NCBI GenBank assembly: GCA_012960305.1
Contig: DUBM01000014.1
Coordinates: forward strand, 434,001 to 498,000
Source of the DNA: Gammaproteobacteria bacterium
Lineage (GTDB): Bacteria > Pseudomonadota > Gammaproteobacteria > Pseudomonadales > Pseudohongiellaceae
Direction of reading: 5' to 3'
Length of the DNA stretch: 64,000 bases
Shown here: one piece after another, positions 1 through 64,000 of the stretch
Layout of the letters: each line of letters opens with the position of its first letter
Position numbering within the stretch: position 1 is the first letter of the stretch
Translations under genes and position numbers: made by a program
The notes under the pieces: model-generated
Seen by the model: only the letters and a program-made list of their open reading frames with translations
Databases searched by the model: none
What the model was told of the DNA's origin: nothing

Positions 1-2
1 TT

Positions 3-782
3 TTTAATTTGTCTGCCGAAGAAATTGCTACTGAAGTAGCCATTGCACTAAATGCTGAGAAGCTAATACTGATGATTCCAGAAGACGGAGTTATCGATGA
101 TAAGGGACAACTAATACCTTCTCTGTCAGAAAGTGACGCCAAGAAATATGCCGACAACAAGGCAATACTTAAGGATGAGGATTCTAAGTGCATTAGTCAG
201 GCTTTATACGCCTCATTACGAGCATATTCGAACCATGTGCACAGAATTCATTTGATTAGTTTCAAATCTAACGGCGCATTGTTACAGGAATTATTTACCC
301 GTGAAGGAAATGGCAGTCTAGTCAGTAATGATAGTTTTGATCAATTACGAGACGCATCTATTTCTGATGTCACTGGCATCCTCAATTTAATCAAACCTTT
401 GGAAAACGATGGCACTCTAGTAGAAAGGTCGAGAGAGCTTTTAGAAAATGAAATTCAAAATTTCAAAATAATTGAACTTGAGGGTGCAATTATTGCTTGT
501 GCTGCCCTTTACCCAATTGATTATCAGAGTGGCGAGATAGCGTGCATTGCGATTGATTCAAACGAACAAAAGAACGGCTACGGAGCGCGACTTCTTACAA
601 ATCTGGAGAAAAGCGCTAGCGAACTTGGTTTCACTAAACTCTTTGTTTTAACTACAGTGGCATCGCATTGGTTTATTGAAAAAGGTTTTTCTGAAGCAGA
701 ATTAGACGATCTTCCGGATCAGCGAAAAGGGCTCTATAACATGCAAAGGAAATCGAAGGTGTTGCTCAAACAGTTGTCGTGA
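3..782 (+). CDS. argA: N-acetylglutamate synthase, C-terminal part (partial at window edge)
   Basis: This is the 3' part of an amino-acid N-acetyltransferase that makes N-acetylglutamate from glutamate and acetyl-CoA, the first step of arginine synthesis in the cytoplasm. The frame is open to the window edge, so the real start lies upstream; the TTG at position 9 is only the first start-like codon inside the window. The first ~95 residues match the C-terminal part of the amino-acid-kinase fold. A GNAT domain follows, with an acetyl-CoA-binding motif (EQKNGYGARLL) and the late motif HWFIEKGF that is typical of ArgA. Alternative: an ArgA-like fusion of another subtype, but the kinase-plus-GNAT order fits ArgA well. 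The neighbour folA is convergent, 14 bases away. Confidence 0.9.
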   Translation, partial: FNLSAEEIATEVAIALNAEKLILMIPEDGVIDDKGQLIPSLSESDAKKYADNKAILKDEDSKCISQALYASLRAYSNHVHRIHLISFKSNGALLQELFTREGNGSLVSNDSFDQLRDASISDVTGILNLIKPLENDGTLVERSRELLENEIQNFKIIELEGAIIACAALYPIDYQSGEIACIAIDSNEQKNGYGARLLTNLEKSASELGFTKLFVLTTVASHWFIEKGFSEAELDDLPDQRKGLYNMQRKSKVLLKQLS

Positions 783-796
783 ATTCGAGATGTTTT

Positions 797-1306
797 TTAG
801 GATTGGATTCTTTCCAATAGACAAATACTATAATTGTAAGGATTGTCTTCATCTTTTTTGTAGTCATCACGACTAAGCTCTTGCCAATCAGACTCGTCAA
901 ACTCTGCCAGGACAGTGTCGCCACCTACCACTGCATGTACTCGGGTGAGATGAAACCTTTGCGCTCTGGTTAATGCTGCTTGATACAGGTCCGCCCCACC
1001 AATTACAAAGGCTTCTTCTGAGCCGTCAATAAGAGAAATGCCCTCAGCAAGTTTTATAGCCTGCTCCAGAGAATTAACCACTTTGGCTCCCTCTACAACA
1101 TAGTCAGTATCTCTACTAATAATGATATTTGTACGACCTGGCAATACTCGGCCAATTGATTCCCAGGTTTTTCTCCCCATGATGATGCAGCAACCCATGG
1201 TAGTTCGTTTGAAATACTTGAGATCCTCAGAGAGATGCCAAGGCAAGGCATTATTTCTGCCGATGACTCTGTTTTCCGCCATGGCACAGATTAGTGCTAA
1301 TTTCAT
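797..1306 (-). CDS. folA: Dihydrofolate reductase
   Basis: Reduces dihydrofolate to tetrahydrofolate with NADPH in the cytoplasm. At 169 residues it has the usual single-domain length. The N-terminus MKLALICAMAENRVIGRNNA followed by LPWHLSEDLKYFK holds the substrate-binding Met20-like loop and the conserved acidic residue. MGRKTWESIG and LPGRTNIIISR are the NADPH-binding motifs, and FVIGGADLYQAAL is the conserved Gly-Gly turn. It lies downstream of thyA and lgt on the same strand, 31 bases after thyA. The pairing is functional, because thymidylate synthase produces the dihydrofolate that FolA recycles. The start is the first ATG with conserved sequence directly after it. No oddities seen. Confidence 0.97.
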   Translation of the reverse strand: MKLALICAMAENRVIGRNNALPWHLSEDLKYFKRTTMGCCIIMGRKTWESIGRVLPGRTNIIISRDTDYVVEGAKVVNSLEQAIKLAEGISLIDGSEEAFVIGGADLYQAALTRAQRFHLTRVHAVVGGDTVLAEFDESDWQELSRDDYKKDEDNPYNYSICLLERIQS

Positions 1307-1337
1307 TTAATAGTCTCGAAGTTTGCCAAGATAGAGT

Positions 1338-2189
1338 TTAAACAGAAAAAGGATAGCTTATGGGCTCATGATGCTGATATCCCTCAACAGAGAAATCATC
1401 TAGCGTAACCCAGGTCTCGATATCCTCTAGAGATTTAATTTCAGGATTGATTGTTAGCTGAGGTAGATCAAATGGATCCCGCTTAAGCTGCACTGTCCGC
1501 ATCAATTCAAGCTGATCTTCATAAATATGAGCGTTAATAATCTTGTGATAGGCAAGACCAGGAGTCTTGCCGGTAATCTGCGCCATTAGCGCAAGTAGAG
1601 AAAATACCTGAATCTGATTGAAGTTTAATCCCAAGGGCACGTCGCAAGATCTTTGATAACTGGTAAGGTAAAGTGACTCTCCCAGCAAAGAAAAAGTGTG
1701 GGTATGCATACATGGACGAAGGCACCCTAATTCAAACTCCCCTGGGTTGTAGAAGGTGAGAATTTCACCACGATCGTCAATATCATTATTTAAATTATCA
1801 ATAATCTTCTTTAGCTGATCCAATACTGTGCCATCGGGCCTTTGCCAGGACCGGCCCTGCACTCCATAGACCCTGCCCATATCATCTTCGCCCTTGCGGA
1901 CTGAGTTATTCAACCAAACTTCATTCTGATTGGCATTAGCATCCCAAGATTTGGTGCCCAATTTTCGAAAGCTCCGAGCATTATCATAGCCTCGCATATA
2001 ACCCAATAGTTCGGCTATAGCTGCTTTCCAGAAGCTTTTTCTGGTGGTAATAATGGGGAATTGATTGGCGGCAACATCGTAGGTTAGATCAGCATTGATT
2101 GCTGTTAAACACTTCTTACCGGTTCTCTTGTTTTCTATCCAAACGCCTTGGTCAATAATTCGTTGGCAGAGATCTAGATACTGTTGCAT
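1338..2189 (-). CDS. thyA: Thymidylate synthase
   Basis: Converts dUMP to dTMP using methylene-tetrahydrofolate. The protein is 283 residues, slightly longer than the 264 of the E. coli enzyme, with the extra length spread through the middle. The catalytic Cys lies in [10 protein letters not shown], and the dUMP-binding segment reads [14 protein letters not shown]. The C-terminal segment [11 protein letters not shown] corresponds to the conserved end of the family. It lies between lgt (13 bases upstream) and folA (31 bases downstream) on the minus strand, which is the classical lgt-thyA order of gammaproteobacteria. The LGLNFN variant (commonly LGLPFN) is a mild substitution and not a sign of decay. 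Confidence 0.97.
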
Positions 2190-2202
2190 AACTATTTAAA
2201 CC

Positions 2203-3000
2203 CTAACTAAATGATTGCGACTGCGGCTTATGGGAAGACAGAAATAGTAAGATCAAACCACCAATTATCATCGGCATCGATAAGAGTTGCCCCATCGTCA
2301 GCCAATCCCATGCAATAAAGCCAATGTCTTGATCGGGCTCTCTAAAGAACTCTATAAGAAATCGAAAGCAGCCGTAGCCGAGGGCAAATAGGCCTGTTAC
2401 GGCAAACCGCGGACGCGGTTTTGCAGAGTACAGCCAAAGCACAGTGAAGAGCACAACTCCCTCTAGAGTGAATTCATAGAGCTGGGATGCATGTCTCGGT
2501 AATTGATCAACATGAGGAAAAACCATTCCCCAAGCAACTTCGGTTGGTCGACCCCATAGTTCTCCGCCGATAAAGTTACCAAATCTACCCGCTCCTAAAC
2601 CAAAAGGAACAAGTGGTGAAATGAAATCCATAGTTTCCCAAAAACCCTTCTTCAGATACTTAGAATAGAAGAACAAAGCAAAGAGTACCCCCAGTAAGCC
2701 ACCATGGAACGACATACCCCCTTCCCAAACTTTGAATAACCACAATGGATCGCCGAGAAAGCGATCGAAGTTATAGAAGAATACATAGCCAACTCGCCCC
2801 CCCAACACGGCTCCCAAAGCACCATAGAAAATAAGATCAGATATTTGATCCGCCGACCAACAACCTGCAACTTGTTTGCTTCGGTAACTGGCGAGCGCCC
2901 AAGCACCTCCAAAAGCGATTATGTAGGTGATGCCATACCAGTGAATACTGATAGGGCCAAGAGAAAGTGCGACGGGATCAAATTGTGGAAAAGTAAACAT
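2203..3000 (-). CDS. lgt: Prolipoprotein diacylglyceryl transferase
   Basis: Transfers diacylglycerol from phosphatidylglycerol to the lipobox Cys of prolipoproteins at the inner membrane. The 265-residue protein is polytopic, with about seven hydrophobic segments. The Lgt signature is present as GAGRFGNFIGGELWGRPTE, and HGGLLGV and RVGYVFFYN are also conserved. The length is normal. It begins a minus-strand lgt-thyA-folA run and is divergent from the NRDE gene, with 131 bases between the two starts. Its activity is needed for the many lipoproteins encoded at 46-59 kb in this window. Confidence 0.97.
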   Translation of the reverse strand: MFTFPQFDPVALSLGPISIHWYGITYIIAFGGAWALASYRSKQVAGCWSADQISDLIFYGALGAVLGGRVGYVFFYNFDRFLGDPLWLFKVWEGGMSFHGGLLGVLFALFFYSKYLKKGFWETMDFISPLVPFGLGAGRFGNFIGGELWGRPTEVAWGMVFPHVDQLPRHASQLYEFTLEGVVLFTVLWLYSAKPRPRFAVTGLFALGYGCFRFLIEFFREPDQDIGFIAWDWLTMGQLLSMPMIIGGLILLFLSSHKPQSQSFS

Positions 3001-3131
3001 GGGATAATTCTAATATTAGAATGCTTGATTGAGCAGAGATTATACCTGCATTCTTTCGCTATTTCTTTTGCTGGACTATTTTCCCCAACAATAGATGTAA
3101 TCCCAAGCCAATAAACGTTAACATTTCGACA

Positions 3132-3923
3132 ATGTGTCTAATAATTTTCGCTCATCAGGCAGACCCTCGTTATCGCCTGATTGTGGCAGCAAACAGAGAC
3201 GAGTTCTTCGCTCGCGCAACGAATCACGCCCATTTCTGGACCGAATTCGACAAGAAACCTCAAATTCTTGCCGGCAAGGATTTAGTTGCCGGGGGTACCT
3301 GGTTAGGATTGACACGAAGTGGTCGCTTTGCCGCGGTAACTAATATTCGTGATCCTTCACAGCCCGAGAAGAAACCAAAATCCAGAGGCCAACTAACCTT
3401 GGATTTTCTTGCAGGAGATCAATCCCCTCTGGACTATTGCGGAATGCTCCAAGAACATTTTAACGAGTTTGCTGGATATAATCTTTTAGTCGGGGACAAA
3501 CACTCTATGTGTTACGTCAACAATTTTGAAGAAAAGCTAATCGAACTTAAACCAGGAATCTATGGTTTATCTAATGGCCTACTGAATTCAAGCTGGCCAA
3601 AAATTGAAAAGGGGCGCGATAGTTTAAAGGAACTACTAACAAGTGATGTTCAAGAGGATAGCGTCAGCACTGACAGGCTTATCGATATGATGAATGACAG
3701 ATCACTCGTAAAGGTCGAAGACCTCCCTGATACCGGCATTCCAAAAGAACTAGAACACAGACTTTCACCAGCGTTCATTCAGAATCAGCAACGTCAATAC
3801 GGAACTCTGTGCACATCGGCCGTAATTATCGAAAACTTGGGCGTCAGCAGATTCAGTGAGCAAAATTATGATAAAAGTGGTAAGGAAACCGAACGAATTT
3901 TCTTCGAATTTAACCTTGTTTAA
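3132..3923 (+). CDS. NRDE family protein (TANGO2-like)
   Basis: The protein is 263 residues and carries the family-defining Asn-Arg-Asp-Glu motif near the N-terminus (VAANRDEFFAR), preceded by the conserved start MCLIIFAH. Further family features are the segment LAGKDLVAGGTWLGLTRSGRFAAVTN and the downstream FNEFAGYNLLVGD and GIYGLSNG. The N-terminal Cys directly after Met is typical of Ntn-hydrolase-like members, but no reaction is established for bacterial members that I can name; eukaryotic TANGO2 has been linked to haem and acyl-CoA handling. The start is the ATG whose second codon is the conserved Cys. A pseudogene follows 37 bases downstream. Several overlapping ORFs in other frames are shadows. 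Confidence 0.88.
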   Translation: MCLIIFAHQADPRYRLIVAANRDEFFARATNHAHFWTEFDKKPQILAGKDLVAGGTWLGLTRSGRFAAVTNIRDPSQPEKKPKSRGQLTLDFLAGDQSPLDYCGMLQEHFNEFAGYNLLVGDKHSMCYVNNFEEKLIELKPGIYGLSNGLLNSSWPKIEKGRDSLKELLTSDVQEDSVSTDRLIDMMNDRSLVKVEDLPDTGIPKELEHRLSPAFIQNQQRQYGTLCTSAVIIENLGVSRFSEQNYDKSGKETERIFFEFNLV

Positions 3924-3959
3924 CAGTGTCGCTGACTCTTTGAGGATTGAGGATTGACT

Positions 3960-4550
3960 ATGTATATTCCCGAACATTCTAACGTCACCGATGAGGAAGA
4001 AGTTGCTCAGTTTATTAACGCGAATTCCTTTGGCCAACTGATTACAAACAATAATGGAAAGATGGCAGTAAGCCATATGCCCTTTTTGTTTCATGCGTCT
4101 ACGAAAAGGCTATTGGGTAATATATAAAAAGCAAATCCTCAATGTGAGACCTTAGTCGGACAAGAAATTTTGGTTATACTTTCTGGCCCCCATGACTATA
4201 TTACTCCTAGTTGGTATAGCGAACCTGGAGCGCCTATCTAGAACTATCAATGGGCACATATCTACGGCACTGCTGCCAGTTTCAGCCATGCAGAGCAACT
4301 TAGGGATGTGGTCAATAGATTGACCAAAGTGCACGAAAGCAACTTCGCAGAACCTTGGCAAGGTAGCTATGATGACAATATGCTGAGAGAGATTGTTGGT
4401 ATAGGGATTTCCATAAACGAAATTCAATGCAAATATAAGCTGAGTCAGAATAGATCTGCAGCTGAACAAGAAACTGTCGCATTACAATTAAAACAGCAGG
4501 ACGAAATTTCATTGGCAGAAGCCATGCTTCGTTCAAATAGCAGTAACTAA
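3960..4550 (+). pseudogene. PaiB-type FMN-binding negative transcriptional regulator, two nonsense codons
   Basis: Read through its stops, this frame gives a 196-residue protein of the PaiB / FMN-binding family. The family landmarks are in order: MYIPEHSN at the start, SHMPFLF, GNI-stop-KANPQ, SGPHDYITPSWYSE, API-stop-NYQWAHIYG. The first stop, TAA at 4125-4127, sits in the usual GHxxKANP segment. The second, TAG at 4239-4241, replaces the Trp of the usual WNY motif and could arise from TGG by one transition. There is no frameshift, so this looks like point-mutation decay and not an assembly indel. The ORF track shows only the 3' fragment from 4308. Internal reinitiation is not excluded but would not give a functional domain. 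Confidence 0.85.
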
Positions 4551-4743
4551 ACCTTCTCTTTGAAAAATTAAGCTATATAACAAAGAGTCCTGCATTACTT
4601 TGCTGAAATGTATAAGAATCCAAAGTCTGGATAAGATTGATATGCCAATCGCCCAAGAATAGTTCCAATTATCGCTCTAGATTCATAGCACCCTCGGATA
4701 GCACAAGGTAGAATCCTTGCAGCAAATGAAGTGACCATTTTTA

Positions 4744-5352
4744 ATGATTAGTGCTGAAGATGCGCTTGTGCGCCTAAAAGAAGGCAACGTAAGATTTCGT
4801 GCTGGTGAAAGCCAACATATCGAGATCGATGCTATTGTTAGAGCGCAAATGGTTCCCGAGCAAACTCCATTCGCTATTATCCTTGGCTGCTCCGATTCTA
4901 GAGTTCCAGCTGAACTTGTTTTCGGCCAAGGGATTGGTGATCTATTCGTTATCCGCGTGGCAGGGAATATTGTCGCGCCCTCGCAAATAGGCAGTATCGA
5001 ATTCGCCGCGGAAAAATTTGGCACTCGTTTGGTAGTGGTATTGGGGCACTCGAAGTGTGGGGCCGTGGAAGCAACCATTCAAGAACTCGCGCAAACAACT
5101 GAAAACCGCTCACCTAATCTAAGCGCTATTGTAGACAGAATTCAGCCAAGCATAGAATCTCTAATTGGTTCTGAAGCTGATAGCAATCCAGAAAAACTAT
5201 TGGAGAGCGCTGTACGTGCGAATATTCAAGCATCTGTTGATAATTTAAAGCATGGGTCCGGAATTTTAGAATTTCTAGTAGCCAACCATGACTTAATTAT
5301 CACTGGCGCGGAATATTGTTTAGAATCAGGGACTGTCGAGTTTTTTGAATAG
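4744..5352 (+). CDS. Beta-class carbonic anhydrase
   Basis: Interconverts CO2 and bicarbonate; cytoplasmic and zinc dependent. The 202-residue protein shows the beta-class zinc ligands: Cys in ILGCSDSRVPAE together with the Asp-Arg dyad, then His and Cys in VLGHSKCGAVEA. The motif FVIRVAGNIV lies between them as expected. The length is typical of bacterial Can/CynT-type enzymes. The N-terminus MISAEDALVRLKEGNVRFRAGE is the usual family start. The gene is single, between two pseudogenes (paiB-like upstream, GNAT downstream), and ends with TAG, which shows that TAG is a normal stop here. I do not assign can or cynT because no cyanate genes are adjacent. Confidence 0.93.
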   Translation: MISAEDALVRLKEGNVRFRAGESQHIEIDAIVRAQMVPEQTPFAIILGCSDSRVPAELVFGQGIGDLFVIRVAGNIVAPSQIGSIEFAAEKFGTRLVVVLGHSKCGAVEATIQELAQTTENRSPNLSAIVDRIQPSIESLIGSEADSNPEKLLESAVRANIQASVDNLKHGSGILEFLVANHDLIITGAEYCLESGTVEFFE

Positions 5353-5429
5353 ATTTAGCTCCCTAGATTCTCAGGTTCTTAAGTTACTTTCAATTTTCGT
5401 TTCAGCTACTTTCAAGCCCGAGGCTGTAA

Positions 5430-5977
5430 ATGAAGCCGCCTGCTAAATTGGAAACTCCTCACTTGATGTTCTGGTCAATGACAAGACTCAGATCTTATAC
5501 CGGTTGCAGGAATGAACTCCGATAAAAAGGTTATGGGATTCTTCCCTAACATTCTGAATTTCGATCAAACTCGTAACGCAATTAAGCAATACAGCGCGCA
5601 TAGAAGAAAATGGATGGTGTTTTAGAGCATTGGAGCGGAAAGTAAACCGAAAATTTATAGACTTGGTAAGTCTGGCACCAACAGGTTATCTATCGCTGAA
5701 TAATGAAGTAGAAGTTGGCTGGAGATTAGCTAAAGTTTATTGGCACCAAGGGTATGGCATCGAAGCCGCCCATCGGGCAATGAATTTTGCCTTTGATGAG
5801 CTTTATTCAGAGAAGGTTGCCACTCTGACAGCTGCAGCTAATATTTCCCCACAGAACTTAATGGAAAAACTAGAAATGACTGACGCAGAAGAAAACTTAC
5901 CACATCCGGAAGCACCCAAAGAAACTGGCTTACGAAATCATATATTGTATCGAATAGCGAAAGAGAATTTTAGTTAG
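5430..5977 (+). pseudogene. RimJ/RimL-type GNAT acetyltransferase, frameshifted
   Basis: Pieces of one acetyltransferase lie in successive frames. From the ATG at 5430 the frame gives LETPHLMFW. A shift then gives DSDLIPVAGMNSDKKVMGFF (about 5480-5545), and another shift gives ENGWCFRALERK, which runs into the ORF-track protein starting at 5630 (VEVGWRLAKVYWHQGYGIEAA, then LMEKLEMT and LRNHILYRI). That order matches the 'LETxRLxLR / NADPEVMxFFP / GFGFWALERK / GWRLAxxYWGxGYATEAA / MEKLGM' pattern of RimJ-like GNATs. At least two frameshifts are needed, so this is a pseudogene or an unusually error-prone assembly stretch. It is convergent with ptsP and overlaps the ptsP stop by 8 bases. Confidence 0.8.
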
Positions 5978-8243
5978 TACGAGAAGAACGTAACAACCGG
6001 TCTACACCTGCATTATAAAGTGCTAAGTCGACAGCACTCCTAATCATTTGCGCATCGTCAAGGTGCATAGCTTGATCGAGCAAATCCTGCGCTGCTTCCA
6101 TACTCATACTTCTTATTACCGATTTAACTTTTAACAATGTAGTGGCATTCATTGAAAGAACATCATATCCCATTGCTATCAGTAGAACTGCTGCGCCAGG
6201 ATCTCCCGCCATTTCACCACAGATACTAACAGGAATACCCTCTGTGCGAGCTTCGGTTACAACGAATTGCAATGCACTAAGAACTGCCGGATGAAATGCA
6301 CTGTATAGATTTGCAACTCGCGGATTGTTTCTATCAACTGCTAACAAATACTGAGTTAGATCGTTACTACCAACAGAAACAAAGTCCACCATCTTGCATA
6401 GTGCTCGAGTTTGATAAACTGCTGCCGGCAATTCAATCATCACACCAATCGGTGGATACTTTACTTCTAGACCTTCTTGAACAAGCTCACGATAGGCTTT
6501 CTTAATAAGCTGGGTTGCTGAATTTACTTCATTTACATTAGAAATCATTGGCAACATGATTTGAAGATTTTCTAATCCAATACTTGCCCTCAACATCGCG
6601 CGTATCTGTGCGGTGAAAATTTCTGGGTGGTCCAGAGTCACTCTTATCCCTCGCCAGCCGAGAAAAGGATTAGCCTCTTCAATGGGAAAATAAGGTAACG
6701 CCTTATCGCCACCAACATCGAGTGTGCGCATGGTCACTAATTTAGGTGAAAACGCTAACAATTGTTCTCTGTATATATCTGTTTGTTCCTGCTCACTTGG
6801 AAATCTTTCACTTAATAAAAAAGGAACTTCTGTTCTGAATAGACCAATTCCTTCAGCTCCCTGGTCCAATGACTGCATAACATCTGACATTAGGCCAGTA
6901 TTGACCCAAAGATGAACACGATGACCATCAGAGGTTTCACACGGTAAATCTTTTAGTCCTTCTAAACCTTGAATTAATTGATCTTGTTCTTTGATAATTT
7001 CGAGATAGCGGTTGCGCAATTGATCAGATGGATTACTGATAACTTCGCCTTTGTAGCCATCAACAATTAGTTCTCTTCCATCCAATTGATTGTAAGGTAG
7101 ATCAACAACACCCATCACTGTAGGGATGCCCATAGTCCTCGCGAGAATCGCTACGTGAGAGTTACCGGAACCTTTTACTGAAATCAAACCTTTGAGTTTA
7201 GCCTTAGGTACTTCGACCAACATGCCAGGTGTAAGCTCTTCACTAACTAAAATAGTGTTGTCAACATACTCAGTTTTTATAGTTTCCTTTTCTTGTAAGT
7301 AAAACAATACGCGACTGCATAGGTCTTTTACATCTATAGCTCGCTCACTGAGATAATCATCATTCATCGTTTCGAATTTTTGAACGTGCTCATTAGCTAC
7401 ATAGGCAAGCGCCCCCTGAGCCCAAGAGCCCATTTTGATCCGTTCAACTACTTCGTTACCCAAAGCATCATCGTCGAGCATATGTAGATAGACATTAAAT
7501 AACTGACGCTCCTCTTCAGCAACTTGGCCCGCTAATTTGTCATGCAGCTTCGCCATGTCTCCCCTAACAGCGCTCAGGCAGGTCGCGAAGAATTCTATTT
7601 CTTTGTCTATATTTTTCGCACGTCTGTCTGGAATAAGACTCAGATCGGCGTGGGGGAATACAACGACAGCTTCTCCGATGCTTACACCAGAAGATCCGGA
7701 AACTCCCGCGAAGGCAGTATCCGAGGTTTTCTGCCCCGATGGGCTAATACCCTCGATCGCTCCAGTTGCTTCGGCATGGGCGATTACTCCGGCTAACTGC
7801 GCGGACAGCGTAATTAAAAACGCTTCTTCGCCTTCATCAAATCGTCGGCGTACCTCGTGCTGAACGACCAGCACACCCAGTACAGCGCGATGGTGAATGA
7901 TTGGGACGCCAAGAAAAGCGTGAAACTCTTCTTCGCCAGTTTCTTTAAGGTAGTGATAGCTAGGATGCAAAGGCGCATCTTGCAGGTTTATCGGCTCGGC
8001 ATGTTTCGCCACCAAACCAACCAGGCCCTCGCCTAATTCTAAACTTACATGACCAACGGCTTCTTCGTTTAGGCCTTCTGATGCCATAAGAACATGGCAG
8101 TTAATATCAGAATCCAAAAGATAAACAGAACATACTTGTGTGGAGAGCGATTCGCGAACTCGACTTACAATGATGTTTAATGCCGATTGCAGATCCTTAG
8201 CTGCATTAACTTTTTGCACTATGCGGCGTAATTGATCCAGCAT
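5970..8243 (-). CDS. ptsP: Phosphoenolpyruvate-protein phosphotransferase PtsP (nitrogen PTS enzyme I)
   Basis: First enzyme of the nitrogen-related phosphotransferase relay; it takes phosphate from PEP and passes it to NPr. The protein is 757 residues. An N-terminal GAF sensor domain covers about residues 1-150 and distinguishes PtsP from sugar enzyme I. The phosphohistidine swivel motif reads GSGNSHVAILARTMGIPTV around residue 355. The PEP-binding barrel shows GAEGIGLFRTEVPFLL, then VSVGSNDLTQYLLA and the active-site Cys in ICGEMAGDP. It follows rppH on the same strand, the common gammaproteobacterial rppH-ptsP arrangement, with about 140 bases between. The GAF domain suggests control by a small ligand such as glutamine, which is known for some family members. 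Confidence 0.96.
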   Translation of the reverse strand: MLDQLRRIVQKVNAAKDLQSALNIIVSRVRESLSTQVCSVYLLDSDINCHVLMASEGLNEEAVGHVSLELGEGLVGLVAKHAEPINLQDAPLHPSYHYLKETGEEEFHAFLGVPIIHHRAVLGVLVVQHEVRRRFDEGEEAFLITLSAQLAGVIAHAEATGAIEGISPSGQKTSDTAFAGVSGSSGVSIGEAVVVFPHADLSLIPDRRAKNIDKEIEFFATCLSAVRGDMAKLHDKLAGQVAEEERQLFNVYLHMLDDDALGNEVVERIKMGSWAQGALAYVANEHVQKFETMNDDYLSERAIDVKDLCSRVLFYLQEKETIKTEYVDNTILVSEELTPGMLVEVPKAKLKGLISVKGSGNSHVAILARTMGIPTVMGVVDLPYNQLDGRELIVDGYKGEVISNPSDQLRNRYLEIIKEQDQLIQGLEGLKDLPCETSDGHRVHLWVNTGLMSDVMQSLDQGAEGIGLFRTEVPFLLSERFPSEQEQTDIYREQLLAFSPKLVTMRTLDVGGDKALPYFPIEEANPFLGWRGIRVTLDHPEIFTAQIRAMLRASIGLENLQIMLPMISNVNEVNSATQLIKKAYRELVQEGLEVKYPPIGVMIELPAAVYQTRALCKMVDFVSVGSNDLTQYLLAVDRNNPRVANLYSAFHPAVLSALQFVVTEARTEGIPVSICGEMAGDPGAAVLLIAMGYDVLSMNATTLLKVKSVIRSMSMEAAQDLLDQAMHLDDAQMIRSAVDLALYNAGVDRLLRSSRTN

Positions 8244-8380
8244 TCTATTTTCCGGTCAGTGGCCTTATCAAACTCCGCTCGCTCTTCCTCTCTATAATGA
8301 CAAGAGTCAAGATACAGGTAGCGAGCTATTGTTGTGATACACCATTATTAGCTTGTCGAAAATATTGATGATGCGTTTTA

Positions 8381-8875
8381 TTATTGTTGCTTTAGATATT
8401 GGTAAAGAGGATCTACTAGTTCTTTTAGTGCCCTTCGATACACATCTCGTTTAAATTCAATTACTTGATTGATCGGATACCAATAGCTCACCCATTTCCA
8501 ATCATCAAATTCCGGTTTATCTGCCCTGCTAAGTACTACATTACTTTCGTCACTCTCAAGACCTAAAAGAAACCACTTCTGTTTCTGCCCAATACAAAGA
8601 GGATCTTTGTGATGTCGAATAAATTTTTCTGGTAAACGGTAATGTAACCAATCATTAGTTTGATAGAGGATGTTTACATCATCCGCGGCTAAACCGACTT
8701 CTTCACCGAGCTCGCGAAACATAGCATCTTCAATAGATTCACTCTGTTTAATTCCGCCCTGGGGGAATTGCCACGCGCTCTGTCCAATTCGTTTAGCCCA
8801 CAGAAGTTGGCCAAGACGATTGCAAATAACAATTCCCACATTAGAACGAAAGCCTTCCGAATCGATCACACTCAT
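8381..8875 (-). CDS. rppH: RNA pyrophosphohydrolase
   Basis: Removes pyrophosphate from the 5' end of primary transcripts and so starts mRNA decay. The Nudix box is complete as [22 protein letters not shown]. The N-terminal [20 protein letters not shown] and [10 protein letters not shown] are the RppH-specific segments, and the C-terminal part has the usual [10 protein letters not shown]. The ORF track starts one codon early at a TTG; the ATG at 8875 ([14 protein letters not shown]) fits the family better and gives about 164 residues. It is upstream of ptsP and divergent from the HAD gene, with about 180 bases of AT-rich sequence between the starts. Confidence 0.95.
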
Positions 8876-9055
8876 CAACTTTTAGACAAGGATAACCACT
8901 TATTGTTTCATAAACATCCTCCTCGGATCAATGTTGCTACACCCGTACTTCTACATTATTTCTATATATTACAATATGTTATGTAATATTAATCCCACCT
9001 AATTGGCTGCTAATTGTGCTAATAAATGTGCTGAAACTAGAGTCTAGAGGGTATA

Positions 9056-9751
9056 ATGCGCGAGATAATCGTGATGAAAAACCCTATGTCGACTCGTTTA
9101 GCTCTTTTTGATTTGGACAATACTCTGTTAGCTGGTGACAGTGATCACGCTTGGGGAGAATTTCTCATTACAAAGAAATTAGTCGATGAAGCTAGCCACC
9201 GCAAAACTAATGACGAGTACTATAACGACTATCGTGCTGGCAAACTCGATGTCCACGCCTATGTGCGGTTTACCATTACCCCGATTCTTTCCCTCTCTCC
9301 CGAAGAACGTAGCGATTTACATAGAGAATTTATGGATACTTTTATCCAGCCGATGGTTTTAGACAAAGCACAGAAGCTTATTAATTCTCACAAGCAAGCT
9401 AGTGACTGCTGCATCATCATTACGGCGACAAATGAATATGTCACCGGACCAATTGCTAAGATTTTTAACGTCCATCATTTGCTAGCCACGGAACTTAAAA
9501 TTGATTGTGGGCAATTTACCGGGGAAATTTTAGGGATACCCTGTTTTCGTGAAGGTAAGTTTGAGCGGTTAAAATTGTGGATTTCTAGCCAAACAGAATC
9601 ATACGACTTGACAGCTAGCATATTTTATAGCGATTCGATAAATGATCTACCTCTCCTTGAAAAAGTAACGCAAGCAATTGCAGTAGATCCTGACGAAAGC
9701 TTGAGACAAATTGCACAAACGCGGAATTGGGAAATTATCAGTTTACGATAA
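9056..9751 (+). CDS. HAD superfamily IB phosphatase (SerB-like)
   Basis: A 231-residue HAD-IB hydrolase. The nucleophile motif I is LFDLDNTLLAGDSDHAWGEF, motif II is ITATNEYVTGPIA, and motif III/IV is YSDSINDLPLLEKV. The all-helical cap between motifs I and II matches the subfamily close to phosphoserine phosphatase, but this generic HAD-IB type lacks the full SerB cap and its substrate cannot be assigned. The ATG at 9056 follows GAGGGTATA, a good ribosome binding site. An internal ATG giving MSTRLALF is also possible. In P. aeruginosa, as I recall, a gene of this type also neighbours rppH-ptsP, which supports vertical descent of this block. Confidence 0.88.
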   Translation: MREIIVMKNPMSTRLALFDLDNTLLAGDSDHAWGEFLITKKLVDEASHRKTNDEYYNDYRAGKLDVHAYVRFTITPILSLSPEERSDLHREFMDTFIQPMVLDKAQKLINSHKQASDCCIIITATNEYVTGPIAKIFNVHHLLATELKIDCGQFTGEILGIPCFREGKFERLKLWISSQTESYDLTASIFYSDSINDLPLLEKVTQAIAVDPDESLRQIAQTRNWEIISLR

Positions 9752-9806
9752 TCCCTTATTAGCGAAAATTCGAAGTTAATAATAGATACTCTAGCTGGTT
9801 AACAAA

Positions 9807-11090
9807 ATGTTACTACAGCTCACCCTGCCAGCTTTTGTTCAAAAATTTTCTAACTTCCTGCTTGGCTGCGCCATAGTGTTGTCAGCCTGCAGTCCAGAGC
9901 TAGACTCTGAATCCAGTATCTTAGCTACTAGATCTGAAACATTGACCAACGAACCTACTAACTCCAGTGTAGATTCAAATTCTGAAACTACTGACATCAC
10001 ATGGGACTTAGTCTACGGTTACTTGGAATTAATCGATGCCGATAACCAAGCAATACTAGCTAACCTTCAATCTTTTCAAGAAACACTAAATGAATTCATC
10101 ACGCAATCAAATGAAACTAAGCTTCAAGCTCTGCGCTCAAGCTGGCTCGTTGCGCACACTTCCTATGAACTGGCCAACTTACATAGACACTTTTCTGCGG
10201 CGGTTGTAAGCGAAGAATTTAATTTGGAACTATTGCAACTGCAATATCAGATTAATCATTGGCCGATTCTGCCTGGATACATAGATTATGTCGATGATTA
10301 TCCAGACAGTGGGATCGTGAATGATATGACGGTTAGCCTAGGTTCGGACAATATTCGTCAGCAACATGGTGTTTTTGATTTATCTGAATCAACTCTCGGT
10401 TTTCATGTATTAGAATTTCTGCTGTGGGGAGAATCAACTATTGATGGTGTAGCTAGGCCCGCTACAGAATTCGCAGAAATCTCTCAACTTAGTGAAGCAC
10501 CATTAGAGGCTAGCTTTAAACTCGAATAACTAGGCAATAACCGTCGGCGTGAATTCATAACCGTAATAACTTCTTCACTCCTAGAAGATTTTGGCAGATC
10601 AAAAACTATCTGGGATCAAACGAATTTAGCCTTACGTGAATGAATTGATACGTTTACAGCACAGAGGCTACTCAGAATTTTTGTGGATGCTATCAGCACA
10701 CTCCTTTCCGAAGAAATTCTTATAAGGTCACTGTATCCGCTTCTTAACGAGGAATTCAGCGATAGTATCCAGTCCCCGTATAGCAAGTCGACTCCGAGTG
10801 CAGTTACTGCTCAATTGAGTGGTATTGAGCGACTATTACTAGAAATTCGTAGTGATTCTGGGAAGAGCCTGGATGAGTTATTTATTTCATTTTCTCCGGA
10901 CTATGAAGAATTATTCTATGCAAGTTTTGATGCAAGCAAGGAGTGTTTAGTGTTGTTATACAGCTCCTTGCAGAATTTTCAAACTTCTCTATCGCCCTTG
11001 CAAACAGAATTTGATGTTGTGGAATGTATAAATCTCGTTACCAACACGATCGATCATCTCGGACAAATTGATGTCAATCTATCCAACTGA
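9807..11090 (+). pseudogene. Imelysin family (M75-like) lipoprotein, two nonsense codons
   Basis: One reading frame covers the whole interval with stops at 10527-10529 (TAA) and 10641-10643 (TGA). Without them it would give a ~427-residue secreted lipoprotein: a hydrophobic N-terminus ending in the lipobox-like VLSACS, then two helical imelysin halves. The GxHxxE signature of the family is present as GFHVLEFLLWGE, just before the first stop. The second half includes RRREFITVITSSLLEDF and a C-terminal helical repeat. Imelysin proteins are usually linked to iron uptake in the envelope. No frameshift is required, so the loss is by substitution. The two surviving fragments are listed separately in the ORF track (240 and 135 residues). 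Confidence 0.78.
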
Positions 11091-11097
11091 TCATCTC

Positions 11098-11619
11098 TCA
11101 ACTTAGAAGCTCGACTATTAGATCATCAGCGATTTCTTCGAGAACTGACTGCAGTTCATCCAAATCTAGAGAACTAGGGACCTTAAGCTGAGCGCTGGCT
11201 TTAAACAAAATTCCCCCAGACATCGGTGCTGCTATGCATTGAGTGCTTAGTTTTTCCACGCTTACCGATAAACTCGCTAATGCATGGGAAATCTCTCGAA
11301 CTATTCCCGATCTGTCGTTGCCAACGACACTTAATTCAATAGAGTTAATTATGATATTCTCGTGATCTCTCCCTTCTGCTCTCCCAGCTTTCTCAACGAT
11401 GATCTTAAGATCGCCGGATAGACTCTCTAGTTCGCTAATTAGCTTATCTACAGCTTGATTAGCTACGCTGACTCTCAATACTCCAGCAAATTTTCCGTCC
11501 AGTTGAGACATACTACTTTCTAACCAATTTCCAGAATTTTCGGCAATGATTTGTGAAAGAGATTCCACCAACCCCGGTTTGTCATCCCCAATTATTGTTA
11601 ACACAAGATAATTCGTCAT
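11098..11619 (-). CDS. gcvR: Glycine cleavage system transcriptional repressor-type ACT protein
   Basis: The 173-residue protein consists of two tandem ACT domains. The first starts NYLVLTIIGDDKPGLVESLSQI and the second NSIELSVVGNDRSGIVREISHAL. This two-ACT architecture without a DNA-binding or catalytic domain is that of GcvR, which in E. coli binds GcvA and represses gcvTHP in the absence of glycine. The gcvT-gcvH-gcvP genes lie about 11 kb away in this window, but gcvA is not seen here. Alternative: a generic amino-acid-binding ACT protein. It is downstream of polB on the minus strand, 17 bases apart, so the two may be co-transcribed. Confidence 0.8.
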   Translation of the reverse strand: MTNYLVLTIIGDDKPGLVESLSQIIAENSGNWLESSMSQLDGKFAGVLRVSVANQAVDKLISELESLSGDLKIIVEKAGRAEGRDHENIIINSIELSVVGNDRSGIVREISHALASLSVSVEKLSTQCIAAPMSGGILFKASAQLKVPSSLDLDELQSVLEEIADDLIVELLS

Positions 11620-11636
11620 AACTAGTTGGTATACCC

Positions 11637-14081
11637 CTAAAACAATCCAATCTGTTGATTCAATATTTCGTTCATTGATGAAGATTTAAAAACCAAAATT
11701 GAATCCACTATTGGTGTTAATTGTTTTTCAATATAAAAATTAAAGTCGATGGGCGATTGTCGATACTGCCTGGGTTCAGGCCCGGACACTGTCATTATAT
11801 ATTCAATCCAACCTCCGGACTCATAGAGACTTGGAAGATTCTTTCCCTTTCGAATAACTTCGGCTTTGCGAGCCGCCTGAACATGAGGAGGAACATTCTT
11901 TACATAGTCGCCTAATTTTCTCCTCAAGCGCTTACGTAATACTAATTCTGACTCAAACTTTTCATCCAGTATATCGGCCACAGTTTGCTTTATGAAATCA
12001 ACATAAGGCTGATCACGAAAGATATGCTCGTAAAGCACTTGTTGGAACTCTCTAGCTAGTGGTGACCAATCGCTTCGTACTGTTTCCAGCCCTTTGAACA
12101 GCATCTTTAATATCGACTGGTCCTTGTTATCCATTACCATGCCAGCATAGCGTTTCTTGCTACCTGCATCGGAGCCTCTTACGGTGGGCATTAGAAATTT
12201 GCTGAAATGAGTTTCAAATTCGATTTCCAAATAGCTTTCTATGTTGTAGTCCTTTTGAAGCCGTTCTCGCCACCAGTCATTAAGTTCTTCAGCCAATCTG
12301 TTCCCGATATCTGGAACATCACTGGTTTTAACTTCTCCGAGTAATACAAACACCGAATCAGTATCCCCATAAATTACCTCATAGCCTTTTTTCTCAATTT
12401 GATTCTTACTCTCAATAATTATTTCATGACCTCGCTTGGTAATGGAACTCACTAGCCGGGAATCCAGAAACCTGCACCCTGAAGTACCGAGCACACCATA
12501 GAACGAATTCATTATGATTTTAATTGCTTGTGACATTACAGCATTGTGATTGGCTTTGGCCTGATCTCTTGCAGCCCACAGAGAAGCAATCAACTCTGGC
12601 AGGATATATGCAGAGCGAGAAAAATTGCCATTGTCATAGCCTGGAATCGCATCCTCTTCTTTTTGTGCAACTACCAAGGCGAGAGGATCTACATGGAATG
12701 TCCTAATTATGCTAGGGTACAGACTCTTAAAATCGAGAACTATTACATTATTGTGAATCCCCGGTATTGAACGCATAACATACCCTCCGGGACTCACATT
12801 GCTGGCCGCCACCTGACCCAAGGAAGGAGCAACAAACCCTTTGCGGTGCAACCGAGGCAAATAAAGGAAATCAAAGGCAGCGACAGACCCGCCGTATCGA
12901 TCTAGCTCTAAACCGGTGAGAGAACTCCGTTCAATCGCAAAATTCAACAAATTCTCTAACTCAAAAATATCCCACACCAGGCGGCAGTCTTCGAGATTGT
13001 AACGAGCGAGAGCGGGTTTGTTACTGTTAAAGAGCTCGGTGATTTCTTCACCTCGCTGATCTATGTCCTCAACTAACTTCCCTCTATTCAGCAGCTTTCT
13101 CGCGACGAATTCTAAAGAGAAATTCTCGAACTGATAAGTTGCACTGCGCATCAGTTCGATCCCATCTAGAACAGCTCTTCCCGGTACTAACGCATAATAC
13201 CTGTCGTTGCCCTCACGGGCTTTGCGCCAGATCACCTGCTCATTGTTGCGGCCAAACCGAAAGGAGATCCTCCATCTATCGCATATATTCTGTAAAACAC
13301 GCAGGTCAAAATTTACTACGTTCCAACCCATCACTACATCAGGATCAATAGAATTTATTCGATCTAAAAATGCTAAAATTATATTGCGCTCATTTGCACA
13401 ATAAATGAGGTCTATCGGAGCTTTCTCATCTCCAATCTGCACAGGTGCAGAGTTACCACTTTCGCCGATCATAAAGACTTCTGAAATAGTATCGGAATAA
13501 AGACCAATTGAATAAAGTGAAGTCCCGGCGTAATTGGTTTCTATATCGATAGACAATGCTTTAAACTGCGGGCGATAGTCGGATGGCGTTAGCTTACCGC
13601 TTACTAATTCACGGAAGTTTAATTTGTCTTTTGGCTGACCTTTTGATTGCCCTTTTGACGGCTCAATAACCTCTCCAGAATAACTCACTGCGCCGGTGAT
13701 AAAACGTTCCATCAGAAATCGGTCGGTTGGCTTTAAATCTGACTCGGCCAGCGCTACGCCGTTGATCGCTAATTTATCTCGACAATCGAATAAAGCTCTC
13801 TGACTTTGAAAATAAAGTGCTGATACATTTTCATGGGAAAAGTTTTGTAGTTTGGTAGGCTTTATTCGCCAATTGGATTGATTAGCCAGGAGCAGACGGA
13901 CCTCCTCTTCTTGATGGGATGGAAAAAAGCTAACTGCCTCTTGTCTTGAGGTCTGGAAGCGCAGTGGACCTAAGTCTCCCGCCAGCCAGTAGATTAGCTC
14001 AACACCGGTAGCCGATTCACGCCATTGGCGGGTGAGTATAAATCCGCTAAGAGAGTGCGATAAAGATTGGTCTTTAGACAA
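11637..14081 (-). CDS. polB: DNA polymerase II (family B)
   Basis: An 814-residue family B polymerase, close to the 783 of E. coli Pol II. The 3'-5' exonuclease motifs are ALSIDIETNY (Exo I), VVMGWNVVNFDLRVL (Exo II) and ARYNLEDCRLV (Exo III). The polymerase motifs are VLDFKSLYPSIIRTF (A), IMNSFYGVLG (B) and VIYGDTDSVFV (C), with KKRYAG after it. All catalytic acidic residues are present, so the enzyme should be active. Pol II is a repair and translesion polymerase, often in the SOS regulon; I did not find a convincing LexA box. The start is a TTG at 14081, four bases after GAGG. gcvR follows 17 bases downstream. Confidence 0.96.
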   Translation of the reverse strand: MSKDQSLSHSLSGFILTRQWRESATGVELIYWLAGDLGPLRFQTSRQEAVSFFPSHQEEEVRLLLANQSNWRIKPTKLQNFSHENVSALYFQSQRALFDCRDKLAINGVALAESDLKPTDRFLMERFITGAVSYSGEVIEPSKGQSKGQPKDKLNFRELVSGKLTPSDYRPQFKALSIDIETNYAGTSLYSIGLYSDTISEVFMIGESGNSAPVQIGDEKAPIDLIYCANERNIILAFLDRINSIDPDVVMGWNVVNFDLRVLQNICDRWRISFRFGRNNEQVIWRKAREGNDRYYALVPGRAVLDGIELMRSATYQFENFSLEFVARKLLNRGKLVEDIDQRGEEITELFNSNKPALARYNLEDCRLVWDIFELENLLNFAIERSSLTGLELDRYGGSVAAFDFLYLPRLHRKGFVAPSLGQVAASNVSPGGYVMRSIPGIHNNVIVLDFKSLYPSIIRTFHVDPLALVVAQKEEDAIPGYDNGNFSRSAYILPELIASLWAARDQAKANHNAVMSQAIKIIMNSFYGVLGTSGCRFLDSRLVSSITKRGHEIIIESKNQIEKKGYEVIYGDTDSVFVLLGEVKTSDVPDIGNRLAEELNDWWRERLQKDYNIESYLEIEFETHFSKFLMPTVRGSDAGSKKRYAGMVMDNKDQSILKMLFKGLETVRSDWSPLAREFQQVLYEHIFRDQPYVDFIKQTVADILDEKFESELVLRKRLRRKLGDYVKNVPPHVQAARKAEVIRKGKNLPSLYESGGWIEYIMTVSGPEPRQYRQSPIDFNFYIEKQLTPIVDSILVFKSSSMNEILNQQIGLF

Positions 14082-14179
14082 ATTACCTCAGTAATAAATA
14101 CGAGCAGTTCGCGGGAATTTACCGCTAATAAATAAATAGCAACCGTTGAGTAATTTTCTCTAATCCCTGAATTTAACGA

Positions 14180-14728
14180 TTAATGTTTGTGTCCACCAGG
14201 CCCATGCACGTGACCGTGGTCAATTTCCTCTTGAGTAGCATCTCTGACTGTAACCACTTCGATCTGATAATAAAGAGTCTTTCCGGCGTAAGGGTGATTG
14301 AAATCCACATCAGCATTAAACTTGCCTGCCTTAACTACAGTTACATTTCGTCGGCCCTCATTTGTTTCTACTGCGGCAAAAGTTCCAGCGACAATTTTTT
14401 TAGTACCAGGTGGGATCATTAAGTGCTTTATAGGAACCCTTAGCAGTGCTTTTTTTACTCGAACCCCATAAGCATCGAGAGGGTCCAATATTACTTCAAC
14501 TGCATCGCCTGGTTTCTTGCCTTCAAGTTCTCGTTCCAATCCTATGATGACATTATGAAACCCATGTAAATAGTAAAGCGGCTCGTGACCATAAGATTCT
14601 TCCATCAAATCGCTATAGTTTCCTTCTTCATCAACTTCTCTTAAGCGATAGTGAAATGTTACTACCTTATTCAGGGCAATCTCATCGCCACTGACTTCAG
14701 TGTCAATAGCTGGGACTTCTTCAGACAT
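14180..14728 (-). CDS. slyD: FKBP-type peptidyl-prolyl isomerase, SlyD type
   Basis: A 182-residue cytoplasmic proline isomerase and chaperone. The FKBP half begins NKVVTFHYRLRE, followed by EPLYYLHGFHNVIIGLERELEGK, the SlyD signature. The insert-in-flap domain (about residues 90-145) is present, and the family motif VDFNHPYAGKTLYYQI lies after it. The C-terminus ends HGHVHGPGGHKH, a short His-rich metal-binding tail. The N-terminus carries about 20 acidic residues before the FKBP fold, longer than in E. coli. The start ATG follows AAAGGAG, a good ribosome binding site. It is monocistronic and about 100 bases from polB. Confidence 0.93.
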   Translation of the reverse strand: MSEEVPAIDTEVSGDEIALNKVVTFHYRLREVDEEGNYSDLMEESYGHEPLYYLHGFHNVIIGLERELEGKKPGDAVEVILDPLDAYGVRVKKALLRVPIKHLMIPPGTKKIVAGTFAAVETNEGRRNVTVVKAGKFNADVDFNHPYAGKTLYYQIEVVTVRDATQEEIDHGHVHGPGGHKH

Positions 14729-14910
14729 TAAAAATCTCCTTTAGGAAACTAAATTCTAACAGATGGAGACTATTAATTAGCAACTATAGTGAGCAATGTT
14801 AGACGGTTTTTAGCGAAGACTATCTTCGCTAAAAACTCACTTATTGTAAAAATAATCAACATCATTACGCAGGCTTTTTCTTTGCCTCTACCAATCTTTT
14901 ATGCCCTGAA

Positions 14911-14940
14911 TTACCCGAAAGCGCGCGATTCGTGTATAAT
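14911..14940 (+). promoter_or_regulatory. Candidate sigma70 promoter of the SutA-like gene
   Basis: A perfect -10 TATAAT lies at 14935-14940. A weak -35 (TTACCC, 14911-14916) is 18 bases upstream. Transcription would start about 35 bases before the ATG at 14975. This supports that the small gene starts at 14975 and not at the ORF-track start at 14789, which lies upstream of the promoter. Confidence 0.6.
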
Positions 14941-14974
14941 CGACCGGTTATTTGCGCAGAGAGAGAAAGTTGTT

Positions 14975-15151
14975 ATGGCAAACAAATCAAAAAAAGATGC
15001 AGTTATCAGTAATCGAGCGGACCTTAACTTACACGTAGAGGCTTTTCTAAAAGCCGGTGGTCAAGTTCAACAGATTCCATCGGGTGTAAGCGGCCAAACC
15101 TCAACAAGTGGACCAAGGCAAATCGTCCTCAGCCATAAAACCAGCTCCTAG
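14975..15151 (+). CDS. Small SutA-like protein (58 residues)
   Basis: The ORF track extends this frame to 14789, but a TATAAT promoter and a strong AGAGAGAAAG ribosome binding site place the start at the ATG at 14975, giving 58 residues. The product is soluble, with a Lys-rich start and the segment VEAFLKAGGQVQQIP. That segment resembles the C-terminal FLxRGGxVQxV motif of SutA, the small RNA-polymerase-binding activator described in Pseudomonas aeruginosa; the long acidic N-terminus of SutA is missing. Function is therefore inference from one short motif. It might be a mini-SutA or only share the helix. A hairpin overlaps the stop codon. Confidence 0.6.
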   Translation: MANKSKKDAVISNRADLNLHVEAFLKAGGQVQQIPSGVSGQTSTSGPRQIVLSHKTSS

Positions 15152-15171
15152 TTAGCTGGCACTCTTATTTG
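15141..15171 (+). terminator. Possible terminator of the SutA-like gene
   Basis: CCAGCT (15141-15146) and AGCTGG (15154-15159) form a perfect 6-bp stem with a 7-base loop that includes the stop codon. The sequence after it (CACTCTTATTT) is only moderately T-rich, so termination is plausible but unproven. Confidence 0.4.
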
Positions 15172-15301
15172 GTTAGTAGCTATTTGTAATATCTATTTTA
15201 GTATTTAGAACTCAGTTATTAAACTCCAACTCTCGATCACTCACTCTTTTTTCGTGGCGAGAAATTTGATTAGTATCGCTACTCTGTTTAGAACAAATAC
15301 A

Positions 15302-16222
15302 TTAGAGTTGGCTTACTTTATAGCCTCTAGCTTTGAGAAGCTCTAAAAGACCATCATTACCAACCAAATGGGCAGCGCCTACCAACACAAATTCCACATC
15401 CTCATCCGCTAACATTTTATCTATTTGCGGTATCCAGTTAAGGTTGCGACCTCGCAAAAGAGATGCATAGAGTTCTGGGGCCTCATTCAACATGTCCGCA
15501 ACAAACATTTCGGATAGTTTTTCATTATCACCGGTACGCTAGGCAAAAATCATATCTTCCATGACTTCAGCGGTTTCATCCAAGTCACTGAGAGAAAGTA
15601 AGATAAATTCATTTTCGTTACCCTCTCCCATCGCAGCAAGAAAACCAATTTGTTCTTCAAGAGACTCTAACTCTTCAAGAGTTTTTGCATCACTCATAGC
15701 GCGAATATTGAAATAAGCGTCAACTCCTTGCGGCGTAAAGCCAATCTTCTGAAACTCTAAAAATTGCAGCATGCTAATAATCACGCCCAGCTTAAACTGT
15801 TCTATCATCGCCATAGGTATACTGATAGTCGCAATATACTCGGATAGTGCATTGTAGGCTTCGTCGTTTAATACAGTATCTAAACTCTGCCCGGCAGTGT
15901 AGGTGAGCTGCTTTAACGTCTCTGCCTGAATTGATAAATCATTCATGGAACTAATATCAGTCTCAAATACAAGTACCGCCGATTCTTGATAGGCTTGTTC
16001 ATATTCTTCGGGCAATGGATAGTCTGATGGGCGAAGCAGATGAACTGTACCACCCAAATACACGGTATTCTCGCCCGATGTAATTTTCAATACAGATGAA
16101 TCGGCTGAGATTGTAGGCATAATATCTAAAAGGGAAACCAAACTGAGCAACAGTAATAATGACTTTAGCTTTAACTTAGATTGGGCTCCAAATAATCTAT
16201 CTGAATTCATTTTCACCTTCAC
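15302..16222 (-). pseudogene. TraB/GumN family protein, one nonsense codon
   Basis: A single 307-codon frame is interrupted only by TAG at 15539-15541. The N-terminal part has a signal peptide (basic start, then LLLLLSLVSLLDI) and the family motif YLGGTVHLLRPSDYPLP; the conserved GxxH and following Pro-rich turn are intact. The C-terminal part after the stop includes NLNWIPQIDKML and FVLVGAAHLVGNDGLLELLKARGY, the second family signature. The TAG stands where family members usually have Trp in a 'WRxGD' segment (here stop-RTGD), so TGG to TAG is the simplest explanation. TraB/GumN proteins are secreted putative metallopeptidases. Translation of the first 227 residues would lack the second GxxH motif. 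Confidence 0.82.
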
Positions 16223-16418
16223 CTTGAATTTTCATCCTGCGCTTGTCATTAAATTATAACCAGTGCACATGGGGCTATGCTTCTTTAACAAGTTTTACAC
16301 ATCGATAGCTTAAAGGTAGCATGCCCTCGTTTATAGAAAAAATTGATTGTTACTCTTTCTAATCACCAGATTACTGTGTTCATCTTAATAATAACACCGA
16401 ACATGCTTAGGTTAGTCG

Positions 16419-16778
16419 ATGGCAAAAATACTCTTTAAATTGCGTAATGTCCCCGATGATGAAGCTCAGGATGTTCGTGAAATCTTGGAATCCAATAACA
16501 TTGAGTATTTCGAAACCACGGCGGGAAACTGGGGTGTCTCAGTACCAGCGTTGTGGACTAATAATACAGAACACTATGATCACGCTCGATCGCTAATTGA
16601 TGAATATGAGTTGAATCGTTCGGTGGCGATAAAAAAAGAATATGAATTAGGCCGGCAAAGAGGTGAAACTAGAACGATGTGGAATAGTTTTATTGAGAAT
16701 CCTGTACGCTTTGTTCTTTACTTGGCTTTAATAGGAGGCGTGCTATTTCTTTCCTTGCAGGTTTTTCTTTCATTTTAG
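16419..16778 (+). CDS. DUF6164 family protein with C-terminal membrane anchor
   Basis: A 119-residue protein. The N-terminal ~70 residues (AKILFKLRNVPDDEAQDVREIL) form a small alpha/beta domain of the DUF2007/DUF6164 type, with the pattern 'NNIEYFETTAGNWGVSVPALW'. The middle is basic and charged (EYELGRQRGETRT), and the last ~25 residues are one transmembrane helix (FVLYLALIGGVLFLSL). It therefore probably sits at the inner membrane with the domain in the cytoplasm. No function is known to me for the family. The gene is isolated: divergent from the GumN pseudogene and followed by about 700 bases without a protein gene but with a candidate small RNA. Confidence 0.8.
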   Translation: MAKILFKLRNVPDDEAQDVREILESNNIEYFETTAGNWGVSVPALWTNNTEHYDHARSLIDEYELNRSVAIKKEYELGRQRGETRTMWNSFIENPVRFVLYLALIGGVLFLSLQVFLSF

Positions 16779-17040
16779 GTTTTAATCTGATTATTAGGCT
16801 GGTTCCTGCAATGCTTGGTAAGAGAATACTTTCTTCGTATTCCCCTTTCAGCAGCGTCGGATTACCATTATTATGAATTATTCCTAGTAATCTTTTCTAA
16901 TAATCTATCTCAGTATTGACAGTGTAGTTGGATATCCGAGCATCCTAGGGTGTTATCATAGCGATACAATAGATATGAAGTGCGCTTTCCGTCTGATTTT
17001 TATGTGACAGTCCGCTCAATAATCTTAATGCATTAGCTGC

Positions 17041-17069
17041 TTTACACTCACAATGATGTGTTATATAAA
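17041..17069 (+). promoter_or_regulatory. Candidate sigma70 promoter of the structured RNA
   Basis: A -35 TTTACA (17041-17046) and a -10 TATAAA (17064-17069) are separated by exactly 17 bases. Both differ from consensus at one position. Transcription would start near 17076, just before the first stable stem. Confidence 0.65.
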
Positions 17070-17075
17070 AACCAC

Positions 17076-17310
17076 TAACTTTTGCTAGCGGTTCTTTCGG
17101 GGGGAACCTCCTAGCAACCATTGCTACCCTGGCAATCCAAGGAGGTGATCCCATTAATAGCCAATCTATGAAGGGAGCCTCCAGTTACTCTTGCTAGCAT
17201 TTGCTTGCTGAGTGATTGGAGGGAAATTTCTGGTTAGAGTTGAGATTTCTGAGCTCCCATAAAGTAGAAGATCCCGCTGACGAATTAATTCGTCAGCGGG
17301 ATTTTTCATT
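17076..17310 (+). ncRNA. Structured small RNA candidate with extended anti-anti-Shine-Dalgarno segment
   Basis: A promoter and a strong intrinsic terminator bracket about 230 bases with no convincing reading frame. The predicted folds are perfect short helices: TTGCTAG/CTAGCAA (17082-17088 with 17111-17117) enclosing GGTTC/GAACC; ATTGC/GCAAT (17120-17124 with 17132-17136); GGGAGC/GCTCCC (17173-17178 with 17253-17258) closing a branch with CTCCA/TGGAG plus ACTC/GAGT and with GAAAT/ATTTC. Between the second and third helices lies unpaired AAGGAGGTGATCC (17139-17151), a 13-base perfect complement of the 16S rRNA 3' end. Several GGA motifs could also bind a CsrA/RsmA protein. It may be a free small RNA or an attenuated leader of lepB, which starts 179 bases after the terminator. 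I could not match it to a named family. Confidence 0.6.
17271..17308 (+). terminator. Strong intrinsic terminator
   Basis: ATCCCGCTGACGAATT and AATTCGTCAGCGGGAT form a perfect 16-bp inverted repeat (17271-17302) followed by TTTTC. It also has four A/G-rich bases before it, so it could act in the other direction to a lesser degree. It ends the candidate small RNA. Confidence 0.88.
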
Positions 17311-17488
17311 ATTAAATTAAAATCCAGAGCCCCAGCGTAAGTGTCGAGGAATTAGTGCGATATCTGAGGGGTTTGGAGCTAATGCGCTTCAGTTATGACT
17401 AAATTCATCATAGACCGAATTGACAGAGTCAATTTAGCCCGGTAATTTAGCTTACCAACAACAGAAACAGGACTGGCTGAACAAGACT

Positions 17489-18202
17489 ATGGAAGAATTA
17501 AACAAATTGAATAAGCTCTCCAAAGGCGAGCGCTTTCGGGGGCATCTCGGCTTTTTCTGGAAAGAAAATAGCCAATTCTTCCTATTACTGTCCTGTATCG
17601 TTTTCTTTAAAAGCGCGATTGCTGACCTTAGCTCAATTTCCGGCGCCTCCATGCAGCCATCCCTTTTAGATGGCGATAAAGTCTGGGTGAACAAATTAGC
17701 TTATGATGTAAAGATTCCATTTACCGAAATTTCCCTGGCTGAAGTCTCTGACCCTCAACGAGGAGACGTCGTCATTATTGACTCCAAGAAAGCGGCCAAG
17801 CGTCTAGTTAAGCGAATTATTGGTGTCCCCGGTGACACTATCTATATGCAAAACAATTCGTTGGTTATCAACGGTATTGCCGCCAACTATGAAGTTTTAT
17901 CGCGCGATGAAGATACGTTGATTATTCTCGAAGAACTGCCAGACCGTTCCCATCAAGCCAAGCTTTCCCGCCACTTTATTAACCGTTCCAGTCGATCTTA
18001 CGGTCCAACAGTGGTGCCTGAAGATCAGTACTTCGTGCTTGGAGATAATCGTGATAACAGCGCTGATAGCCGGGTGTACAGTTTTGTACCTCGTGGTGAA
18101 ATCATTGGCCGGTCCAATTCCGTAGTCTTCTCCCTTGACAGTGATAACCGCTATTTCCCTCGGGGTGAGAGATTCCTCGCTGGAATTGACGAAATTCAGT
18201 AA
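17489..18202 (+). CDS. lepB: Signal peptidase I
   Basis: Cleaves signal peptides at the periplasmic face of the inner membrane. The 237-residue protein has one N-terminal transmembrane segment (FFLLLSCIVFFKSAI). The catalytic Ser is in SISGASMQPSLLDGDKVWVNK, the general-base Lys in KRLVKRIIGVPGDTIYM, and the box E motif is LGDNRDNSADSR. It is shorter than E. coli LepB (324) and has only one clear membrane segment. It is not next to lepA, rnc or era as the primary lepB usually is, so it could be an additional signal peptidase; this cannot be decided from the window. The candidate small RNA lies upstream. It is 307 bases before the redoxin gene. Confidence 0.9.
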   Translation: MEELNKLNKLSKGERFRGHLGFFWKENSQFFLLLSCIVFFKSAIADLSSISGASMQPSLLDGDKVWVNKLAYDVKIPFTEISLAEVSDPQRGDVVIIDSKKAAKRLVKRIIGVPGDTIYMQNNSLVINGIAANYEVLSRDEDTLIILEELPDRSHQAKLSRHFINRSSRSYGPTVVPEDQYFVLGDNRDNSADSRVYSFVPRGEIIGRSNSVVFSLDSDNRYFPRGERFLAGIDEIQ

Positions 18203-18509
18203 TGCATTCCCTGGTTATCGCCGGTGATCTTCTGACTGCTAACAACTCTCCTTCATTCCCAGAAAGGCTTGAATCCAAACCCTGCCCTCCGCTAATAAAC
18301 TTCATGAGCTGCAGAGATACATCTGCTTAACTGTCTGAATTTTACTTTTATCCTAGCTAAGCGCTATTTATGCAATAAAATTGCCGGTTATCCGGTAATA
18401 TCTCTTCAAGCATCCAGTCTATTTCAAAGCGTATTGGGTTCGAGCACTGCCAACAGCTCAAAGATCTAAACTAAAGGACCCCCATCAGCCACAACCAAGA
18501 GGCCAAACC
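18203..18509. other. Intergenic region between lepB and the redoxin gene
   Basis: No protein gene is supported. A small inverted repeat (TTGCCGG/CCGGTAA, near 18391-18407) followed on the minus strand by TTTTATT is present but no minus-strand gene ends there. The last bases before the redoxin start hold no obvious strong promoter. Confidence 0.5.
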
Positions 18510-19097
18510 ATGATTCGCAATAAATCTCAACGTTACAGCTCAGCAAGCAAAACATTGCTTGTGCTCTGTGTACTGGGCATGTTTCAGGGTTCGATCGCTC
18601 AGGAATTTGTCTGGGCTCCAGAGTTTCCGGTGGGGTCATTAATTCCCGAGATATCTGCTCTGGACCAGAATGGAGAGGAACGCACATTTAATGACCTCAC
18701 GGGTGAAAATGGCATACTTTACATGTTGAGCCGCTCTTTTGACTGGTGACCATTCTGTAAATCCCAGCTCGTGCAGCTGGTAGAAATCACTGACCAATTT
18801 AAGGCAATGGGCTTGGAAATCGTTGCTATGACCTATGATTCAGTCGAAGTTTTAAAAACTGTAGAAGAAGATCAGGGAGTTGAATTTACGCTGCTTCACG
18901 ATGAAGAGGTAGGCCATGTAAATGGTTTAGGTATTAGAAACTTGGACTATGAGCCTGGTCACCGTGTTTATGGAATTCCTTACCCGGGCATCTTTTTAGT
19001 GGATCCTAATGGTGTCATCCAGGCAAAGTTTGCTGAAGAAAGTTACCGGGATCGACCGGACTTTGGGAATGTATTAGAGGCCGCAGCCAATTTGTAA
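18510..19097 (+). CDS. Secreted redoxin (AhpC/TSA-like), candidate selenoprotein with in-frame UGA
   Basis: Two ORF-track pieces (18510-18749 and 18771-19097) lie in one frame and are separated only by TGA at 18747-18749. Read through, they give a 195-residue thioredoxin-fold redoxin. It has an N-terminal signal peptide (LLVLCVLGMFQGSIAQ), the motif VGSLIPEISALDQNGEERTF, then the active-site segment SFDW-UGA-PFCKSQL, where the UGA occupies the first Cys of CxxC, giving UxxC. Downstream GLEIVAMTYDSVEVLK and the conserved GIPYPGIFLVDPNG are intact. A hairpin of the bacterial SECIS type begins 14 bases after the UGA. Peroxiredoxin-like UxxC selenoproteins are known from marine bacteria. The alternative is a Cys-to-stop mutation; many genes nearby are decayed, but this one has no other defect. 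A terminator follows. Confidence 0.75.
18764..18780 (+). promoter_or_regulatory. Candidate bacterial SECIS hairpin
   Basis: CCAGCT (18764-18769) pairs perfectly with AGCTGG (18775-18780) around a 5-base loop CGTGC. The loop starts 20 bases after the UGA, its second base is G and it has the GU pair of bases needed for SelB contact in E. coli. A weaker outer pairing TTCT/AGAA extends it. These features fit the general bacterial SECIS description. Confidence 0.65.
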
Positions 19098-19138
19098 TTG
19101 GAGATGAACAAATAATGGTAGTAGTTAACTGTGTAAAG

Positions 19139-19169
19139 GCAGGGGCCAGCAAAGCTTCCTGCTTTTTTT
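19139..19169 (+). terminator. Intrinsic terminator of the redoxin gene
   Basis: GCAGGGGC and GCTTCCTGC form a stem with two G-U pairs and a CAGCAAA loop, followed by seven T. It is 42 bases after the redoxin stop and supports the 18510-19097 transcript as one unit. Confidence 0.8.
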
Positions 19170-19341
19170 GTGCGATTCAGCGACCAAGTGTGATACTTTT
19201 TTGCAGCATAATCGTCTAAATTGCAATAGCAGAATCCATCATAGCGAAATACTTATTATTCAGACATAGTTAGTCCGGCACCCGTATTATCCAGCCTTTG
19301 CGCTGAGAGAGTGGACTCGGCGCCATTCTGGAGTAGTAGTA

Positions 19342-21618
19342 ATGGTTCAAACGCACTCACGTCATTCAAGCCCTACAAAAAACCATGCTACTCAACTCAG
19401 AATATCTGCACTTTTGAGCATCACAGTTCTTGCTGTGTTTTTCGCAAATTGCAATAGCTTTGGTCAGAGTGTCGTTACTTTTAATATTCCTCGAGTTAAC
19501 GATGCCCCGGTGATTAATGGAGAGATAGATGGCGACGAGTGGGTGGATGCCACCCGCATTGATTCCAATATAGAAATCGACCCACGAGACAGCGTAGAAG
19601 CTGATGTGAAATCCCATGCTCTGTTAATGGAAGACGGTGAAAAGCTCTACGTGCTGTTTGTCGCGGAGGACCCTGACCCTGAAAACATCCGGGCTTTCTA
19701 TCGAGATCGAGATAATGCTTTTCAAGATGACTGGATGTCTATTGTTCTAGATACGTTTAATGACGAACGACGCGCATACGAATTCTTCGTAAATCCCTTA
19801 GGCGTGCAAATCGACGCCATCTATGACGATGTCAATCAGCGAGAAGACTCTTCCTGGAATGGCATTTGGGAAAGCGAAGGTACGATAACTGACTCAGGTT
19901 ATTTAATTGAAGTAGCCATTCCCCTTCGGCAACTGCGCTTCTCTCCCAACAATGGCAAACAAACCTGGGGCATCGATATCGCAAGAAGCTATCCACGTAA
20001 TCGCGGTGTCCGTATGCGTAGCCAACCCCGAGACCGCAATATCTCCTGCTATCTCTGCCAATTGAGCAAGATTGAAGGGTTTGCCGATCTGGAGCCAGGG
20101 CGAAATCTTGAGATTATCCCTACCTTCACCAGCAGTTCAGTGGAGACCCGTGATATACCAAAAGCCGATTGGTTGGGTGGTGATATCGATTACGATGGTG
20201 GGCTAGATGTGCGTTGGGGTATTTCTCAGGACACCTACCTTAATGCCACAATCAACCCGGATTTCTCACAAGTCGAAGCTGACAGCGCCCAGCTGGATAT
20301 AAACAATACCTTCAGTTTGTTCTTTCCAGAGCGTCGAACTTTTTTCCTCGATGGAGCCGACTACTTCGATACTGATCGAAATTTAGTTCATACCAGAAAC
20401 ATTGCTGATCCCGAGTACGGTGCCAAGCTAACCGGCAAGACAGGCAATCATACCTATGGCTTACTTACTGCCAATGATGAAACTACCAGCTTTATCATTC
20501 CTCAGAGCCTTCGTTCTAGAGTAGCTTCACTTGATGGCTTTGAAAGTGATGTGGCAATAGGTCGTTATCGCTACGATATTTTTGGTAATTCAACTGTTGG
20601 CGCTTTAGTCACCGATCGCAGCGGCGATGGCTATAGAAACACTGTAGTAAGTTTAGACACTGTGCTCAAGCCCACGGATCAGGACACCATCTCGATCCAA
20701 GCTATGCACTCCAGCTCCGACTACCCAGTGCAAATTCAAAATCAATACGGGCAGGAAAATAGTATTGACGATGACAACCTCTATGTTCAATACAATCACA
20801 ATGACCGACGTTGGGATTGGCGAGTTGGATATTGGGATATCGGCTCCGACTTTCGAGCTGACCTTGGTTTTGTGAATCGAGTTGATATAAAACACTTCGT
20901 CGCCACCGTCGGACACACTTGGCGGTCTGATGGCGATAGCTTTTTCACTCGGTTTAGGTTTGCCGCAGATTATGATCGAACTGAAGATCAATCAGGACTA
21001 AAGCTGGAAGAGGAAGTAGAGTTTTTTATAAATGCCGAAGGCCCCATGCAGTCATTTTGGAATGGTCTGTTCGGTGGTAGTGAAACCTATTGGAATGGCC
21101 AATATTTTGATGAACAGTTTAATCAAATGTCGGTGACCTTTTCGCCGACGACAAACCTGCGTATTTCTAACCGCCTTAGAATTGAAGATATTGTCGATTT
21201 TACCAATACCCGTTTAGGCCGATCGAAGCGCTGGACGCCTGGAATCAATTATCGTTGGGGTCGACATCTGGAACTGGATTTAGATCACACGATCCAACAT
21301 TTTGATGTCGATGGCGGCAGATTATTTACCGCTAACTTGACTGATTTACGCACGACTTATCAATTCAGTGTCCGTAGCTTCTTGCGTTTCACTCTTCAGC
21401 ACCAAAACAATGAGCGAAATCAAGATCTTTATCAATTTCCGGTACAGAAACGAAATAAGGAGCTCACCACACAGTTGCTGTACAGCTATAAGCTCAATGC
21501 TGCTACTCGATTCTTCCTCGGTTATTCCGACGCCGGGTTTCAGAATGATAGCTATGACTCTATTGCGCAGACCAATCGCACTTTCTTTTTAAAACTGAGC
21601 TACGGCTGGCAGCCTTAA
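19342..21618 (+). CDS. DUF5916 outer-membrane protein with N-terminal CBM9-like domain
   Basis: A 758-residue exported protein. A signal peptide (ISALLSITVLAVFF, then FGQS) is followed by a carbohydrate-binding family 9-like domain (about residues 50-235: INGEIDGDEWVDATRI, DDWMSIVLDTFNDERRAYEFFVNP, YLIEVAIPLRQLRF). The rest is the DUF5916 beta-barrel, with LNATINPDFSQVEADSAQLDIN and LFFPERRTFFLDGADYF as hallmark segments. The chain ends in the aromatic pattern FFLKLSYGWQP, typical of proteins inserted by the Bam machinery. Such proteins are common in marine bacteria and often presumed to bind or process polysaccharides or peptides, but no reaction is established. It is monocistronic between the redoxin terminator and a sigma-factor remnant. 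Confidence 0.88.
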   Translation: MVQTHSRHSSPTKNHATQLRISALLSITVLAVFFANCNSFGQSVVTFNIPRVNDAPVINGEIDGDEWVDATRIDSNIEIDPRDSVEADVKSHALLMEDGEKLYVLFVAEDPDPENIRAFYRDRDNAFQDDWMSIVLDTFNDERRAYEFFVNPLGVQIDAIYDDVNQREDSSWNGIWESEGTITDSGYLIEVAIPLRQLRFSPNNGKQTWGIDIARSYPRNRGVRMRSQPRDRNISCYLCQLSKIEGFADLEPGRNLEIIPTFTSSSVETRDIPKADWLGGDIDYDGGLDVRWGISQDTYLNATINPDFSQVEADSAQLDINNTFSLFFPERRTFFLDGADYFDTDRNLVHTRNIADPEYGAKLTGKTGNHTYGLLTANDETTSFIIPQSLRSRVASLDGFESDVAIGRYRYDIFGNSTVGALVTDRSGDGYRNTVVSLDTVLKPTDQDTISIQAMHSSSDYPVQIQNQYGQENSIDDDNLYVQYNHNDRRWDWRVGYWDIGSDFRADLGFVNRVDIKHFVATVGHTWRSDGDSFFTRFRFAADYDRTEDQSGLKLEEEVEFFINAEGPMQSFWNGLFGGSETYWNGQYFDEQFNQMSVTFSPTTNLRISNRLRIEDIVDFTNTRLGRSKRWTPGINYRWGRHLELDLDHTIQHFDVDGGRLFTANLTDLRTTYQFSVRSFLRFTLQHQNNERNQDLYQFPVQKRNKELTTQLLYSYKLNAATRFFLGYSDAGFQNDSYDSIAQTNRTFFLKLSYGWQP

Positions 21619-21820
21619 GCTGCTTGCCTAACGTACATTTAGCTATACCCTGCCGGCGATTTTAAAATTCAGCTCTGAAACTCTGCTCCAAAAACATTGT
21701 GGAGAAATCGTCGTGGCTAAACCCTGGGTAACACTGCTCTGAAAGACTCCAATTTTTGAAATCCTGCAAACCTTTCTAGTCCCGCAACATCTCATAAAGA
21801 GAGGATAAACAGAGTTTCCA

Positions 21821-22258
21821 ATGGGAGTTGGCTCTATCCATCCCATCAAGACTCATAGTAATGCCGACAAGCTATCAATAAAAGCTGATCAAGTATTAGC
21901 AAAGCAAGCGAGCAATGGTGATCGCAAAGCCTTCCGTCTTATTGTACATGTGAACATTCGGCTAACATTCATTGTGACGCGCAACGAGATTGAAGACGTC
22001 GCCATAGCTGAAGGAACGATACAAGATTCATTTATAAAAGCTATAAGATCTTGCAAAACTTCCGTGGAGATTCGGAACTCTGAACCTGGCTACACTGAAT
22101 CCCATATCTCACCGCCATTGATATTAAGTGACAACAAAAAGACACACCTCTGGGTTGCAACTGATAAAGCGGTAAACCGCTCTACCATACGTTCTCTGCG
22201 ACGACTAGATTATTACGCGAATACTATAGATCGTCTGAAAGAGATTCCAGAAGACTAA
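21821..22258 (+). pseudogene. ECF (RpoE-like) sigma factor remnant
   Basis: The 145-residue ORF begins like an ECF sigma factor region 2 (DQVLAKQASNGDRKAFRLIV, then QDSFIKAIRS), but drops out of register. In the +1 frame the expected continuation appears: NFRGDSEL, a stop, then TWLH, which corresponds to the FRGDSxFxTWLYRIA motif of RpoE. The original frame later regains IDRLKEIPED, the start of the region-4 linker (LPED). Region 4, which recognises the -35 element, is missing altogether. It is therefore a decayed gene with frameshifts, stops and a truncated end. An anti-sigma partner is not seen. It lies directly upstream of gcvT but reads as unrelated to it. Confidence 0.68.
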
Positions 22259-22405
22259 CTCAATGAAGCAGGCGCATCCCAACAAAACTCATCGAATCAG
22301 GCAGAAGAAAACACCCTCTAAATCCCGGTAAGTTAGCTATTAATACTGAGTACTGCGCTGTAGAATTGCAGCCTTCCTAACAGCAGTCATTAAGAGCAGT
22401 ATGCG

Positions 22406-23494
22406 GTGGGCCAACAAACTTCCCTTTATCAAAAACATCTCGATGCTGGCGCCAAATTGGTAGATTTTGCTGGATGGGATATGCCCATTAATTACGGTTC
22501 TCAAATCGAGGAACATCAGCAAGTTCGAACTAATGCTGGAGTCTTCGATGTCTCCCACATGACCGTTCTCGACATTTCCGGGCCAGATACTAACGCCTTT
22601 CTGCGTTACCTCCTCTCAAATGACGTTGCCAAGCTCGATGAAGTTGGTCGAGCGCTTTATAGCGCCATGCTCAATGAGAATGGTGGAGTAGTTGATGACC
22701 TTATACTTTATCGGATGGAAAACGGTTTTCGTATTGTCTCAAATTGCGGCACCCGAGAGAAAGACCTGAACTGGATGGCTGAGCAAAGTAAGGCATTCAA
22801 CGTCACCATTGAAGAAAAGCCACAACTAGCAATTCTAGCAATTCATGGCCCTGCTTCTCCGGAGAAAGTCTGTCAGGTTTTAGACCAAGACAGAATCGCA
22901 CCAGTTCAAGCGTTGGTTAATTTCCGTGGAGTGTTGTTGGGAGACTGGTTTATTGCCCGCACTGGCTACACCGGTGAAAAGGGGGTAGAAATCATACTCC
23001 CTAATGAAGAAGCTCCTGCCCTTTGGGACAAGTTGTTAGCAGCAGGGGTTAAGCCCGTGGGGCTGGGAGCACGTGATACGTTGCGCTTAGAAGCAGGTAT
23101 GAATCTTTACGGTCATGACATGGATGAGGACACGTCGCCCTTAGCCGCTAATATGGAGAAAACCATTAGCTGGGAGCCACAGGATCGTAATTTCCTTGGC
23201 CGCCAAGCATTGTTGGAACACAAAAAGAATCAAGATGCTGGCAATCTGCCAAAACTGGTGGGACTAGTTCTGGAGGAGCGTGGGGTATTGCGAAAAGGTC
23301 AGCGAGTCGTTAGTAATGCTGGCGAAGGTGTTATTACCAGTGGCAGCTTTTCACCTACATTGAAGCATTCCATCGCATTAGCTAGAATCCCCTTCAACAG
23401 TCAATCCTGTGAAGTAGACCTCAGGGGCAAATTGACTCCGGTTCGGATCGTTAAACCGAACTTTGTTCGATTTGGAAAGAAGGTATTCGAGTAG
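22406..23494 (+). CDS. gcvT: Glycine cleavage system T protein (aminomethyltransferase)
   Basis: Transfers the methylene group from aminomethyl-lipoyl H protein to tetrahydrofolate, releasing ammonia. At 362 residues it is the normal length. The start GQQTSLYQKHLDAGAKLVDF and AGWDMPINYGSQIEEH are characteristic, followed by DVSHMTVLDISGPD, RTGYTGEKGVEI and GLGARDTLRLEAGMNLYG. The start is a GTG at 22406. No glycine riboswitch of the classic type was recognised in the 147 bases upstream. gcvH follows after 65 bases and gcvP after another 30, so the three form a gcvTHP operon; gcvR is elsewhere in this window. Confidence 0.96.
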   Translation: MGQQTSLYQKHLDAGAKLVDFAGWDMPINYGSQIEEHQQVRTNAGVFDVSHMTVLDISGPDTNAFLRYLLSNDVAKLDEVGRALYSAMLNENGGVVDDLILYRMENGFRIVSNCGTREKDLNWMAEQSKAFNVTIEEKPQLAILAIHGPASPEKVCQVLDQDRIAPVQALVNFRGVLLGDWFIARTGYTGEKGVEIILPNEEAPALWDKLLAAGVKPVGLGARDTLRLEAGMNLYGHDMDEDTSPLAANMEKTISWEPQDRNFLGRQALLEHKKNQDAGNLPKLVGLVLEERGVLRKGQRVVSNAGEGVITSGSFSPTLKHSIALARIPFNSQSCEVDLRGKLTPVRIVKPNFVRFGKKVFE

Positions 23495-23559
23495 TACTCG
23501 ATTGATCTAATAAAAATCTGGTTCTGAATCGAGATACCAGCGTTATAAGGGGCCGTTTA

Positions 23560-23949
23560 GTGAGTAATTTTCCAGATAATTTAAAGTACGCTTCTACCCA
23601 TGAATGGATTCTTATCAATGAAGATGGCACGGCAACTGTTGGTATTAGTGATCATGCCCAGGAAGCTTTGGGAGACATAGTCTTTGTCGAACTGCCTGAG
23701 TCTGGAACTAGCGTAAATGCAAAGGATGAAGTCGCCGTAGTGGAATCTGTTAAGGCTGCCTCTGACATCTATAGCCCGGTATCTGGTGACATTATTTCAG
23801 TTAATAAAGATCTCACAGATGCACCAGAAACTGTAAATTCAGTACCATACGATGGTGGTTGGTTTTACAAAATCAGATTAACCAATGATCTGGAATTGGA
23901 CGAACTCATGGATGCAGAAGCATACGCAGACCATGTTGAAGAAGAATAA
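23560..23949 (+). CDS. gcvH: Glycine cleavage system H protein
   Basis: The lipoyl carrier of the glycine cleavage complex. It is 129 residues, the usual size, and consists of one lipoyl domain. The start [16 protein letters not shown] is typical, and the lipoylated Lys is in [19 protein letters not shown]. The C-terminal [11 protein letters not shown] and the Glu-rich end are conserved. The start codon is GTG, preceded by AAGGGG about nine bases upstream. It lies between gcvT and gcvP in the expected order. No lipoate-protein ligase gene is seen nearby. Confidence 0.96.
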
Positions 23950-23979
23950 CGAATCCTGATTTACTAGCCAAAGGCTGCA

Positions 23980-26934
23980 ATGCAAACTCAAACTTCTCCT
24001 ATGGCCAAACCCACAGACGCACAAAATGATTCGACCCCAACACTGGAAGCTCTGCAGTATAAGGAAGAATTTATTGATCGCCACATAGGCCCCAGCGAGA
24101 AACAAATTCGAGAGATGTTAGACGAGCTTCAGTTGAAGTCTCTTGATGAATTAATTAGAAATACGGTTCCTGTATCCATCGCTCTGAAAAAACCTCTGGC
24201 ACTGGCTAGGCCGTTAACTGAAAACGACGCTTTAGCAAAACTTAAAGCCATCGCTAGTAAGAATAGCAGTACTCGTTCATTCATTGGTCTCGGTTATTAC
24301 GACACTTACACGCCAAATGTAATTCTTAGAAATGTATTAGAAAATCCGGGCTGGTACTCCGCTTACACTCCCTATCAGCCGGAGATATCCCAAGGCAGAC
24401 TAGAATGCCTGCTTAACTTTCAGCAAATGACTCTTGATTTTACGGCTATGGAGCTTGCCAATGCTTCTTTGCTAGACGAGGCTACAGCGGTAGCAGAGGC
24501 TATGGCATTGGCGAAACGGGTGAGCAAGAATCGTAATGCAACGAAGTTTTTTGTAGATCAGAACTGCTTCCCACAAACAATTGACGTTATTAAAACTAGG
24601 GCCGCCTGTTTCGGTTTCGAATTAATCATTGGTGACACCAATGAAATGCCGATGGAAGAATTGTTTGGAGCCGTTTTCCAGTATCCTTCAATGCTGGGCG
24701 ATGCTCAGGATTTGAGTAGCCGAATTGAATCCCTTCATCAACACAATGCCATTGCTGTGGTCGCTGCTGACTTAATGAGCTTGGCCCTGTTGAAGCCGCC
24801 AGGAGAAATGGGGGCTGATGTGGTTACCGGGAGCGCTCAGAGATTTGGCGTGCCCATGGGGTATGGTGGGCCACACGCTGCGTACTTCGCCACCAAAGAT
24901 GAATATAAACGTGCTGTCCCTGGTCGCATCATCGGTGTTTCGGTGGACTCAAGAAAAAAACAAGCATTCCGCATGGCTTTACAAACACGCGAACAACATA
25001 TCCGTCGCGAGAAAGCTAATAGCAATATCTGCACAGCACAGGCACTTTTGGCAAACATTTCAGCCCTATTTGCCATGTACCATGGCCCCAAAGGAATAAA
25101 AAATATTGCTCAGCGAATTCATCGGTTGGCGTGCATTCTTGCCTGTGGGCTGGAGCAAGCAGGCATAGAAGTGGTGAATGAAAATTTCTTCGATACTTTA
25201 ACTGTAAAAATTCCTGTAGAACAGAAAACGGAATTTCTTGAAAGAAGCAGCCTTGCCGATGTGAACTTGCGAATAGACCGCTTCTCGTCTGATGGCCAAG
25301 TTAGTATTAGTGTTGACGAATGCACCAGCGCTGCAGAGATCACAAAGATCTGGCAAGTGGTCGCAGGAAAACAGAGCGAGCTATTATCAGTTGGCAATAT
25401 TGAAGCCTTAATTACTAGCGGCGCTAAAGCGCCAGTTATTCCATATAACTTAATTAGAAAGAGTAAATATTTACAGCATCCAAATTTCAACAGTTATCAC
25501 AGCGAAACTGAAATGATGCGCTATCTAAAACGCCTTGAGAATAAAGACATTTCTCTAACTCATGCAATGATCCCACTTGGATCTTGCACGATGAAATTGA
25601 ATGCCAGCGCAGAAATGATTCCAATTAGCTGGCCCCAATTTGCCAAACCTCATCCTTTTACACCCCTTGAGCAAATGAATGGTTATCAGCAAATAATTAC
25701 TGAGCTGGAAGATATGCTTGCCGAGATCACGGGGTTCGATGCAATAAGCATGCAGCCTAATTCCGGAGCTCAGGGAGAATACGCAGGCTTACTCGCTATA
25801 AAAAAATATTTGGAGAGTCTGGGTGAGTCGCAACGAGACGTCTGTCTAATTCCTAATTCTGCCCATGGCACCAACCCCGCTAGCGCCCAAATGATTGGTA
25901 TGCGAGTTGTGCTCATAGCCTGTGATGACAATGGCAATATTGACGTAGACGATCTTAAGGCCAAGGCAGTTGAGCATGCAGATAAGCTCGCCGCCCTAAT
26001 GATCACTTACCCCTCCACTCATGGCGTGTATGAAGAATCGGTAAAGGAAATTTGTCAGGTGATTCATGACAATGGTGGCCAGGTTTACATGGATGGCGCA
26101 AATCTAAACGCTCAAGTTGGTGTCGCAAAACCTGCAGACATTGGCGCTGACGTTTCCCACGTGAATCTGCACAAAACATTCTGTATTCCTCATGGAGGCG
26201 GTGGCCCAGGTATGGGGCCAATTGGAATAAAGAGCCACTTAAAACCACATGTGGCCAATCACTCATTAGTAACATTGAAAGGCCCTCAGGCTGAAAACAG
26301 TGCGATATCGGCCGCGCCATGGGGAAGCTCTGGCATCTTACCGATCTCGTGGATGTATATTGTAATGATGGGTGGTGAAGGCCTCTTGAAGGCCACGCAA
26401 GTGGCAATACTATCCGCTAACTATTTGGCGGCGAAGCTAGCGCCACACTTTCCTGTTTTATATACAGGTCGAAATGGCATGGTGGCCCACGAATGTATTA
26501 TTGATATGCGCCCGCTGAAACAGGTATCTGGCATTACTGAAGAAGACGTTGCAAAACGCTTAATGGATTTCGGTTTTCACGCACCAACAATGTCTTTCCC
26601 TGTCGCTGGAACTTTAATGATCGAACCTACTGAGAGCGAGTCAAAGCAAGAGCTCGATCGATTCGTTGATGCCATGGTGAAAATTCGTGAAGAAATCGCC
26701 GAAGTTGAAACAGGAAAGATTAACAGCGAAAACAACCCTTTAAAGAATGCGCCACATACCCTGGCAGATATGGTCGATGAAAATTGGGATCGACCTTACA
26801 GCAAACAACGAGCAGCCTTTCCGGAAGAAAAGCAGCGAGACCATAAGTATTGGCCCAGCGTCAATCGTATTGACAATGTTTATGGCGACCGTAATTTGTT
26901 TTGCGCCTGTCCAGGCATAGATGACTACAAGTAA
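23980..26934 (+). CDS. gcvP: Glycine dehydrogenase (decarboxylating), P protein
   Basis: Decarboxylates glycine with pyridoxal phosphate and loads the aminomethyl group on the H-protein lipoate. The 984-residue single chain covers both halves (P1 and P2 fused), as in other Proteobacteria. The N-terminal half shows [29 protein letters not shown] and [14 protein letters not shown]. The C-terminal half shows [24 protein letters not shown], and the PLP Lys in [18 protein letters not shown]. It starts 30 bases after gcvH. The first ATG gives an N-terminus ~25 residues longer than the conserved part; a later ATG (MAKPTD) is possible. Confidence 0.96.
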
Positions 26935-27189
26935 AAGTTAGTCTGGGATGGAGAAATTAAACCGGCTTTCGTTGGGAAAAACTTCTGAAAGCTTAAATAA
27001 ACTAATTTTTTTCTTCTATGTGAAAATAAGCTTGCTAAGTAACTTATACCATTTGAATTCTATTCAGCTTCTCATTAATTTCTTTCATTTTCAGAATAAT
27101 TTCATCGCCAACTTTTTCATTAATTTTTTAAAAGACGAATAGAGCTTTTCTTTCTTTTGGTTGAAGGACTTTATAAGCTTTGTAGTAAC
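26935..27189. other. AT-rich stretch after gcvP
   Basis: Very T-rich sequence. The hairpin GCTTTC (26965-26970) / GAAAGC (26987-26992) may help terminate gcvP, but no T run follows it immediately. The 64-residue ORF here is low-complexity Phe/Leu/Asn translation and is not supported. Confidence 0.4.
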
Positions 27190-27538
27190 TTAACCTAGCG
27201 CTGAACAGCGAGCCCAAGGTTCAATATGATTAATATAGATCAATGTATGGAAAGGTGACCAACCCAGTAAGATGAGTTGCACATACTCTTTGTATATATT
27301 TATCCAGTTCACGCCAAAAGTGTATGCCGAAACTAGAATTCCCGCAGCACCCACGAACATGCCACAATAGGAGAGCACATCTCCAAGCTTTGAATATCAC
27401 CGGTACCGCCGGAATTCTTGAGGTCTTATAAGTGTAGATGATTGGGATAAATTTTAAGTACAAAGTATTTATCAAGCAGATACCGAGAAGACCTATGCCT
27501 CTAGCAAAACCTGTAAGAAAGAAGCGAACATATGCCAT
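27190..27538 (-). pseudogene. Frameshifted small membrane protein
   Basis: Two overlapping minus-strand ORFs appear to be halves of one gene. The first begins MAYVRFFLTGFARGIGLLGI and has two hydrophobic segments. The second, in the neighbouring frame, continues LSYCGMFVGAAGILVSAYTFGVNWINIY and ends shortly after HIEPW. Joining them at about 27378-27410 gives a ~110-residue polytopic protein. I do not recognise the family. It could also be two unrelated chance ORFs, but both have strongly hydrophobic, Gly/aromatic-rich compositions expected of a membrane protein. It lies next to a DUF1330 gene and a MAPEG remnant on the same strand. Confidence 0.5.
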
Positions 27539-27607
27539 TGTTAGCTTGGAGGCTATCTAGTGTTTACTTCTTCCCCGTTTACGCTAACCAACATCAAGCC
27601 GCCTTGT

Positions 27608-27922
27608 TTAAGACCGTGGTGGGAGGGCGTGAACCATAGTTAGACTTTTTAAGGTTGTACCTGCACGACGGAATTCAGACAAGGCCTGATACTCATCATC
27701 GTTGTACCAATCTTTGGCTGCCTGCTCCGATGGAAATTTAAACATGATAACCCTGCCTTCTGTTGGAGCTGTCCCTTCCAGTGTTTGGTGATTATCATCG
27801 AATGTTATGAACTCTCCATCGAACCTTTTTAAAATAGGGAAAAACCCTTTTTCATAAATACGATACTCATCGACATTGTGTACAACAAGGTTGGCTATCA
27901 TATATACGGCTATATCTGACAT
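27608..27922 (-). CDS. DUF1330 domain-containing protein
   Basis: A 104-residue protein forming a single dimeric alpha/beta-barrel domain of the DUF1330 type. The family pattern is clear: MIANLVVHNVDEYRIYEKGFFPIL, EGTAPTEGRVIMFKFPSEQAAKDWYNDDEYQ and the end FRRAGTTLKSLTMVHAL. The function of DUF1330 proteins is unknown. It lies intact among decayed genes (a MAPEG remnant 34 bases upstream and a membrane-protein remnant 69 bases downstream), all on the minus strand, so it may be the survivor of a former accessory operon. Confidence 0.85.
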   Translation of the reverse strand: MSDIAVYMIANLVVHNVDEYRIYEKGFFPILKRFDGEFITFDDNHQTLEGTAPTEGRVIMFKFPSEQAAKDWYNDDEYQALSEFRRAGTTLKSLTMVHALPPRS

Positions 27923-27956
27923 TAGTTACTCCATTTGCTAAAAGTTCAGGGCTCCA

Positions 27957-28403
27957 TTTAAGCGGATGAAATTAGCCATCGCAAGGAACCAAGCTTCTTC
28001 CAAAGCTCTATCGCCCTAATTCGCTGCCAAAAAGAGGGCAGCCATATTCCCAACACTCAGAGATTACCGAGGCCTAATATCGTTATGCGAGGCAATACAT
28101 TGTTGTGTCTGAAATGGATCGCTGTGTAAATAGTTCTTAATGCCACGTATACCCAAACTAACATATAGGGCAAGTACGCCGTTGGCTTCATCGGTATATA
28201 GATAATTCCAGCCGCGCAGAACAGAGTTGGCACTTCAAAAAAATTGTTACATTGCCGTCCGATCTTAGCTACGAATTCTGTAACCTAGCGGCCAGACATT
28301 AGTGAACGACAGTTTAGAGGCACTGCTTCTCTTCTCGCCGTATCGACCCTGAACAGAAAAGTCAGAAAAATACCAAGTACGTGAGAATTAGCAGAGCCAA
28401 CAT
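27957..28403 (-). pseudogene. MAPEG family membrane protein, frameshift and two nonsense codons
   Basis: Not in the ORF track. From the ATG at 28403 the frame gives MLALLILTYLVFF, then must shift to continue FLFRVDTARREAVPLN, stop (TAG), VTEFVAKIGRQCNNFFEVP, TLFCAAGIIY and AYLPYMLVWVYVALRTIYTA, IHFRHNNVLPR, a second stop (TGA) and VLGIWLPSFWQRI to a TAA at 27957-27959. This reproduces the MAPEG pattern 'EVPLxYFRLMxG / RxxxNLFEVPxLFYA / AWxxVALRxxHxxIH / NxVxxR'. MAPEG proteins are membrane glutathione-dependent enzymes. Here decay is certain as far as this reading goes, with several disabling changes. Confidence 0.75.
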
Positions 28404-28518
28404 TAAATATAATATTTACAGTGTCACTCTCTTTCTCCCCAAAAAATGTTAATTGTCAGTATAATTCTGACAAGCGTAAAGCAAGTAAACGAATTTCTGA
28501 AGAATCAAATTGGCCATT

Positions 28519-29907
28519 ATGACTACTCTCGCCTATACCACCTCTGAGACCTACAGCAATCACGTAAACCGACTTATAGAAGTTTATGAAAATGCCATCA
28601 ATGCTATCTCCACTAATAGCTGCGGACCCATCTCCCACATTGAATCTGTGTTAATACACAGCGGCCGCGCGGGTCACTATTTCGGCGACGATCGTAGTAT
28701 CCCTTTTCAAGCCTATGGGCATTTTTCTCATTGGTTGCCGGTCAATCAACCAGATCAATTTCTTCATATCCGCGCAGGTGAAAAACCTACTTATTTTCAG
28801 ATTATCCCCTCTGATTTTTGGTATGAGCAAAGCATTGATTTACCGGATTGGTGTGCTGAACAATTTCAACTCGTAACCTTAACTGCAGCCAATCAATTGC
28901 CCCGACATCTACAAGGCAAAGGAATTGCCTATTTGGGCGAACAACCAGGGCTGGGCGATTCATTGGGCATATCAGCTGATATGCTTAATCCCCAACCGCT
29001 GCTTCACTATCTTGACTTCAATCGCGCCTATAAAAATGAGTATGAGCTTGAGCAATTAAGAGCTGCAAACAAACTCGCGATGACTGGACATTCTGCTGCT
29101 CGGGAATGCTTTCTTAAAGGTGGTAATGAGTTTCAAATTCACATGGCCTATTTAAGTGCCTGCGAAATACTGGAGAACGAATGTCCATATACCAATATTG
29201 TCGCTTTAGATGAAAAATCTGCAATTCTTCATTACCAGCATAAACGTCGAGGCAGCAGAGCTGATAGTCGAGTACTGTTAATAGATGCAGGTTGCCGAGT
29301 GAATGGCTACGGTTCTGACGTAACTCGAACATCAGTCAGGCCTAACGTAAATTCACTTTTCCAACAGTTGCTAATAAAAATGGAACAGCTGGAGAAAGAC
29401 TTGGTCGGTTTGGTAAAACCACGCATGGACTATACCGAGCTTCATTCCTACACATTAAGGACAATTGCGGAGCTATTGGTTGATCTTGAAATTTGTAGCG
29501 GTAATGCTACTGAATTACTTGAGAGAGAAATCCCACAACTTTTTATGCCACACGGAGTTGGACATTTGTTGGGAGTGCAAGTTCATGACGTTGGCGGCCA
29601 TCAATCAGATCAAAATGGTGCTATCTTGCCACCCCCCCCACATTCTCCAGCCCTTAGAAATACTCGTGAGTTGAGGGAGTCAATGGTGTTCACCATCGAG
29701 CCTGGATTTTACTTTATTCCCCTATTGTTAGAGCCGGAAAGAAATGGAAGTCGTGCAGAGCTCTTCAATTGGTCACTGATTGATGAACTGTATTCCTGCG
29801 GGGGAATTCGTGTGGAGGATAATATTTGTGTGACTAATACTGGCGCTGAAAATTTAACCAGACAATTCGAAGTGGGTTCGCAAATTGACCTTAGGAAGAG
29901 AAATTGA
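28519..29907 (+). CDS. pepQ: Xaa-Pro dipeptidase
   Basis: Hydrolyses dipeptides with C-terminal Pro; cytoplasmic, two metal ions. About 462 residues from the ATG at 28519 (the ORF track begins at an upstream TTG). The N-terminal domain (about 1-165) contains HIESVLIHSGRAGHYFGDD and FKAYGHF-like PFQAYGHFSHWLP, which are PepQ-specific. The M24 domain supplies the metal ligands: the two Asp in LIDAGCRVNGYGSDVTRT, His in MPHGVGHLLGVQVHDVGG, and Glu in FTIEPGFYF and IRVEDNICVT. It is monocistronic and convergent with waaA. Confidence 0.95.
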   Translation: MTTLAYTTSETYSNHVNRLIEVYENAINAISTNSCGPISHIESVLIHSGRAGHYFGDDRSIPFQAYGHFSHWLPVNQPDQFLHIRAGEKPTYFQIIPSDFWYEQSIDLPDWCAEQFQLVTLTAANQLPRHLQGKGIAYLGEQPGLGDSLGISADMLNPQPLLHYLDFNRAYKNEYELEQLRAANKLAMTGHSAARECFLKGGNEFQIHMAYLSACEILENECPYTNIVALDEKSAILHYQHKRRGSRADSRVLLIDAGCRVNGYGSDVTRTSVRPNVNSLFQQLLIKMEQLEKDLVGLVKPRMDYTELHSYTLRTIAELLVDLEICSGNATELLEREIPQLFMPHGVGHLLGVQVHDVGGHQSDQNGAILPPPPHSPALRNTRELRESMVFTIEPGFYFIPLLLEPERNGSRAELFNWSLIDELYSCGGIRVEDNICVTNTGAENLTRQFEVGSQIDLRKRN

Positions 29908-29941
29908 TTCTAACTTGTATTAAGGGCGATTTTATAGCAAT

Positions 29942-31228
29942 TCAGCTTACTTTTTTAATGATATCCAATAATGCTGGCAAAGCATTCTGGTTTCTTTTCA
30001 CCACGGCTAAACCTTGATCCGCCATTAGTTTTTGCTTCTCAGGATTGGCCATCAACAGCTGGACTTGCATGGCAAGTTCGTCTTCATTTTGCACAGTTAC
30101 CAAAGCTCCAGCCTCTTCCAATAATTTACAAATAGTGGCGAAGTTAAATTGAGAAGGCCCCACCACTATTGGAATTCCTAGTGCCGCAGGCTCCAATACG
30201 TTCTGGCAACCGGTATCAACTAAACTGCCACCGACAAATGCAATTTTCGCGAGTCGGTAATAGCTAAGCATCTCGCCCATAGAATCGCCAATCAAGATTT
30301 GAATCGGTTCATCTGATGAATGAAAGCTTGCAGTTGTTGTACTTCGACGCTGTACAGAAAAATTACTCTTCTCACAGAGATTAGTTACTTCATCGAAGCG
30401 TTCCGGATGACGTGGAACGATGATAAGAAGTAATTCTGCAGAAGATTCCAAGCATTTTTTAAATGCATATAGGATTTTTTCCTCTTCTCCCAGCCTGGTG
30501 CTCGCCGCAATTAATATCGGTCGTCCAGACAGACTGATTTTTTCGAAAACCTCATCTTCATGCTCGGCTGCTTTATTGACATCAACGATGAATTTTAAAC
30601 TACCGGTAACTTCTACTCTTTCTGGGTTTGCACCGAGATCAATTAATCTAATGGCGTCGGCATCGGTCTGTGCTGCAATGAAATCAATTTTTCTCAACAT
30701 GCCTTTGGTCAGACTAGCGATCTTCCTATAATTGGCTGCAGATTTTTCTGAAAGCCTGGCATTGGCTAAAATTATCTTGACCGAACTAGAATGACAATAA
30801 TGAACTGTATTGGGCCACAGTTCAGTCTCCATCAATATCAGCATATTAGGGTTTAGCTTTTTTATGAATCGAGTCAGAGAACCAGGTAGGTCATAAGGCA
30901 TATAAGAATGAATAACAGAATTGCCGAACAGCACTCTTGAACGAACCGAACCCGTTGGAGTCATGCAGCTAACTACAATTTGAGTCCCTGAGTCTTGATT
31001 CAACAGCCCACGAACTAGGGGGCTCGCTGCCATGATCTCACCAACAGAGACCGCATGAATCCATATTGTACTTTTCTTAATGTCGAAATTAGCAGGTAGT
31101 GTAAATCCACCAAATCTTTCAGCGATACATTGTCGATACCCTGGTGATTTAAATGATCTCAGATAAAGGCGCAGGAGAATAAACGGTACCGAGAGATAGA
31201 GAAGAAAACTGTAGAGAAATCGTTGCAT
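29942..31228 (-). CDS. waaA: 3-deoxy-D-manno-octulosonic acid transferase
   Basis: Adds Kdo to lipid IVA at the cytoplasmic face of the inner membrane, the first step of LPS core synthesis. The 428 residues match the family length. A short N-terminal anchor (FLYSFLLYLSVPFILLRL) precedes GYRQCIAERFG and the motif IWIHAVSVGEIMAASPLV. The GT-B C-terminal half has LMETELWPN, PERVEVTGSLKF, IIVPRHPERFDEV and the nucleotide-binding GGSLVDTGCQNVLEPAALG. It is divergent from the FAD oxidoreductase gene (144 bases between starts) and belongs to the LPS block that extends to 45.4 kb. Confidence 0.95.
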   Translation of the reverse strand: MQRFLYSFLLYLSVPFILLRLYLRSFKSPGYRQCIAERFGGFTLPANFDIKKSTIWIHAVSVGEIMAASPLVRGLLNQDSGTQIVVSCMTPTGSVRSRVLFGNSVIHSYMPYDLPGSLTRFIKKLNPNMLILMETELWPNTVHYCHSSSVKIILANARLSEKSAANYRKIASLTKGMLRKIDFIAAQTDADAIRLIDLGANPERVEVTGSLKFIVDVNKAAEHEDEVFEKISLSGRPILIAASTRLGEEEKILYAFKKCLESSAELLLIIVPRHPERFDEVTNLCEKSNFSVQRRSTTTASFHSSDEPIQILIGDSMGEMLSYYRLAKIAFVGGSLVDTGCQNVLEPAALGIPIVVGPSQFNFATICKLLEEAGALVTVQNEDELAMQVQLLMANPEKQKLMADQGLAVVKRNQNALPALLDIIKKVS

Positions 31229-31372
31229 TTATTCGCCTATGTTGGAAAAGGTTTTGCTCGTTGGGAAATTCGTTTTGATGTCGATATACTCTACTTGCTC
31301 TTAGTCTTAAAGGGCATTCGTTAATTGGCCTAAGCTTGGTGACCAGCTTCAGGCAAAGAGTAAAGGTAACCA

Positions 31373-32587
31373 ATGACTCCAACCTATTCAACCGACATTG
31401 TCATCTTTGGTGGCGGCATTGCTGGGCTTTGGTTATTGAATCGACTGCGAAACCAAGGATTCGATGCGATTTTGTTCGAGTCTAATCAAATCGGTAGTGG
31501 CCAAACGATAGCCTCTCAGGGAATTATTCACGGCGGGCTCAAATATGCGCTAAACGGTGCATTAACCGGAGCGACGGAAGCCATTGCCGATATGCCGTCC
31601 CGCTGGCGCAATTGTTTGGCTGGATCTGGCGATGTCGACTTGCAGGGAACAGCCATTCTTAGTAATCATTACTATTTGTGGTCGGCTGCAGGATTACGAT
31701 CAAAACTAAAGACTTTTCTAGGCAGCAAAAGCCTGCGAGGAAAAGTCAATCCACTACAAAACAAAGAGTTCAGTAGCCTTTTCAGGAATTCGACGGTTCA
31801 AGGGAATCTCTACGAGCTACCGGACTTTGTGATTAACACCGATTCGCTACTGCAAGTACTTGCGCGCAACCAATTCGACCATCTTTTTAAATACGAAAAA
31901 GACGCCATCGAATTTAATCGTAACCAGTTAGGCGATATTGAGAGTGTGTCCATAATAAGTAATTTGCCTAACAGCACTTCCTCTGAAATTCAGATAGAGG
32001 CCCAGCAATTTATTTTTTGCGCCGGCGGAGGAAACGAAAAGTTAATTTCACAAGCAAATCTAAAAACCCCCAACACACAGCGCCGCCCACTAAAGATGGT
32101 ATGGATTAGAAATAACGACCTTCCCCCAGCTTATGTTCATTGCATCGGGGATAGCTTTAGCTTAACTCCAAGGCTCACAGTCACTACACATTACAATGAT
32201 GAGAATGATGTTGTTTGGTATCTAGGTGGAGAACTAGCCGAAAAGGGTGTGGAACGTTCTAATGAAGAACAAATTCAAGCAGCAAAGAACCAAACTGCCG
32301 AGTCATTCCCTTGGGTCGATTTTTCAAACGCTAGTTGGAACTGCATTTCTATAGATCGTTGTGAGGCTAAGATTGAAAATAGATTTAGACCTGACGATAC
32401 CTGCTTAATTGCAGAGGACAATGCAATAGCAGTCTGGCCAACAAAACTTACTCTCACTCCCTCCTTGGCCGATAAGATAGTAGAGCATCTCGCTAACAAC
32501 TCCATTGCCGCGAGGCCCACCAATGATAACTCGACACTTCGACAATATTTTGGTGAACCAAAGATTGCGGTTCCCTATTGGAACTAA
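31373..32587 (+). CDS. FAD-dependent oxidoreductase (DAO family)
   Basis: A 404-residue flavoprotein. The N-terminal Rossmann motif is DIVIFGGGIAGLWLLNRL, followed by the acidic residue LFES and the segment GSGQTIASQGIIHGGLKYAL, similar to glycerol-3-phosphate dehydrogenase and other DAO enzymes. FIFCAGGGNEKL is the second dinucleotide-binding motif. The substrate is unknown. The aldo/keto reductase gene begins 7 bases after its stop, so the two are coupled. In P. aeruginosa a similar FAD enzyme and aldo/keto reductase pair lies in the LPS region (from memory), which hints at a link with envelope sugar or lipid chemistry but does not prove it. Confidence 0.85.
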   Translation: MTPTYSTDIVIFGGGIAGLWLLNRLRNQGFDAILFESNQIGSGQTIASQGIIHGGLKYALNGALTGATEAIADMPSRWRNCLAGSGDVDLQGTAILSNHYYLWSAAGLRSKLKTFLGSKSLRGKVNPLQNKEFSSLFRNSTVQGNLYELPDFVINTDSLLQVLARNQFDHLFKYEKDAIEFNRNQLGDIESVSIISNLPNSTSSEIQIEAQQFIFCAGGGNEKLISQANLKTPNTQRRPLKMVWIRNNDLPPAYVHCIGDSFSLTPRLTVTTHYNDENDVVWYLGGELAEKGVERSNEEQIQAAKNQTAESFPWVDFSNASWNCISIDRCEAKIENRFRPDDTCLIAEDNAIAVWPTKLTLTPSLADKIVEHLANNSIAARPTNDNSTLRQYFGEPKIAVPYWN

Positions 32588-32593
32588 TTGATA

Positions 32594-33364
32594 ATGACCG
32601 TAGCAAGACGCGTATTAGGTCAAACAGGCATCAATATCTCATGCATCGGCTTGGGCACGACCAAATTTGGTCGTAATCAGGAAGTTAAATACCCAAGTGG
32701 TTTTTCGCTACCCGAGGACAAGGAAATTTCCGCTCTGTTAGACAGAGCTCAAAGCCTGGGAATAAATTTAATCGACACATCACCTGCTTATGGCAGTAGT
32801 GAACAACGGCTTGGGCGATTAATGCGCAATCGTGATGATTGGGTTATATGCACGAAGGTAGGCGAGGAGTTTCTTGGCGGAAAATCTTTCTATGATTTTT
32901 CTAGTGGGTATGTCCAAAAAAGTATTGAAAGAAGCCTGCGCGATATGCAAACCGATTATCTTGATGTCGTACTTGTACACTCTAATGGCAGGGACGCTCA
33001 CATTATCGATTCAACTGACTGTCTGCCTACGCTACTGAAACTCAAAGAAAAAGGACTGATCAAGGCAATAGGCATGTCCACTAAAACCGTCGATGGAGGG
33101 CTTAAAGCTGTTGAAGTTTCCGATGTGGTGATGGTCACTTACAATCCTTCCAGCACTGCAGATGAAGTGGTAATCAATCGAGCAGAAAAACTCGGAAAGG
33201 GCGTACTAATAAAAAAGGCGCTCAATAGTGGTCATGTTAACGATACCGCTATGAGCGTTGATGATTGTATTCGTTTTGCGCTACATCCGAACGGAGTATC
33301 CAGTGTCATTCTCGGCACCATCGATGAAGGTCATTTACGCCAGAACGCGGCCGCACTGCAATAA
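32594..33364 (+). CDS. Aldo/keto reductase
   Basis: About 256 residues from the ATG at 32594 (the ORF track begins two codons earlier at TTG). The N-terminus is RRVLGQTGINISCIGLGTTKFG. The catalytic tetrad of the superfamily is intact: Asp and Tyr in LIDTSPAYGSSEQRLG, Lys in VICTKVG, His in DVVLVHSNG. The C-terminal NADP-binding segment has RFALHPNGVSSVILGT. It is shorter than many members, with a compact end. It directly follows the FAD oxidoreductase gene and probably shares its transcript. The substrate cannot be assigned. Confidence 0.88.
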   Translation: MTVARRVLGQTGINISCIGLGTTKFGRNQEVKYPSGFSLPEDKEISALLDRAQSLGINLIDTSPAYGSSEQRLGRLMRNRDDWVICTKVGEEFLGGKSFYDFSSGYVQKSIERSLRDMQTDYLDVVLVHSNGRDAHIIDSTDCLPTLLKLKEKGLIKAIGMSTKTVDGGLKAVEVSDVVMVTYNPSSTADEVVINRAEKLGKGVLIKKALNSGHVNDTAMSVDDCIRFALHPNGVSSVILGTIDEGHLRQNAAALQ

Positions 33365-33828
33365 ATCTAAAAGAGCCAAAACGCAACACCCTATTCCTAC
33401 TCTTCGCAGCTTAAGGAAAGTCTTTCACTAAGTGTTTCTAATATGCGATTTCATTTTCTGTGATTGCCAATAAGTAATCCAATTATTTTATTTTGCTGCA
33501 ATTTTCTTATAATACAAAAATATTTTATAATTAATCAGGTTGTCGATGTTCGCACCAGGTCGCAGTGAATAAGTAATTATCAATTCATTCGGTTAGTAAC
33601 ATAACTTACAAAATCCTCAGCATGCACACAGGCATTTTGATACACGATAAAAAAATTGTTGACTGTATATAAGAAGAAGTTTCTCAGGAACTAAGTATTT
33701 TTTGAGGAAGAGCTACGCATTACCGGCCGAAGAATCCGCATAAGAAATTATAGCGTTTAATGCATTTTTTGGCATGACTTAGTTGACTATTGTCTTTCCA
33801 ATATCAAGAATATTTTATTCAATACCTT
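33365..33828. other. 464-base AT-rich intergenic region
   Basis: No supported gene. The 62-residue ORF at 33783 overlaps the 3' end of hldE and is not credible. The sequence is rich in A/T tracts (for example TTATAATACAAAAATATT near 33508) and holds no clear hairpin terminator for either flanking gene. Confidence 0.5.
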
Positions 33829-35259
33829 CTAGTCACTTACTGTTTTCATTTTTTCCATTATCGCTGATGTCGAACAGTCGTCTAGAAATTCGAGAGCCTG
33901 AACACTGCCACCATAGGATTCCACTAATTCTCCGCCAACTACTTGATCGATTGTGTAATCGCCGCCTTTGACTAGAATTTCTGGCTGAATGGCTTCGAGT
34001 AAAACTTCCGGCGTATCTTCAGCAAAACTAACTACCCAATCTACGGCCTCGAGACCTGCGAGGACAGCCATGCGTCTGTCTACGGGATTAATTGGGCGAC
34101 CCGCCCCTTTTAATCGAGTAACTGAATCATCATCATTGATTGCAACGACTAATCGATCGCCCAATTTCTTAGCTTCTGCTAAATAGCCAACGTGGCCAGC
34201 ATGAATAATGTCAAAACACCCATTGGTAAAGACAATTTTTTCTCCATGGGCTTTTGCATCCTGTACGGCAAAATGTAATTGTTTTGCACTCATCACGCCT
34301 CGACCTGAATTTTCTTCAATGAGAATAGCCCGTCGCATTTCTGGTCCGCTAATAGCCGCTGTACCTAATTTCCCGACAACGAGCCCACCTGCTAAATTAG
34401 CAATAGCAGTTGAATCGGCTAAATTTTCACCAGCGGCCAAGGCTGCAGCAAGAACGGATATGACTGTGTCTCCAGCACCCGTCACATCAAATACTTCCTG
34501 TGCTCTGGCCGGAAAATGTAATTCTGCTGAGTCAGGTCGAATTAAAGTCATACCGTATTCGCCTCGAGTGATCAACAAAGCTTGCAGGTCGAGGTCGGTC
34601 AATAATTTTAAGCCCCGAGCAAGCAATTCATCTTCATTAGCACAGTGGCCCACTACTTCTTCAAACTCGATGAGATTCGGAGTGATCAAAGTTGCGCCAC
34701 GGTATTTTTCAAAATTGGAGCCTTTCGGATCGACAACAATGGGAATATTACGCGCCCGGCCCAGAGCAATGATTTCTTCTATATCTTGCAAAGCACCTTT
34801 ATCATAATCAGATAGAACCAGTACTTGTGCTGAATCAATAAGGCCGGCAATTTTTCCTACCAGGCCATCAACATCTTTTTTATCGAATTTTTGTTCAAAG
34901 TCGAGACGGATAAGTTGTTGATGCTGACTAATAACTCGGAGTTTTGTAATCGTTGGTTTATCTTCAGACTGCAGAAATTCGCAATAGACTCCTGCCGCTT
35001 TTAGCCGCGAAGCTAACTCTTCTCCGGTGTCATCTTTTCCAACCAACCCAACCAGAGTGGCTGCGCTTCCCAGTGCTGCAATATTGAGAGCAACGTTGCC
35101 GGCACCACCGGGCCGGTCTTCTTTATTTTCGACTCGCACCACTGCTACAGGCGCCTCAGGAGACACACGAGATGCGGCTCCATGCCAATAGCGGTCCAGC
35201 ATCACATCGCCAACAACGAGAAGTTTGGCTTGCTGGAATGAAGGCATCTCAAGTTTCAT
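33829..35259 (-). CDS. hldE: Bifunctional heptose-7-phosphate kinase / heptose-1-phosphate adenylyltransferase
   Basis: Makes ADP-heptose for the LPS inner core, in the cytoplasm. The 476 residues carry two domains. Residues 1-~320 are a PfkB-type kinase: VVGDVMLDRYWHGAASRVSPEAPV, EDRPGGAGNVALN, and the active-site motif DVTGAGDTVISVLAA. Residues ~345-476 are a nucleotidyltransferase with FTNGCFDIIHAGHVGYL (the HxGH motif) and the end LVKGGDYTIDQVVGGE. Both active sites are intact. The products feed WaaC and WaaF encoded 9-11 kb away. It is divergent from the acyltransferase gene. Confidence 0.96.
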   Translation of the reverse strand: MKLEMPSFQQAKLLVVGDVMLDRYWHGAASRVSPEAPVAVVRVENKEDRPGGAGNVALNIAALGSAATLVGLVGKDDTGEELASRLKAAGVYCEFLQSEDKPTITKLRVISQHQQLIRLDFEQKFDKKDVDGLVGKIAGLIDSAQVLVLSDYDKGALQDIEEIIALGRARNIPIVVDPKGSNFEKYRGATLITPNLIEFEEVVGHCANEDELLARGLKLLTDLDLQALLITRGEYGMTLIRPDSAELHFPARAQEVFDVTGAGDTVISVLAAALAAGENLADSTAIANLAGGLVVGKLGTAAISGPEMRRAILIEENSGRGVMSAKQLHFAVQDAKAHGEKIVFTNGCFDIIHAGHVGYLAEAKKLGDRLVVAINDDDSVTRLKGAGRPINPVDRRMAVLAGLEAVDWVVSFAEDTPEVLLEAIQPEILVKGGDYTIDQVVGGELVESYGGSVQALEFLDDCSTSAIMEKMKTVSD

Positions 35260-35611
35260 GATTTTCTGCTCTATTAGTTCATTGTTTTGCTTCGATTGAC
35301 TATGCCATTAAAACCACTGGAGCAGCCGGGAATAGCCAAAAATCTAGGCCGAAGATAATACCACATGGGTGTCATACAGTCTTAAGGGCGCATAATTGCG
35401 CAAAAATGGAGATTTAAATATATTATGGGAAATATTTTTGCTTATTGCTCGGGTTTCATGCCCAAGGTGGATATTTATTCCTTTTTATAACCAATTTTCA
35501 AAGGCATTATGGGGAAATGAGAATGATTAGGACATTTGCTACACTACTCCATCTCTTAACAATGAGTTTAAAGCTAATTATTCATGCTCCGACGTCGATC
35601 TAGCTATTACC
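35260..35611. other. Intergenic region between hldE and lpxL-like gene
   Basis: About 350 bases between divergent genes, so it should hold both promoters. A short AT-rich segment (AAATATATTATGGGAAATATT, near 35416) could serve as a -10 region but no good -35 pairing was found. No gene is supported. Confidence 0.45.
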
Positions 35612-36541
35612 GTGCGTGACTCTACCCACACTAGCATCCCTCTTGGGCAATACAAAAGCCCCCGTTACTGGCCAACCTGGATAAACCTGGCAGTTATGTG
35701 GATTGCCGCCCATCTGCCTTACTTCCTGCAGATTAAAGCGGGGCAGTTATTGGGTATCCTCGCCTATTACTTCGCCAGAGATCGCCATCATGTTTGCGAG
35801 GTAAATCTGCGGCTTTGTTTTCCTGACCTGAACGAAAAAGCTTTAAAGCAATTGGTGAAGAAAACTTTCGAATCCAACGGCATCGGGCTTATCGAAATTT
35901 CCATAGCCTGGTACCGCAACCCAGAGGACTATAGAGAACGAGTAACAGTAGATGGCTTGGAGAACTTGAATAAAGCTCTAAGTCTTGGCCGTGGAGTTCT
36001 ACTGCTAGGGGCCCATTACAGTACTCTGGAACTCGGAGGATTCTTCTTAAGTCTTTATCATGAGATGGATGCTACCTATCGCCCAAACGATAATCCTTTG
36101 TTTCAAGCCGCAATGCTGAATGGGCGTACTCGCCATCACCGAGGTGTATTCGAACGGAGCGATGTACGCTCTGCCTTGCGAAGCTTAAGGACCGGAAGAA
36201 TACTTTGGTACGCCCCGGATCAAGACTACGGTGCAAAACACTCAGTGTTTGTCCCATTCTTCGGAGTACCCGCTGCAACGATTACGGCCACAAGTCGTTT
36301 TGCCCAGGTTAATAACTCTGCAGTGGTGCTTTTTAGTCATTATCGTAAAGAGGACAACTCAGGTTATCATCTTAACTTCAGCCCAATATTGGAAAACTAC
36401 CCAAGCGGCGATGACGTAGCAGATGCCACCAGAATAAATTTACTGATTGAAGAATCCATCCGCAAGCAACCTGATCAGTACTTATGGCTTCACAAGCGAT
36501 TTAAAACTCAAGCGGCAGGCAAATCCGCAAGACCTTACTAA
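35612..36541 (+). CDS. Lipid A lauroyl/myristoyl acyltransferase family (LpxL/HtrB-like)
   Basis: Adds a secondary acyl chain to lipid A at the inner membrane. The 309-residue protein has an N-terminal membrane segment (WINLAVMWIAAHLPYFLQI) and the catalytic HX4E motif in GAHYSTLELGGFFL. Further family motifs are TYRPNDNPLF, RTGRILWYAPDQDYG and the VFVPFFGVPAATITATSRFA segment. The length is typical of LpxL. Which acyl chain it uses cannot be read from sequence. The start is GTG at 35612. The polytopic membrane protein gene follows 17 bases downstream on the same strand. Confidence 0.88.
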   Translation: MRDSTHTSIPLGQYKSPRYWPTWINLAVMWIAAHLPYFLQIKAGQLLGILAYYFARDRHHVCEVNLRLCFPDLNEKALKQLVKKTFESNGIGLIEISIAWYRNPEDYRERVTVDGLENLNKALSLGRGVLLLGAHYSTLELGGFFLSLYHEMDATYRPNDNPLFQAAMLNGRTRHHRGVFERSDVRSALRSLRTGRILWYAPDQDYGAKHSVFVPFFGVPAATITATSRFAQVNNSAVVLFSHYRKEDNSGYHLNFSPILENYPSGDDVADATRINLLIEESIRKQPDQYLWLHKRFKTQAAGKSARPY

Positions 36542-36558
36542 AACTAACTAGGATTATC

Positions 36559-38064
36559 GTGTCTCAATTTAATTGGCGCCAACTAGATATACGAATTTAT
36601 GCGGTGTGTGCCAGCTTAATGATATCTCTGTTTACGATTTTTATTCCCGATACGCTTAATGATGATGCCTATGTATATATTCGGACGGCGGGTATAGCCC
36701 TCGATGACGGAATTGCCGCTGCCTTTCAACATTATTCCTGGGCCACATACTCTTTATTAATTGCCACTGTCAGTCAGGTCGGCCTAGACCTCTTCAGTGC
36801 AGCTTTTATAATTAACGGCCTCTTTTATGCTCTGTTGGTTTATGCCTTTGTCAGTATTATTTCTGAGATTGACAACTCGAGATTAACACTGACTTTTGCC
36901 GCTATCTGTGTTTTGGTTTATCCGCAGTTAAATGAGTATCGATATTTAATTATTCGCGATATAGGCTTTTGGGCTCTAACTCTTTTTTCAGTTTGGCTAT
37001 TTATTCGCCATAGAAAAACTCGAAAATTTAAATTTGCTTTTGGGTGTTGTTCTGTATTAATCCTTGCAGCTTTTTTCCGTGCAGAAGCCGCCGCTTTTTT
37101 ATTTCTTATCCCATTCACTGTGTTACTAGATAAACAGAAAAACAATAAAGCAAAAAAACAAATATTTGTGCACTTAATGGCAACCGCGATAGGCTTTTCT
37201 ATGATTGCGATATTGCTATTAGCGCTAATTGGGTTTGATATACCAAGCCTCTTTGTTGAGTTTGTTTCTGTATACGAACCCTTCGTTGCTAGCACTTTTA
37301 GCCCTAACGAACTTGAATTGTCTGCCCTCAGCACATTGCTGTTTGGGGAATATGCTGCAGCATATTCCGCAGAATACATCAGTATTTTTATGGCAACTGG
37401 TCTACTCGCGATACTCTTCGCAAATGTGTTCAATGCTATTGGTGGACCTTATTTCTTCGTTCTTGTCTATGGGGCGATTTTCAAGAAAATCAAAATTGAT
37501 CGCGATCTTGCTAATGCCGTATTGGGATACATATTAATAAATCTTGTAATCTTGTTTTTATTTCTTTTTATCACTCGATACTTAACTAGTCGTTATGCCA
37601 TGATGATCTGTTTACTAGTGGCATTAGCTGTACCTCTGATTCTTAGCGAACTCTACCGGCAGGCACTCGAAAAGAAACAGTCACTAGTAACGGCTGCATT
37701 GGTTTTATTTCTCAGCTATTGCGCCGCAGATGCATACTATAGCTTCGGTGATTCTAAGAGCTTTGTTTTTGATTCTATTGATTGGATAGCTGATAGTTCA
37801 GACAAATCGAGGCGAGTTATTACCAATAATCATGCTATCGCTTACTATTCAGGGCGAGTGGAAAATTATGATTCGGTATTAAAATTTCTTACCCAAGACC
37901 AATTATTAAATGCAGTTGAAGAAGATCTAATCGTAATTGAAATGAATCATGAAATGACTCGGCTGGTAGAAAGCGATTTGATCGCACCCAATCTAAAATT
38001 CGAAATCGCATTCCCTGATAACGAAGATCGGCGTGTATCTGTCTATAGCCGTATTCAACTTTAG
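36559..38064 (+). CDS. Polytopic inner-membrane protein, possible GT-C type glycosyltransferase
   Basis: A 501-residue protein with about ten or eleven hydrophobic helices (for example AFLFLIPFTVLL, MIAILLLALIGF, LINLVILFLFLFI). An acidic pair lies after the first helix (IPDTLNDDAYVYIRTAG), which is where GT-C glycosyltransferases such as ArnT and PMT carry their catalytic Asp. The C-terminal ~120 residues are a soluble tail (FVFDSIDWIADSSDKSRRV and following). I do not recognise the exact family. The LPS setting and the coupling to the acyltransferase gene 17 bases upstream suggest transfer of a sugar or modifier to LPS, but this is inference. Confidence 0.6.
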   Translation: MSQFNWRQLDIRIYAVCASLMISLFTIFIPDTLNDDAYVYIRTAGIALDDGIAAAFQHYSWATYSLLIATVSQVGLDLFSAAFIINGLFYALLVYAFVSIISEIDNSRLTLTFAAICVLVYPQLNEYRYLIIRDIGFWALTLFSVWLFIRHRKTRKFKFAFGCCSVLILAAFFRAEAAAFLFLIPFTVLLDKQKNNKAKKQIFVHLMATAIGFSMIAILLLALIGFDIPSLFVEFVSVYEPFVASTFSPNELELSALSTLLFGEYAAAYSAEYISIFMATGLLAILFANVFNAIGGPYFFVLVYGAIFKKIKIDRDLANAVLGYILINLVILFLFLFITRYLTSRYAMMICLLVALAVPLILSELYRQALEKKQSLVTAALVLFLSYCAADAYYSFGDSKSFVFDSIDWIADSSDKSRRVITNNHAIAYYSGRVENYDSVLKFLTQDQLLNAVEEDLIVIEMNHEMTRLVESDLIAPNLKFEIAFPDNEDRRVSVYSRIQL

Positions 38065-38069
38065 CAAAA

Positions 38070-39815
38070 TTACCAGTTCTTCGGCTCTTCTTTTTTCGTC
38101 ACTAGTATATCTTCAAGTATAAGAAACTTTAAGTCTGTCCCCATAAACATGGAGAGTGCGTCCGCTGGCGTGCAAACAAGAGCCTCTCCTGGCCGACACA
38201 AGGCGGTATTGATCAACAAACCGTGACCTGATAATTTTTGGAAGCACTTTAGTAGGCCATATAGATCGGGATTATTCTCTTGTTTTACGACCTGTGCGCG
38301 TGTAGATCCATCAATATACCTTAAGGCCGGGTAATCTTCTTTGGCCTTGTTACTCAACAAAGAAGAAATACTCATATACTCATCTTCCTGTTGTTCAACA
38401 ATTCCATCGGCTACGCTGTCGAGCATACAGGGAGAGAAAGGCCTCCAACTCTCACGAAATTTAACTTGCTGATTCAGAGCCTCTCCGATATTCGGAATAG
38501 TGGGATTCGCCAGAATAGATCGATTTCCTAAAGCTCGGGGACCAAACTCCATTCGGCCTCGAAAACAAGCCACAATTTCGCCCCGCTGTAGCAACTCCGC
38601 TGCTTTTTGTTGAGGATTATCGAGAAGTTCCCATTGCGGTTTCTCTCGATGCACTTTGCAAGCACCAACGCAATCATCCATAGAGTAAGAAGGCCCTAAA
38701 AACATATTATTCGGAGATTTTATTGCAGCCCCCGTTTTTCGAATAGCATAAGCTGCAGCACCTATTGCAGTTCCAGAGTCACTACAAGCTGGTGATACAA
38801 TCAATTCCTTAACCATCTCCATAGATGCAAGGCGCCGATTGAGCCGAATATTCATCGACCCGGTGCCGGCAACAGCCAAGCGACCTGACTCCTTCAAGAC
38901 ATCAGAGAGATAGTGCTCTATCAATCCTTCCGCAATATCCTCATAAAGTTTTTGAATCGCTGCTGCGTAATGTACGTAGGGGTCATCGACAAGATTCCCG
39001 ACCCGGCGCGGCCCCAACATGTCGACTAATTTCTTGCTGAAATAGTGACCTTTAGATTTTGCCTTATATCTTCTAAGTCCAACGGTACCGATCAGTTGGT
39101 TATTAACCTTGAAATTTTTACCGGTAAAGTGCGCCAGAGAACTCAAGTCGTATTTCTCTGGATCACCGAATGGAGCTATACCCATTACTTTGAATTCACC
39201 ATCAAGAATTTCAAATCCAAGATAATCTGTTAACGCTGCATACATGCCGCAAAGAGAATCAGGATTATAAAATTCCTTTATGCGTACAATTTTTCCTTTG
39301 TGCCCGTAACCAAGAAAGATCGTAGAATATTCCCCTTTCGAATCCAAACAGAAGATTGCTGTCTTTTGATCAGTTTCATTTAAGTGATAGCAACTGCTCG
39401 CATGGGCTAACTGATGCTGAACAGGAACTAACTCGATACTTTGTAGAGGAATGTTGAGTTTTTGAAGTAAGCTGTTTAATTCATGGATGTAACGGCGGTA
39501 ACGACGATTGCCATTAAACAAGCTATCGATGCTGCGATCTGGAGCGTACCAGTGGCGATAAGCGTAATGCCAGCGGGCTTTGCTAAATAAAGAGATAGGC
39601 GCGTAAGGAATTGCAACACGATTGACTTGGGAGGGTGATACACCGGCAATTTGCATGCAATGACGTGCTGAAAGATAAGCTTGCTCTTCTTTTGCGTGCT
39701 TCCTCCGCAACAGCCTCTCTTCTTCAACAGCGGCCACCAACTCATTGTCAATAAACAAAGCTGCTGAAGGATCATGTCCTATCGCGCCTGCAAGTCCAAG
39801 AGTGATCGTAGCCAT
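38070..39815 (-). CDS. Carbamoyltransferase (NodU/CmcH type), probable LPS core carbamoylation
   Basis: Transfers a carbamoyl group from carbamoyl phosphate via carbamoyl-AMP. The conserved start is ITLGLAGAIGHDPSAALF at the internal ATG (39815); the ORF track begins 9 codons earlier. The TobZ/CmcH-type N-terminal domain has VEEERLLRRKHAKE and VQHQLAHASSCYH, whose His residues bind metal. The C-terminal domain has GRMEFGPRALGNRSILANP and LINTALCRPGEALVCTP, typical of the YrdC-like half. Its place after waaP and the tandem kinase matches the Pseudomonas gene for core heptose 7-O-carbamoylation, as far as I recall. It is 4 bases after the tandem kinase stop. Confidence 0.86.
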   Translation of the reverse strand: MATITLGLAGAIGHDPSAALFIDNELVAAVEEERLLRRKHAKEEQAYLSARHCMQIAGVSPSQVNRVAIPYAPISLFSKARWHYAYRHWYAPDRSIDSLFNGNRRYRRYIHELNSLLQKLNIPLQSIELVPVQHQLAHASSCYHLNETDQKTAIFCLDSKGEYSTIFLGYGHKGKIVRIKEFYNPDSLCGMYAALTDYLGFEILDGEFKVMGIAPFGDPEKYDLSSLAHFTGKNFKVNNQLIGTVGLRRYKAKSKGHYFSKKLVDMLGPRRVGNLVDDPYVHYAAAIQKLYEDIAEGLIEHYLSDVLKESGRLAVAGTGSMNIRLNRRLASMEMVKELIVSPACSDSGTAIGAAAYAIRKTGAAIKSPNNMFLGPSYSMDDCVGACKVHREKPQWELLDNPQQKAAELLQRGEIVACFRGRMEFGPRALGNRSILANPTIPNIGEALNQQVKFRESWRPFSPCMLDSVADGIVEQQEDEYMSISSLLSNKAKEDYPALRYIDGSTRAQVVKQENNPDLYGLLKCFQKLSGHGLLINTALCRPGEALVCTPADALSMFMGTDLKFLILEDILVTKKEEPKNW

Positions 39816-39819
39816 ATGA

Positions 39820-41274
39820 TTAGCCGGATGGTGAAGTATCAATATCTACAAATAACCGATTTACTAATGGTTCTAATTTGCTCCCAATCCAGTTTTTCCT
39901 AAATCGCACCATATCCCTGGAAAATAGAACCATGAACTTCTGTCTAGATTTATGCCGTTGCATCGCATCGAGATCGAGCACATAGAGTTTGCCTCCAGAA
40001 TAAATAAAATTTGAAGCTTTCATATCTCCATGATTTATCTGGTACTTTTTCATGATCTGAAAAACGTCTGTGAATTCTTGCAGAATTTTCTCAGCCTCGG
40101 GGCTTTCAGCGCTATCTTGCAGTTGCTCCAATACCGTGTTGCCTTCTATTTTTTCGCAAAGAATATAGGCTCTACTTCTGAAAACCCACAAGAATCGCTC
40201 CTCCATGAAGAGAAAAGCATGAGGTGTTGCCAAACCCAACATCTCCAACATTGCGGCATTGCGCCACGAATAGTGCGCTCGGCTAGGTTGAAGACTGCGT
40301 TTGAGTCCATGCCAGAATCCCTTGATGTTATAGCGCTTGAGCATAAATTCCTTGTTGTTAATACGTACCGATGCAACGGTAGAGGTATTCCCTTTTTTGA
40401 CCAATTGTCCTTCATCGATATATTCGTTTGGCTTGTTAATGAAGGACTCGATTTCTTCAGAATGAATAGATCGGTTATAAATGACGAATCTATTTCCATT
40501 CTGGACACACCGATTTGCAGTAGTGGAACGATAGAGCTTACGTTCATAATGGTCGAGTCGGGTAACACGAGCGTCGGTAACCTTCTCTTTAAGTGAAGCA
40601 ATATCAAGCTGCACACTTAGATCTGAGTTGCTTTGGTAATGCTCAACTGCTTGTTCGAGATGGTCGTCTGTAGCTATTGGAAACTGTGCAAAGAACATTG
40701 CCAGGTTTTTCATCCGAGTACGCTCATCCAAAACACCCATGGTTGATTCTATTTCACTGCCATCTAGTAAATATATACAGCCATCAGACATCATAAAATT
40801 ATCTAAATGTATGTCTTCTTGCCATACCCCGGCACGATGACATTCTGCGATTTTGCTTGTTGCTGTCTGCAATATATCTAATTGTTCAGCGTCTGTGCTT
40901 GCCTTATCAAACATTGCTGCAAGGCTAGCTCCACGCTGAAGGTAATCAATAATCAACACACCTGCAGCAATATCAGTGGTAGTTGTTTGATGAATTATGT
41001 CCGGAGTTTGGATTGAGGATTGTCTAAGTAAATTGACACCTTTGATATCCTTTAATAGATTACGTTTCCAATGCCCAGGCTGGAAAAATAATTTTAGAAT
41101 TACGAGCTCGTCTTTCCACCGGGTAACAGCAACTAAGCGCTTTCCGGGAACAATTCGGAGGATGGTTTCAATCTTTAACTCTATTCCACCCTGATCTTTT
41201 GCGATACTAAGACGAAATGGGGTTGGAATGTGGCGGCCCATTGCGATTAGATTCGTACAGGTAAAAAGATTCAT
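39820..41274 (-). CDS. Tandem LPS kinase-fold protein (WaaP/Kdo kinase-like)
   Basis: A 484-residue protein with two kinase-like halves. In the N-terminal half the catalytic-loop equivalent is VWQEDIHLDNFMM and the DFG-like segment is YLLDGSEIE. In the C-terminal half the equivalents are QINHGDMKASNFIY and LYVLDLDAMQR, with an N-lobe Lys in KEFMLKRYNIKGF. Each half is about the size of WaaP. Residues that bind magnesium are present in both, though the first half has a noncanonical Asp-Gly-Ser. The gene is between waaP and the carbamoyltransferase, the place where Pseudomonas carries further core kinases. It probably phosphorylates LPS core sugars; one half may be regulatory. Confidence 0.75.
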   Translation of the reverse strand: MNLFTCTNLIAMGRHIPTPFRLSIAKDQGGIELKIETILRIVPGKRLVAVTRWKDELVILKLFFQPGHWKRNLLKDIKGVNLLRQSSIQTPDIIHQTTTTDIAAGVLIIDYLQRGASLAAMFDKASTDAEQLDILQTATSKIAECHRAGVWQEDIHLDNFMMSDGCIYLLDGSEIESTMGVLDERTRMKNLAMFFAQFPIATDDHLEQAVEHYQSNSDLSVQLDIASLKEKVTDARVTRLDHYERKLYRSTTANRCVQNGNRFVIYNRSIHSEEIESFINKPNEYIDEGQLVKKGNTSTVASVRINNKEFMLKRYNIKGFWHGLKRSLQPSRAHYSWRNAAMLEMLGLATPHAFLFMEERFLWVFRSRAYILCEKIEGNTVLEQLQDSAESPEAEKILQEFTDVFQIMKKYQINHGDMKASNFIYSGGKLYVLDLDAMQRHKSRQKFMVLFSRDMVRFRKNWIGSKLEPLVNRLFVDIDTSPSG

Positions 41275-41279
41275 CTCAC

Positions 41280-42068
41280 TTAACTCGAAGGTCCTAATTT
41301 TTGATACATTGCATTAGCTCTTTTCTGGACTGACAACCAAAAGCGATTCCTTGTTACTAGACATTCACGCAGACTCGTCTGATCATAATGCTGCATAAAA
41401 CGAAACAAATCTCGTTGAGTCAACCCTATATCCATTGCTGAATAGTATAGCCCAGACACATCTTTAATCATCCAGCGCGGGGCCAAATTCTTCTTGATAA
41501 GCGCTCGATGGAGATCTATCAGCGATAGTTTCAAACTTTCTTCTTGATCGTGTCGAAGAAAATGACACAAATAAAAATCTCTGTGACAAATTCCATTGGC
41601 ATGCAATTTACGAGCAATGGTGGCAACCGCGATAACTAGTTCTAGCTTCATTCTAAATTGTGGCTTTTCCACTGGCCAAGTCTTGCAAACATCTTCCAAG
41701 CTTGATGTCTGGATCAGATCTTCAGTGACAATAAATGAACTCCGGTTTGCAGGGTTCCAACCACGTTCAGCAAATGCGACTGCTGTCATTGTGGCTAACC
41801 CTAATTCTTTCAAGCAATTAATTGCCCGCCACTCATTGCGAGCTCCCAACACCGGCATACGAAATTGGACTAAGTTCTTAAATATTTCTAACCAACCAAC
41901 ACCAGAATGAACCTTTGCAAAAAAACTTTTACCACCGAGATCAAATTGAAAGGTCTTACGCCCCGCTACATAGCGATAGATTCTTCCTTCGATTGCAGAC
42001 ACTGCCGCAAACGGATCCTTTCCCAGCCAATTCTTTTTGAATTCGTTATTGAGATAAAGCTTATTCAT
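41280..42068 (-). CDS. waaP: LPS core heptose I kinase
   Basis: Phosphorylates the first core heptose, important for outer-membrane stability. The 262-residue protein has the WaaP hallmarks: an N-terminal FQFDLGGKSFFAKVHSGVGW with the ATP-binding Lys, the loop GICHRDFYLCHFL with HRD, and the motif LSLIDLHRALIK. The length is normal for the family (about 265). It overlaps the waaG stop by one base and is followed six bases later by the tandem kinase, so translation is coupled. The whole waaF-to-carbamoyltransferase row is in one direction. Confidence 0.92.
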   Translation of the reverse strand: MNKLYLNNEFKKNWLGKDPFAAVSAIEGRIYRYVAGRKTFQFDLGGKSFFAKVHSGVGWLEIFKNLVQFRMPVLGARNEWRAINCLKELGLATMTAVAFAERGWNPANRSSFIVTEDLIQTSSLEDVCKTWPVEKPQFRMKLELVIAVATIARKLHANGICHRDFYLCHFLRHDQEESLKLSLIDLHRALIKKNLAPRWMIKDVSGLYYSAMDIGLTQRDLFRFMQHYDQTSLRECLVTRNRFWLSVQKRANAMYQKLGPSS

Positions 42069-43228
42069 TACAACTCACTGCCTTGGATAGAAGGTTCTGC
42101 TTGGCTTTGAGTGCGAATTAGCTGCTCGATGAAATTTGTTGCATCCTCGGGAAGCGCAAAGAGTTTTTCGTTCTCTCCGTATTTACGACCGTTCTGAGAC
42201 CAACTCGCTGAGTCCAGGTTTTGCAACATACTGGAAAGTTTTTGATTAAGATCTTCTTGATCGAACGGCTCACCACACACCTCTCCAGATCCCGCCTCCT
42301 CAATATGGAATGAATAACCACAGGTAGCCGTTGTCAGAACCGGCAATCCCGCAATAGTTGCCTCCAACAACACGTACCCGGCGCTCTCCATATAGGCAGG
42401 ATGCAATAGCAGGTCAGCACCAGCAAGAAATCTAGGAATATCGTTCCGGCCAAGTAATATCGAAAAGCGATCATCGACGTTTAGCTGTTTCGCCAGCTTC
42501 AGATAACGATCTGGTTTGTCCTGTCCAATCAGCAGAAAGCGCGAACTATTACGGATAGAATCTGGCAGAGAAGCGAATGCTTTCAGGGAGCGATCAACAC
42601 CTTTCACTTTAAAGCCTGAACCGATCTGTAGAATTAAGTGCTCATTCTCAGCGAGATCAAACTCCTCTCGAAACTGTTTCCGCGTGGCATCATTTTCTGA
42701 ATTTGGTATACGATCGCGATCAATCCCTGGTGGAACTAAGTGCAGCCTTGCGCCACAATTGGCGTAGTGGGCCGAAAACGCAGTGCGCTGTTGTGGAGAA
42801 AGGATCATTACTTCCGTTCGACTAACATCTCCAAATACTTCTTCTTCATATTTTTTAAAATGCCTGTACCTGCTGGTGTAACGATAATAAAAGCTACGCT
42901 GGTTTTCTGCTTTATCTGCAAAACAAGGATCAGCCGCAAAGTAGAGATCGAGCAGCGGCATTTTGTTAAAACCAATGGTCAGTTGAGTAGGCCGCTTTTT
43001 CAACGCAATAGCGACCCATTCTGTGAATCGTTGATAAAGTTTAATCTTGGTAAATGCCTGCACGGGAGCTTTGAAGAGGTTAACCCCCTCAGGAATACCT
43101 CCTTGCCAATGAATCGTATAAACATCGATTTCATGACCACGCTTAAGACACTCAGAAACAATTCGATGAAAGTCTCTCTGCTGACCCCCGTAAGGAAAAT
43201 AAGAATAAATGAGAAAACTCAATTTCAT
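42068..43228 (-). CDS. waaG: LPS core glucosyltransferase I (GT4 family)
   Basis: Transfers a sugar (glucose or galactosamine in known members) to heptose II of the inner core. The 386-residue GT-B protein starts KLSFLIYSYFPYGGQQRDF, a WaaG signature. The C-terminal domain has VPPGIDRDRIPNS, ILQIGSGFKVKGVDRSLKA and the nucleotide-sugar-binding EX7E segment ADLLLHPAYMESAGYVLLEA. It follows waaC with 6 bases between and precedes waaP with a one-base overlap. The donor sugar cannot be read from sequence. Confidence 0.92.
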   Translation of the reverse strand: MKLSFLIYSYFPYGGQQRDFHRIVSECLKRGHEIDVYTIHWQGGIPEGVNLFKAPVQAFTKIKLYQRFTEWVAIALKKRPTQLTIGFNKMPLLDLYFAADPCFADKAENQRSFYYRYTSRYRHFKKYEEEVFGDVSRTEVMILSPQQRTAFSAHYANCGARLHLVPPGIDRDRIPNSENDATRKQFREEFDLAENEHLILQIGSGFKVKGVDRSLKAFASLPDSIRNSSRFLLIGQDKPDRYLKLAKQLNVDDRFSILLGRNDIPRFLAGADLLLHPAYMESAGYVLLEATIAGLPVLTTATCGYSFHIEEAGSGEVCGEPFDQEDLNQKLSSMLQNLDSASWSQNGRKYGENEKLFALPEDATNFIEQLIRTQSQAEPSIQGSEL

Positions 43229-43234
43229 GGCCGT

Positions 43235-44296
43235 CTACTGATTTTCTACAAGTTTCTCAAACTGCTGCCATACAGTTTCAGGTTTTTGCGTCGCGAAACA
43301 AGGAGGCGTAACTGCAAAGGATTGATTTCGAAATTCATCGGTAACCCCGGGCCCAAAGTAGCCGCAAATCTTCCTGACACAGGGAGCGCAATTGAGATTT
43401 GAATTAAGATGTAACTGATTTCGTCCAAAAGTACCTGATAGGCCAGGGTCGGTCGGACCATAGAGAGAAACCGCTGGTTTTGCTAAAGCAGCCGCCATAT
43501 GTCCTAGCCCAGTATCAACGGCGATGACACCCTGAGACTGTTGAATATGACTTGCTAACCCCGAAAGAGATTGCTTATCGAGCACAACTACATTGTCATT
43601 ATCAAGACCGATAAAGTTCGCTCGCTGCCGTTCGATTGAGTTTCCCCAGGGAAGATTAACTCTATAGCCTGCTTTAGTTGCAATATGTGCGAGATGGCGC
43701 CAATAATACTCAGGCCAATGTTTTGTGTCCCACGTAGTGCCATGGAGAAAAACTACAGATTTTTGATCACTGGATTCAATTTTCCCTTTGATTCGACTTA
43801 CGTCAATTCCATAATCAATATGATCTTTGTCATATTCATAGCTCAATGCTCTGGCAAATAGCTGTCTGATTCTATCAACAGCATGCACCGTCCATGGGAC
43901 TGAATAAACTTTGTTATAAAAGAGTGTCGCCATAGGCTCCCGGATTGTTCGATTACTTAGACCAATTGTTAATCCTTTGGATAAGCGACTAACCATTCCG
44001 CTTTTGATCAAGCCCTGAGCGTCTATCACCAGATCATAGTGGACCCCCTGCAGAGAACGTTTGAAAGACCTAAATTCATGATTCAGATAGGTTTTTACAA
44101 TATTTCTTCGCCACCGGCGAATTGCAATGGGAATTACATTTTCTACCGCAGGATGCCAACTGGGCACTTCAACAAAATTTTCTTCAACGACCCAGTCAAA
44201 TACCAAATTTCTATGTGCGCGCTGTGCATCAGTTACAGCTGGCAGGGTATGAATGATGTCTCCTAGTGAAGACACTTTAACAATGAGCACTCGCAA
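43235..44296 (-). CDS. waaC: LPS heptosyltransferase I
   Basis: Adds the first heptose to Kdo. The 353-residue GT9 protein starts MRVLIVKVSSLGDIIHTLPA, the family signature. The C-terminal half has VVFLHGTTWDTKHWP and the ADP-heptose-binding AVDTGLGHMAAALAKPAVSLYGPTDP. The end contains CAPCVRKICGY and PPCF, which resemble the Cys-rich end of the family. It lies 37 bases after waaF on the same strand and is followed by waaG. No abnormal features. Confidence 0.95.
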   Translation of the reverse strand: MRVLIVKVSSLGDIIHTLPAVTDAQRAHRNLVFDWVVEENFVEVPSWHPAVENVIPIAIRRWRRNIVKTYLNHEFRSFKRSLQGVHYDLVIDAQGLIKSGMVSRLSKGLTIGLSNRTIREPMATLFYNKVYSVPWTVHAVDRIRQLFARALSYEYDKDHIDYGIDVSRIKGKIESSDQKSVVFLHGTTWDTKHWPEYYWRHLAHIATKAGYRVNLPWGNSIERQRANFIGLDNDNVVVLDKQSLSGLASHIQQSQGVIAVDTGLGHMAAALAKPAVSLYGPTDPGLSGTFGRNQLHLNSNLNCAPCVRKICGYFGPGVTDEFRNQSFAVTPPCFATQKPETVWQQFEKLVENQ

Positions 44297-44333
44297 TTCT
44301 TGTTAATCCTTTAGTTTGAGAAAATCAGCACTA

Positions 44334-45374
44334 CTAAGGCTCTATTAGTCCCCGAGCTGCATCTAGAACACGGCTTGGCTCCAAATCTTTAAGACAGCGG
44401 AGATGGCCATAAGGGCACTCCCGCTTGAAACAGGGACGACATTCAATATCAGTGAACATCAATTTTACCCTGTCTGCTAGCGGAGGGGTAAATTCTGGTG
44501 ACGTCGAACCATAAATGGCGATAATTGACTTATCAAGTGCTGCCCCAATGTGCATCAAGCCGGAATCATTTGATATTACAGCATCTGCGACTGACATGAG
44601 ATCAATTGCCTCGGCGAGGCTGGTTTTACCTGTTAAGTCGTTAACCTCACTGGCACTAGCCCTAGGTATAAATTCCAAGAGGTCCTGGGCAGCGGGAGAG
44701 TCATTGGTGGAGCCGAAAACCCATACTCGCCAGCCCTCGGAAATCAACTGTGCACACACCGCTCCATAGTGCTCAACCGGCCACTGCTTCGCCTTGCCAA
44801 ACTCTGCGCCCGGGCATATGGCGACAGTTCGCGGCCCTTTACTCAACCGAAAGCGCTCCAACACTTTATCTACATTCTCATGGTTTATCGAAAGCCTTGG
44901 CCTGGGGATGTTCTCTGGGGGGTTTTTAGAAACTGGATGAGCGAGACCAACAAAACGATCTACCATTCTCGGAAAAGCTTGTTTGTCGAGAGCGCGACAA
45001 TCTGTTAATAGCAGATTACGCCACTCCCCTCGCCAAGCGGTTCGATTACGGATTTTTGCATGATAGGGGATCAATGCCGACTTTAAGGAATTAGGCAGAA
45101 CAATCGAAGAGGTAAATCCGCTCGAGCGGAGCGATTTACCGATTGCCCGGCGTTCGGCCCATTTCAATTCTCCATGGGCTATGGAAATATCGATACCCTC
45201 ATCAACTTCGGGCATACGATCCAATAGGGGCCTGGTCCAGGGTGGTGCTATCACAGAAATTGAGCTGTTAGGGTTTTGCTGCTTTAACGATATAAAGAGA
45301 GATTGAGCCATCACCATGTCACCCACCCATGATGGCCCTACTATCAGAACCTTTTCATTTTTTTGTTTGTTCAT
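44334..45374 (-). CDS. waaF: LPS heptosyltransferase II
   Basis: Adds the second heptose of the inner core. From the internal ATG at 45374 the protein is 346 residues and starts NEKVLIVGPSWVGDMVMAQSL; the ORF track begins 14 codons earlier, upstream of any conserved sequence. The C-terminal half has VAICPGAEFGKAKQWP, VFGSTNDSPAAQDL and AVISNDSGLMHIGAALDKSIIAIYGST, all WaaF landmarks. The end has CRPCFKRECPYGHLRC. It begins the waaF-waaC-waaG-waaP row and comes 44 bases after the stop of the M48 gene, so readthrough from the upstream operon is possible. Confidence 0.95.
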   Translation of the reverse strand: MNKQKNEKVLIVGPSWVGDMVMAQSLFISLKQQNPNSSISVIAPPWTRPLLDRMPEVDEGIDISIAHGELKWAERRAIGKSLRSSGFTSSIVLPNSLKSALIPYHAKIRNRTAWRGEWRNLLLTDCRALDKQAFPRMVDRFVGLAHPVSKNPPENIPRPRLSINHENVDKVLERFRLSKGPRTVAICPGAEFGKAKQWPVEHYGAVCAQLISEGWRVWVFGSTNDSPAAQDLLEFIPRASASEVNDLTGKTSLAEAIDLMSVADAVISNDSGLMHIGAALDKSIIAIYGSTSPEFTPPLADRVKLMFTDIECRPCFKRECPYGHLRCLKDLEPSRVLDAARGLIEP

Positions 45375-45418
45375 AGTGTAAGTGGGCAAATGCCTGCCGA
45401 ATTCAGTTCGAGGCAACT

Positions 45419-46924
45419 TTACTCAATTAGCTTAATCCAGTCGCCTTCATCAGGACTCCCGGAAGGATAGTAGCCATTCAGCAAGCGTAGCGTTTCTTCT
45501 GGGTAATTCACAATCTTGCTGGTCTTGGCTACCACCGCAAAATCAAAAAATTCGCTAGCTTGAACATATTTCAATTTTAATTCTGAGCCAGAATGGGTCT
45601 CGCCATTCTGTATCGCTCTGAAAGATCGAATAGAATCTAAAAGTAAGGCGTCTATATCATCTTTTATATTTGTATTATCTATCTCGCCACGGATTATAAA
45701 AACTCGCGGCCCATAATAAATAGCAGCGACTCGCTCAGTTTTACCCGTTTCAGGATTAACCGCAGTTCCGGTATGGCCAATCAGTCGGAACTGTTCTAAT
45801 CGCTCGGACTTCTGCAGGCTGGGGATTCCCATATTATCTCTAATAAAGATACGTGGCTCTATATTGTCTTGAAGTCGCTGAACCTCGACTTTTATTCGGC
45901 CAACACCTACAGATGCAGCCGCAACGGTTGTAGTGGTTTCAGACAATTCCCATTCATCTGGGAATACCAATGTATAATCAAGTAACGGCTGATAATATCG
46001 ATTGCGTGTCTCTTGAGTTTGCGAGCCTGCACTCGCTCCAACAATCAGGCCGTTCATATTAGTTCTAAATTTTCGGTTATCTGTTTCAGTAATCTGAATT
46101 TCTTCTAATTCTCCAACTGCTGCTATTGCTTCTTGAAGACGGGTATCATTGCGCGGATGCGTTGCAAACAAGCCATGATAACTTTGCGCACCATTAGAAA
46201 TACGCCGATTAAAATCTTCCTGGTTTTTAAGCACCGTTACGACTTGGATTACAGCTTGTGGGTCGTAACCAGCACTCACTAAATATTCTGCGCCGAGACT
46301 ATCAGCTTCTAACTCATGCTCACGACCAAAACCGCTTAAGCCAGTTTGTGCCCAGATTGAAGCCACTTCACTTATCTGAGACCCAACGTAGCCACTCCCG
46401 GTTGCCACAGCCGTAACAAAACCGCCCACACTCGCAGCGCCTCGAGCCAGAGCCCCTCTCGCTTGTTGCTGCACAGCATGGCGAGCGGTAATGTGGCCAA
46501 TCTCATGGGCAAGTACCGCTGCTAATTCGGCCTCCGAATTCATAAAAGTCAACAACCCGCGGTTTACATAAACGTAGCCGCCCGGCAACGCGAAAGCATT
46601 AATATCGGGGCTATCAATGATATGAAATTGATATTCAAGATTAGGCCGATGGCTTACATTCGCTACCTTCTCGCCTACTTCTCTTACATATTGCAAAAGC
46701 TCCTCGTCTTCAAATAAACGCTGGCTGCTGAGTACTTTCTCGTGTTCTTCCAGCCCAATTTCTTTCTCTTTATTCTCTGTCATGAGAACAAGATTGGGAC
46801 CACCAGTGGCAGGATTTATCGCACAGGAATTAAGAATCGGTAGGCCTAAGAGAAGTAAACCAAATAAAATATTTTTCATGTTAAGTATTGAGTTTAGATT
46901 TTTAATTAAGTCGAGTATTTTCAT
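45419..46924 (-). CDS. M48 family metalloprotease lipoprotein
   Basis: About 501 residues from the ATG at 46924, which follows AGGTGG; the ORF track begins 5 codons earlier and another ATG at 46879 gives a tidy signal peptide (MKNILFGLLLLGLPILNSC). The lipobox LNSC predicts a lipoprotein. The protease domain shows the zinc motif AAVLAHEIGHITARHAVQ and the third ligand in HELEADSLGAEYL, as in BepA/LoiP-type periplasmic proteases. The C-terminal ~200 residues (from about TRNRYYQPLLDYTLVFPDEW) form a second domain without a family I can name. Last gene of the 60.8-45.4 kb run. A role in quality control of outer-membrane or machine components is inference. Confidence 0.87.
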   Translation of the reverse strand: MKILDLIKNLNSILNMKNILFGLLLLGLPILNSCAINPATGGPNLVLMTENKEKEIGLEEHEKVLSSQRLFEDEELLQYVREVGEKVANVSHRPNLEYQFHIIDSPDINAFALPGGYVYVNRGLLTFMNSEAELAAVLAHEIGHITARHAVQQQARGALARGAASVGGFVTAVATGSGYVGSQISEVASIWAQTGLSGFGREHELEADSLGAEYLVSAGYDPQAVIQVVTVLKNQEDFNRRISNGAQSYHGLFATHPRNDTRLQEAIAAVGELEEIQITETDNRKFRTNMNGLIVGASAGSQTQETRNRYYQPLLDYTLVFPDEWELSETTTTVAAASVGVGRIKVEVQRLQDNIEPRIFIRDNMGIPSLQKSERLEQFRLIGHTGTAVNPETGKTERVAAIYYGPRVFIIRGEIDNTNIKDDIDALLLDSIRSFRAIQNGETHSGSELKLKYVQASEFFDFAVVAKTSKIVNYPEETLRLLNGYYPSGSPDEGDWIKLIE

Positions 46925-46964
46925 GGTTCCACCTGTCATTCTTTACGGATCGCCAAATTCTTAT

Positions 46965-47642
46965 TCAGTTACCAATTAAAAATTCTTTGAGTTGTGTGGC
47001 CAAACGACTACATGCGTTGGCTTCTACCCGAGCAATTAGCGGAATAGGTACAAAAAATGCGGGGATATATGATTGACCGGTAGCATCAGCATTTATTGTG
47101 CCGACTGAAGTTAATTCACCCACATCCCAAATTCTAGCGTCAAAGTTTGAGTCATCTTCCCAAGTACCAAAACCAAAGCAACCACCTCCGCCAGGGCCGA
47201 TTGCGCAGGTTAAGCTTCCCGACCGACCTGATTGTACGGTCGAACCATCAACCCACACGATATAACGTATACCGAAATCATTCATCTTTTCAGCGATAAC
47301 ATCTTCTGCCATCAACCTTTCTAAATCTTGTGTGCGCAGGGGAGCAGTTCGGGGCTCAAACCACGGAAACATCGCGTCGACAAATTCCTGCTCAGGCACT
47401 ACATTAATCGCGTTCTCCCCGCGATTCATTCCCTCGCCGACACAACTGATGAATTCAGAGCGAGTTTCATAATCACTAGCCTGTCGTCTACCAAGAATTA
47501 CAACGGACTCATCACTCTCAATGCCTGTTTCGCCCTGGCGAAATTCATCAACAGTTGTGCTGGTACAGGAGACAAACAACGTCAACAAAATTGAAGCTGA
47601 CAGTAGTCGAGTATGTTTCATAATTAAAAGATAGAGCTTCAT
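46965..47642 (-). CDS. Putative lipoprotein, family unknown
   Basis: A 225-residue protein starting at an ATG preceded by GAGG. The N-terminus has a signal peptide with a lipobox (LLTLFVSCTS). The mature part contains SDESVVILGRRQASDY, AEKMNDFGIRYIVWVDG, a Cys- and Gly-rich stretch (SLTCAIGPGGGGCFGFG) and DARIWDVGELTSVG. Short beta-rich segments are likely. I do not recognise the family; the ILG and YIVWVDG segments recall lipoproteins that sense or present a binding site in the envelope. Comes 25 bases after the preceding gene and 40 bases before the M48 gene, inside the long operon. Confidence 0.65.
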   Translation of the reverse strand: MKLYLLIMKHTRLLSASILLTLFVSCTSTTVDEFRQGETGIESDESVVILGRRQASDYETRSEFISCVGEGMNRGENAINVVPEQEFVDAMFPWFEPRTAPLRTQDLERLMAEDVIAEKMNDFGIRYIVWVDGSTVQSGRSGSLTCAIGPGGGGCFGFGTWEDDSNFDARIWDVGELTSVGTINADATGQSYIPAFFVPIPLIARVEANACSRLATQLKEFLIGN

Positions 47643-47667
47643 ACAAACCTCGGCATAGCGCTTTGAT

Positions 47668-48276
47668 CTACAGATTACTTAACCAGGTTCGAACTTCAGG
47701 GACTTGGCCGAAACTGAGAGAAAAACTCGACGCCAAATCTCGTAATGCAACAATCGCCGCATCATTGATTGCTGCTTCGGTTGAGCGGAAAGTCTCAGCG
47801 GGAGTCTTTCCATAAGATGTCAGAACCCAATTTGCAATATAGTCACCTTCAGCGGTCAACAATCGCATGTTATATTTTATCCACACTTCATAAACATCAA
47901 GTTTCGTTTTTGCCGGCAACGCTAGTTGGAATTCCTCAATAGCAGGCGCAAAAATTGCATCGGCTCCAGTCGCTTGCACCTCCTCAATAGTATCGACGAA
48001 CACTACTTCATCGAACATTGCTGGCAGAACTGCATTGAACAATTGAATATGGGAGCCGCCACTTTCAATATTGAATTCTTCTTCACCAGTTTCGGTGTAC
48101 TCCATGAAAGAAAATTCACGGAGGGCGTCATCATAGATGACTGCCACAAATATGGGTAATTTGGCTATATTAGGAGTCGGAAAGCTGCCATCGATAACGA
48201 CATTGCTTACACCACAGCTCACGATAATCAACATCATTAGCGCCACGCCACAATTTTTCCATTTTTTAGTGTTCAT
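47668..48276 (-). CDS. Putative lipoprotein, family unknown
   Basis: From the ATG at 48276 about 202 residues; the ORF track begins six codons earlier at a TTG. A signal peptide ends in the lipobox LIIVSCG. The mature part has LPIFVAVIYDDALREFSFMEY, then IQLFNAVLPAMFDEVVFVDT and an alternation of strands and helices that recalls YajG-type or ABC-auxiliary lipoproteins. That resemblance is weak. The ends of this and the flanking genes are tightly spaced within the operon, between the second VWA gene (82 bases) and another lipoprotein (25 bases). Confidence 0.65.
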   Translation of the reverse strand: MNTKKWKNCGVALMMLIIVSCGVSNVVIDGSFPTPNIAKLPIFVAVIYDDALREFSFMEYTETGEEEFNIESGGSHIQLFNAVLPAMFDEVVFVDTIEEVQATGADAIFAPAIEEFQLALPAKTKLDVYEVWIKYNMRLLTAEGDYIANWVLTSYGKTPAETFRSTEAAINDAAIVALRDLASSFSLSFGQVPEVRTWLSNL

Positions 48277-48358
48277 TCTACATATGTTCCGCAATTTATT
48301 TTATTTCTAAGCCTTTACATTACTATTGTTTAAGGCCCAACCGGTAGTGTTTCGAGTC

Positions 48359-49366
48359 TTACTGATAATCGTTGAGACCAACAAATGTACCACCATTTCG
48401 AGATGTCATCTCTCGCATTAAAGTGGAATATCGGTAAACACTCTGATGAAACCTCTGGGGACCAGCAAATATGGTGGGAAAGCCGATTCCATGTATTCTC
48501 ACCAAACGATCTCCATTTTCATCTTCGACATTAATTCGGTCAATTGTTCGAAGCACGTCTTGAATAGACCCGCCAGGTTGGAAATCATCACCAAGAACGT
48601 AAATACTTATTTTTTTATCTGGCGCGTAGAAGGTATTAATTGCCCTCGTTACCCCTTCAACCGGACTGCTGTTGCTGTAAGGGTTCCAACTACGTAGGGT
48701 AGACATAATCTGAGTCCGCCGACCAGGGGTATCAGGTATCCACTCCCCTCTGTATGAATCGAACATGTAATCACCCATGTCATTCATTACTTGTATGCCC
48801 TTAACTTCAGGATAAACATTAAGCGTGTCATCAATAATACCAAGCATTTTGCTCCAACTTGGATTGTTAAACATGCTACCGGAGGTGTCTATTACAAAAA
48901 TTATATATTCGCTATCAACTGGAATACCACCAATAGCGTTGTTCTCAGGTGCTGCGCTGTTCGCTAGCAGACGCTGCATCTCGTCGGTCATGGACTGCTG
49001 CGCCAAAGATAATCGACCTATCTCATCAGTGGTTTCATCAGAGAGTTGACTGGATGTTTGGTATTCACCCTGAATGTCCGTGAGGTCACGGCGAAGGCGG
49101 GCAATACGGTCTTTCATTGCCGAAAGTTGCTCGTGTTTCGCATTCAAATCTCGATTATAAATTGTGGTTTCACCACGGATAGCAAAGAGTTGTTCCTGTA
49201 ATTCTACAATACTCCCTTCTGGATCAGGCACATCCACATATTCTATAGTTATTGGTGCTGCGGATTTTGTAATCATTAGAAGAATGATCATCGCACCAAA
49301 GCCACAGGCGGCAACGTCCAAGAAGGACACGGAAAATGAATCTGCTTCTCTATTCTTACGCTTCAT
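48359..49366 (-). CDS. ExbD/MotB-like membrane protein with periplasmic VWA domain (second copy)
   Basis: A 335-residue protein. Residues ~12-33 form one transmembrane helix with the motif FLDVAACGFGAMIILLM, containing an Asp where MotB, ExbD and ZorB carry their ion-binding Asp. A long coiled coil follows (about 45-135: EQLFAIRGETT, LSAMKDRIARLRRDL). The C-terminal ~190 residues are a von Willebrand A domain: YIIFVIDTSGSMF supplies the DxSxS metal site, and YVLGDDF the later Asp. It starts 3 bases after the first copy and shares the membrane motif with it. Predicted to be the partner of the MotA/TolQ protein three genes upstream. The exact cargo is unknown. Confidence 0.82.
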   Translation of the reverse strand: MKRKNREADSFSVSFLDVAACGFGAMIILLMITKSAAPITIEYVDVPDPEGSIVELQEQLFAIRGETTIYNRDLNAKHEQLSAMKDRIARLRRDLTDIQGEYQTSSQLSDETTDEIGRLSLAQQSMTDEMQRLLANSAAPENNAIGGIPVDSEYIIFVIDTSGSMFNNPSWSKMLGIIDDTLNVYPEVKGIQVMNDMGDYMFDSYRGEWIPDTPGRRTQIMSTLRSWNPYSNSSPVEGVTRAINTFYAPDKKISIYVLGDDFQPGGSIQDVLRTIDRINVEDENGDRLVRIHGIGFPTIFAGPQRFHQSVYRYSTLMREMTSRNGGTFVGLNDYQ

Positions 49367-49369
49367 AAT

Positions 49370-50470
49370 TTATGGCCAATCAGAAGACGGTGTTAAATAG
49401 GATCCCCGAGAGAATTGTGCCAGCTCCCAAAAAGCCGCTGAAGCACTGGGGTCGCCCTCCAATGGCATTAGTACAATGTTTATAGGCACACCCCGCGGAA
49501 GCTCTTCTACCGCTTCAGCATAGAGGTCCATACGCTCAGAAGGAGTCACCAGAGAATTTGACGAACCACGATCACTGAGAGTTGGCAGGCCATCGGTAAT
49601 GAGGAAAATATTATCAGGTGGCGGAGACATATTTGCTGCTGCTCTAAATATTCGCTCCATATTAGTTCCATTATTGGGCACGATACGTTTCACCGACTCG
49701 ATGGCTTGGTTTAGTTGATCTCTATCTGCCACTTCAAGCCATCGCCCCTCAGTACCTGGAATCACTGCCTCGTAGCCAGTATTAAAATTCAAAATCTGGT
49801 ATCTGCTAGTAACTGGGAGTTGTGTGCTAATCCAATCTACAGTTTGGACAACGCGTTGCCATTTAGGTGCTTCCCGCTTCCTTTCGTCAGACATATTGCG
49901 GGTTCTAATAATGTTTACGATGGTGCTATCCAGCATACTGGCGGAGCTATCTACGAGCACCAAAATCCGCTGCCCTCCAAGGTAAAGCCCGGAAAGATAC
50001 TGGCGGTTACCGTCTCCGAGAAACTGTCGCACACTATTGCCATCTTGTTCAAATGCACTAGCCTGAAGCCGCTGTAGCTCTTCTTCCAGTGCTCGTACGT
50101 CAGCTCGAAGTTTTTCGATGCTCTCTTCGGTAGCCAGACTGGAATTTTCCAATGCGGCTAACTCCTGCAGAAATGTATCTAGTTGCTGTTGGATCTGCCT
50201 GGCCAGTCCCTCGGCGGTGACCACGTCAAAATCTACGTCCGATAAAGTATTGCGCAGCTGCACCAAGCCAAGCTGACCTTGGTCTATCTCTTCCTGGAGA
50301 AGATTAATTTCTGCTGTTAATTCAGGATTACTCACTACATCTGCGACCGTGCTGGTGTGATCCAAAATTAAGAAAATCAAAATAACAGCACCAAAACCGC
50401 AAAACATGACATCCAAAAATGCCAAGCTAATTGGGTTCATTTTGCGACGATCAGATTTCTTACTAGGCAT
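49370..50470 (-). CDS. ExbD/MotB-like membrane protein with periplasmic VWA domain (first copy)
   Basis: A 366-residue protein. A basic start (KKSDRRK) leads into the helix SLAFLDVMFCGFGAVILIFLIL, sharing FLDVxxCGFGA with the second copy. The coiled coil spans about residues 50-150 (LLQEEIDQGQLGL, LRADVRALEEELQRLQ). The VWA domain has a full metal site: ILVLVDSSASM (DxSxS), NNGTNMERI (Thr) and FLITDGLPT (Asp). The protein overlaps the Hsp70-like gene by 8 bases. Together with the second copy it would form a heteromeric stator-like pair with the ExbB/MotA protein. The VWA replaces the OmpA-like peptidoglycan-binding domain that is usual in MotB and ZorB. Confidence 0.84.
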   Translation of the reverse strand: MPSKKSDRRKMNPISLAFLDVMFCGFGAVILIFLILDHTSTVADVVSNPELTAEINLLQEEIDQGQLGLVQLRNTLSDVDFDVVTAEGLARQIQQQLDTFLQELAALENSSLATEESIEKLRADVRALEEELQRLQASAFEQDGNSVRQFLGDGNRQYLSGLYLGGQRILVLVDSSASMLDSTIVNIIRTRNMSDERKREAPKWQRVVQTVDWISTQLPVTSRYQILNFNTGYEAVIPGTEGRWLEVADRDQLNQAIESVKRIVPNNGTNMERIFRAAANMSPPPDNIFLITDGLPTLSDRGSSNSLVTPSERMDLYAEAVEELPRGVPINIVLMPLEGDPSASAAFWELAQFSRGSYLTPSSDWP

Positions 50471-51890
50471 TGCTTACCTGTATCAACTGAATGTCTTCTG
50501 CATTCTCCGCGAATTTAACTCTGTCGCCGAGACCTAATTTTTGCTTTCCACTAACTTTCTTTTTGTTTAAGTAAAATTCCTGACTACCACTGTCTAAATA
50601 CAAATCTCCATCACTACTTTCCATGTGGCCTAATTGTTCTGGTAGTTCATCCAAAGACAGGACCAATGCATTTCCCCCGTCACCATTAAAAATTACATTA
50701 TTCTTGATCTGCAGCTTTTCCACTGCTATCGCTCTATTGGAATACAATGCATGGGTTGGGTTTGTCTCTACACTCTCTTCGATTCCTGTTTTAACTCGAT
50801 CGGCACCTTTATTTATCGCCACGCTTGTTTGAACTGATTCTTTGCTTGATTCGAGTTCCAAAACATCAGTGTCAGTATTTCCAGAACTGGTCTTGTCCAG
50901 GGGAAGAGTATTAACCAAATGAATTGAGTGCGCGTCAGCAAGGATGTGTTGCTGACTTTCCAAACAGGCTGAATTAATAGTCTCTGCATCCAGTATGTGT
51001 AGGTTGTTTGATTGTTTCAACGAAGAAACAAATCCTGGAAGTGCCGCAAGAGCGTTACTAACTAGCAGCTGAGTGTTTTTCTCTGTCGCCAACGCATCAA
51101 TTTGTTGATTAATTTTTTTGTAATAGTCGCCCAAGTTGTTTACCAAACTTTCCCGAGGCATTTTTGCAGTATGAACTGCACTACCAGTATTTAGTTCCAT
51201 CAACAAACTATTCTTGTTTTCATTATCTCTCTGTAGCCAACTTGGTAACGCGTTGTAAAGAAGCTGTTCTGAGTCGGCATTGTGTTGAGGATTGAATCGA
51301 CATTGTTGTATAAATAGATCGGTAGTTACCTGCATTAGCAAGTCCATAAAATTCTGAGAACCAACACCTGGAACCTGGATAACAGATTCTGTAGTTAGAG
51401 CTGAATCACTAATGGTTAATTTAGTGAGGAGAACTTGATGCAGCTGAATGTCGACATAGATTAACGAATGAGAATTTGCCACAGATACAGCTGCTGCCAG
51501 GGCTGAGTCAACTACCCCCAGTGGGGTAAAGGGGCATTGTTTTGCTAGACCTAAAAGAATTGCTAATTGCTGCCGAGTGAAATTCCCTGGCACAGCAAAA
51601 ATTACATCCCCATCGATATTTGCTTTTTCAGCGAGATGCATGAGGTGTGCGTAAGCGATATCAGCAAAATGTCGAATGCCATTGCCATGTGAAAGTGGCT
51701 CCATACTCAACTCATGCCAATACTTGTTGTAGCTGTCGGTTGGCTGCAGTCGTGCCTGCTGCTCGGCTGCCTCACCCAACTGCAAGCCGGTTCCTGCGGT
51801 TAGTGCAAAGCCTGGGCTTTGCAGCAGTAGTCCGCTGTCGTCGCCAACCTTGATAGCGCTATCGTTTAGCTCTATAACTTTTAGACTCAT
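50463..51890 (-). CDS. Degenerate Hsp70/actin-fold protein with FHA-like tail
   Basis: A 475-residue protein. The N-terminal ~310 residues have the order of Hsp70-like ATPases: SLKVIELNDSAIKVGDD, then VIFAVPGNFTRQQL, GVVDSALAAAVSVA, LIYVDIQLHQVLLTKL and VSNALAALPGF. The phosphate loops lack the usual glycines, so ATP hydrolysis is doubtful. A variable linker follows, then from about residue 395 a short FHA-like region (LQIKNNVIFNGDGGN, GHMESSDGDLYLDSG, VSGKQKLGLGDRVKF), which may bind a phosphopeptide. It sits between the ExbB/MotA gene (ATGA overlap) and the first VWA gene (8-base overlap). No transmembrane segment, so cytoplasmic; perhaps the cytoplasmic scaffold of the membrane machine. 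Confidence 0.7.
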   Translation of the reverse strand: MSLKVIELNDSAIKVGDDSGLLLQSPGFALTAGTGLQLGEAAEQQARLQPTDSYNKYWHELSMEPLSHGNGIRHFADIAYAHLMHLAEKANIDGDVIFAVPGNFTRQQLAILLGLAKQCPFTPLGVVDSALAAAVSVANSHSLIYVDIQLHQVLLTKLTISDSALTTESVIQVPGVGSQNFMDLLMQVTTDLFIQQCRFNPQHNADSEQLLYNALPSWLQRDNENKNSLLMELNTGSAVHTAKMPRESLVNNLGDYYKKINQQIDALATEKNTQLLVSNALAALPGFVSSLKQSNNLHILDAETINSACLESQQHILADAHSIHLVNTLPLDKTSSGNTDTDVLELESSKESVQTSVAINKGADRVKTGIEESVETNPTHALYSNRAIAVEKLQIKNNVIFNGDGGNALVLSLDELPEQLGHMESSDGDLYLDSGSQEFYLNKKKVSGKQKLGLGDRVKFAENAEDIQLIQVSNA

Positions 51891-52702
51891 AAATGACCAA
51901 CCCTTTCAGGAACTTGCAAGTGTCTTACCATTTTTTCATCGCAGTAATGTTGACAATCAAGCACCAGGCGGTCCTGTAATAGCTGTAGTTGATGGAGCAG
52001 AAACATCAATAAGATACTCACTAATAAGGCGACCCAAGTAGAGTTGAATGCCACACCAAGACTAACGGTGACGCCAACAATATCCCCGCTCACTGCTTGA
52101 TACGCTTGACCCAAGGCTGTACCAATCCCGCGCACCGTTCCAAGAAATCCTATAGAAGGAATAGCCCAAGCGATATAACGCACGATAGTCAATTCGGTTT
52201 CCATACGATCGGCTTCTATTTCGCAAGTGTCTTTCACTGTCGTTGAAACATCCTGAATATTTCGTGTTGTCTGAAATCGATGCAAGCCTCCAAGAATAGC
52301 TCGGGGCAGTAGATAAGCTTTTTCTTTCTCCGGCAATGCCTGAACTGGTCGCGCATAGTTACGCGAATCCTCCGGCAATATACTCATTCCGTCAGATACT
52401 TGTATTAAGGTCCTTTCAAGCAAGGCTCGTTCACGAAGAACCTGTTGTGTTTTCATGCCTATAATGGCCATAGCCCAGAGCAAGAGTATGATACAAAACT
52501 CTTGCTCCATATCTCGGAGAATAATATACACCGATCGTTCCGGTTCAAAATTCTCATCGGTCTGCTGCAGCAAATTCTGCTGCTCCTGTATCAAATCTGC
52601 ATTCGGTCTAATCACCGCGACATAGGCTGCATGCACGACTATTATCGCAGTTACTAATGCTGCAATTTGATATAGAGCTTCCGACATCAAACCTTCTTTC
52701 AT
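51887..52702 (-). CDS. MotA/TolQ/ExbB proton channel family protein
   Basis: A 271-residue membrane protein with four hydrophobic stretches. The first (ALVTAIIVVHAAYVAVI) is N-terminal and the second (FCIILLLWAMAIIG) follows a ~45-residue loop. After a long cytoplasmic region come the signature helices IAWAIPSIGFLGTVRGIGTAL and GVTVSLGVAFNSTWVALLVSILLMFLL, with the Pro, Gly and Thr/Ser residues typical of TolQ and ExbB. In known systems five such subunits surround a dimer of ExbD/MotB-type proteins and conduct ions. The two downstream VWA proteins supply a suitable partner helix. Starts at ATG 52702 after AAGGAA; an ATG five codons later (MSEALY) is also possible. Overlaps the next gene by ATGA. 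Confidence 0.87.
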   Translation of the reverse strand: MKEGLMSEALYQIAALVTAIIVVHAAYVAVIRPNADLIQEQQNLLQQTDENFEPERSVYIILRDMEQEFCIILLLWAMAIIGMKTQQVLRERALLERTLIQVSDGMSILPEDSRNYARPVQALPEKEKAYLLPRAILGGLHRFQTTRNIQDVSTTVKDTCEIEADRMETELTIVRYIAWAIPSIGFLGTVRGIGTALGQAYQAVSGDIVGVTVSLGVAFNSTWVALLVSILLMFLLHQLQLLQDRLVLDCQHYCDEKMVRHLQVPERVGHL

Positions 52703-52770
52703 GAATATTTCCTTGCTACTAATTCTATTGTTTCTTTTGTTCTATCGACCTTTCAAATCTATTAATCTCT

Positions 52771-53070
52771 CTAAATGTCTACCGGAAAAGAAACACCAAG
52801 GTCCTGTGAAATTTCTTCAGTTGGTATAAATCGGCGGCGAGATTGCTCTTGGTCATCTTCAACTTCGGCCAAAATTAGGTCTTCTCCTTCACCAATTGCT
52901 GCACTACTTTGATCTTCACCATCTGTGCTTTCCTGTTCACCTTTTGCAGCCTCAGCAAGCAATGAAGGCTGCTGTTGCTGTGGATCGTTTTCCGCAGCAA
53001 CGGTCAATCGAAGAAAAAATATTGTGGTAATTGGGAAAATTAATAACAAAATAAGTGTACGCATATTCAT
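52771..53070 (-). CDS. Small secreted acidic protein
   Basis: About 99 residues from the ATG at 53070; the ORF track starts three codons earlier. An N-terminal hydrophobic segment (RTLILLLIFPITTIFFLRL) is followed by AAEN, a plausible signal peptidase I site. The rest is Gln/Glu/Asp rich and probably disordered, ending SQDLGVSFPVDI. It overlaps the end of the PEGA gene, so the two are coupled. No family is recognised. A periplasmic adaptor or an anchored regulatory peptide is possible, but nothing in the sequence settles it. Confidence 0.55.
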   Translation of the reverse strand: MNMRTLILLLIFPITTIFFLRLTVAAENDPQQQQPSLLAEAAKGEQESTDGEDQSSAAIGEGEDLILAEVEDDQEQSRRRFIPTEEISQDLGVSFPVDI

Positions 53071-53075
53071 AATTC

Positions 53076-55154
53076 TCAAATGTCTTCTAGATATCGAGCC
53101 ACGCGAAAACCAACATCGTCTCGCGGCTCTTCGCCAAAATCTCTAAACGATAGACGCAATTCTGTAAGTGAACCATGAGCCCAACTGGAACCGCGAATCG
53201 TGTGAAATTGGCCCAGCTCTGGCCCCAGAGGGTCGATTTCTGTGCCTATTGATCCGACGGAGCCATAATAGTCATGCACCCACTCGGCTACATTTCCTGC
53301 CATGTCGTAAACTTCATAATAATTTGCATCGAATGATTCAATCGGCGAAGAGGCAAAATAGCCATCATTATAACCAAACATTATTTCGCCGAGGTAATGT
53401 TGCACAGTGATGTCAGCAAAGTTACCTGCATTCTCTGGAGGTGGTAATGTGCCCCCCCAAGGATATTTGAGTTGTGAGCCGCTCCCATCTGTTCGAGCAA
53501 TCCATGCCCACTCCGCCTCACTGGGAAGTCGATAACCGATGGAGTTCTGATTGAAACCAGAAATTTCCTCTCCTTCTACATCGTAAAACGGCTCAAGTGA
53601 TTCTTGCTCGCTAAGCCAATTGCAATACAGAGCTGCTTGGGTCCAACTGATTTGCACGACCGGTTGTGCTTCGTTATCTAGCGTCGTTCCTTCAATCGTA
53701 CCTGAAGAATGTTCACCGTCGAATAACCGATACTGCGAGTTACTCACTTCTGCGGTACTTATATAGAATGGTTTTTCTAGCCGTATTTCACGCAGGTTTT
53801 CATTTGGTCTCCTGCCTGCTTCTCTGCGAGAGGCGCCCATTGTGTAATCACCACCATAGAACAACTTCAGAGTCTGACCACCGGCGCTGCTAATAATTGG
53901 TAGGATTTGATCAATCCTTGCTTGCTCCAGTGATTTTAGTGAAACCTGTATTACCTGGTCCAATCCAGGGCGCGAGGTGAAATCATCGGTATAGGGCACG
54001 AAACCGTCTTTGCGGATTTCAATTTTCTGGCTCGCAGCCATTAGTTCGATGGTTTGATTTGCTAACCCTTTAAACTCGCCGTTCACATACAGCTCAGCGT
54101 CCGCAGGTTCAACAACTACGCTAACACTGGTAAGTATTGGATCGAGAACAATCGACATTTCTTTTTCTTGATTTGGTTCTGTGCGAATAGAACTCTTTCC
54201 TGAGTGATAGCCATTCTTAAAAAACGTGAGCTCATGATTAATGTCTGGCGCCAGAGCAACTTCAAGAGGAGTCAGTCCTTGAAATTCACCACCAATTGTG
54301 ACACTTGCAGCGCTAGGATCTGAACGCAGAAGCACTAGTCCGTCAGCTGGAATTAGATCAACTTGAGGCACTGCGAAATCTTGACCGGCGTAAATATCAA
54401 AATCCTCCTGCCAGGCTTTATGTCCTGCCAGTTTGATCATGATATCTCGATTCCCCTGAATTAATTCCGCATTCAATGGCGTAGTGCCGACTAATGCACC
54501 ATCAATTAAAACATCTGCACCACTCGGAGATGTGATTAAGCTAACTACGGCCCAAGCTGGTTCCAAGACTGCTTGGTAGCGCTGCTCTACCCTACGGCCT
54601 TCGATCTCTATGGTTTCGCTGTAATCCAGATAACGATCTCTTGAAAACGTAAGTTGGTGTTCGCCTGGTTCCACCGGGATATCTATTAAGGGTGTTAAAC
54701 CAAAATCTACGCTGTCTATTTGTACCCGCGCATCTTCCATATTCAACGTGACAAATGAAACCATCCCAGGTAATTTTCGCATAGTGAAAGGATGAATTTG
54801 AGCTTGCTCGGCACCGACTAATAATTGAGTTGCCATGTCGTGGTAGCCTTCGTTGCGCAAAGTTAAATCGTAGTTGCCAGAACGAATGAGATAGCGCTGA
54901 CCTAATTGGAAAGCAGGGCCTCCCACAATTTGTATTTCAGCAGTTATCGGGTCAATCTCAAGCGATACTGATCGCGCAGTTAATACGAAAAAAGCCGCTA
55001 TACCACTAATAGCCGCGAAGACAAACATAACTGCGTGAATCCAGCGAAAATTAAATGCGGCTTTAGACCCTTTCCCATCATGAGGGGTAAAGTCGATAGG
55101 GATTATGGGGTTAGTTAGCCCGCTAAGAGAATTAATATCTTCGTTGTTTGCCAT
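53076..55154 (-). CDS. PEGA-repeat membrane protein with formylglycine-generating enzyme (SUMF1) domain
   Basis: From the ATG at 55154 (after AGAAGG) about 692 residues; the ORF track starts 16 codons earlier. One transmembrane helix lies near residue 40 (FVFAAISGIAAFFVLTA). Four or more PEGA-type repeats follow, for instance PSGADVLIDGALVGTTPLN, PSAASVTIGGEFQGLTPLE and PADAELYVNGEFKGLA. The C-terminal ~240 residues are a FGE/sulfatase-modifying domain: YGGDYTMGAS, GYRLPSEAEWAWIAR, YDMAGNVAEWVHDYY, RGSSWAHG and DDVGFRVARY. The paired Cys of true FGE were not seen, so it may bind and not oxidise substrate. Starts 4 bases after the TPR gene stop. Likely periplasmic presentation arm of the operon's machine. 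Confidence 0.85.
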   Translation of the reverse strand: MANNEDINSLSGLTNPIIPIDFTPHDGKGSKAAFNFRWIHAVMFVFAAISGIAAFFVLTARSVSLEIDPITAEIQIVGGPAFQLGQRYLIRSGNYDLTLRNEGYHDMATQLLVGAEQAQIHPFTMRKLPGMVSFVTLNMEDARVQIDSVDFGLTPLIDIPVEPGEHQLTFSRDRYLDYSETIEIEGRRVEQRYQAVLEPAWAVVSLITSPSGADVLIDGALVGTTPLNAELIQGNRDIMIKLAGHKAWQEDFDIYAGQDFAVPQVDLIPADGLVLLRSDPSAASVTIGGEFQGLTPLEVALAPDINHELTFFKNGYHSGKSSIRTEPNQEKEMSIVLDPILTSVSVVVEPADAELYVNGEFKGLANQTIELMAASQKIEIRKDGFVPYTDDFTSRPGLDQVIQVSLKSLEQARIDQILPIISSAGGQTLKLFYGGDYTMGASRREAGRRPNENLREIRLEKPFYISTAEVSNSQYRLFDGEHSSGTIEGTTLDNEAQPVVQISWTQAALYCNWLSEQESLEPFYDVEGEEISGFNQNSIGYRLPSEAEWAWIARTDGSGSQLKYPWGGTLPPPENAGNFADITVQHYLGEIMFGYNDGYFASSPIESFDANYYEVYDMAGNVAEWVHDYYGSVGSIGTEIDPLGPELGQFHTIRGSSWAHGSLTELRLSFRDFGEEPRDDVGFRVARYLEDI

Positions 55155-55158
55155 GCTG

Positions 55159-56694
55159 TCACTGCCTTCTAGTGGCAACAATGCGTTCTTCACATTGCAC
55201 AACGACTGAATCAGGTGTTTGTCCGAAGCCTACTGTAAACTCTTCTCGAACCTCTCGATAACCAATGCGTTTTCCGACGGCAACATATCGCCCTGGCTTT
55301 AGAGAAATCGAACGCTGTTCGAATGTTCCCATGGTACCGATACGCAATAATGTGACATCGGTTAAGCTGTCTGAAACTAGATTAATATCAATCTCAACTT
55401 GTGAGCTTTCAAGTAGTGCTTCCAGCATGTTTAATTGGTTTTTTAAGCGAAATCCAGGTTGATCAATCGCTCTTCCAGTGTAATAAACATCTAAAGTTTG
55501 TTGAAAAACATCGTCCGCTGAAAAACGCTCCGGATTCTCAACAGCATCCACAAGTAGCCGATCCAATTGCGCCCGTTTACTCGCATTGTCACGACCATTG
55601 ATCGCAAAAATTAAATTTTCATCAATAAGTAAAACGTTTACATATTCGGCAACAGCTTCCTGCCAGCGCTCAGCTGCCTCGGCTTCATTGATTAATTCTT
55701 GCAGTGCATTAATCTCGGCGTTGGCTAGATCGTTTTCGGTTTGAGTAATTGCAGCCAACGCTTGGTCTTCATTTATACGTAATGTGGCAGCTCGTTGAAA
55801 TTCTGCAATGGCTTGGTCCGGGTCATCGGCCTCAAGAAACGCATAACCAATTGACATAATACCGACAAACTCATTCTCTAAAATCTGAGCAGCAACCGTT
55901 AAAAGTTTTTCCTGGGCCTGCTCGTTGTACTCATCTAGGTCTGCTATCTGTTGATATTGTGTTTCCGCTTTTTCCAGCTCGCCGTCTTCGAAGAAATCAT
56001 CTGCTGAGGTAAAGAGCTGGGTTACTTCATCCAAGGTCTGTGCTCTCCGCAGGCCAATTTTTGCTTCTTCATTTTCCGGATCCAGGAGTATTGCCAAGGC
56101 ATATTTTCCCTCTGCCAGAGTGGAATTTACCTCCAGCAAGGCTTTATCTGCATCAATCATGGTCTGCGCAAGAACCGTAGAAATGGAATCAATCAGCTCA
56201 GTTAAACCGACAAGACCCATAGAATAAGATTCCCGTGCGAGAACAAAATCTTGGGCGCGATAGTATTCATCGCCGATACTTGCCTGCTCTAGAGCAATGC
56301 TGTAGTCAGAGTCTCCCCAATCAGATACTTGCTGTGCCTCCAGTTTTTCTTGCCTTTGCAATAATTCTGCTAGCACGTCCTGTGCATTTTTCCGCTGCAA
56401 TGAGCGCTGAGCTTCTTCAAAAGGAGAAATGGTTGTAGAGGGATCAACTTGCTCTGCCGCTGGCTGACGTTCCGCAACTTCGACGCGACGCTCCAGAGGT
56501 AATTCGTATTCAGTTACTAAAACGGGAAGAACAAAGATAACAAACAGCGCGGCAACAAATAGACTTCCTAAACCAATCCAGACAATCACCGGTGGCTTAT
56601 TAGATTGCAGTTTCGCTGGTTGACTTGAAAATAATGGACTTTCATTGAGATCAAAATCAACGGGCTCTATCTTATCAATATCTTTGTCTGACAT
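55159..56694 (-). CDS. TPR membrane protein with PEGA-like C-terminus
   Basis: A 511-residue protein with a cytoplasmic start (~35 residues), one transmembrane helix (VIVWIGLGSLFVAALFVIFVLPVLV) and a periplasmic domain of helical repeats. TPR-type pairs are visible as DEYYRAQDFVLARESYSMGL, AEGKYALAILLDPENEEA, DDFFEDGELEKAETQY and AFLEADDPDQAIAEFQ. The last ~90 residues (RIGTMGTFEQRSISLKPGRYVAVGKRIGYREVREEF) resemble a PEGA unit like those of the next gene. It is 4 bases from the PEGA/FGE gene. The combination suggests a periplasmic scaffold; function unknown. Confidence 0.75.
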   Translation of the reverse strand: MSDKDIDKIEPVDFDLNESPLFSSQPAKLQSNKPPVIVWIGLGSLFVAALFVIFVLPVLVTEYELPLERRVEVAERQPAAEQVDPSTTISPFEEAQRSLQRKNAQDVLAELLQRQEKLEAQQVSDWGDSDYSIALEQASIGDEYYRAQDFVLARESYSMGLVGLTELIDSISTVLAQTMIDADKALLEVNSTLAEGKYALAILLDPENEEAKIGLRRAQTLDEVTQLFTSADDFFEDGELEKAETQYQQIADLDEYNEQAQEKLLTVAAQILENEFVGIMSIGYAFLEADDPDQAIAEFQRAATLRINEDQALAAITQTENDLANAEINALQELINEAEAAERWQEAVAEYVNVLLIDENLIFAINGRDNASKRAQLDRLLVDAVENPERFSADDVFQQTLDVYYTGRAIDQPGFRLKNQLNMLEALLESSQVEIDINLVSDSLTDVTLLRIGTMGTFEQRSISLKPGRYVAVGKRIGYREVREEFTVGFGQTPDSVVVQCEERIVATRRQ

Positions 56695-56757
56695 ATAAAT
56701 TTCTACTATAGAGAATTAAAACTTCGACGAAGAATATACTCTCTAAATTTTCTATCT

Positions 56758-57966
56758 TTACAGCTCACTTGCCATACCAATATTTTCTGCATAAAGATCG
56801 GCTAAGATTTCTCGCCATTGGCCATACTGTTCTTCAACTGAACCGGTGAGAGTAATCGTGCGATCTTCGAGATTGATAACTTGAGGGGCTACTGCATTTT
56901 CTAAAGACTGACCAAGTTCTTCTAGAGCTTCCTGGTGAATCTTAGCTTCTGCTTGTTTATCGAATCCACTTTTAATTAGATAAGCACCCGCACTCGCAGC
57001 AATTGCGCCACCCGCTTGTGTAGCATAATTGCCACTGCTACTGGTCGCTGCTGCCAAACCGCCAACGACGGCAGCAGTACCGGCAATAAATCTTCGACGA
57101 GCTGAATCTCTAAGTTCTCGTAATTCGATTGTTTCAAAATAACTTTGCTCTCTCCAAGAATCATAAGGCACGCGCATTTGTCGTACATAGGTCGCATAAT
57201 AGTCTTGTACCGTATCAATAAACATAAAATCTCTTTCGCGAATATCCCGCACGCGATCAAGCAATGGATCAGTATCAGCCGGTAGTGACACTATTCGATA
57301 GTTACCTCGTCGATCCTGAGTCAGATACTGATCAAATAATTCGATTGAGAATCGCTGGGCAAACAAAATTTCTGAGATAGTTCGAATTTCAGTAATCTGC
57401 CCATCTGTCATGTTTTGCTGTCGGTAAACCAACAAATCATTGGCGATGTTGTTATAGATAACTTGGAAGGGGTCGTTCTGCTGCCGCTGGGTTGAGTCAT
57501 AGCTAAACTGACTGATGACTTCACTGTAAACTTTGGTATACCAAGCACGGCCGGTGGCATCAGAAACATTGACACGAATGCTCATCGATTCACCGTTGGA
57601 CTGAAGAATAGTTCCTTTTACTAATACATCCATGGGGCTGGAAGTGTTCGGCATCAGGCGAACGATTCCCCAGTTGCCAGAACGCTGAAGTGTTTCAGCC
57701 GTTAGATAAGGTGCGTAACGAGATTCTGCAATTCGAATCTCGTGATTCGTAGTCTCTTCTTCATTTCGTTTGATCTCGTCGATACCGGGATCAAAAGTAA
57801 AAACCCCTACATCGAGAAGTAAATCCTCGGGAACATCCTGACTATCAGAGACGATTGGTACGTAGCTTGTCGATTTAACAGTATGAGTTGCACAAGCACT
57901 GAAAAAAGTCGCAACTATCATAGCCAACATCGCGATACCAAACTGCTTAAAATATTGGGTCCTCAT
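56758..57966 (-). CDS. Putative lipoprotein with glycine-zipper segment
   Basis: A 402-residue protein. The signal peptide ends in the lipobox FFSACA. The mature part has VPEDLLLDVGVFTFDPGID and AESRYAPYLTAETLQRSGNWG, then DATGRAWYTKVYSEV. A glycine- and alanine-rich segment (FIAGTAAVVGGLAAATSSSG, then AGGAIAASAGAYLI, about residues 300-340) looks like a glycine zipper that could insert in a membrane. The end is helical (LYAENIGMASEL). No family recognised. It starts on the ATGA overlap with the Ser-rich gene and precedes the TPR gene by 63 bases. Confidence 0.65.
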   Translation of the reverse strand: MRTQYFKQFGIAMLAMIVATFFSACATHTVKSTSYVPIVSDSQDVPEDLLLDVGVFTFDPGIDEIKRNEEETTNHEIRIAESRYAPYLTAETLQRSGNWGIVRLMPNTSSPMDVLVKGTILQSNGESMSIRVNVSDATGRAWYTKVYSEVISQFSYDSTQRQQNDPFQVIYNNIANDLLVYRQQNMTDGQITEIRTISEILFAQRFSIELFDQYLTQDRRGNYRIVSLPADTDPLLDRVRDIRERDFMFIDTVQDYYATYVRQMRVPYDSWREQSYFETIELRELRDSARRRFIAGTAAVVGGLAAATSSSGNYATQAGGAIAASAGAYLIKSGFDKQAEAKIHQEALEELGQSLENAVAPQVINLEDRTITLTGSVEEQYGQWREILADLYAENIGMASEL

Positions 57967-59102
57967 TGGTCCTCACCTATGCCTGTATAGTTTCTGTACT
58001 CGTCCCAGAGCGCCTCACGCAATACTGGATCAGGCTCGCTCGTCGCGGCCTCTCTAAGTTGTCTTGCTACTACATCATCATCTCTGCCACCGGGTATATC
58101 TTCCGGTGGTGGAAAATTCTCCGGTGGGGGCGACGACGGAGCCCCACTGCTAATGGTTGGCATTGATTGCGCAACCCCAGCTGGAGCCCCTGCATCTTCC
58201 AATGTCTGCGGTTGATCTGCGGGGCTTCCACCACCGCCTCCACTAGCCCCGCCAATGGCAACACTGCCTGCAGCATTGCTTTCGTTCTGCGCACGTTCCC
58301 GTTCACTCAGTATAAAGCCATCAAATGCTTCATAGCCTTTTCGAAGTCGTTCATCGAGCACCGCTGCTCTCTCAGCAGCTGTCATCGCACCAGTATCTTG
58401 GCTAGTATTTCCAGACCTTGCGCCACTTAATACCCCAGAAGGCAATGTATCAAGGCTGTAATCCCCACTTGGCGCCGGTAAACTGTTGCCAGAAGATCTT
58501 GGTGCCCCACTACCTAAGTCTGCAGATGAACCATCTCGATTGCCATTTTCCACAGACTGCTGATCATCAGGGAAGCGGGATTGAGTTCCTGAATTCCGGC
58601 TTGGGCTGTCGCCTGCATTGTCCTGGTTTGAGTTACCTTGCTGGGAACCTGCTGACTGGGGAGCACCACCGGCCTGTGAGCGAGATTGAGATTCCTGCCC
58701 TGAACTTTGACCAACACTGGGGCTAGAGCTCGAACCTCCGGGCTGACTGCCACTCCCATTCGTGGACGCAGAACTGGCAGGGCTGGAACCTTGTTGTTGG
58801 CGGCCCTGTGCTGCGCCTGGTATTGCAGGCATTGCACTACTGGAGCTCTGACTACCACGGCTCGGAGAACCGCTTGACTGGGAACTTTGTGACGATTGCG
58901 AACTTCTTGAGCCCTGAGACTGGGAACTCGATGAACTCTGCTGAGAACTCGAAGAGCTTGAAGATGAGCTGGATGAAGGGCTCGGAGGCACTGGCGTACC
59001 GCTACTTGACGAGCTTTGAGATGTGGACTGGCAAGCCAGTAAAGCGGCACTCACACTCACAATTAAAAGTAATCGTACAAATGTTTTTGGCGTCTTAAAC
59101 AT
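57963..59102 (-). CDS. Ser/Gln/Gly-rich low-complexity lipoprotein
   Basis: From the ATG at 59102 about 379 residues (the ORF track begins at a TTG six codons earlier). The signal peptide ends in the lipobox ALLACQ. The next ~200 residues are almost pure Ser, Gln, Gly and Pro with runs of up to ten Ser, and contain no recognisable fold. Toward the end it becomes more ordered: SGAMTAAERAAVLDERLRKGYEAFDGFILSERERA and LREAATSEPDPVLREALWDEYRNY, likely helices. Such a chain could span the periplasm or peptidoglycan as a flexible tether. The gene overlaps the next by ATGA. The antisense and other-frame ORFs here are shadows of the repeats. Confidence 0.72.
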   Translation of the reverse strand: MFKTPKTFVRLLLIVSVSAALLACQSTSQSSSSSGTPVPPSPSSSSSSSSSSSQQSSSSSQSQGSRSSQSSQSSQSSGSPSRGSQSSSSAMPAIPGAAQGRQQQGSSPASSASTNGSGSQPGGSSSSPSVGQSSGQESQSRSQAGGAPQSAGSQQGNSNQDNAGDSPSRNSGTQSRFPDDQQSVENGNRDGSSADLGSGAPRSSGNSLPAPSGDYSLDTLPSGVLSGARSGNTSQDTGAMTAAERAAVLDERLRKGYEAFDGFILSERERAQNESNAAGSVAIGGASGGGGGSPADQPQTLEDAGAPAGVAQSMPTISSGAPSSPPPENFPPPEDIPGGRDDDVVARQLREAATSEPDPVLREALWDEYRNYTGIGEDQ

Positions 59103-59444
59103 AGCGTTATACCGGTCCAAAAATGCAATTCCTGATAGATTGAAGTGCTGCGTTTAGATGCACTTTTTATGGATTTTAGCGTACTTATCACGTTTTTACC
59201 GCAAGATAGGGACAAGACTACTAGTTGCGACGACTGCGAATATTAGCAATCTAGCAAAATACTTTTGCTGAACTATAAGGGAAGCAATGCGCATTCTCTT
59301 TCTAAATCTATACGAATTAAGTTCGCATTCCCGGCATCTAATTAGTGATAATTTTAAAAGTTGCGCGATGTAGTTCATAGCCCCTTAACCTTGGCTCAAT
59401 AGCAGATTAGACTACGCATCGATCGTACATCTTCGTCCTTACAA
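59103..59444. other. Intergenic region between two operon genes
   Basis: About 340 bases without a credible gene; the 60-residue ORF at 59196 has no ribosome binding site or family. It should hold the promoter of the Ser-rich gene cluster, but no clear -35/-10 pair was found. It is the longest gap in the 60.8-45.4 kb run, so the run may be more than one transcript. Confidence 0.45.
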
Positions 59445-60797
59445 TTAGTACCAATACCGAAAACGAAACTGCAGGTTATCTGATCTTACTCTTTTTCCAT
59501 CTTTCAACACCGGGCGAAAATGCGAATCCCTCAATACCCGGCGGACCTGCAACAATTGGCTTCGATTCGCATCGGTCTCTTCACTGAGAAGTCTAATATC
59601 ACGAACCACCCCATTTTCGGTAACGTCAAAAGCAAAGTCCGCAGAATCAAAATTTAATTCCGCACCGTCATTCAAGGCGGCATTTCTCGCAACTAGTTCA
59701 CCTATCTCACTGGCAAAAGTAGGTAGTGACTTTACCTGGCCGAAAAGTTGTTGAATTAATTCTGCGCCATTTTCCTGCTGTGACAGTAAATCCCAAGCTT
59801 CCTGATAATTCGTGGCCGCAGCTTGGCGATAGCGAAACATTAGGTGCCAGTCCCCTAAGTTAGTAACCGCTTCGGCAAATTCATAGGTACTGTCCGGAGC
59901 TGTTGAATAATATGTCGCTATTTCTGTGAGCGCGTCTTTACCAGCGTTAAAGCCGCGAGGACGTGAGCCCCCCCGCTGATTCAGAGATAAGCGTAGCCTT
60001 TCCAAATCTTCTACATACCGAGACTGGCTTGCTTCGACAGCGAGGTCTGGATTTAAGGAAACCAAATAGGCGGAGTTTGCGATGCTAAGTAAAAAATCCA
60101 CGAATCGTTCATCATTCTTACCAAAGTGTTTAATAACCATGCGAGCCCCGGTGAGAAAGAGCATTTGCGCAGCGGCTAGCCTGACACCAAGAGCATTGCC
60201 GTAGCCAATATGAAAGGCTTGAATATTCCAATGGCCTAATCTATCCAACTCCGAAATCATTCTCGGATCATCTAAGCCATAGGCTTTCTGATGAACATAA
60301 AACAGATAGTTATAAAATAAATCTGTTTTCCCCCAGTCCCCCACTGCCATGTGGCTTTCAATTAGACCCTCGATTAGCGGAATTTGTTCGGCTGTATGCA
60401 GCCCAGAATTAATTCGATTCACATGGATCGCACGATCGAACGAATTGATGGCTTCGAGGTGCTGGCCCTGTTGCTGTTGTAAATTTGCCAGCGAAGCTAA
60501 TAGCTCAACTAATCCGACATCCCAAACACCATTACCAGATTCGAGTTCAGTAACTGAATTGCTGTAAAGGTCAATCGATGCCATCCTGGCCCCGAACTCT
60601 GAATCGTCCTCTGGATTGCTGGGCTGGAAAGGCAGAGCCAACTGAGGTTCAGCATCGGGCTGCAGCAGTAATGGTGTTTCAACATACAACACTGCTGGCC
60701 GCGTCTGAGTTGCAACCTCGCTCTCAACCGCTGTAGTGTCAGAGGGGTCACTTTGCTGCGCCCATGCCCCACCATTGGCTAATAGCATGGCGGCCAC
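59445..60797 (-). CDS. TPR protein with TonB-like C-terminal segment
   Basis: A 450-residue exported protein. With the GTG start the N-terminus is MAAMLLANGGAWAQ; an in-frame ATT 21 bases upstream would give a better signal peptide (RSFGIVAAMLLANGGAWAQ). TPR-like helices are seen as LASLANLQQQQGQHLEAINSFDRA and AVTNLGDWHLMFRYRQAAATNYQEAW. The last ~80 residues (ADFAFDVTENGVVRDIRLLSEE, RVLRDSHFRPVLKDGKRVRSD) match the TonB C-terminal pattern used to contact partner proteins. First gene of the minus-strand run, more than 320 bases upstream of the next. Could link the ion-driven machine to an outer-membrane partner; this is inference. Confidence 0.7.
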   Translation of the reverse strand: MAAMLLANGGAWAQQSDPSDTTAVESEVATQTRPAVLYVETPLLLQPDAEPQLALPFQPSNPEDDSEFGARMASIDLYSNSVTELESGNGVWDVGLVELLASLANLQQQQGQHLEAINSFDRAIHVNRINSGLHTAEQIPLIEGLIESHMAVGDWGKTDLFYNYLFYVHQKAYGLDDPRMISELDRLGHWNIQAFHIGYGNALGVRLAAAQMLFLTGARMVIKHFGKNDERFVDFLLSIANSAYLVSLNPDLAVEASQSRYVEDLERLRLSLNQRGGSRPRGFNAGKDALTEIATYYSTAPDSTYEFAEAVTNLGDWHLMFRYRQAAATNYQEAWDLLSQQENGAELIQQLFGQVKSLPTFASEIGELVARNAALNDGAELNFDSADFAFDVTENGVVRDIRLLSEETDANRSQLLQVRRVLRDSHFRPVLKDGKRVRSDNLQFRFRYWY

Positions 60798-61171
60798 TAT
60801 CCCGAAGGATCTAATATTTGAGGGCCTAGTATTTATAGTGCAGTTACCCGTTAGTTAGTATGCGATTCAAACATTGACCTAGGACCAGCCTCACATTTGA
60901 TGAAGTTTTCCTTATTCACTTTGTTTTGTCTGCGTTGACCGGCCTTTCTTGCTCTGCCTGCTTTACTTTGCTCAATCAAAGAACGAGATGCCCGTAAAAT
61001 CGAGCGCTCAGTTATATCACCTGCCAATTTGGTGTGTAAACAATCCTGCCCCAATTATAACCGAAAGGTAATTTCTTACACGCTCTTCGAAGCTGTGTCA
61101 TGCGCTTAAAATCCCAATAGCAAGTAATCGGAGCTAAACCGCAGAAGTCTATTCGAAAGATTGCGCTGGTA
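60798..61171. other. Intergenic region between hyuA and the TPR gene
   Basis: About 370 bases, with a 67-residue Arg/Lys-rich ORF on the minus strand that I do not consider real. No remnant of a hydantoinase B gene, the usual partner of hyuA, was recognised in it. No terminator hairpin was identified after hyuA. Confidence 0.45.
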
Positions 61172-63193
61172 TTATTCGGCGGAAAATTTTTCTAACAATA
61201 AATTTCCCAACGAATCGATACTGACAGACCATGAAGGAGCAATATAAGTAGTGGCGGAATACTCACTAATTATTGCTGGCCCGACTATCTTCCGACCCTT
61301 CTCTAAGTCGCTCCTACTCAATATTAATACTTCCTCTGCACAACCATAGATCTTGCCTGTCTCTGAATTATTACAACTGTTTCCAGCCTGATGTGGCGGC
61401 AGCTTGACCTCAATGCTCTTAGCTTGCGCATGAACCCGAATATTCACCAGCTCCGTATCAAGATTTAATGCGTAACCGTACCGTTTTTCATGCAGAGCAT
61501 GGAATGCAGCTATAGCACTCCCGATAGTTTTCCATTCCACATTAAGGGTATACGTCTGACCTATGTAACGCAGATCAGCTGATAAGTGGAGTGACAGATT
61601 ACTAACGGATATTCCCTCCACTGATAGTTGTTCCCTAGCCAACTTTGCCAACTGTGCAAATTCCTCTTCTATGCTAGCAATATTTCCTTTGGCCCATCCC
61701 GTACCCATAAGCTTTGTACTTATTGTTTTAGAAAACTGCCGACCTTTTTTTGCTACAACCATGCCCAGCGCAGATAGCACTCCTCCATGAATGGGCACGA
61801 TAGCTCGATTCATTTGCATTGCTTCGGCTAGATCACAAACATGAAGACCACCTGCTCCACCAAAACTAATAAGTTCGAATTCATTAGGATCGTAACCACG
61901 GTTTACCGAAATCAATCGCAAAACCCCGGCCATATGCTCATTTACAATTTGCACAATTCCTAAAGCGGTCTCTTCAACAGAGAGATCAATTTTCTCGGCA
62001 AGTTTTAATATTGCATTTCTCGCATGACTTAAACTTAACTGAAGACCTCCTGCGAAAACGGCTCCAGGCAAGAGCCTGCCCAGCACCAAATTTGCATCAG
62101 TGACAGTAGCTTCGTCTCCGCCATGGTTATAACAAGCTGGACCTGGCTCAGCACCTGCGGACTTGGGACCAACTTGCAACATACCGCCATCATCAACATA
62201 GGCAATTGATCCGCCGCCAGCGCCGATTGTATGCATGTCAACCATAGGAACTGCGATGGGATAGCTGGCAATTCTTCCTTCGTTAGTCGTACTTATCTCG
62301 CCATCTAAAAGTGACACGTCAGTAGAGGTGCCTCCCATATCAAAACTTAGTAATTTTGTCCGCCCAGTTTGAACTCCTAAATAATGCACCGCGGTAAGAC
62401 CACCGGCGGGGCCAGACAGCAACAAATTGACCGCCCGTTCAGCTGCTGTACTCGCAGAAATTGTTTCCCCTGAAGATTGCATAATTTGTAGCGAGCAATT
62501 AGAAATCTGACTCTGCAATCGTGAAAGATAACCGCTAATAACAGGCCCAAGCGACGCATTTAGCCAGGTCGCGATTCCTCTTTCATATTCCTTATACTCC
62601 GGTAAAACCGCTGAAGATCGGCTCACGAAGAGAGTCGGATCGGCGGTTTTAATGGCGTGGTAAATTCTCTTTTCGAAGCTGTCATCGAGGAATGAGAACA
62701 ATAAATTAATAGCGACAGCTGCTGGCTTCAGCTGCTGAATCTGCTTTACTAGAGTATCTAGCTCAGTAGCATCAAAGGAATTTAAAACCGAACCGTCAGC
62801 GGCAAGCCTGCCATCGATCTCAAGACAGAGAGTAGGATCAACCGGCGGCGGAGCGGGTTCAAATTCCAGTTGATACAAACTTGGCCGGGTTTGTCGCGCC
62901 AACTGAAGTAAGTCAGCAAATCCTTTATTGGTAACGAAGATAGTCTTGGCGACCTTGCCCTCGAGCACCGCATTAGTCGCAACTGTGGAGCCATGGATAA
63001 TACTTAAGTCTCCTGCAGCCACTTCTTGCTCTAATTGCAAGTCTCGAATCCCATCGAGTATGGCTTGCTCAGGCGCCGAGGGTGTTGAAAGCGACTTATG
63101 GATTCGAAGCGATATTGACGTACCAATTTCGATTAAAACGAAATCAGTAAAAGTGCCACCTGCATCAATGCCTAAAATTTTTATCGAGGACAA
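61172..63193 (-). CDS. Hydantoinase A / 5-oxoprolinase alpha-type protein
   Basis: An ATP-dependent hydantoinase or oxoprolinase subunit of the ASKHA fold. The TTG at 63193 after GAAGAAG gives ~673 residues and the conserved start KILGIDAGGTFTDFVLIE. The ORF-track start at 63310 adds ~39 residues of hydrophobic translation outside the family. Other landmarks are IHGSTVATNAVLEGK, LLSGPAGGLTAVHYLG, LLSFDMGGTSTDVSL, DMHTIGAGGGSIAYVD, and GPKSAGAEPGPACYNHGG with ELISFGGAGGLHVCDLAE. The subunit partner HyuB is not adjacent on either side. The substrate is unknown. Divergent from mutM. Confidence 0.86.
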   Translation of the reverse strand: MSSIKILGIDAGGTFTDFVLIEIGTSISLRIHKSLSTPSAPEQAILDGIRDLQLEQEVAAGDLSIIHGSTVATNAVLEGKVAKTIFVTNKGFADLLQLARQTRPSLYQLEFEPAPPPVDPTLCLEIDGRLAADGSVLNSFDATELDTLVKQIQQLKPAAVAINLLFSFLDDSFEKRIYHAIKTADPTLFVSRSSAVLPEYKEYERGIATWLNASLGPVISGYLSRLQSQISNCSLQIMQSSGETISASTAAERAVNLLLSGPAGGLTAVHYLGVQTGRTKLLSFDMGGTSTDVSLLDGEISTTNEGRIASYPIAVPMVDMHTIGAGGGSIAYVDDGGMLQVGPKSAGAEPGPACYNHGGDEATVTDANLVLGRLLPGAVFAGGLQLSLSHARNAILKLAEKIDLSVEETALGIVQIVNEHMAGVLRLISVNRGYDPNEFELISFGGAGGLHVCDLAEAMQMNRAIVPIHGGVLSALGMVVAKKGRQFSKTISTKLMGTGWAKGNIASIEEEFAQLAKLAREQLSVEGISVSNLSLHLSADLRYIGQTYTLNVEWKTIGSAIAAFHALHEKRYGYALNLDTELVNIRVHAQAKSIEVKLPPHQAGNSCNNSETGKIYGCAEEVLILSRSDLEKGRKIVGPAIISEYSATTYIAPSWSVSIDSLGNLLLEKFSAE

Positions 63194-63338
63194 GTTAACT
63201 TCTTCAAGAATAATGAGAAAGAGAATGATTATAAAGTAATTCTGCAGATCGACTAGTAAGCTGAACATTAATCGCGGAGAATCCTTATTAAGCATTGTTT
63301 GAATCAACATCCTTTCTAATTAAAAAGTGGATTAACTG

Positions 63339-64000
63339 TTGCCTGAACTCCCTGAAGTTGAAACTATCCGTCGCGGAATACTCCCTCATATAAAAGGGAA
63401 AAAGGTATCCCGCGTTTTAGTTCGACAAAAACAATTAAGGTGGCCAATACCTTTATCCCTGAGTAAAGAATTACCAACACAACGAATATTGGCGGTTCGA
63501 CGGCGCGGAAAATACCTGTTAATTGAATCTGAAAATGGCAATCTGCTTATTCATCTCGGAATGTCAGGTAGTCTCCGTATCCTAAAAAAACAAATCCCAC
63601 CGGCTAAACATGATCACTTAGATATTTTATTCGACGACAACTCACTGCTGCGTTATACAGATCCTCGTCGATTTGGCTGCATACTTTGGCAACATGACAA
63701 CTTCGAAAGTCACCCGCTGATAAAGTCCATGGGTCCTGAACCGCTCGAAGATGGATTCAATGGCGGCCATCTTTATAAGCAGAGCAGAGGACGAAAAGCT
63801 CCGATAAAAACATTTATTATGGATGGAAAGATAGTTGTCGGTGTGGGAAACATTTATGCCAATGAATCACTGTTCATGGCAGGTATTAGTCCGAAGCGTG
63901 CAGCGGGGAAAATTTCTTTATTGAGTTACGAAGAATTGGCTTGTTGCATTAAGAAAATTTTAGCGACTGCGATTGGGGTTGGAGGAACAACTCTAAAAGA
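63339..64000 (+). CDS. mutM: Formamidopyrimidine-DNA glycosylase, N-terminal part (runs off window)
   Basis: Removes oxidised purines from DNA; the N-terminal Pro is the catalytic base. The TTG at 63339 starts PELPEVETIRRGI, the MutM signature, and was missed in the ORF track because the frame is open at the window end. LIHLGMSGSLRIL, YTDPRRFGCILW and GVGNIYANESLFMAGISP are all present, followed by the start of the C-terminal part before the zinc finger (VGGTTLK). About 220 codons are in the window, of the usual ~270. Divergent from hyuA, with about 145 bases between the two starts. Confidence 0.96.
   Translation, partial: MPELPEVETIRRGILPHIKGKKVSRVLVRQKQLRWPIPLSLSKELPTQRILAVRRRGKYLLIESENGNLLIHLGMSGSLRILKKQIPPAKHDHLDILFDDNSLLRYTDPRRFGCILWQHDNFESHPLIKSMGPEPLEDGFNGGHLYKQSRGRKAPIKTFIMDGKIVVGVGNIYANESLFMAGISPKRAAGKISLLSYEELACCIKKILATAIGVGGTTLK

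Follow-up and report, generated by a model that had tools for sequence, protein, structure and literature searches.

VWA_A and VWA_B, two adjacent proteins encoded in the window (the whole stretch of 64,000 nucleotides that was analyzed, from a gammaproteobacterium of the Pseudohongiellaceae), are likely to serve as the rotor dimer (probably a heterodimer) of a 5:2 proton motor, with VWA heads that would act on partners in the envelope. Motors of the 5:2 type power flagella, the import of nutrients, the upkeep of the envelope, gliding, and defence against phages; those that have been well studied use a homodimeric rotor with an Asp-bearing helix. A rotor of two different VWA proteins, if true, would show one motor presenting two different grips. 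Sequence gives good support to the motor core, and from it we infer the 5:2 assembly, the heterodimer, the rotation, the binding by the VWA domains, the partners, and the gating. Computed here were the homology of the pair, the invariant Asp, the ring Thr residues, the lack of an ExbD partner, the co-conserved operon, and the co-occurrence of kinase and FHA domains in relatives.

VWA_A (366 aa; 49370..50470, minus strand) consists of a basic N-terminal tail, a transmembrane helix, a coiled coil, a periplasmic VWA domain, and a conserved DWP/WP end, and VWA_B (335 aa; 48359..49366, minus strand) has the same layout. The ORF check at 48359-50470 upheld the claim of the earlier note that two adjacent minus-strand ORFs share a helix motif, and the gap between them is 3 bp. 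A sequence search with VWA_A alone recovered the N-terminal half of VWA_B (E 2e-6), and a profile-profile comparison aligned the two over about 300 columns with 99.8% probability (E 1.4e-28). Judged by their sequences, VWA_A and VWA_B are homologous sister proteins that arose by a true duplication, and given the length of the profile match, the common motif is the best-kept part of this duplication and not a coincidence. The homologues of VWA_A end in WP, usually DWP (49373-49381 in the window), which suggests a functional C-terminal end.

VWA_A matches the Pfam family VWA_2 (E 6.7e-9). The Pfam profile search gave no VWA match for VWA_B itself and found one in 6 of 15 VWA_B homologues. The AlphaFold2 monomer model of VWA_B (mean pLDDT 70, with the helix at low confidence) retrieved VWA folds in a structure search (E about 1e-7), and a search of the PDB with its sequence gave coiled coils for the most part, with weak matches to integrin I-domains. 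According to the alignments, the metal-site residues are complete in both proteins, namely, D174-x-S176-x-S178/T269/D293 in VWA_A and D160-x-S162-x-S164/S233/D260 in VWA_B, where a Ser takes the place of the Thr of VWA_A. The coiled coil and the VWA domain with DxSxS that had been ascribed to each protein were both recovered. Pfam and structure searches showed a VWA fold in place of a peptidoglycan-binding domain, which is absent from both proteins, and Pfam gave no match of either protein to the ExbD/TolR profile PF02472.

Hydropathy and alignment place the rotor (transpore) helix at about residues 13-36 of VWA_A (50363..50434, minus strand; hydropathy peak of 2.64 at residues 18-36) and about residues 12-34 of VWA_B (49265..49333, minus strand; peak of 2.18 at residues 15-33). 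The helix motif FLDxxxCGFGA reads SLAFLDVMFCGFGAVIL in VWA_A, with Asp20 (codon 50411-50413), and SVSFLDVAACGFGAMII in VWA_B, with Asp17 (codon 49316-49318). The Asp is constant in 103 of 103 VWA_A copies and in all 95 readable copies of VWA_B, mostly from gammaproteobacterial relatives of the window belonging to many families; the flanking positions vary, and the Asp was free to vary in the search. A lack of this conservation would have counted against a motor. Six further rows of VWA_B, unreadable owing to a wrong frame, a fused ORF call, or a run of N, stand outside the count; XLDVASCGFGA can still be made out in one of them. In a distant class of homologues, CGFGA is replaced by SGLGA and SAFAA with FLD retained, so that the motif Cys, which is Ser in both proteins there, is not universal, and the Asp is invariant even next to this substitution. 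The ExbD/TolR helices of the same genome are TPMLDVVFILLIFF and VPYIDVMLVLLIVF, from which it follows that the Asp of the VWA pair lies at the same relative place. The earlier note was right in putting the Asp within the membrane helix; however, it is not in the middle but in the first third, near the cytoplasmic end, as in ExbD and TolR.

The candidate channel is MOT, a 271-aa TolQ/ExbB-like subunit (51887..52702, minus strand) whose gene sits two genes upstream of VWA_A. It has a clear Pfam match to MotA_ExbB (2.7e-13) beside only weak similarity to the solved TolQ (E 0.014). Its T189 and T222 align with T145 and T178 of TolQ, and both are invariant in 23 diverse homologues. Profile searches of the genome's contigs found five MotA/ExbB and four ExbD matches but no ExbD-family gene on the contig of the window, which makes the VWA pair the obvious candidate rotor. 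The proposal that the helix is of the MotB/ExbD/TolR kind, with an ion-binding Asp, is therefore supported by the invariant Asp and by a neighboring TolQ/ExbB-like protein that keeps both ring Thr residues without an ExbD of its own. Elsewhere in the genome, an ExbD-family gene at G000:C11:279891-280274 (L196) has no MotA/ExbB match on its contig.

The pairing of heterologous TPH-vWA proteins next to a lone tolQ has been described for Proteobacteria and Verrucomicrobia in PMC12204202 (Mol Biol Evol 2025, section 8, Fig. 4c-d), which includes an AF3 model of such a pair inside TolQ-like pentamers and uses the same Asp and Thr argument. The central idea of the earlier note is thus confirmed but not new, and the novelty it saw in the arrangement does not stand after this 2025 publication. 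The window shares with the TPH-vWA description the adjacent, differing TM-anchored VWA proteins, the conserved TolR-like Asp helix, the Thr-ring TolQ-like neighbor without tolR, exbD, or motB, and the occurrence in Proteobacteria, a likeness in the features described for the family, whose reference locus in that paper is from Idiomarina. Unlike in the part of PMC12204202 that presents the TPH-vWA family, where they go unmentioned, genes for PEGA-FGE, TPR-kinase, Hsp70-FHA, and lipoproteins are documented here. This wider conserved gene set, with a kinase and a phospho-reader in relatives, seems to be undescribed in print and is, together with the kinase-FHA switch, the part worth following, the motor core being already published. 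No phenotype for the cluster was found in the literature searched, the scope of which did not extend to subscription papers and preprints.

In a survey of more than 100 loci, contigs of sufficient length show the gene order SQ385-lp402-TPR511-FGE-(s102)-MOT-(ASK475)-VWA_A-VWA_B, apart from a few rearrangements (MOT is moved in L152 and reversed in L127). The conserved cluster comprises 7-12 genes. All its members in the window are on the minus strand. The first gene of the core, recognized by synteny, is SQ385 (57963..59120), which encodes a Ser/Gln-rich low-complexity lipoprotein-like protein; it is among the most constant members, although some distant copies have only about 200 aa. It is followed by the lipoprotein lp402 (56758..57966; synteny, FSAC lipobox) and by TPR511 (55159..56694), a TM-anchored protein of 511 aa in which Pfam recognizes TPRs. 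Profile searches and alignment describe FGE (708 aa, 53076..55202) as a TM anchor, PEGA repeats, and an FGE/SUMF1-like domain. All 13 copies inspected have no Cys in the C-terminal catalytic region, and with the catalytic Cys pair missing, an active formylglycine-generating enzyme was rejected. The next gene, s102 (102 aa, 52771..53079), known from synteny, would encode a small conserved periplasmic or membrane protein with an N-terminal hydrophobic segment. ASK475 (475 aa, 50463..51890) is a predicted cytoplasmic protein with an FHA-like C-terminus, and its gene overlaps those of both MOT and VWA_A by a few bases, as TPR511 overlaps FGE, which suggests that these genes are translationally coupled. 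In the groups of the window and its neighbors, including Pseudohongiella, Halieaceae, and Microbulbifer, the accessory lipoproteins lp208 (47668..48294; IVSC lipobox) and lp225 (46965..47642; FVSC lipobox) then follow by synteny, as does an M48 metalloprotease with a lipoprotein-like N-terminus (45419..46939; Peptidase_M48, 4.7e-38). More distant lineages keep the core of seven genes and may be without ASK475 and s102. Pfam searches with relatives of lp402, SQ385, lp208, lp225, and s102 gave nothing usable. Beside the operon, a TPR-like secreted protein, e450 (59445-60797, minus strand), is kept in the groups of the window and its neighbors; by eye, its C-terminal part resembles a TonB-CTD, but it matches no Pfam family.

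The system is present in 128 of 137 genomes of the window's family (91 of the 92 good ones); for a related order, which two surveys covered, the share is about 86%. In a phylum-wide draw, 13 of 397 genomes matched, one of the 13 falsely. The match in genome G461 (L173, L189) was rejected, being confined to the coiled-coil region without the motif or the operon. Nearly all members of at least one marine gammaproteobacterial family thus have the cluster, which is also common in a related order. For this reason, and then because of the lipoproteins and the M48 protease downstream, we prefer envelope maintenance or export over surface motion as its cellular role.

Several other explanations were considered. 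If the helix were a signal sequence, or a lipobox in VWA_B, whose residues 18-21 are VAAC, the proteins would be exported and unconnected with the channel. This has next to no probability, since the invariant Asp would fall within the hydrophobic core of such a signal, the motif Cys precedes the longest run of hydrophobic residues, VWA_A has no lipobox, and the Cys is replaced in both proteins of the distant class. The helix does not resemble a signal peptide that would be cleaved, or the signal of a lipoprotein, and the Asp conservation and the Cys-to-Ser change led us to discard both readings. It is also very improbable that the VWA pair are side-bound force transducers like TonB or TolA and that the actual rotor is an unseen ExbD encoded elsewhere. 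Side-bound proteins of this kind do form a separate vWA family (PMC12204202), and the ExbD-family gene on contig C11 might seem to be available; however, the side-bound family, as that paper portrays it, carries an SHLS/His motif and adjoining tolR-like genes, whereas the VWA pair has the Asp motif and lacks tolR-like neighbors.

Instead of one heterodimer, the rotor could be two homodimers (A:A and B:B) that exchange in the same MOT pentamer. VWA_A and VWA_B each have a full helix and coiled coil and could dimerize alone, and for AglQ/AglS an exchange of homodimers is likewise still conceivable (PMC9389320). We nevertheless consider this unlikely, because at almost all fully read loci the two genes are direct neighbors, the published model uses heterologous pairs (PMC12204202), and the mirrored divergence of the two proteins fits an obligate pair. 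In the tree, a single edge with support 1.0 divides VWA_A from VWA_B, and their distances mirror each other with r 0.95 over 45 loci, although the mirroring could reflect shared species history only. Co-presence and mirrored trees thus lend indirect support to the heterodimer predicted from the sequence. A Zorya-like or other anti-phage defence system was suggested by the likeness of a MotA-like channel with an Asp-helix partner to ZorAB. ZorAB differs from the window in having a PG-binding domain instead of VWA, one partner instead of two, and a defence context. PADLOC gave no meaningful match, only weak coiled-coil ones, no plasmid or phage copy was found in a mobile-element search, no nuclease or helicase lies alongside, and the system is core and not patchy within the window's family. 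We therefore rejected defence, which has hardly any chance of being correct, and with it the ZorB identity that the earlier note had given to the two proteins.

For the favored motor with a VWA rotor, the following mechanism can be proposed. The single helices of VWA_A and VWA_B would sit in the pore of the MOT pentamer, where protonation and release of Asp20/Asp17 against the Thr ring of MOT could turn the VWA dimer. The periplasmic coiled-coil shaft would bear two different VWA heads, whose metal sites may grip or pull partners in the periplasm or outer membrane encoded by the same operon, namely, the PEGA-FGE protein, the TPR protein, lp402, and SQ385. ASK475 might serve as a cytoplasmic platform and Hsp70-fold adaptor. 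In related lineages, the kinase of the TPR protein and the FHA domain of ASK475 would gate assembly or activity, a gate that appears to be absent or decayed in the lineage of the window.

The AF2 model of ASK475 (pLDDT 82) has the fold of an Hsp70 nucleotide-binding domain according to Foldseek (best E 1e-16). The usual glycine-rich phosphate loops were not recognizable in an alignment read by eye, and the protein may therefore be a pseudo-ATPase. In its homologues from the related order, Pfam recognizes the tail as a canonical FHA domain (E about 1e-11 to 1e-13). Most TPR proteins of that order have a Ser/Thr kinase at the N-terminus (Pkinase E 5e-38 in L226), and in most of these the motifs of a kinase (Lys, HRD-type, and DFG) are intact. 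Among 46 loci, 17 have kinase and FHA, 2 the kinase only, none FHA only, and 27 neither; one of the two kinase-only loci, L223, was counted from a weak local match that Pfam does not confirm. The Fisher value of 1e-10 for this co-occurrence is overstated, since the loci are related and not independent. PP2C phosphatase genes lie near three of the loci. In the window's lineage, TPR511 is without a kinase and the FHA domain of ASK475 is degraded. We give about even chances to a distinct and self-contained trans-envelope machine in which the VWA pair acts as rotor and which consists of two lipoproteins, the inner-membrane TPR protein, PEGA-FGE, the TolQ-like channel, the VWA heterodimer, and the Hsp70-fold adaptor, its fuller form being switched by the TPR-borne Ser/Thr kinase, read by the FHA domain of the adaptor, and reset by PP2C. 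If true, the machine would be a 5:2 motor under phospho-regulation, of a kind for which no description was found, and with a dedicated kinase-FHA switch, the control of such motors could be tested directly. Genome G806 carries two copies of the system, L227 (G806:C9) and L228 (G806:C8), one with kinase and FHA and the other with neither kinase nor ASK475, and is a natural test pair for the role of the switch.

Compared with TolQR/ExbBD, the system has the same channel Thr pair, a single rotor helix with its Asp close to the cytoplasmic end, and a weak aligned sequence match, but it differs in its coiled-coil VWA heads in place of the small ExbD/TolR domain, its two rotor proteins, and an extra N-terminal helix of MOT. 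In the AglRQS gliding motor of Myxococcus, a single TolQ-like protein likewise has two Asp-helix partners that differ from each other; however, no Agl/Glt partner genes were recognized at the window locus, and to our knowledge, AglQ and AglS have no VWA domain. GldKLM of type IX secretion and gliding is likewise a motor with an FGE-fold protein, and GldK is the named family nearest to the FGE domain of the window (E 4.5e-29), although the score of 102 bits is below the curated cut-off of 350 bits and does not make it a GldK. Moreover, the window FGE is apparently anchored in the inner membrane and has PEGA repeats, and no T9SS genes were recognized in the operon. The threonine-phosphorylation pathway of T6SS (PpkA/PppA/Fha) resembles the arrangement in the related order, where a Ser/Thr kinase, an FHA protein, and sometimes a PP2C stand beside an envelope machine, but here the kinase is fused to TPR and FHA to an Hsp70 fold, and the window copy lacks the kinase. 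A T6SS part was rejected, there being no T6SS sheath gene in the genome.

VWA_B-type VWA domains also occur away from the motor operon, where in sister species they are fused to a BlaR1/M56 peptidase (PF05569) at L218:7084-8799 (plus strand; E 5e-42) and L220:4093-5868 (plus strand; E 1e-48). A short lipoprotein-like, stand-alone copy of the same domain type lies at L219:8174-8923 (minus strand).
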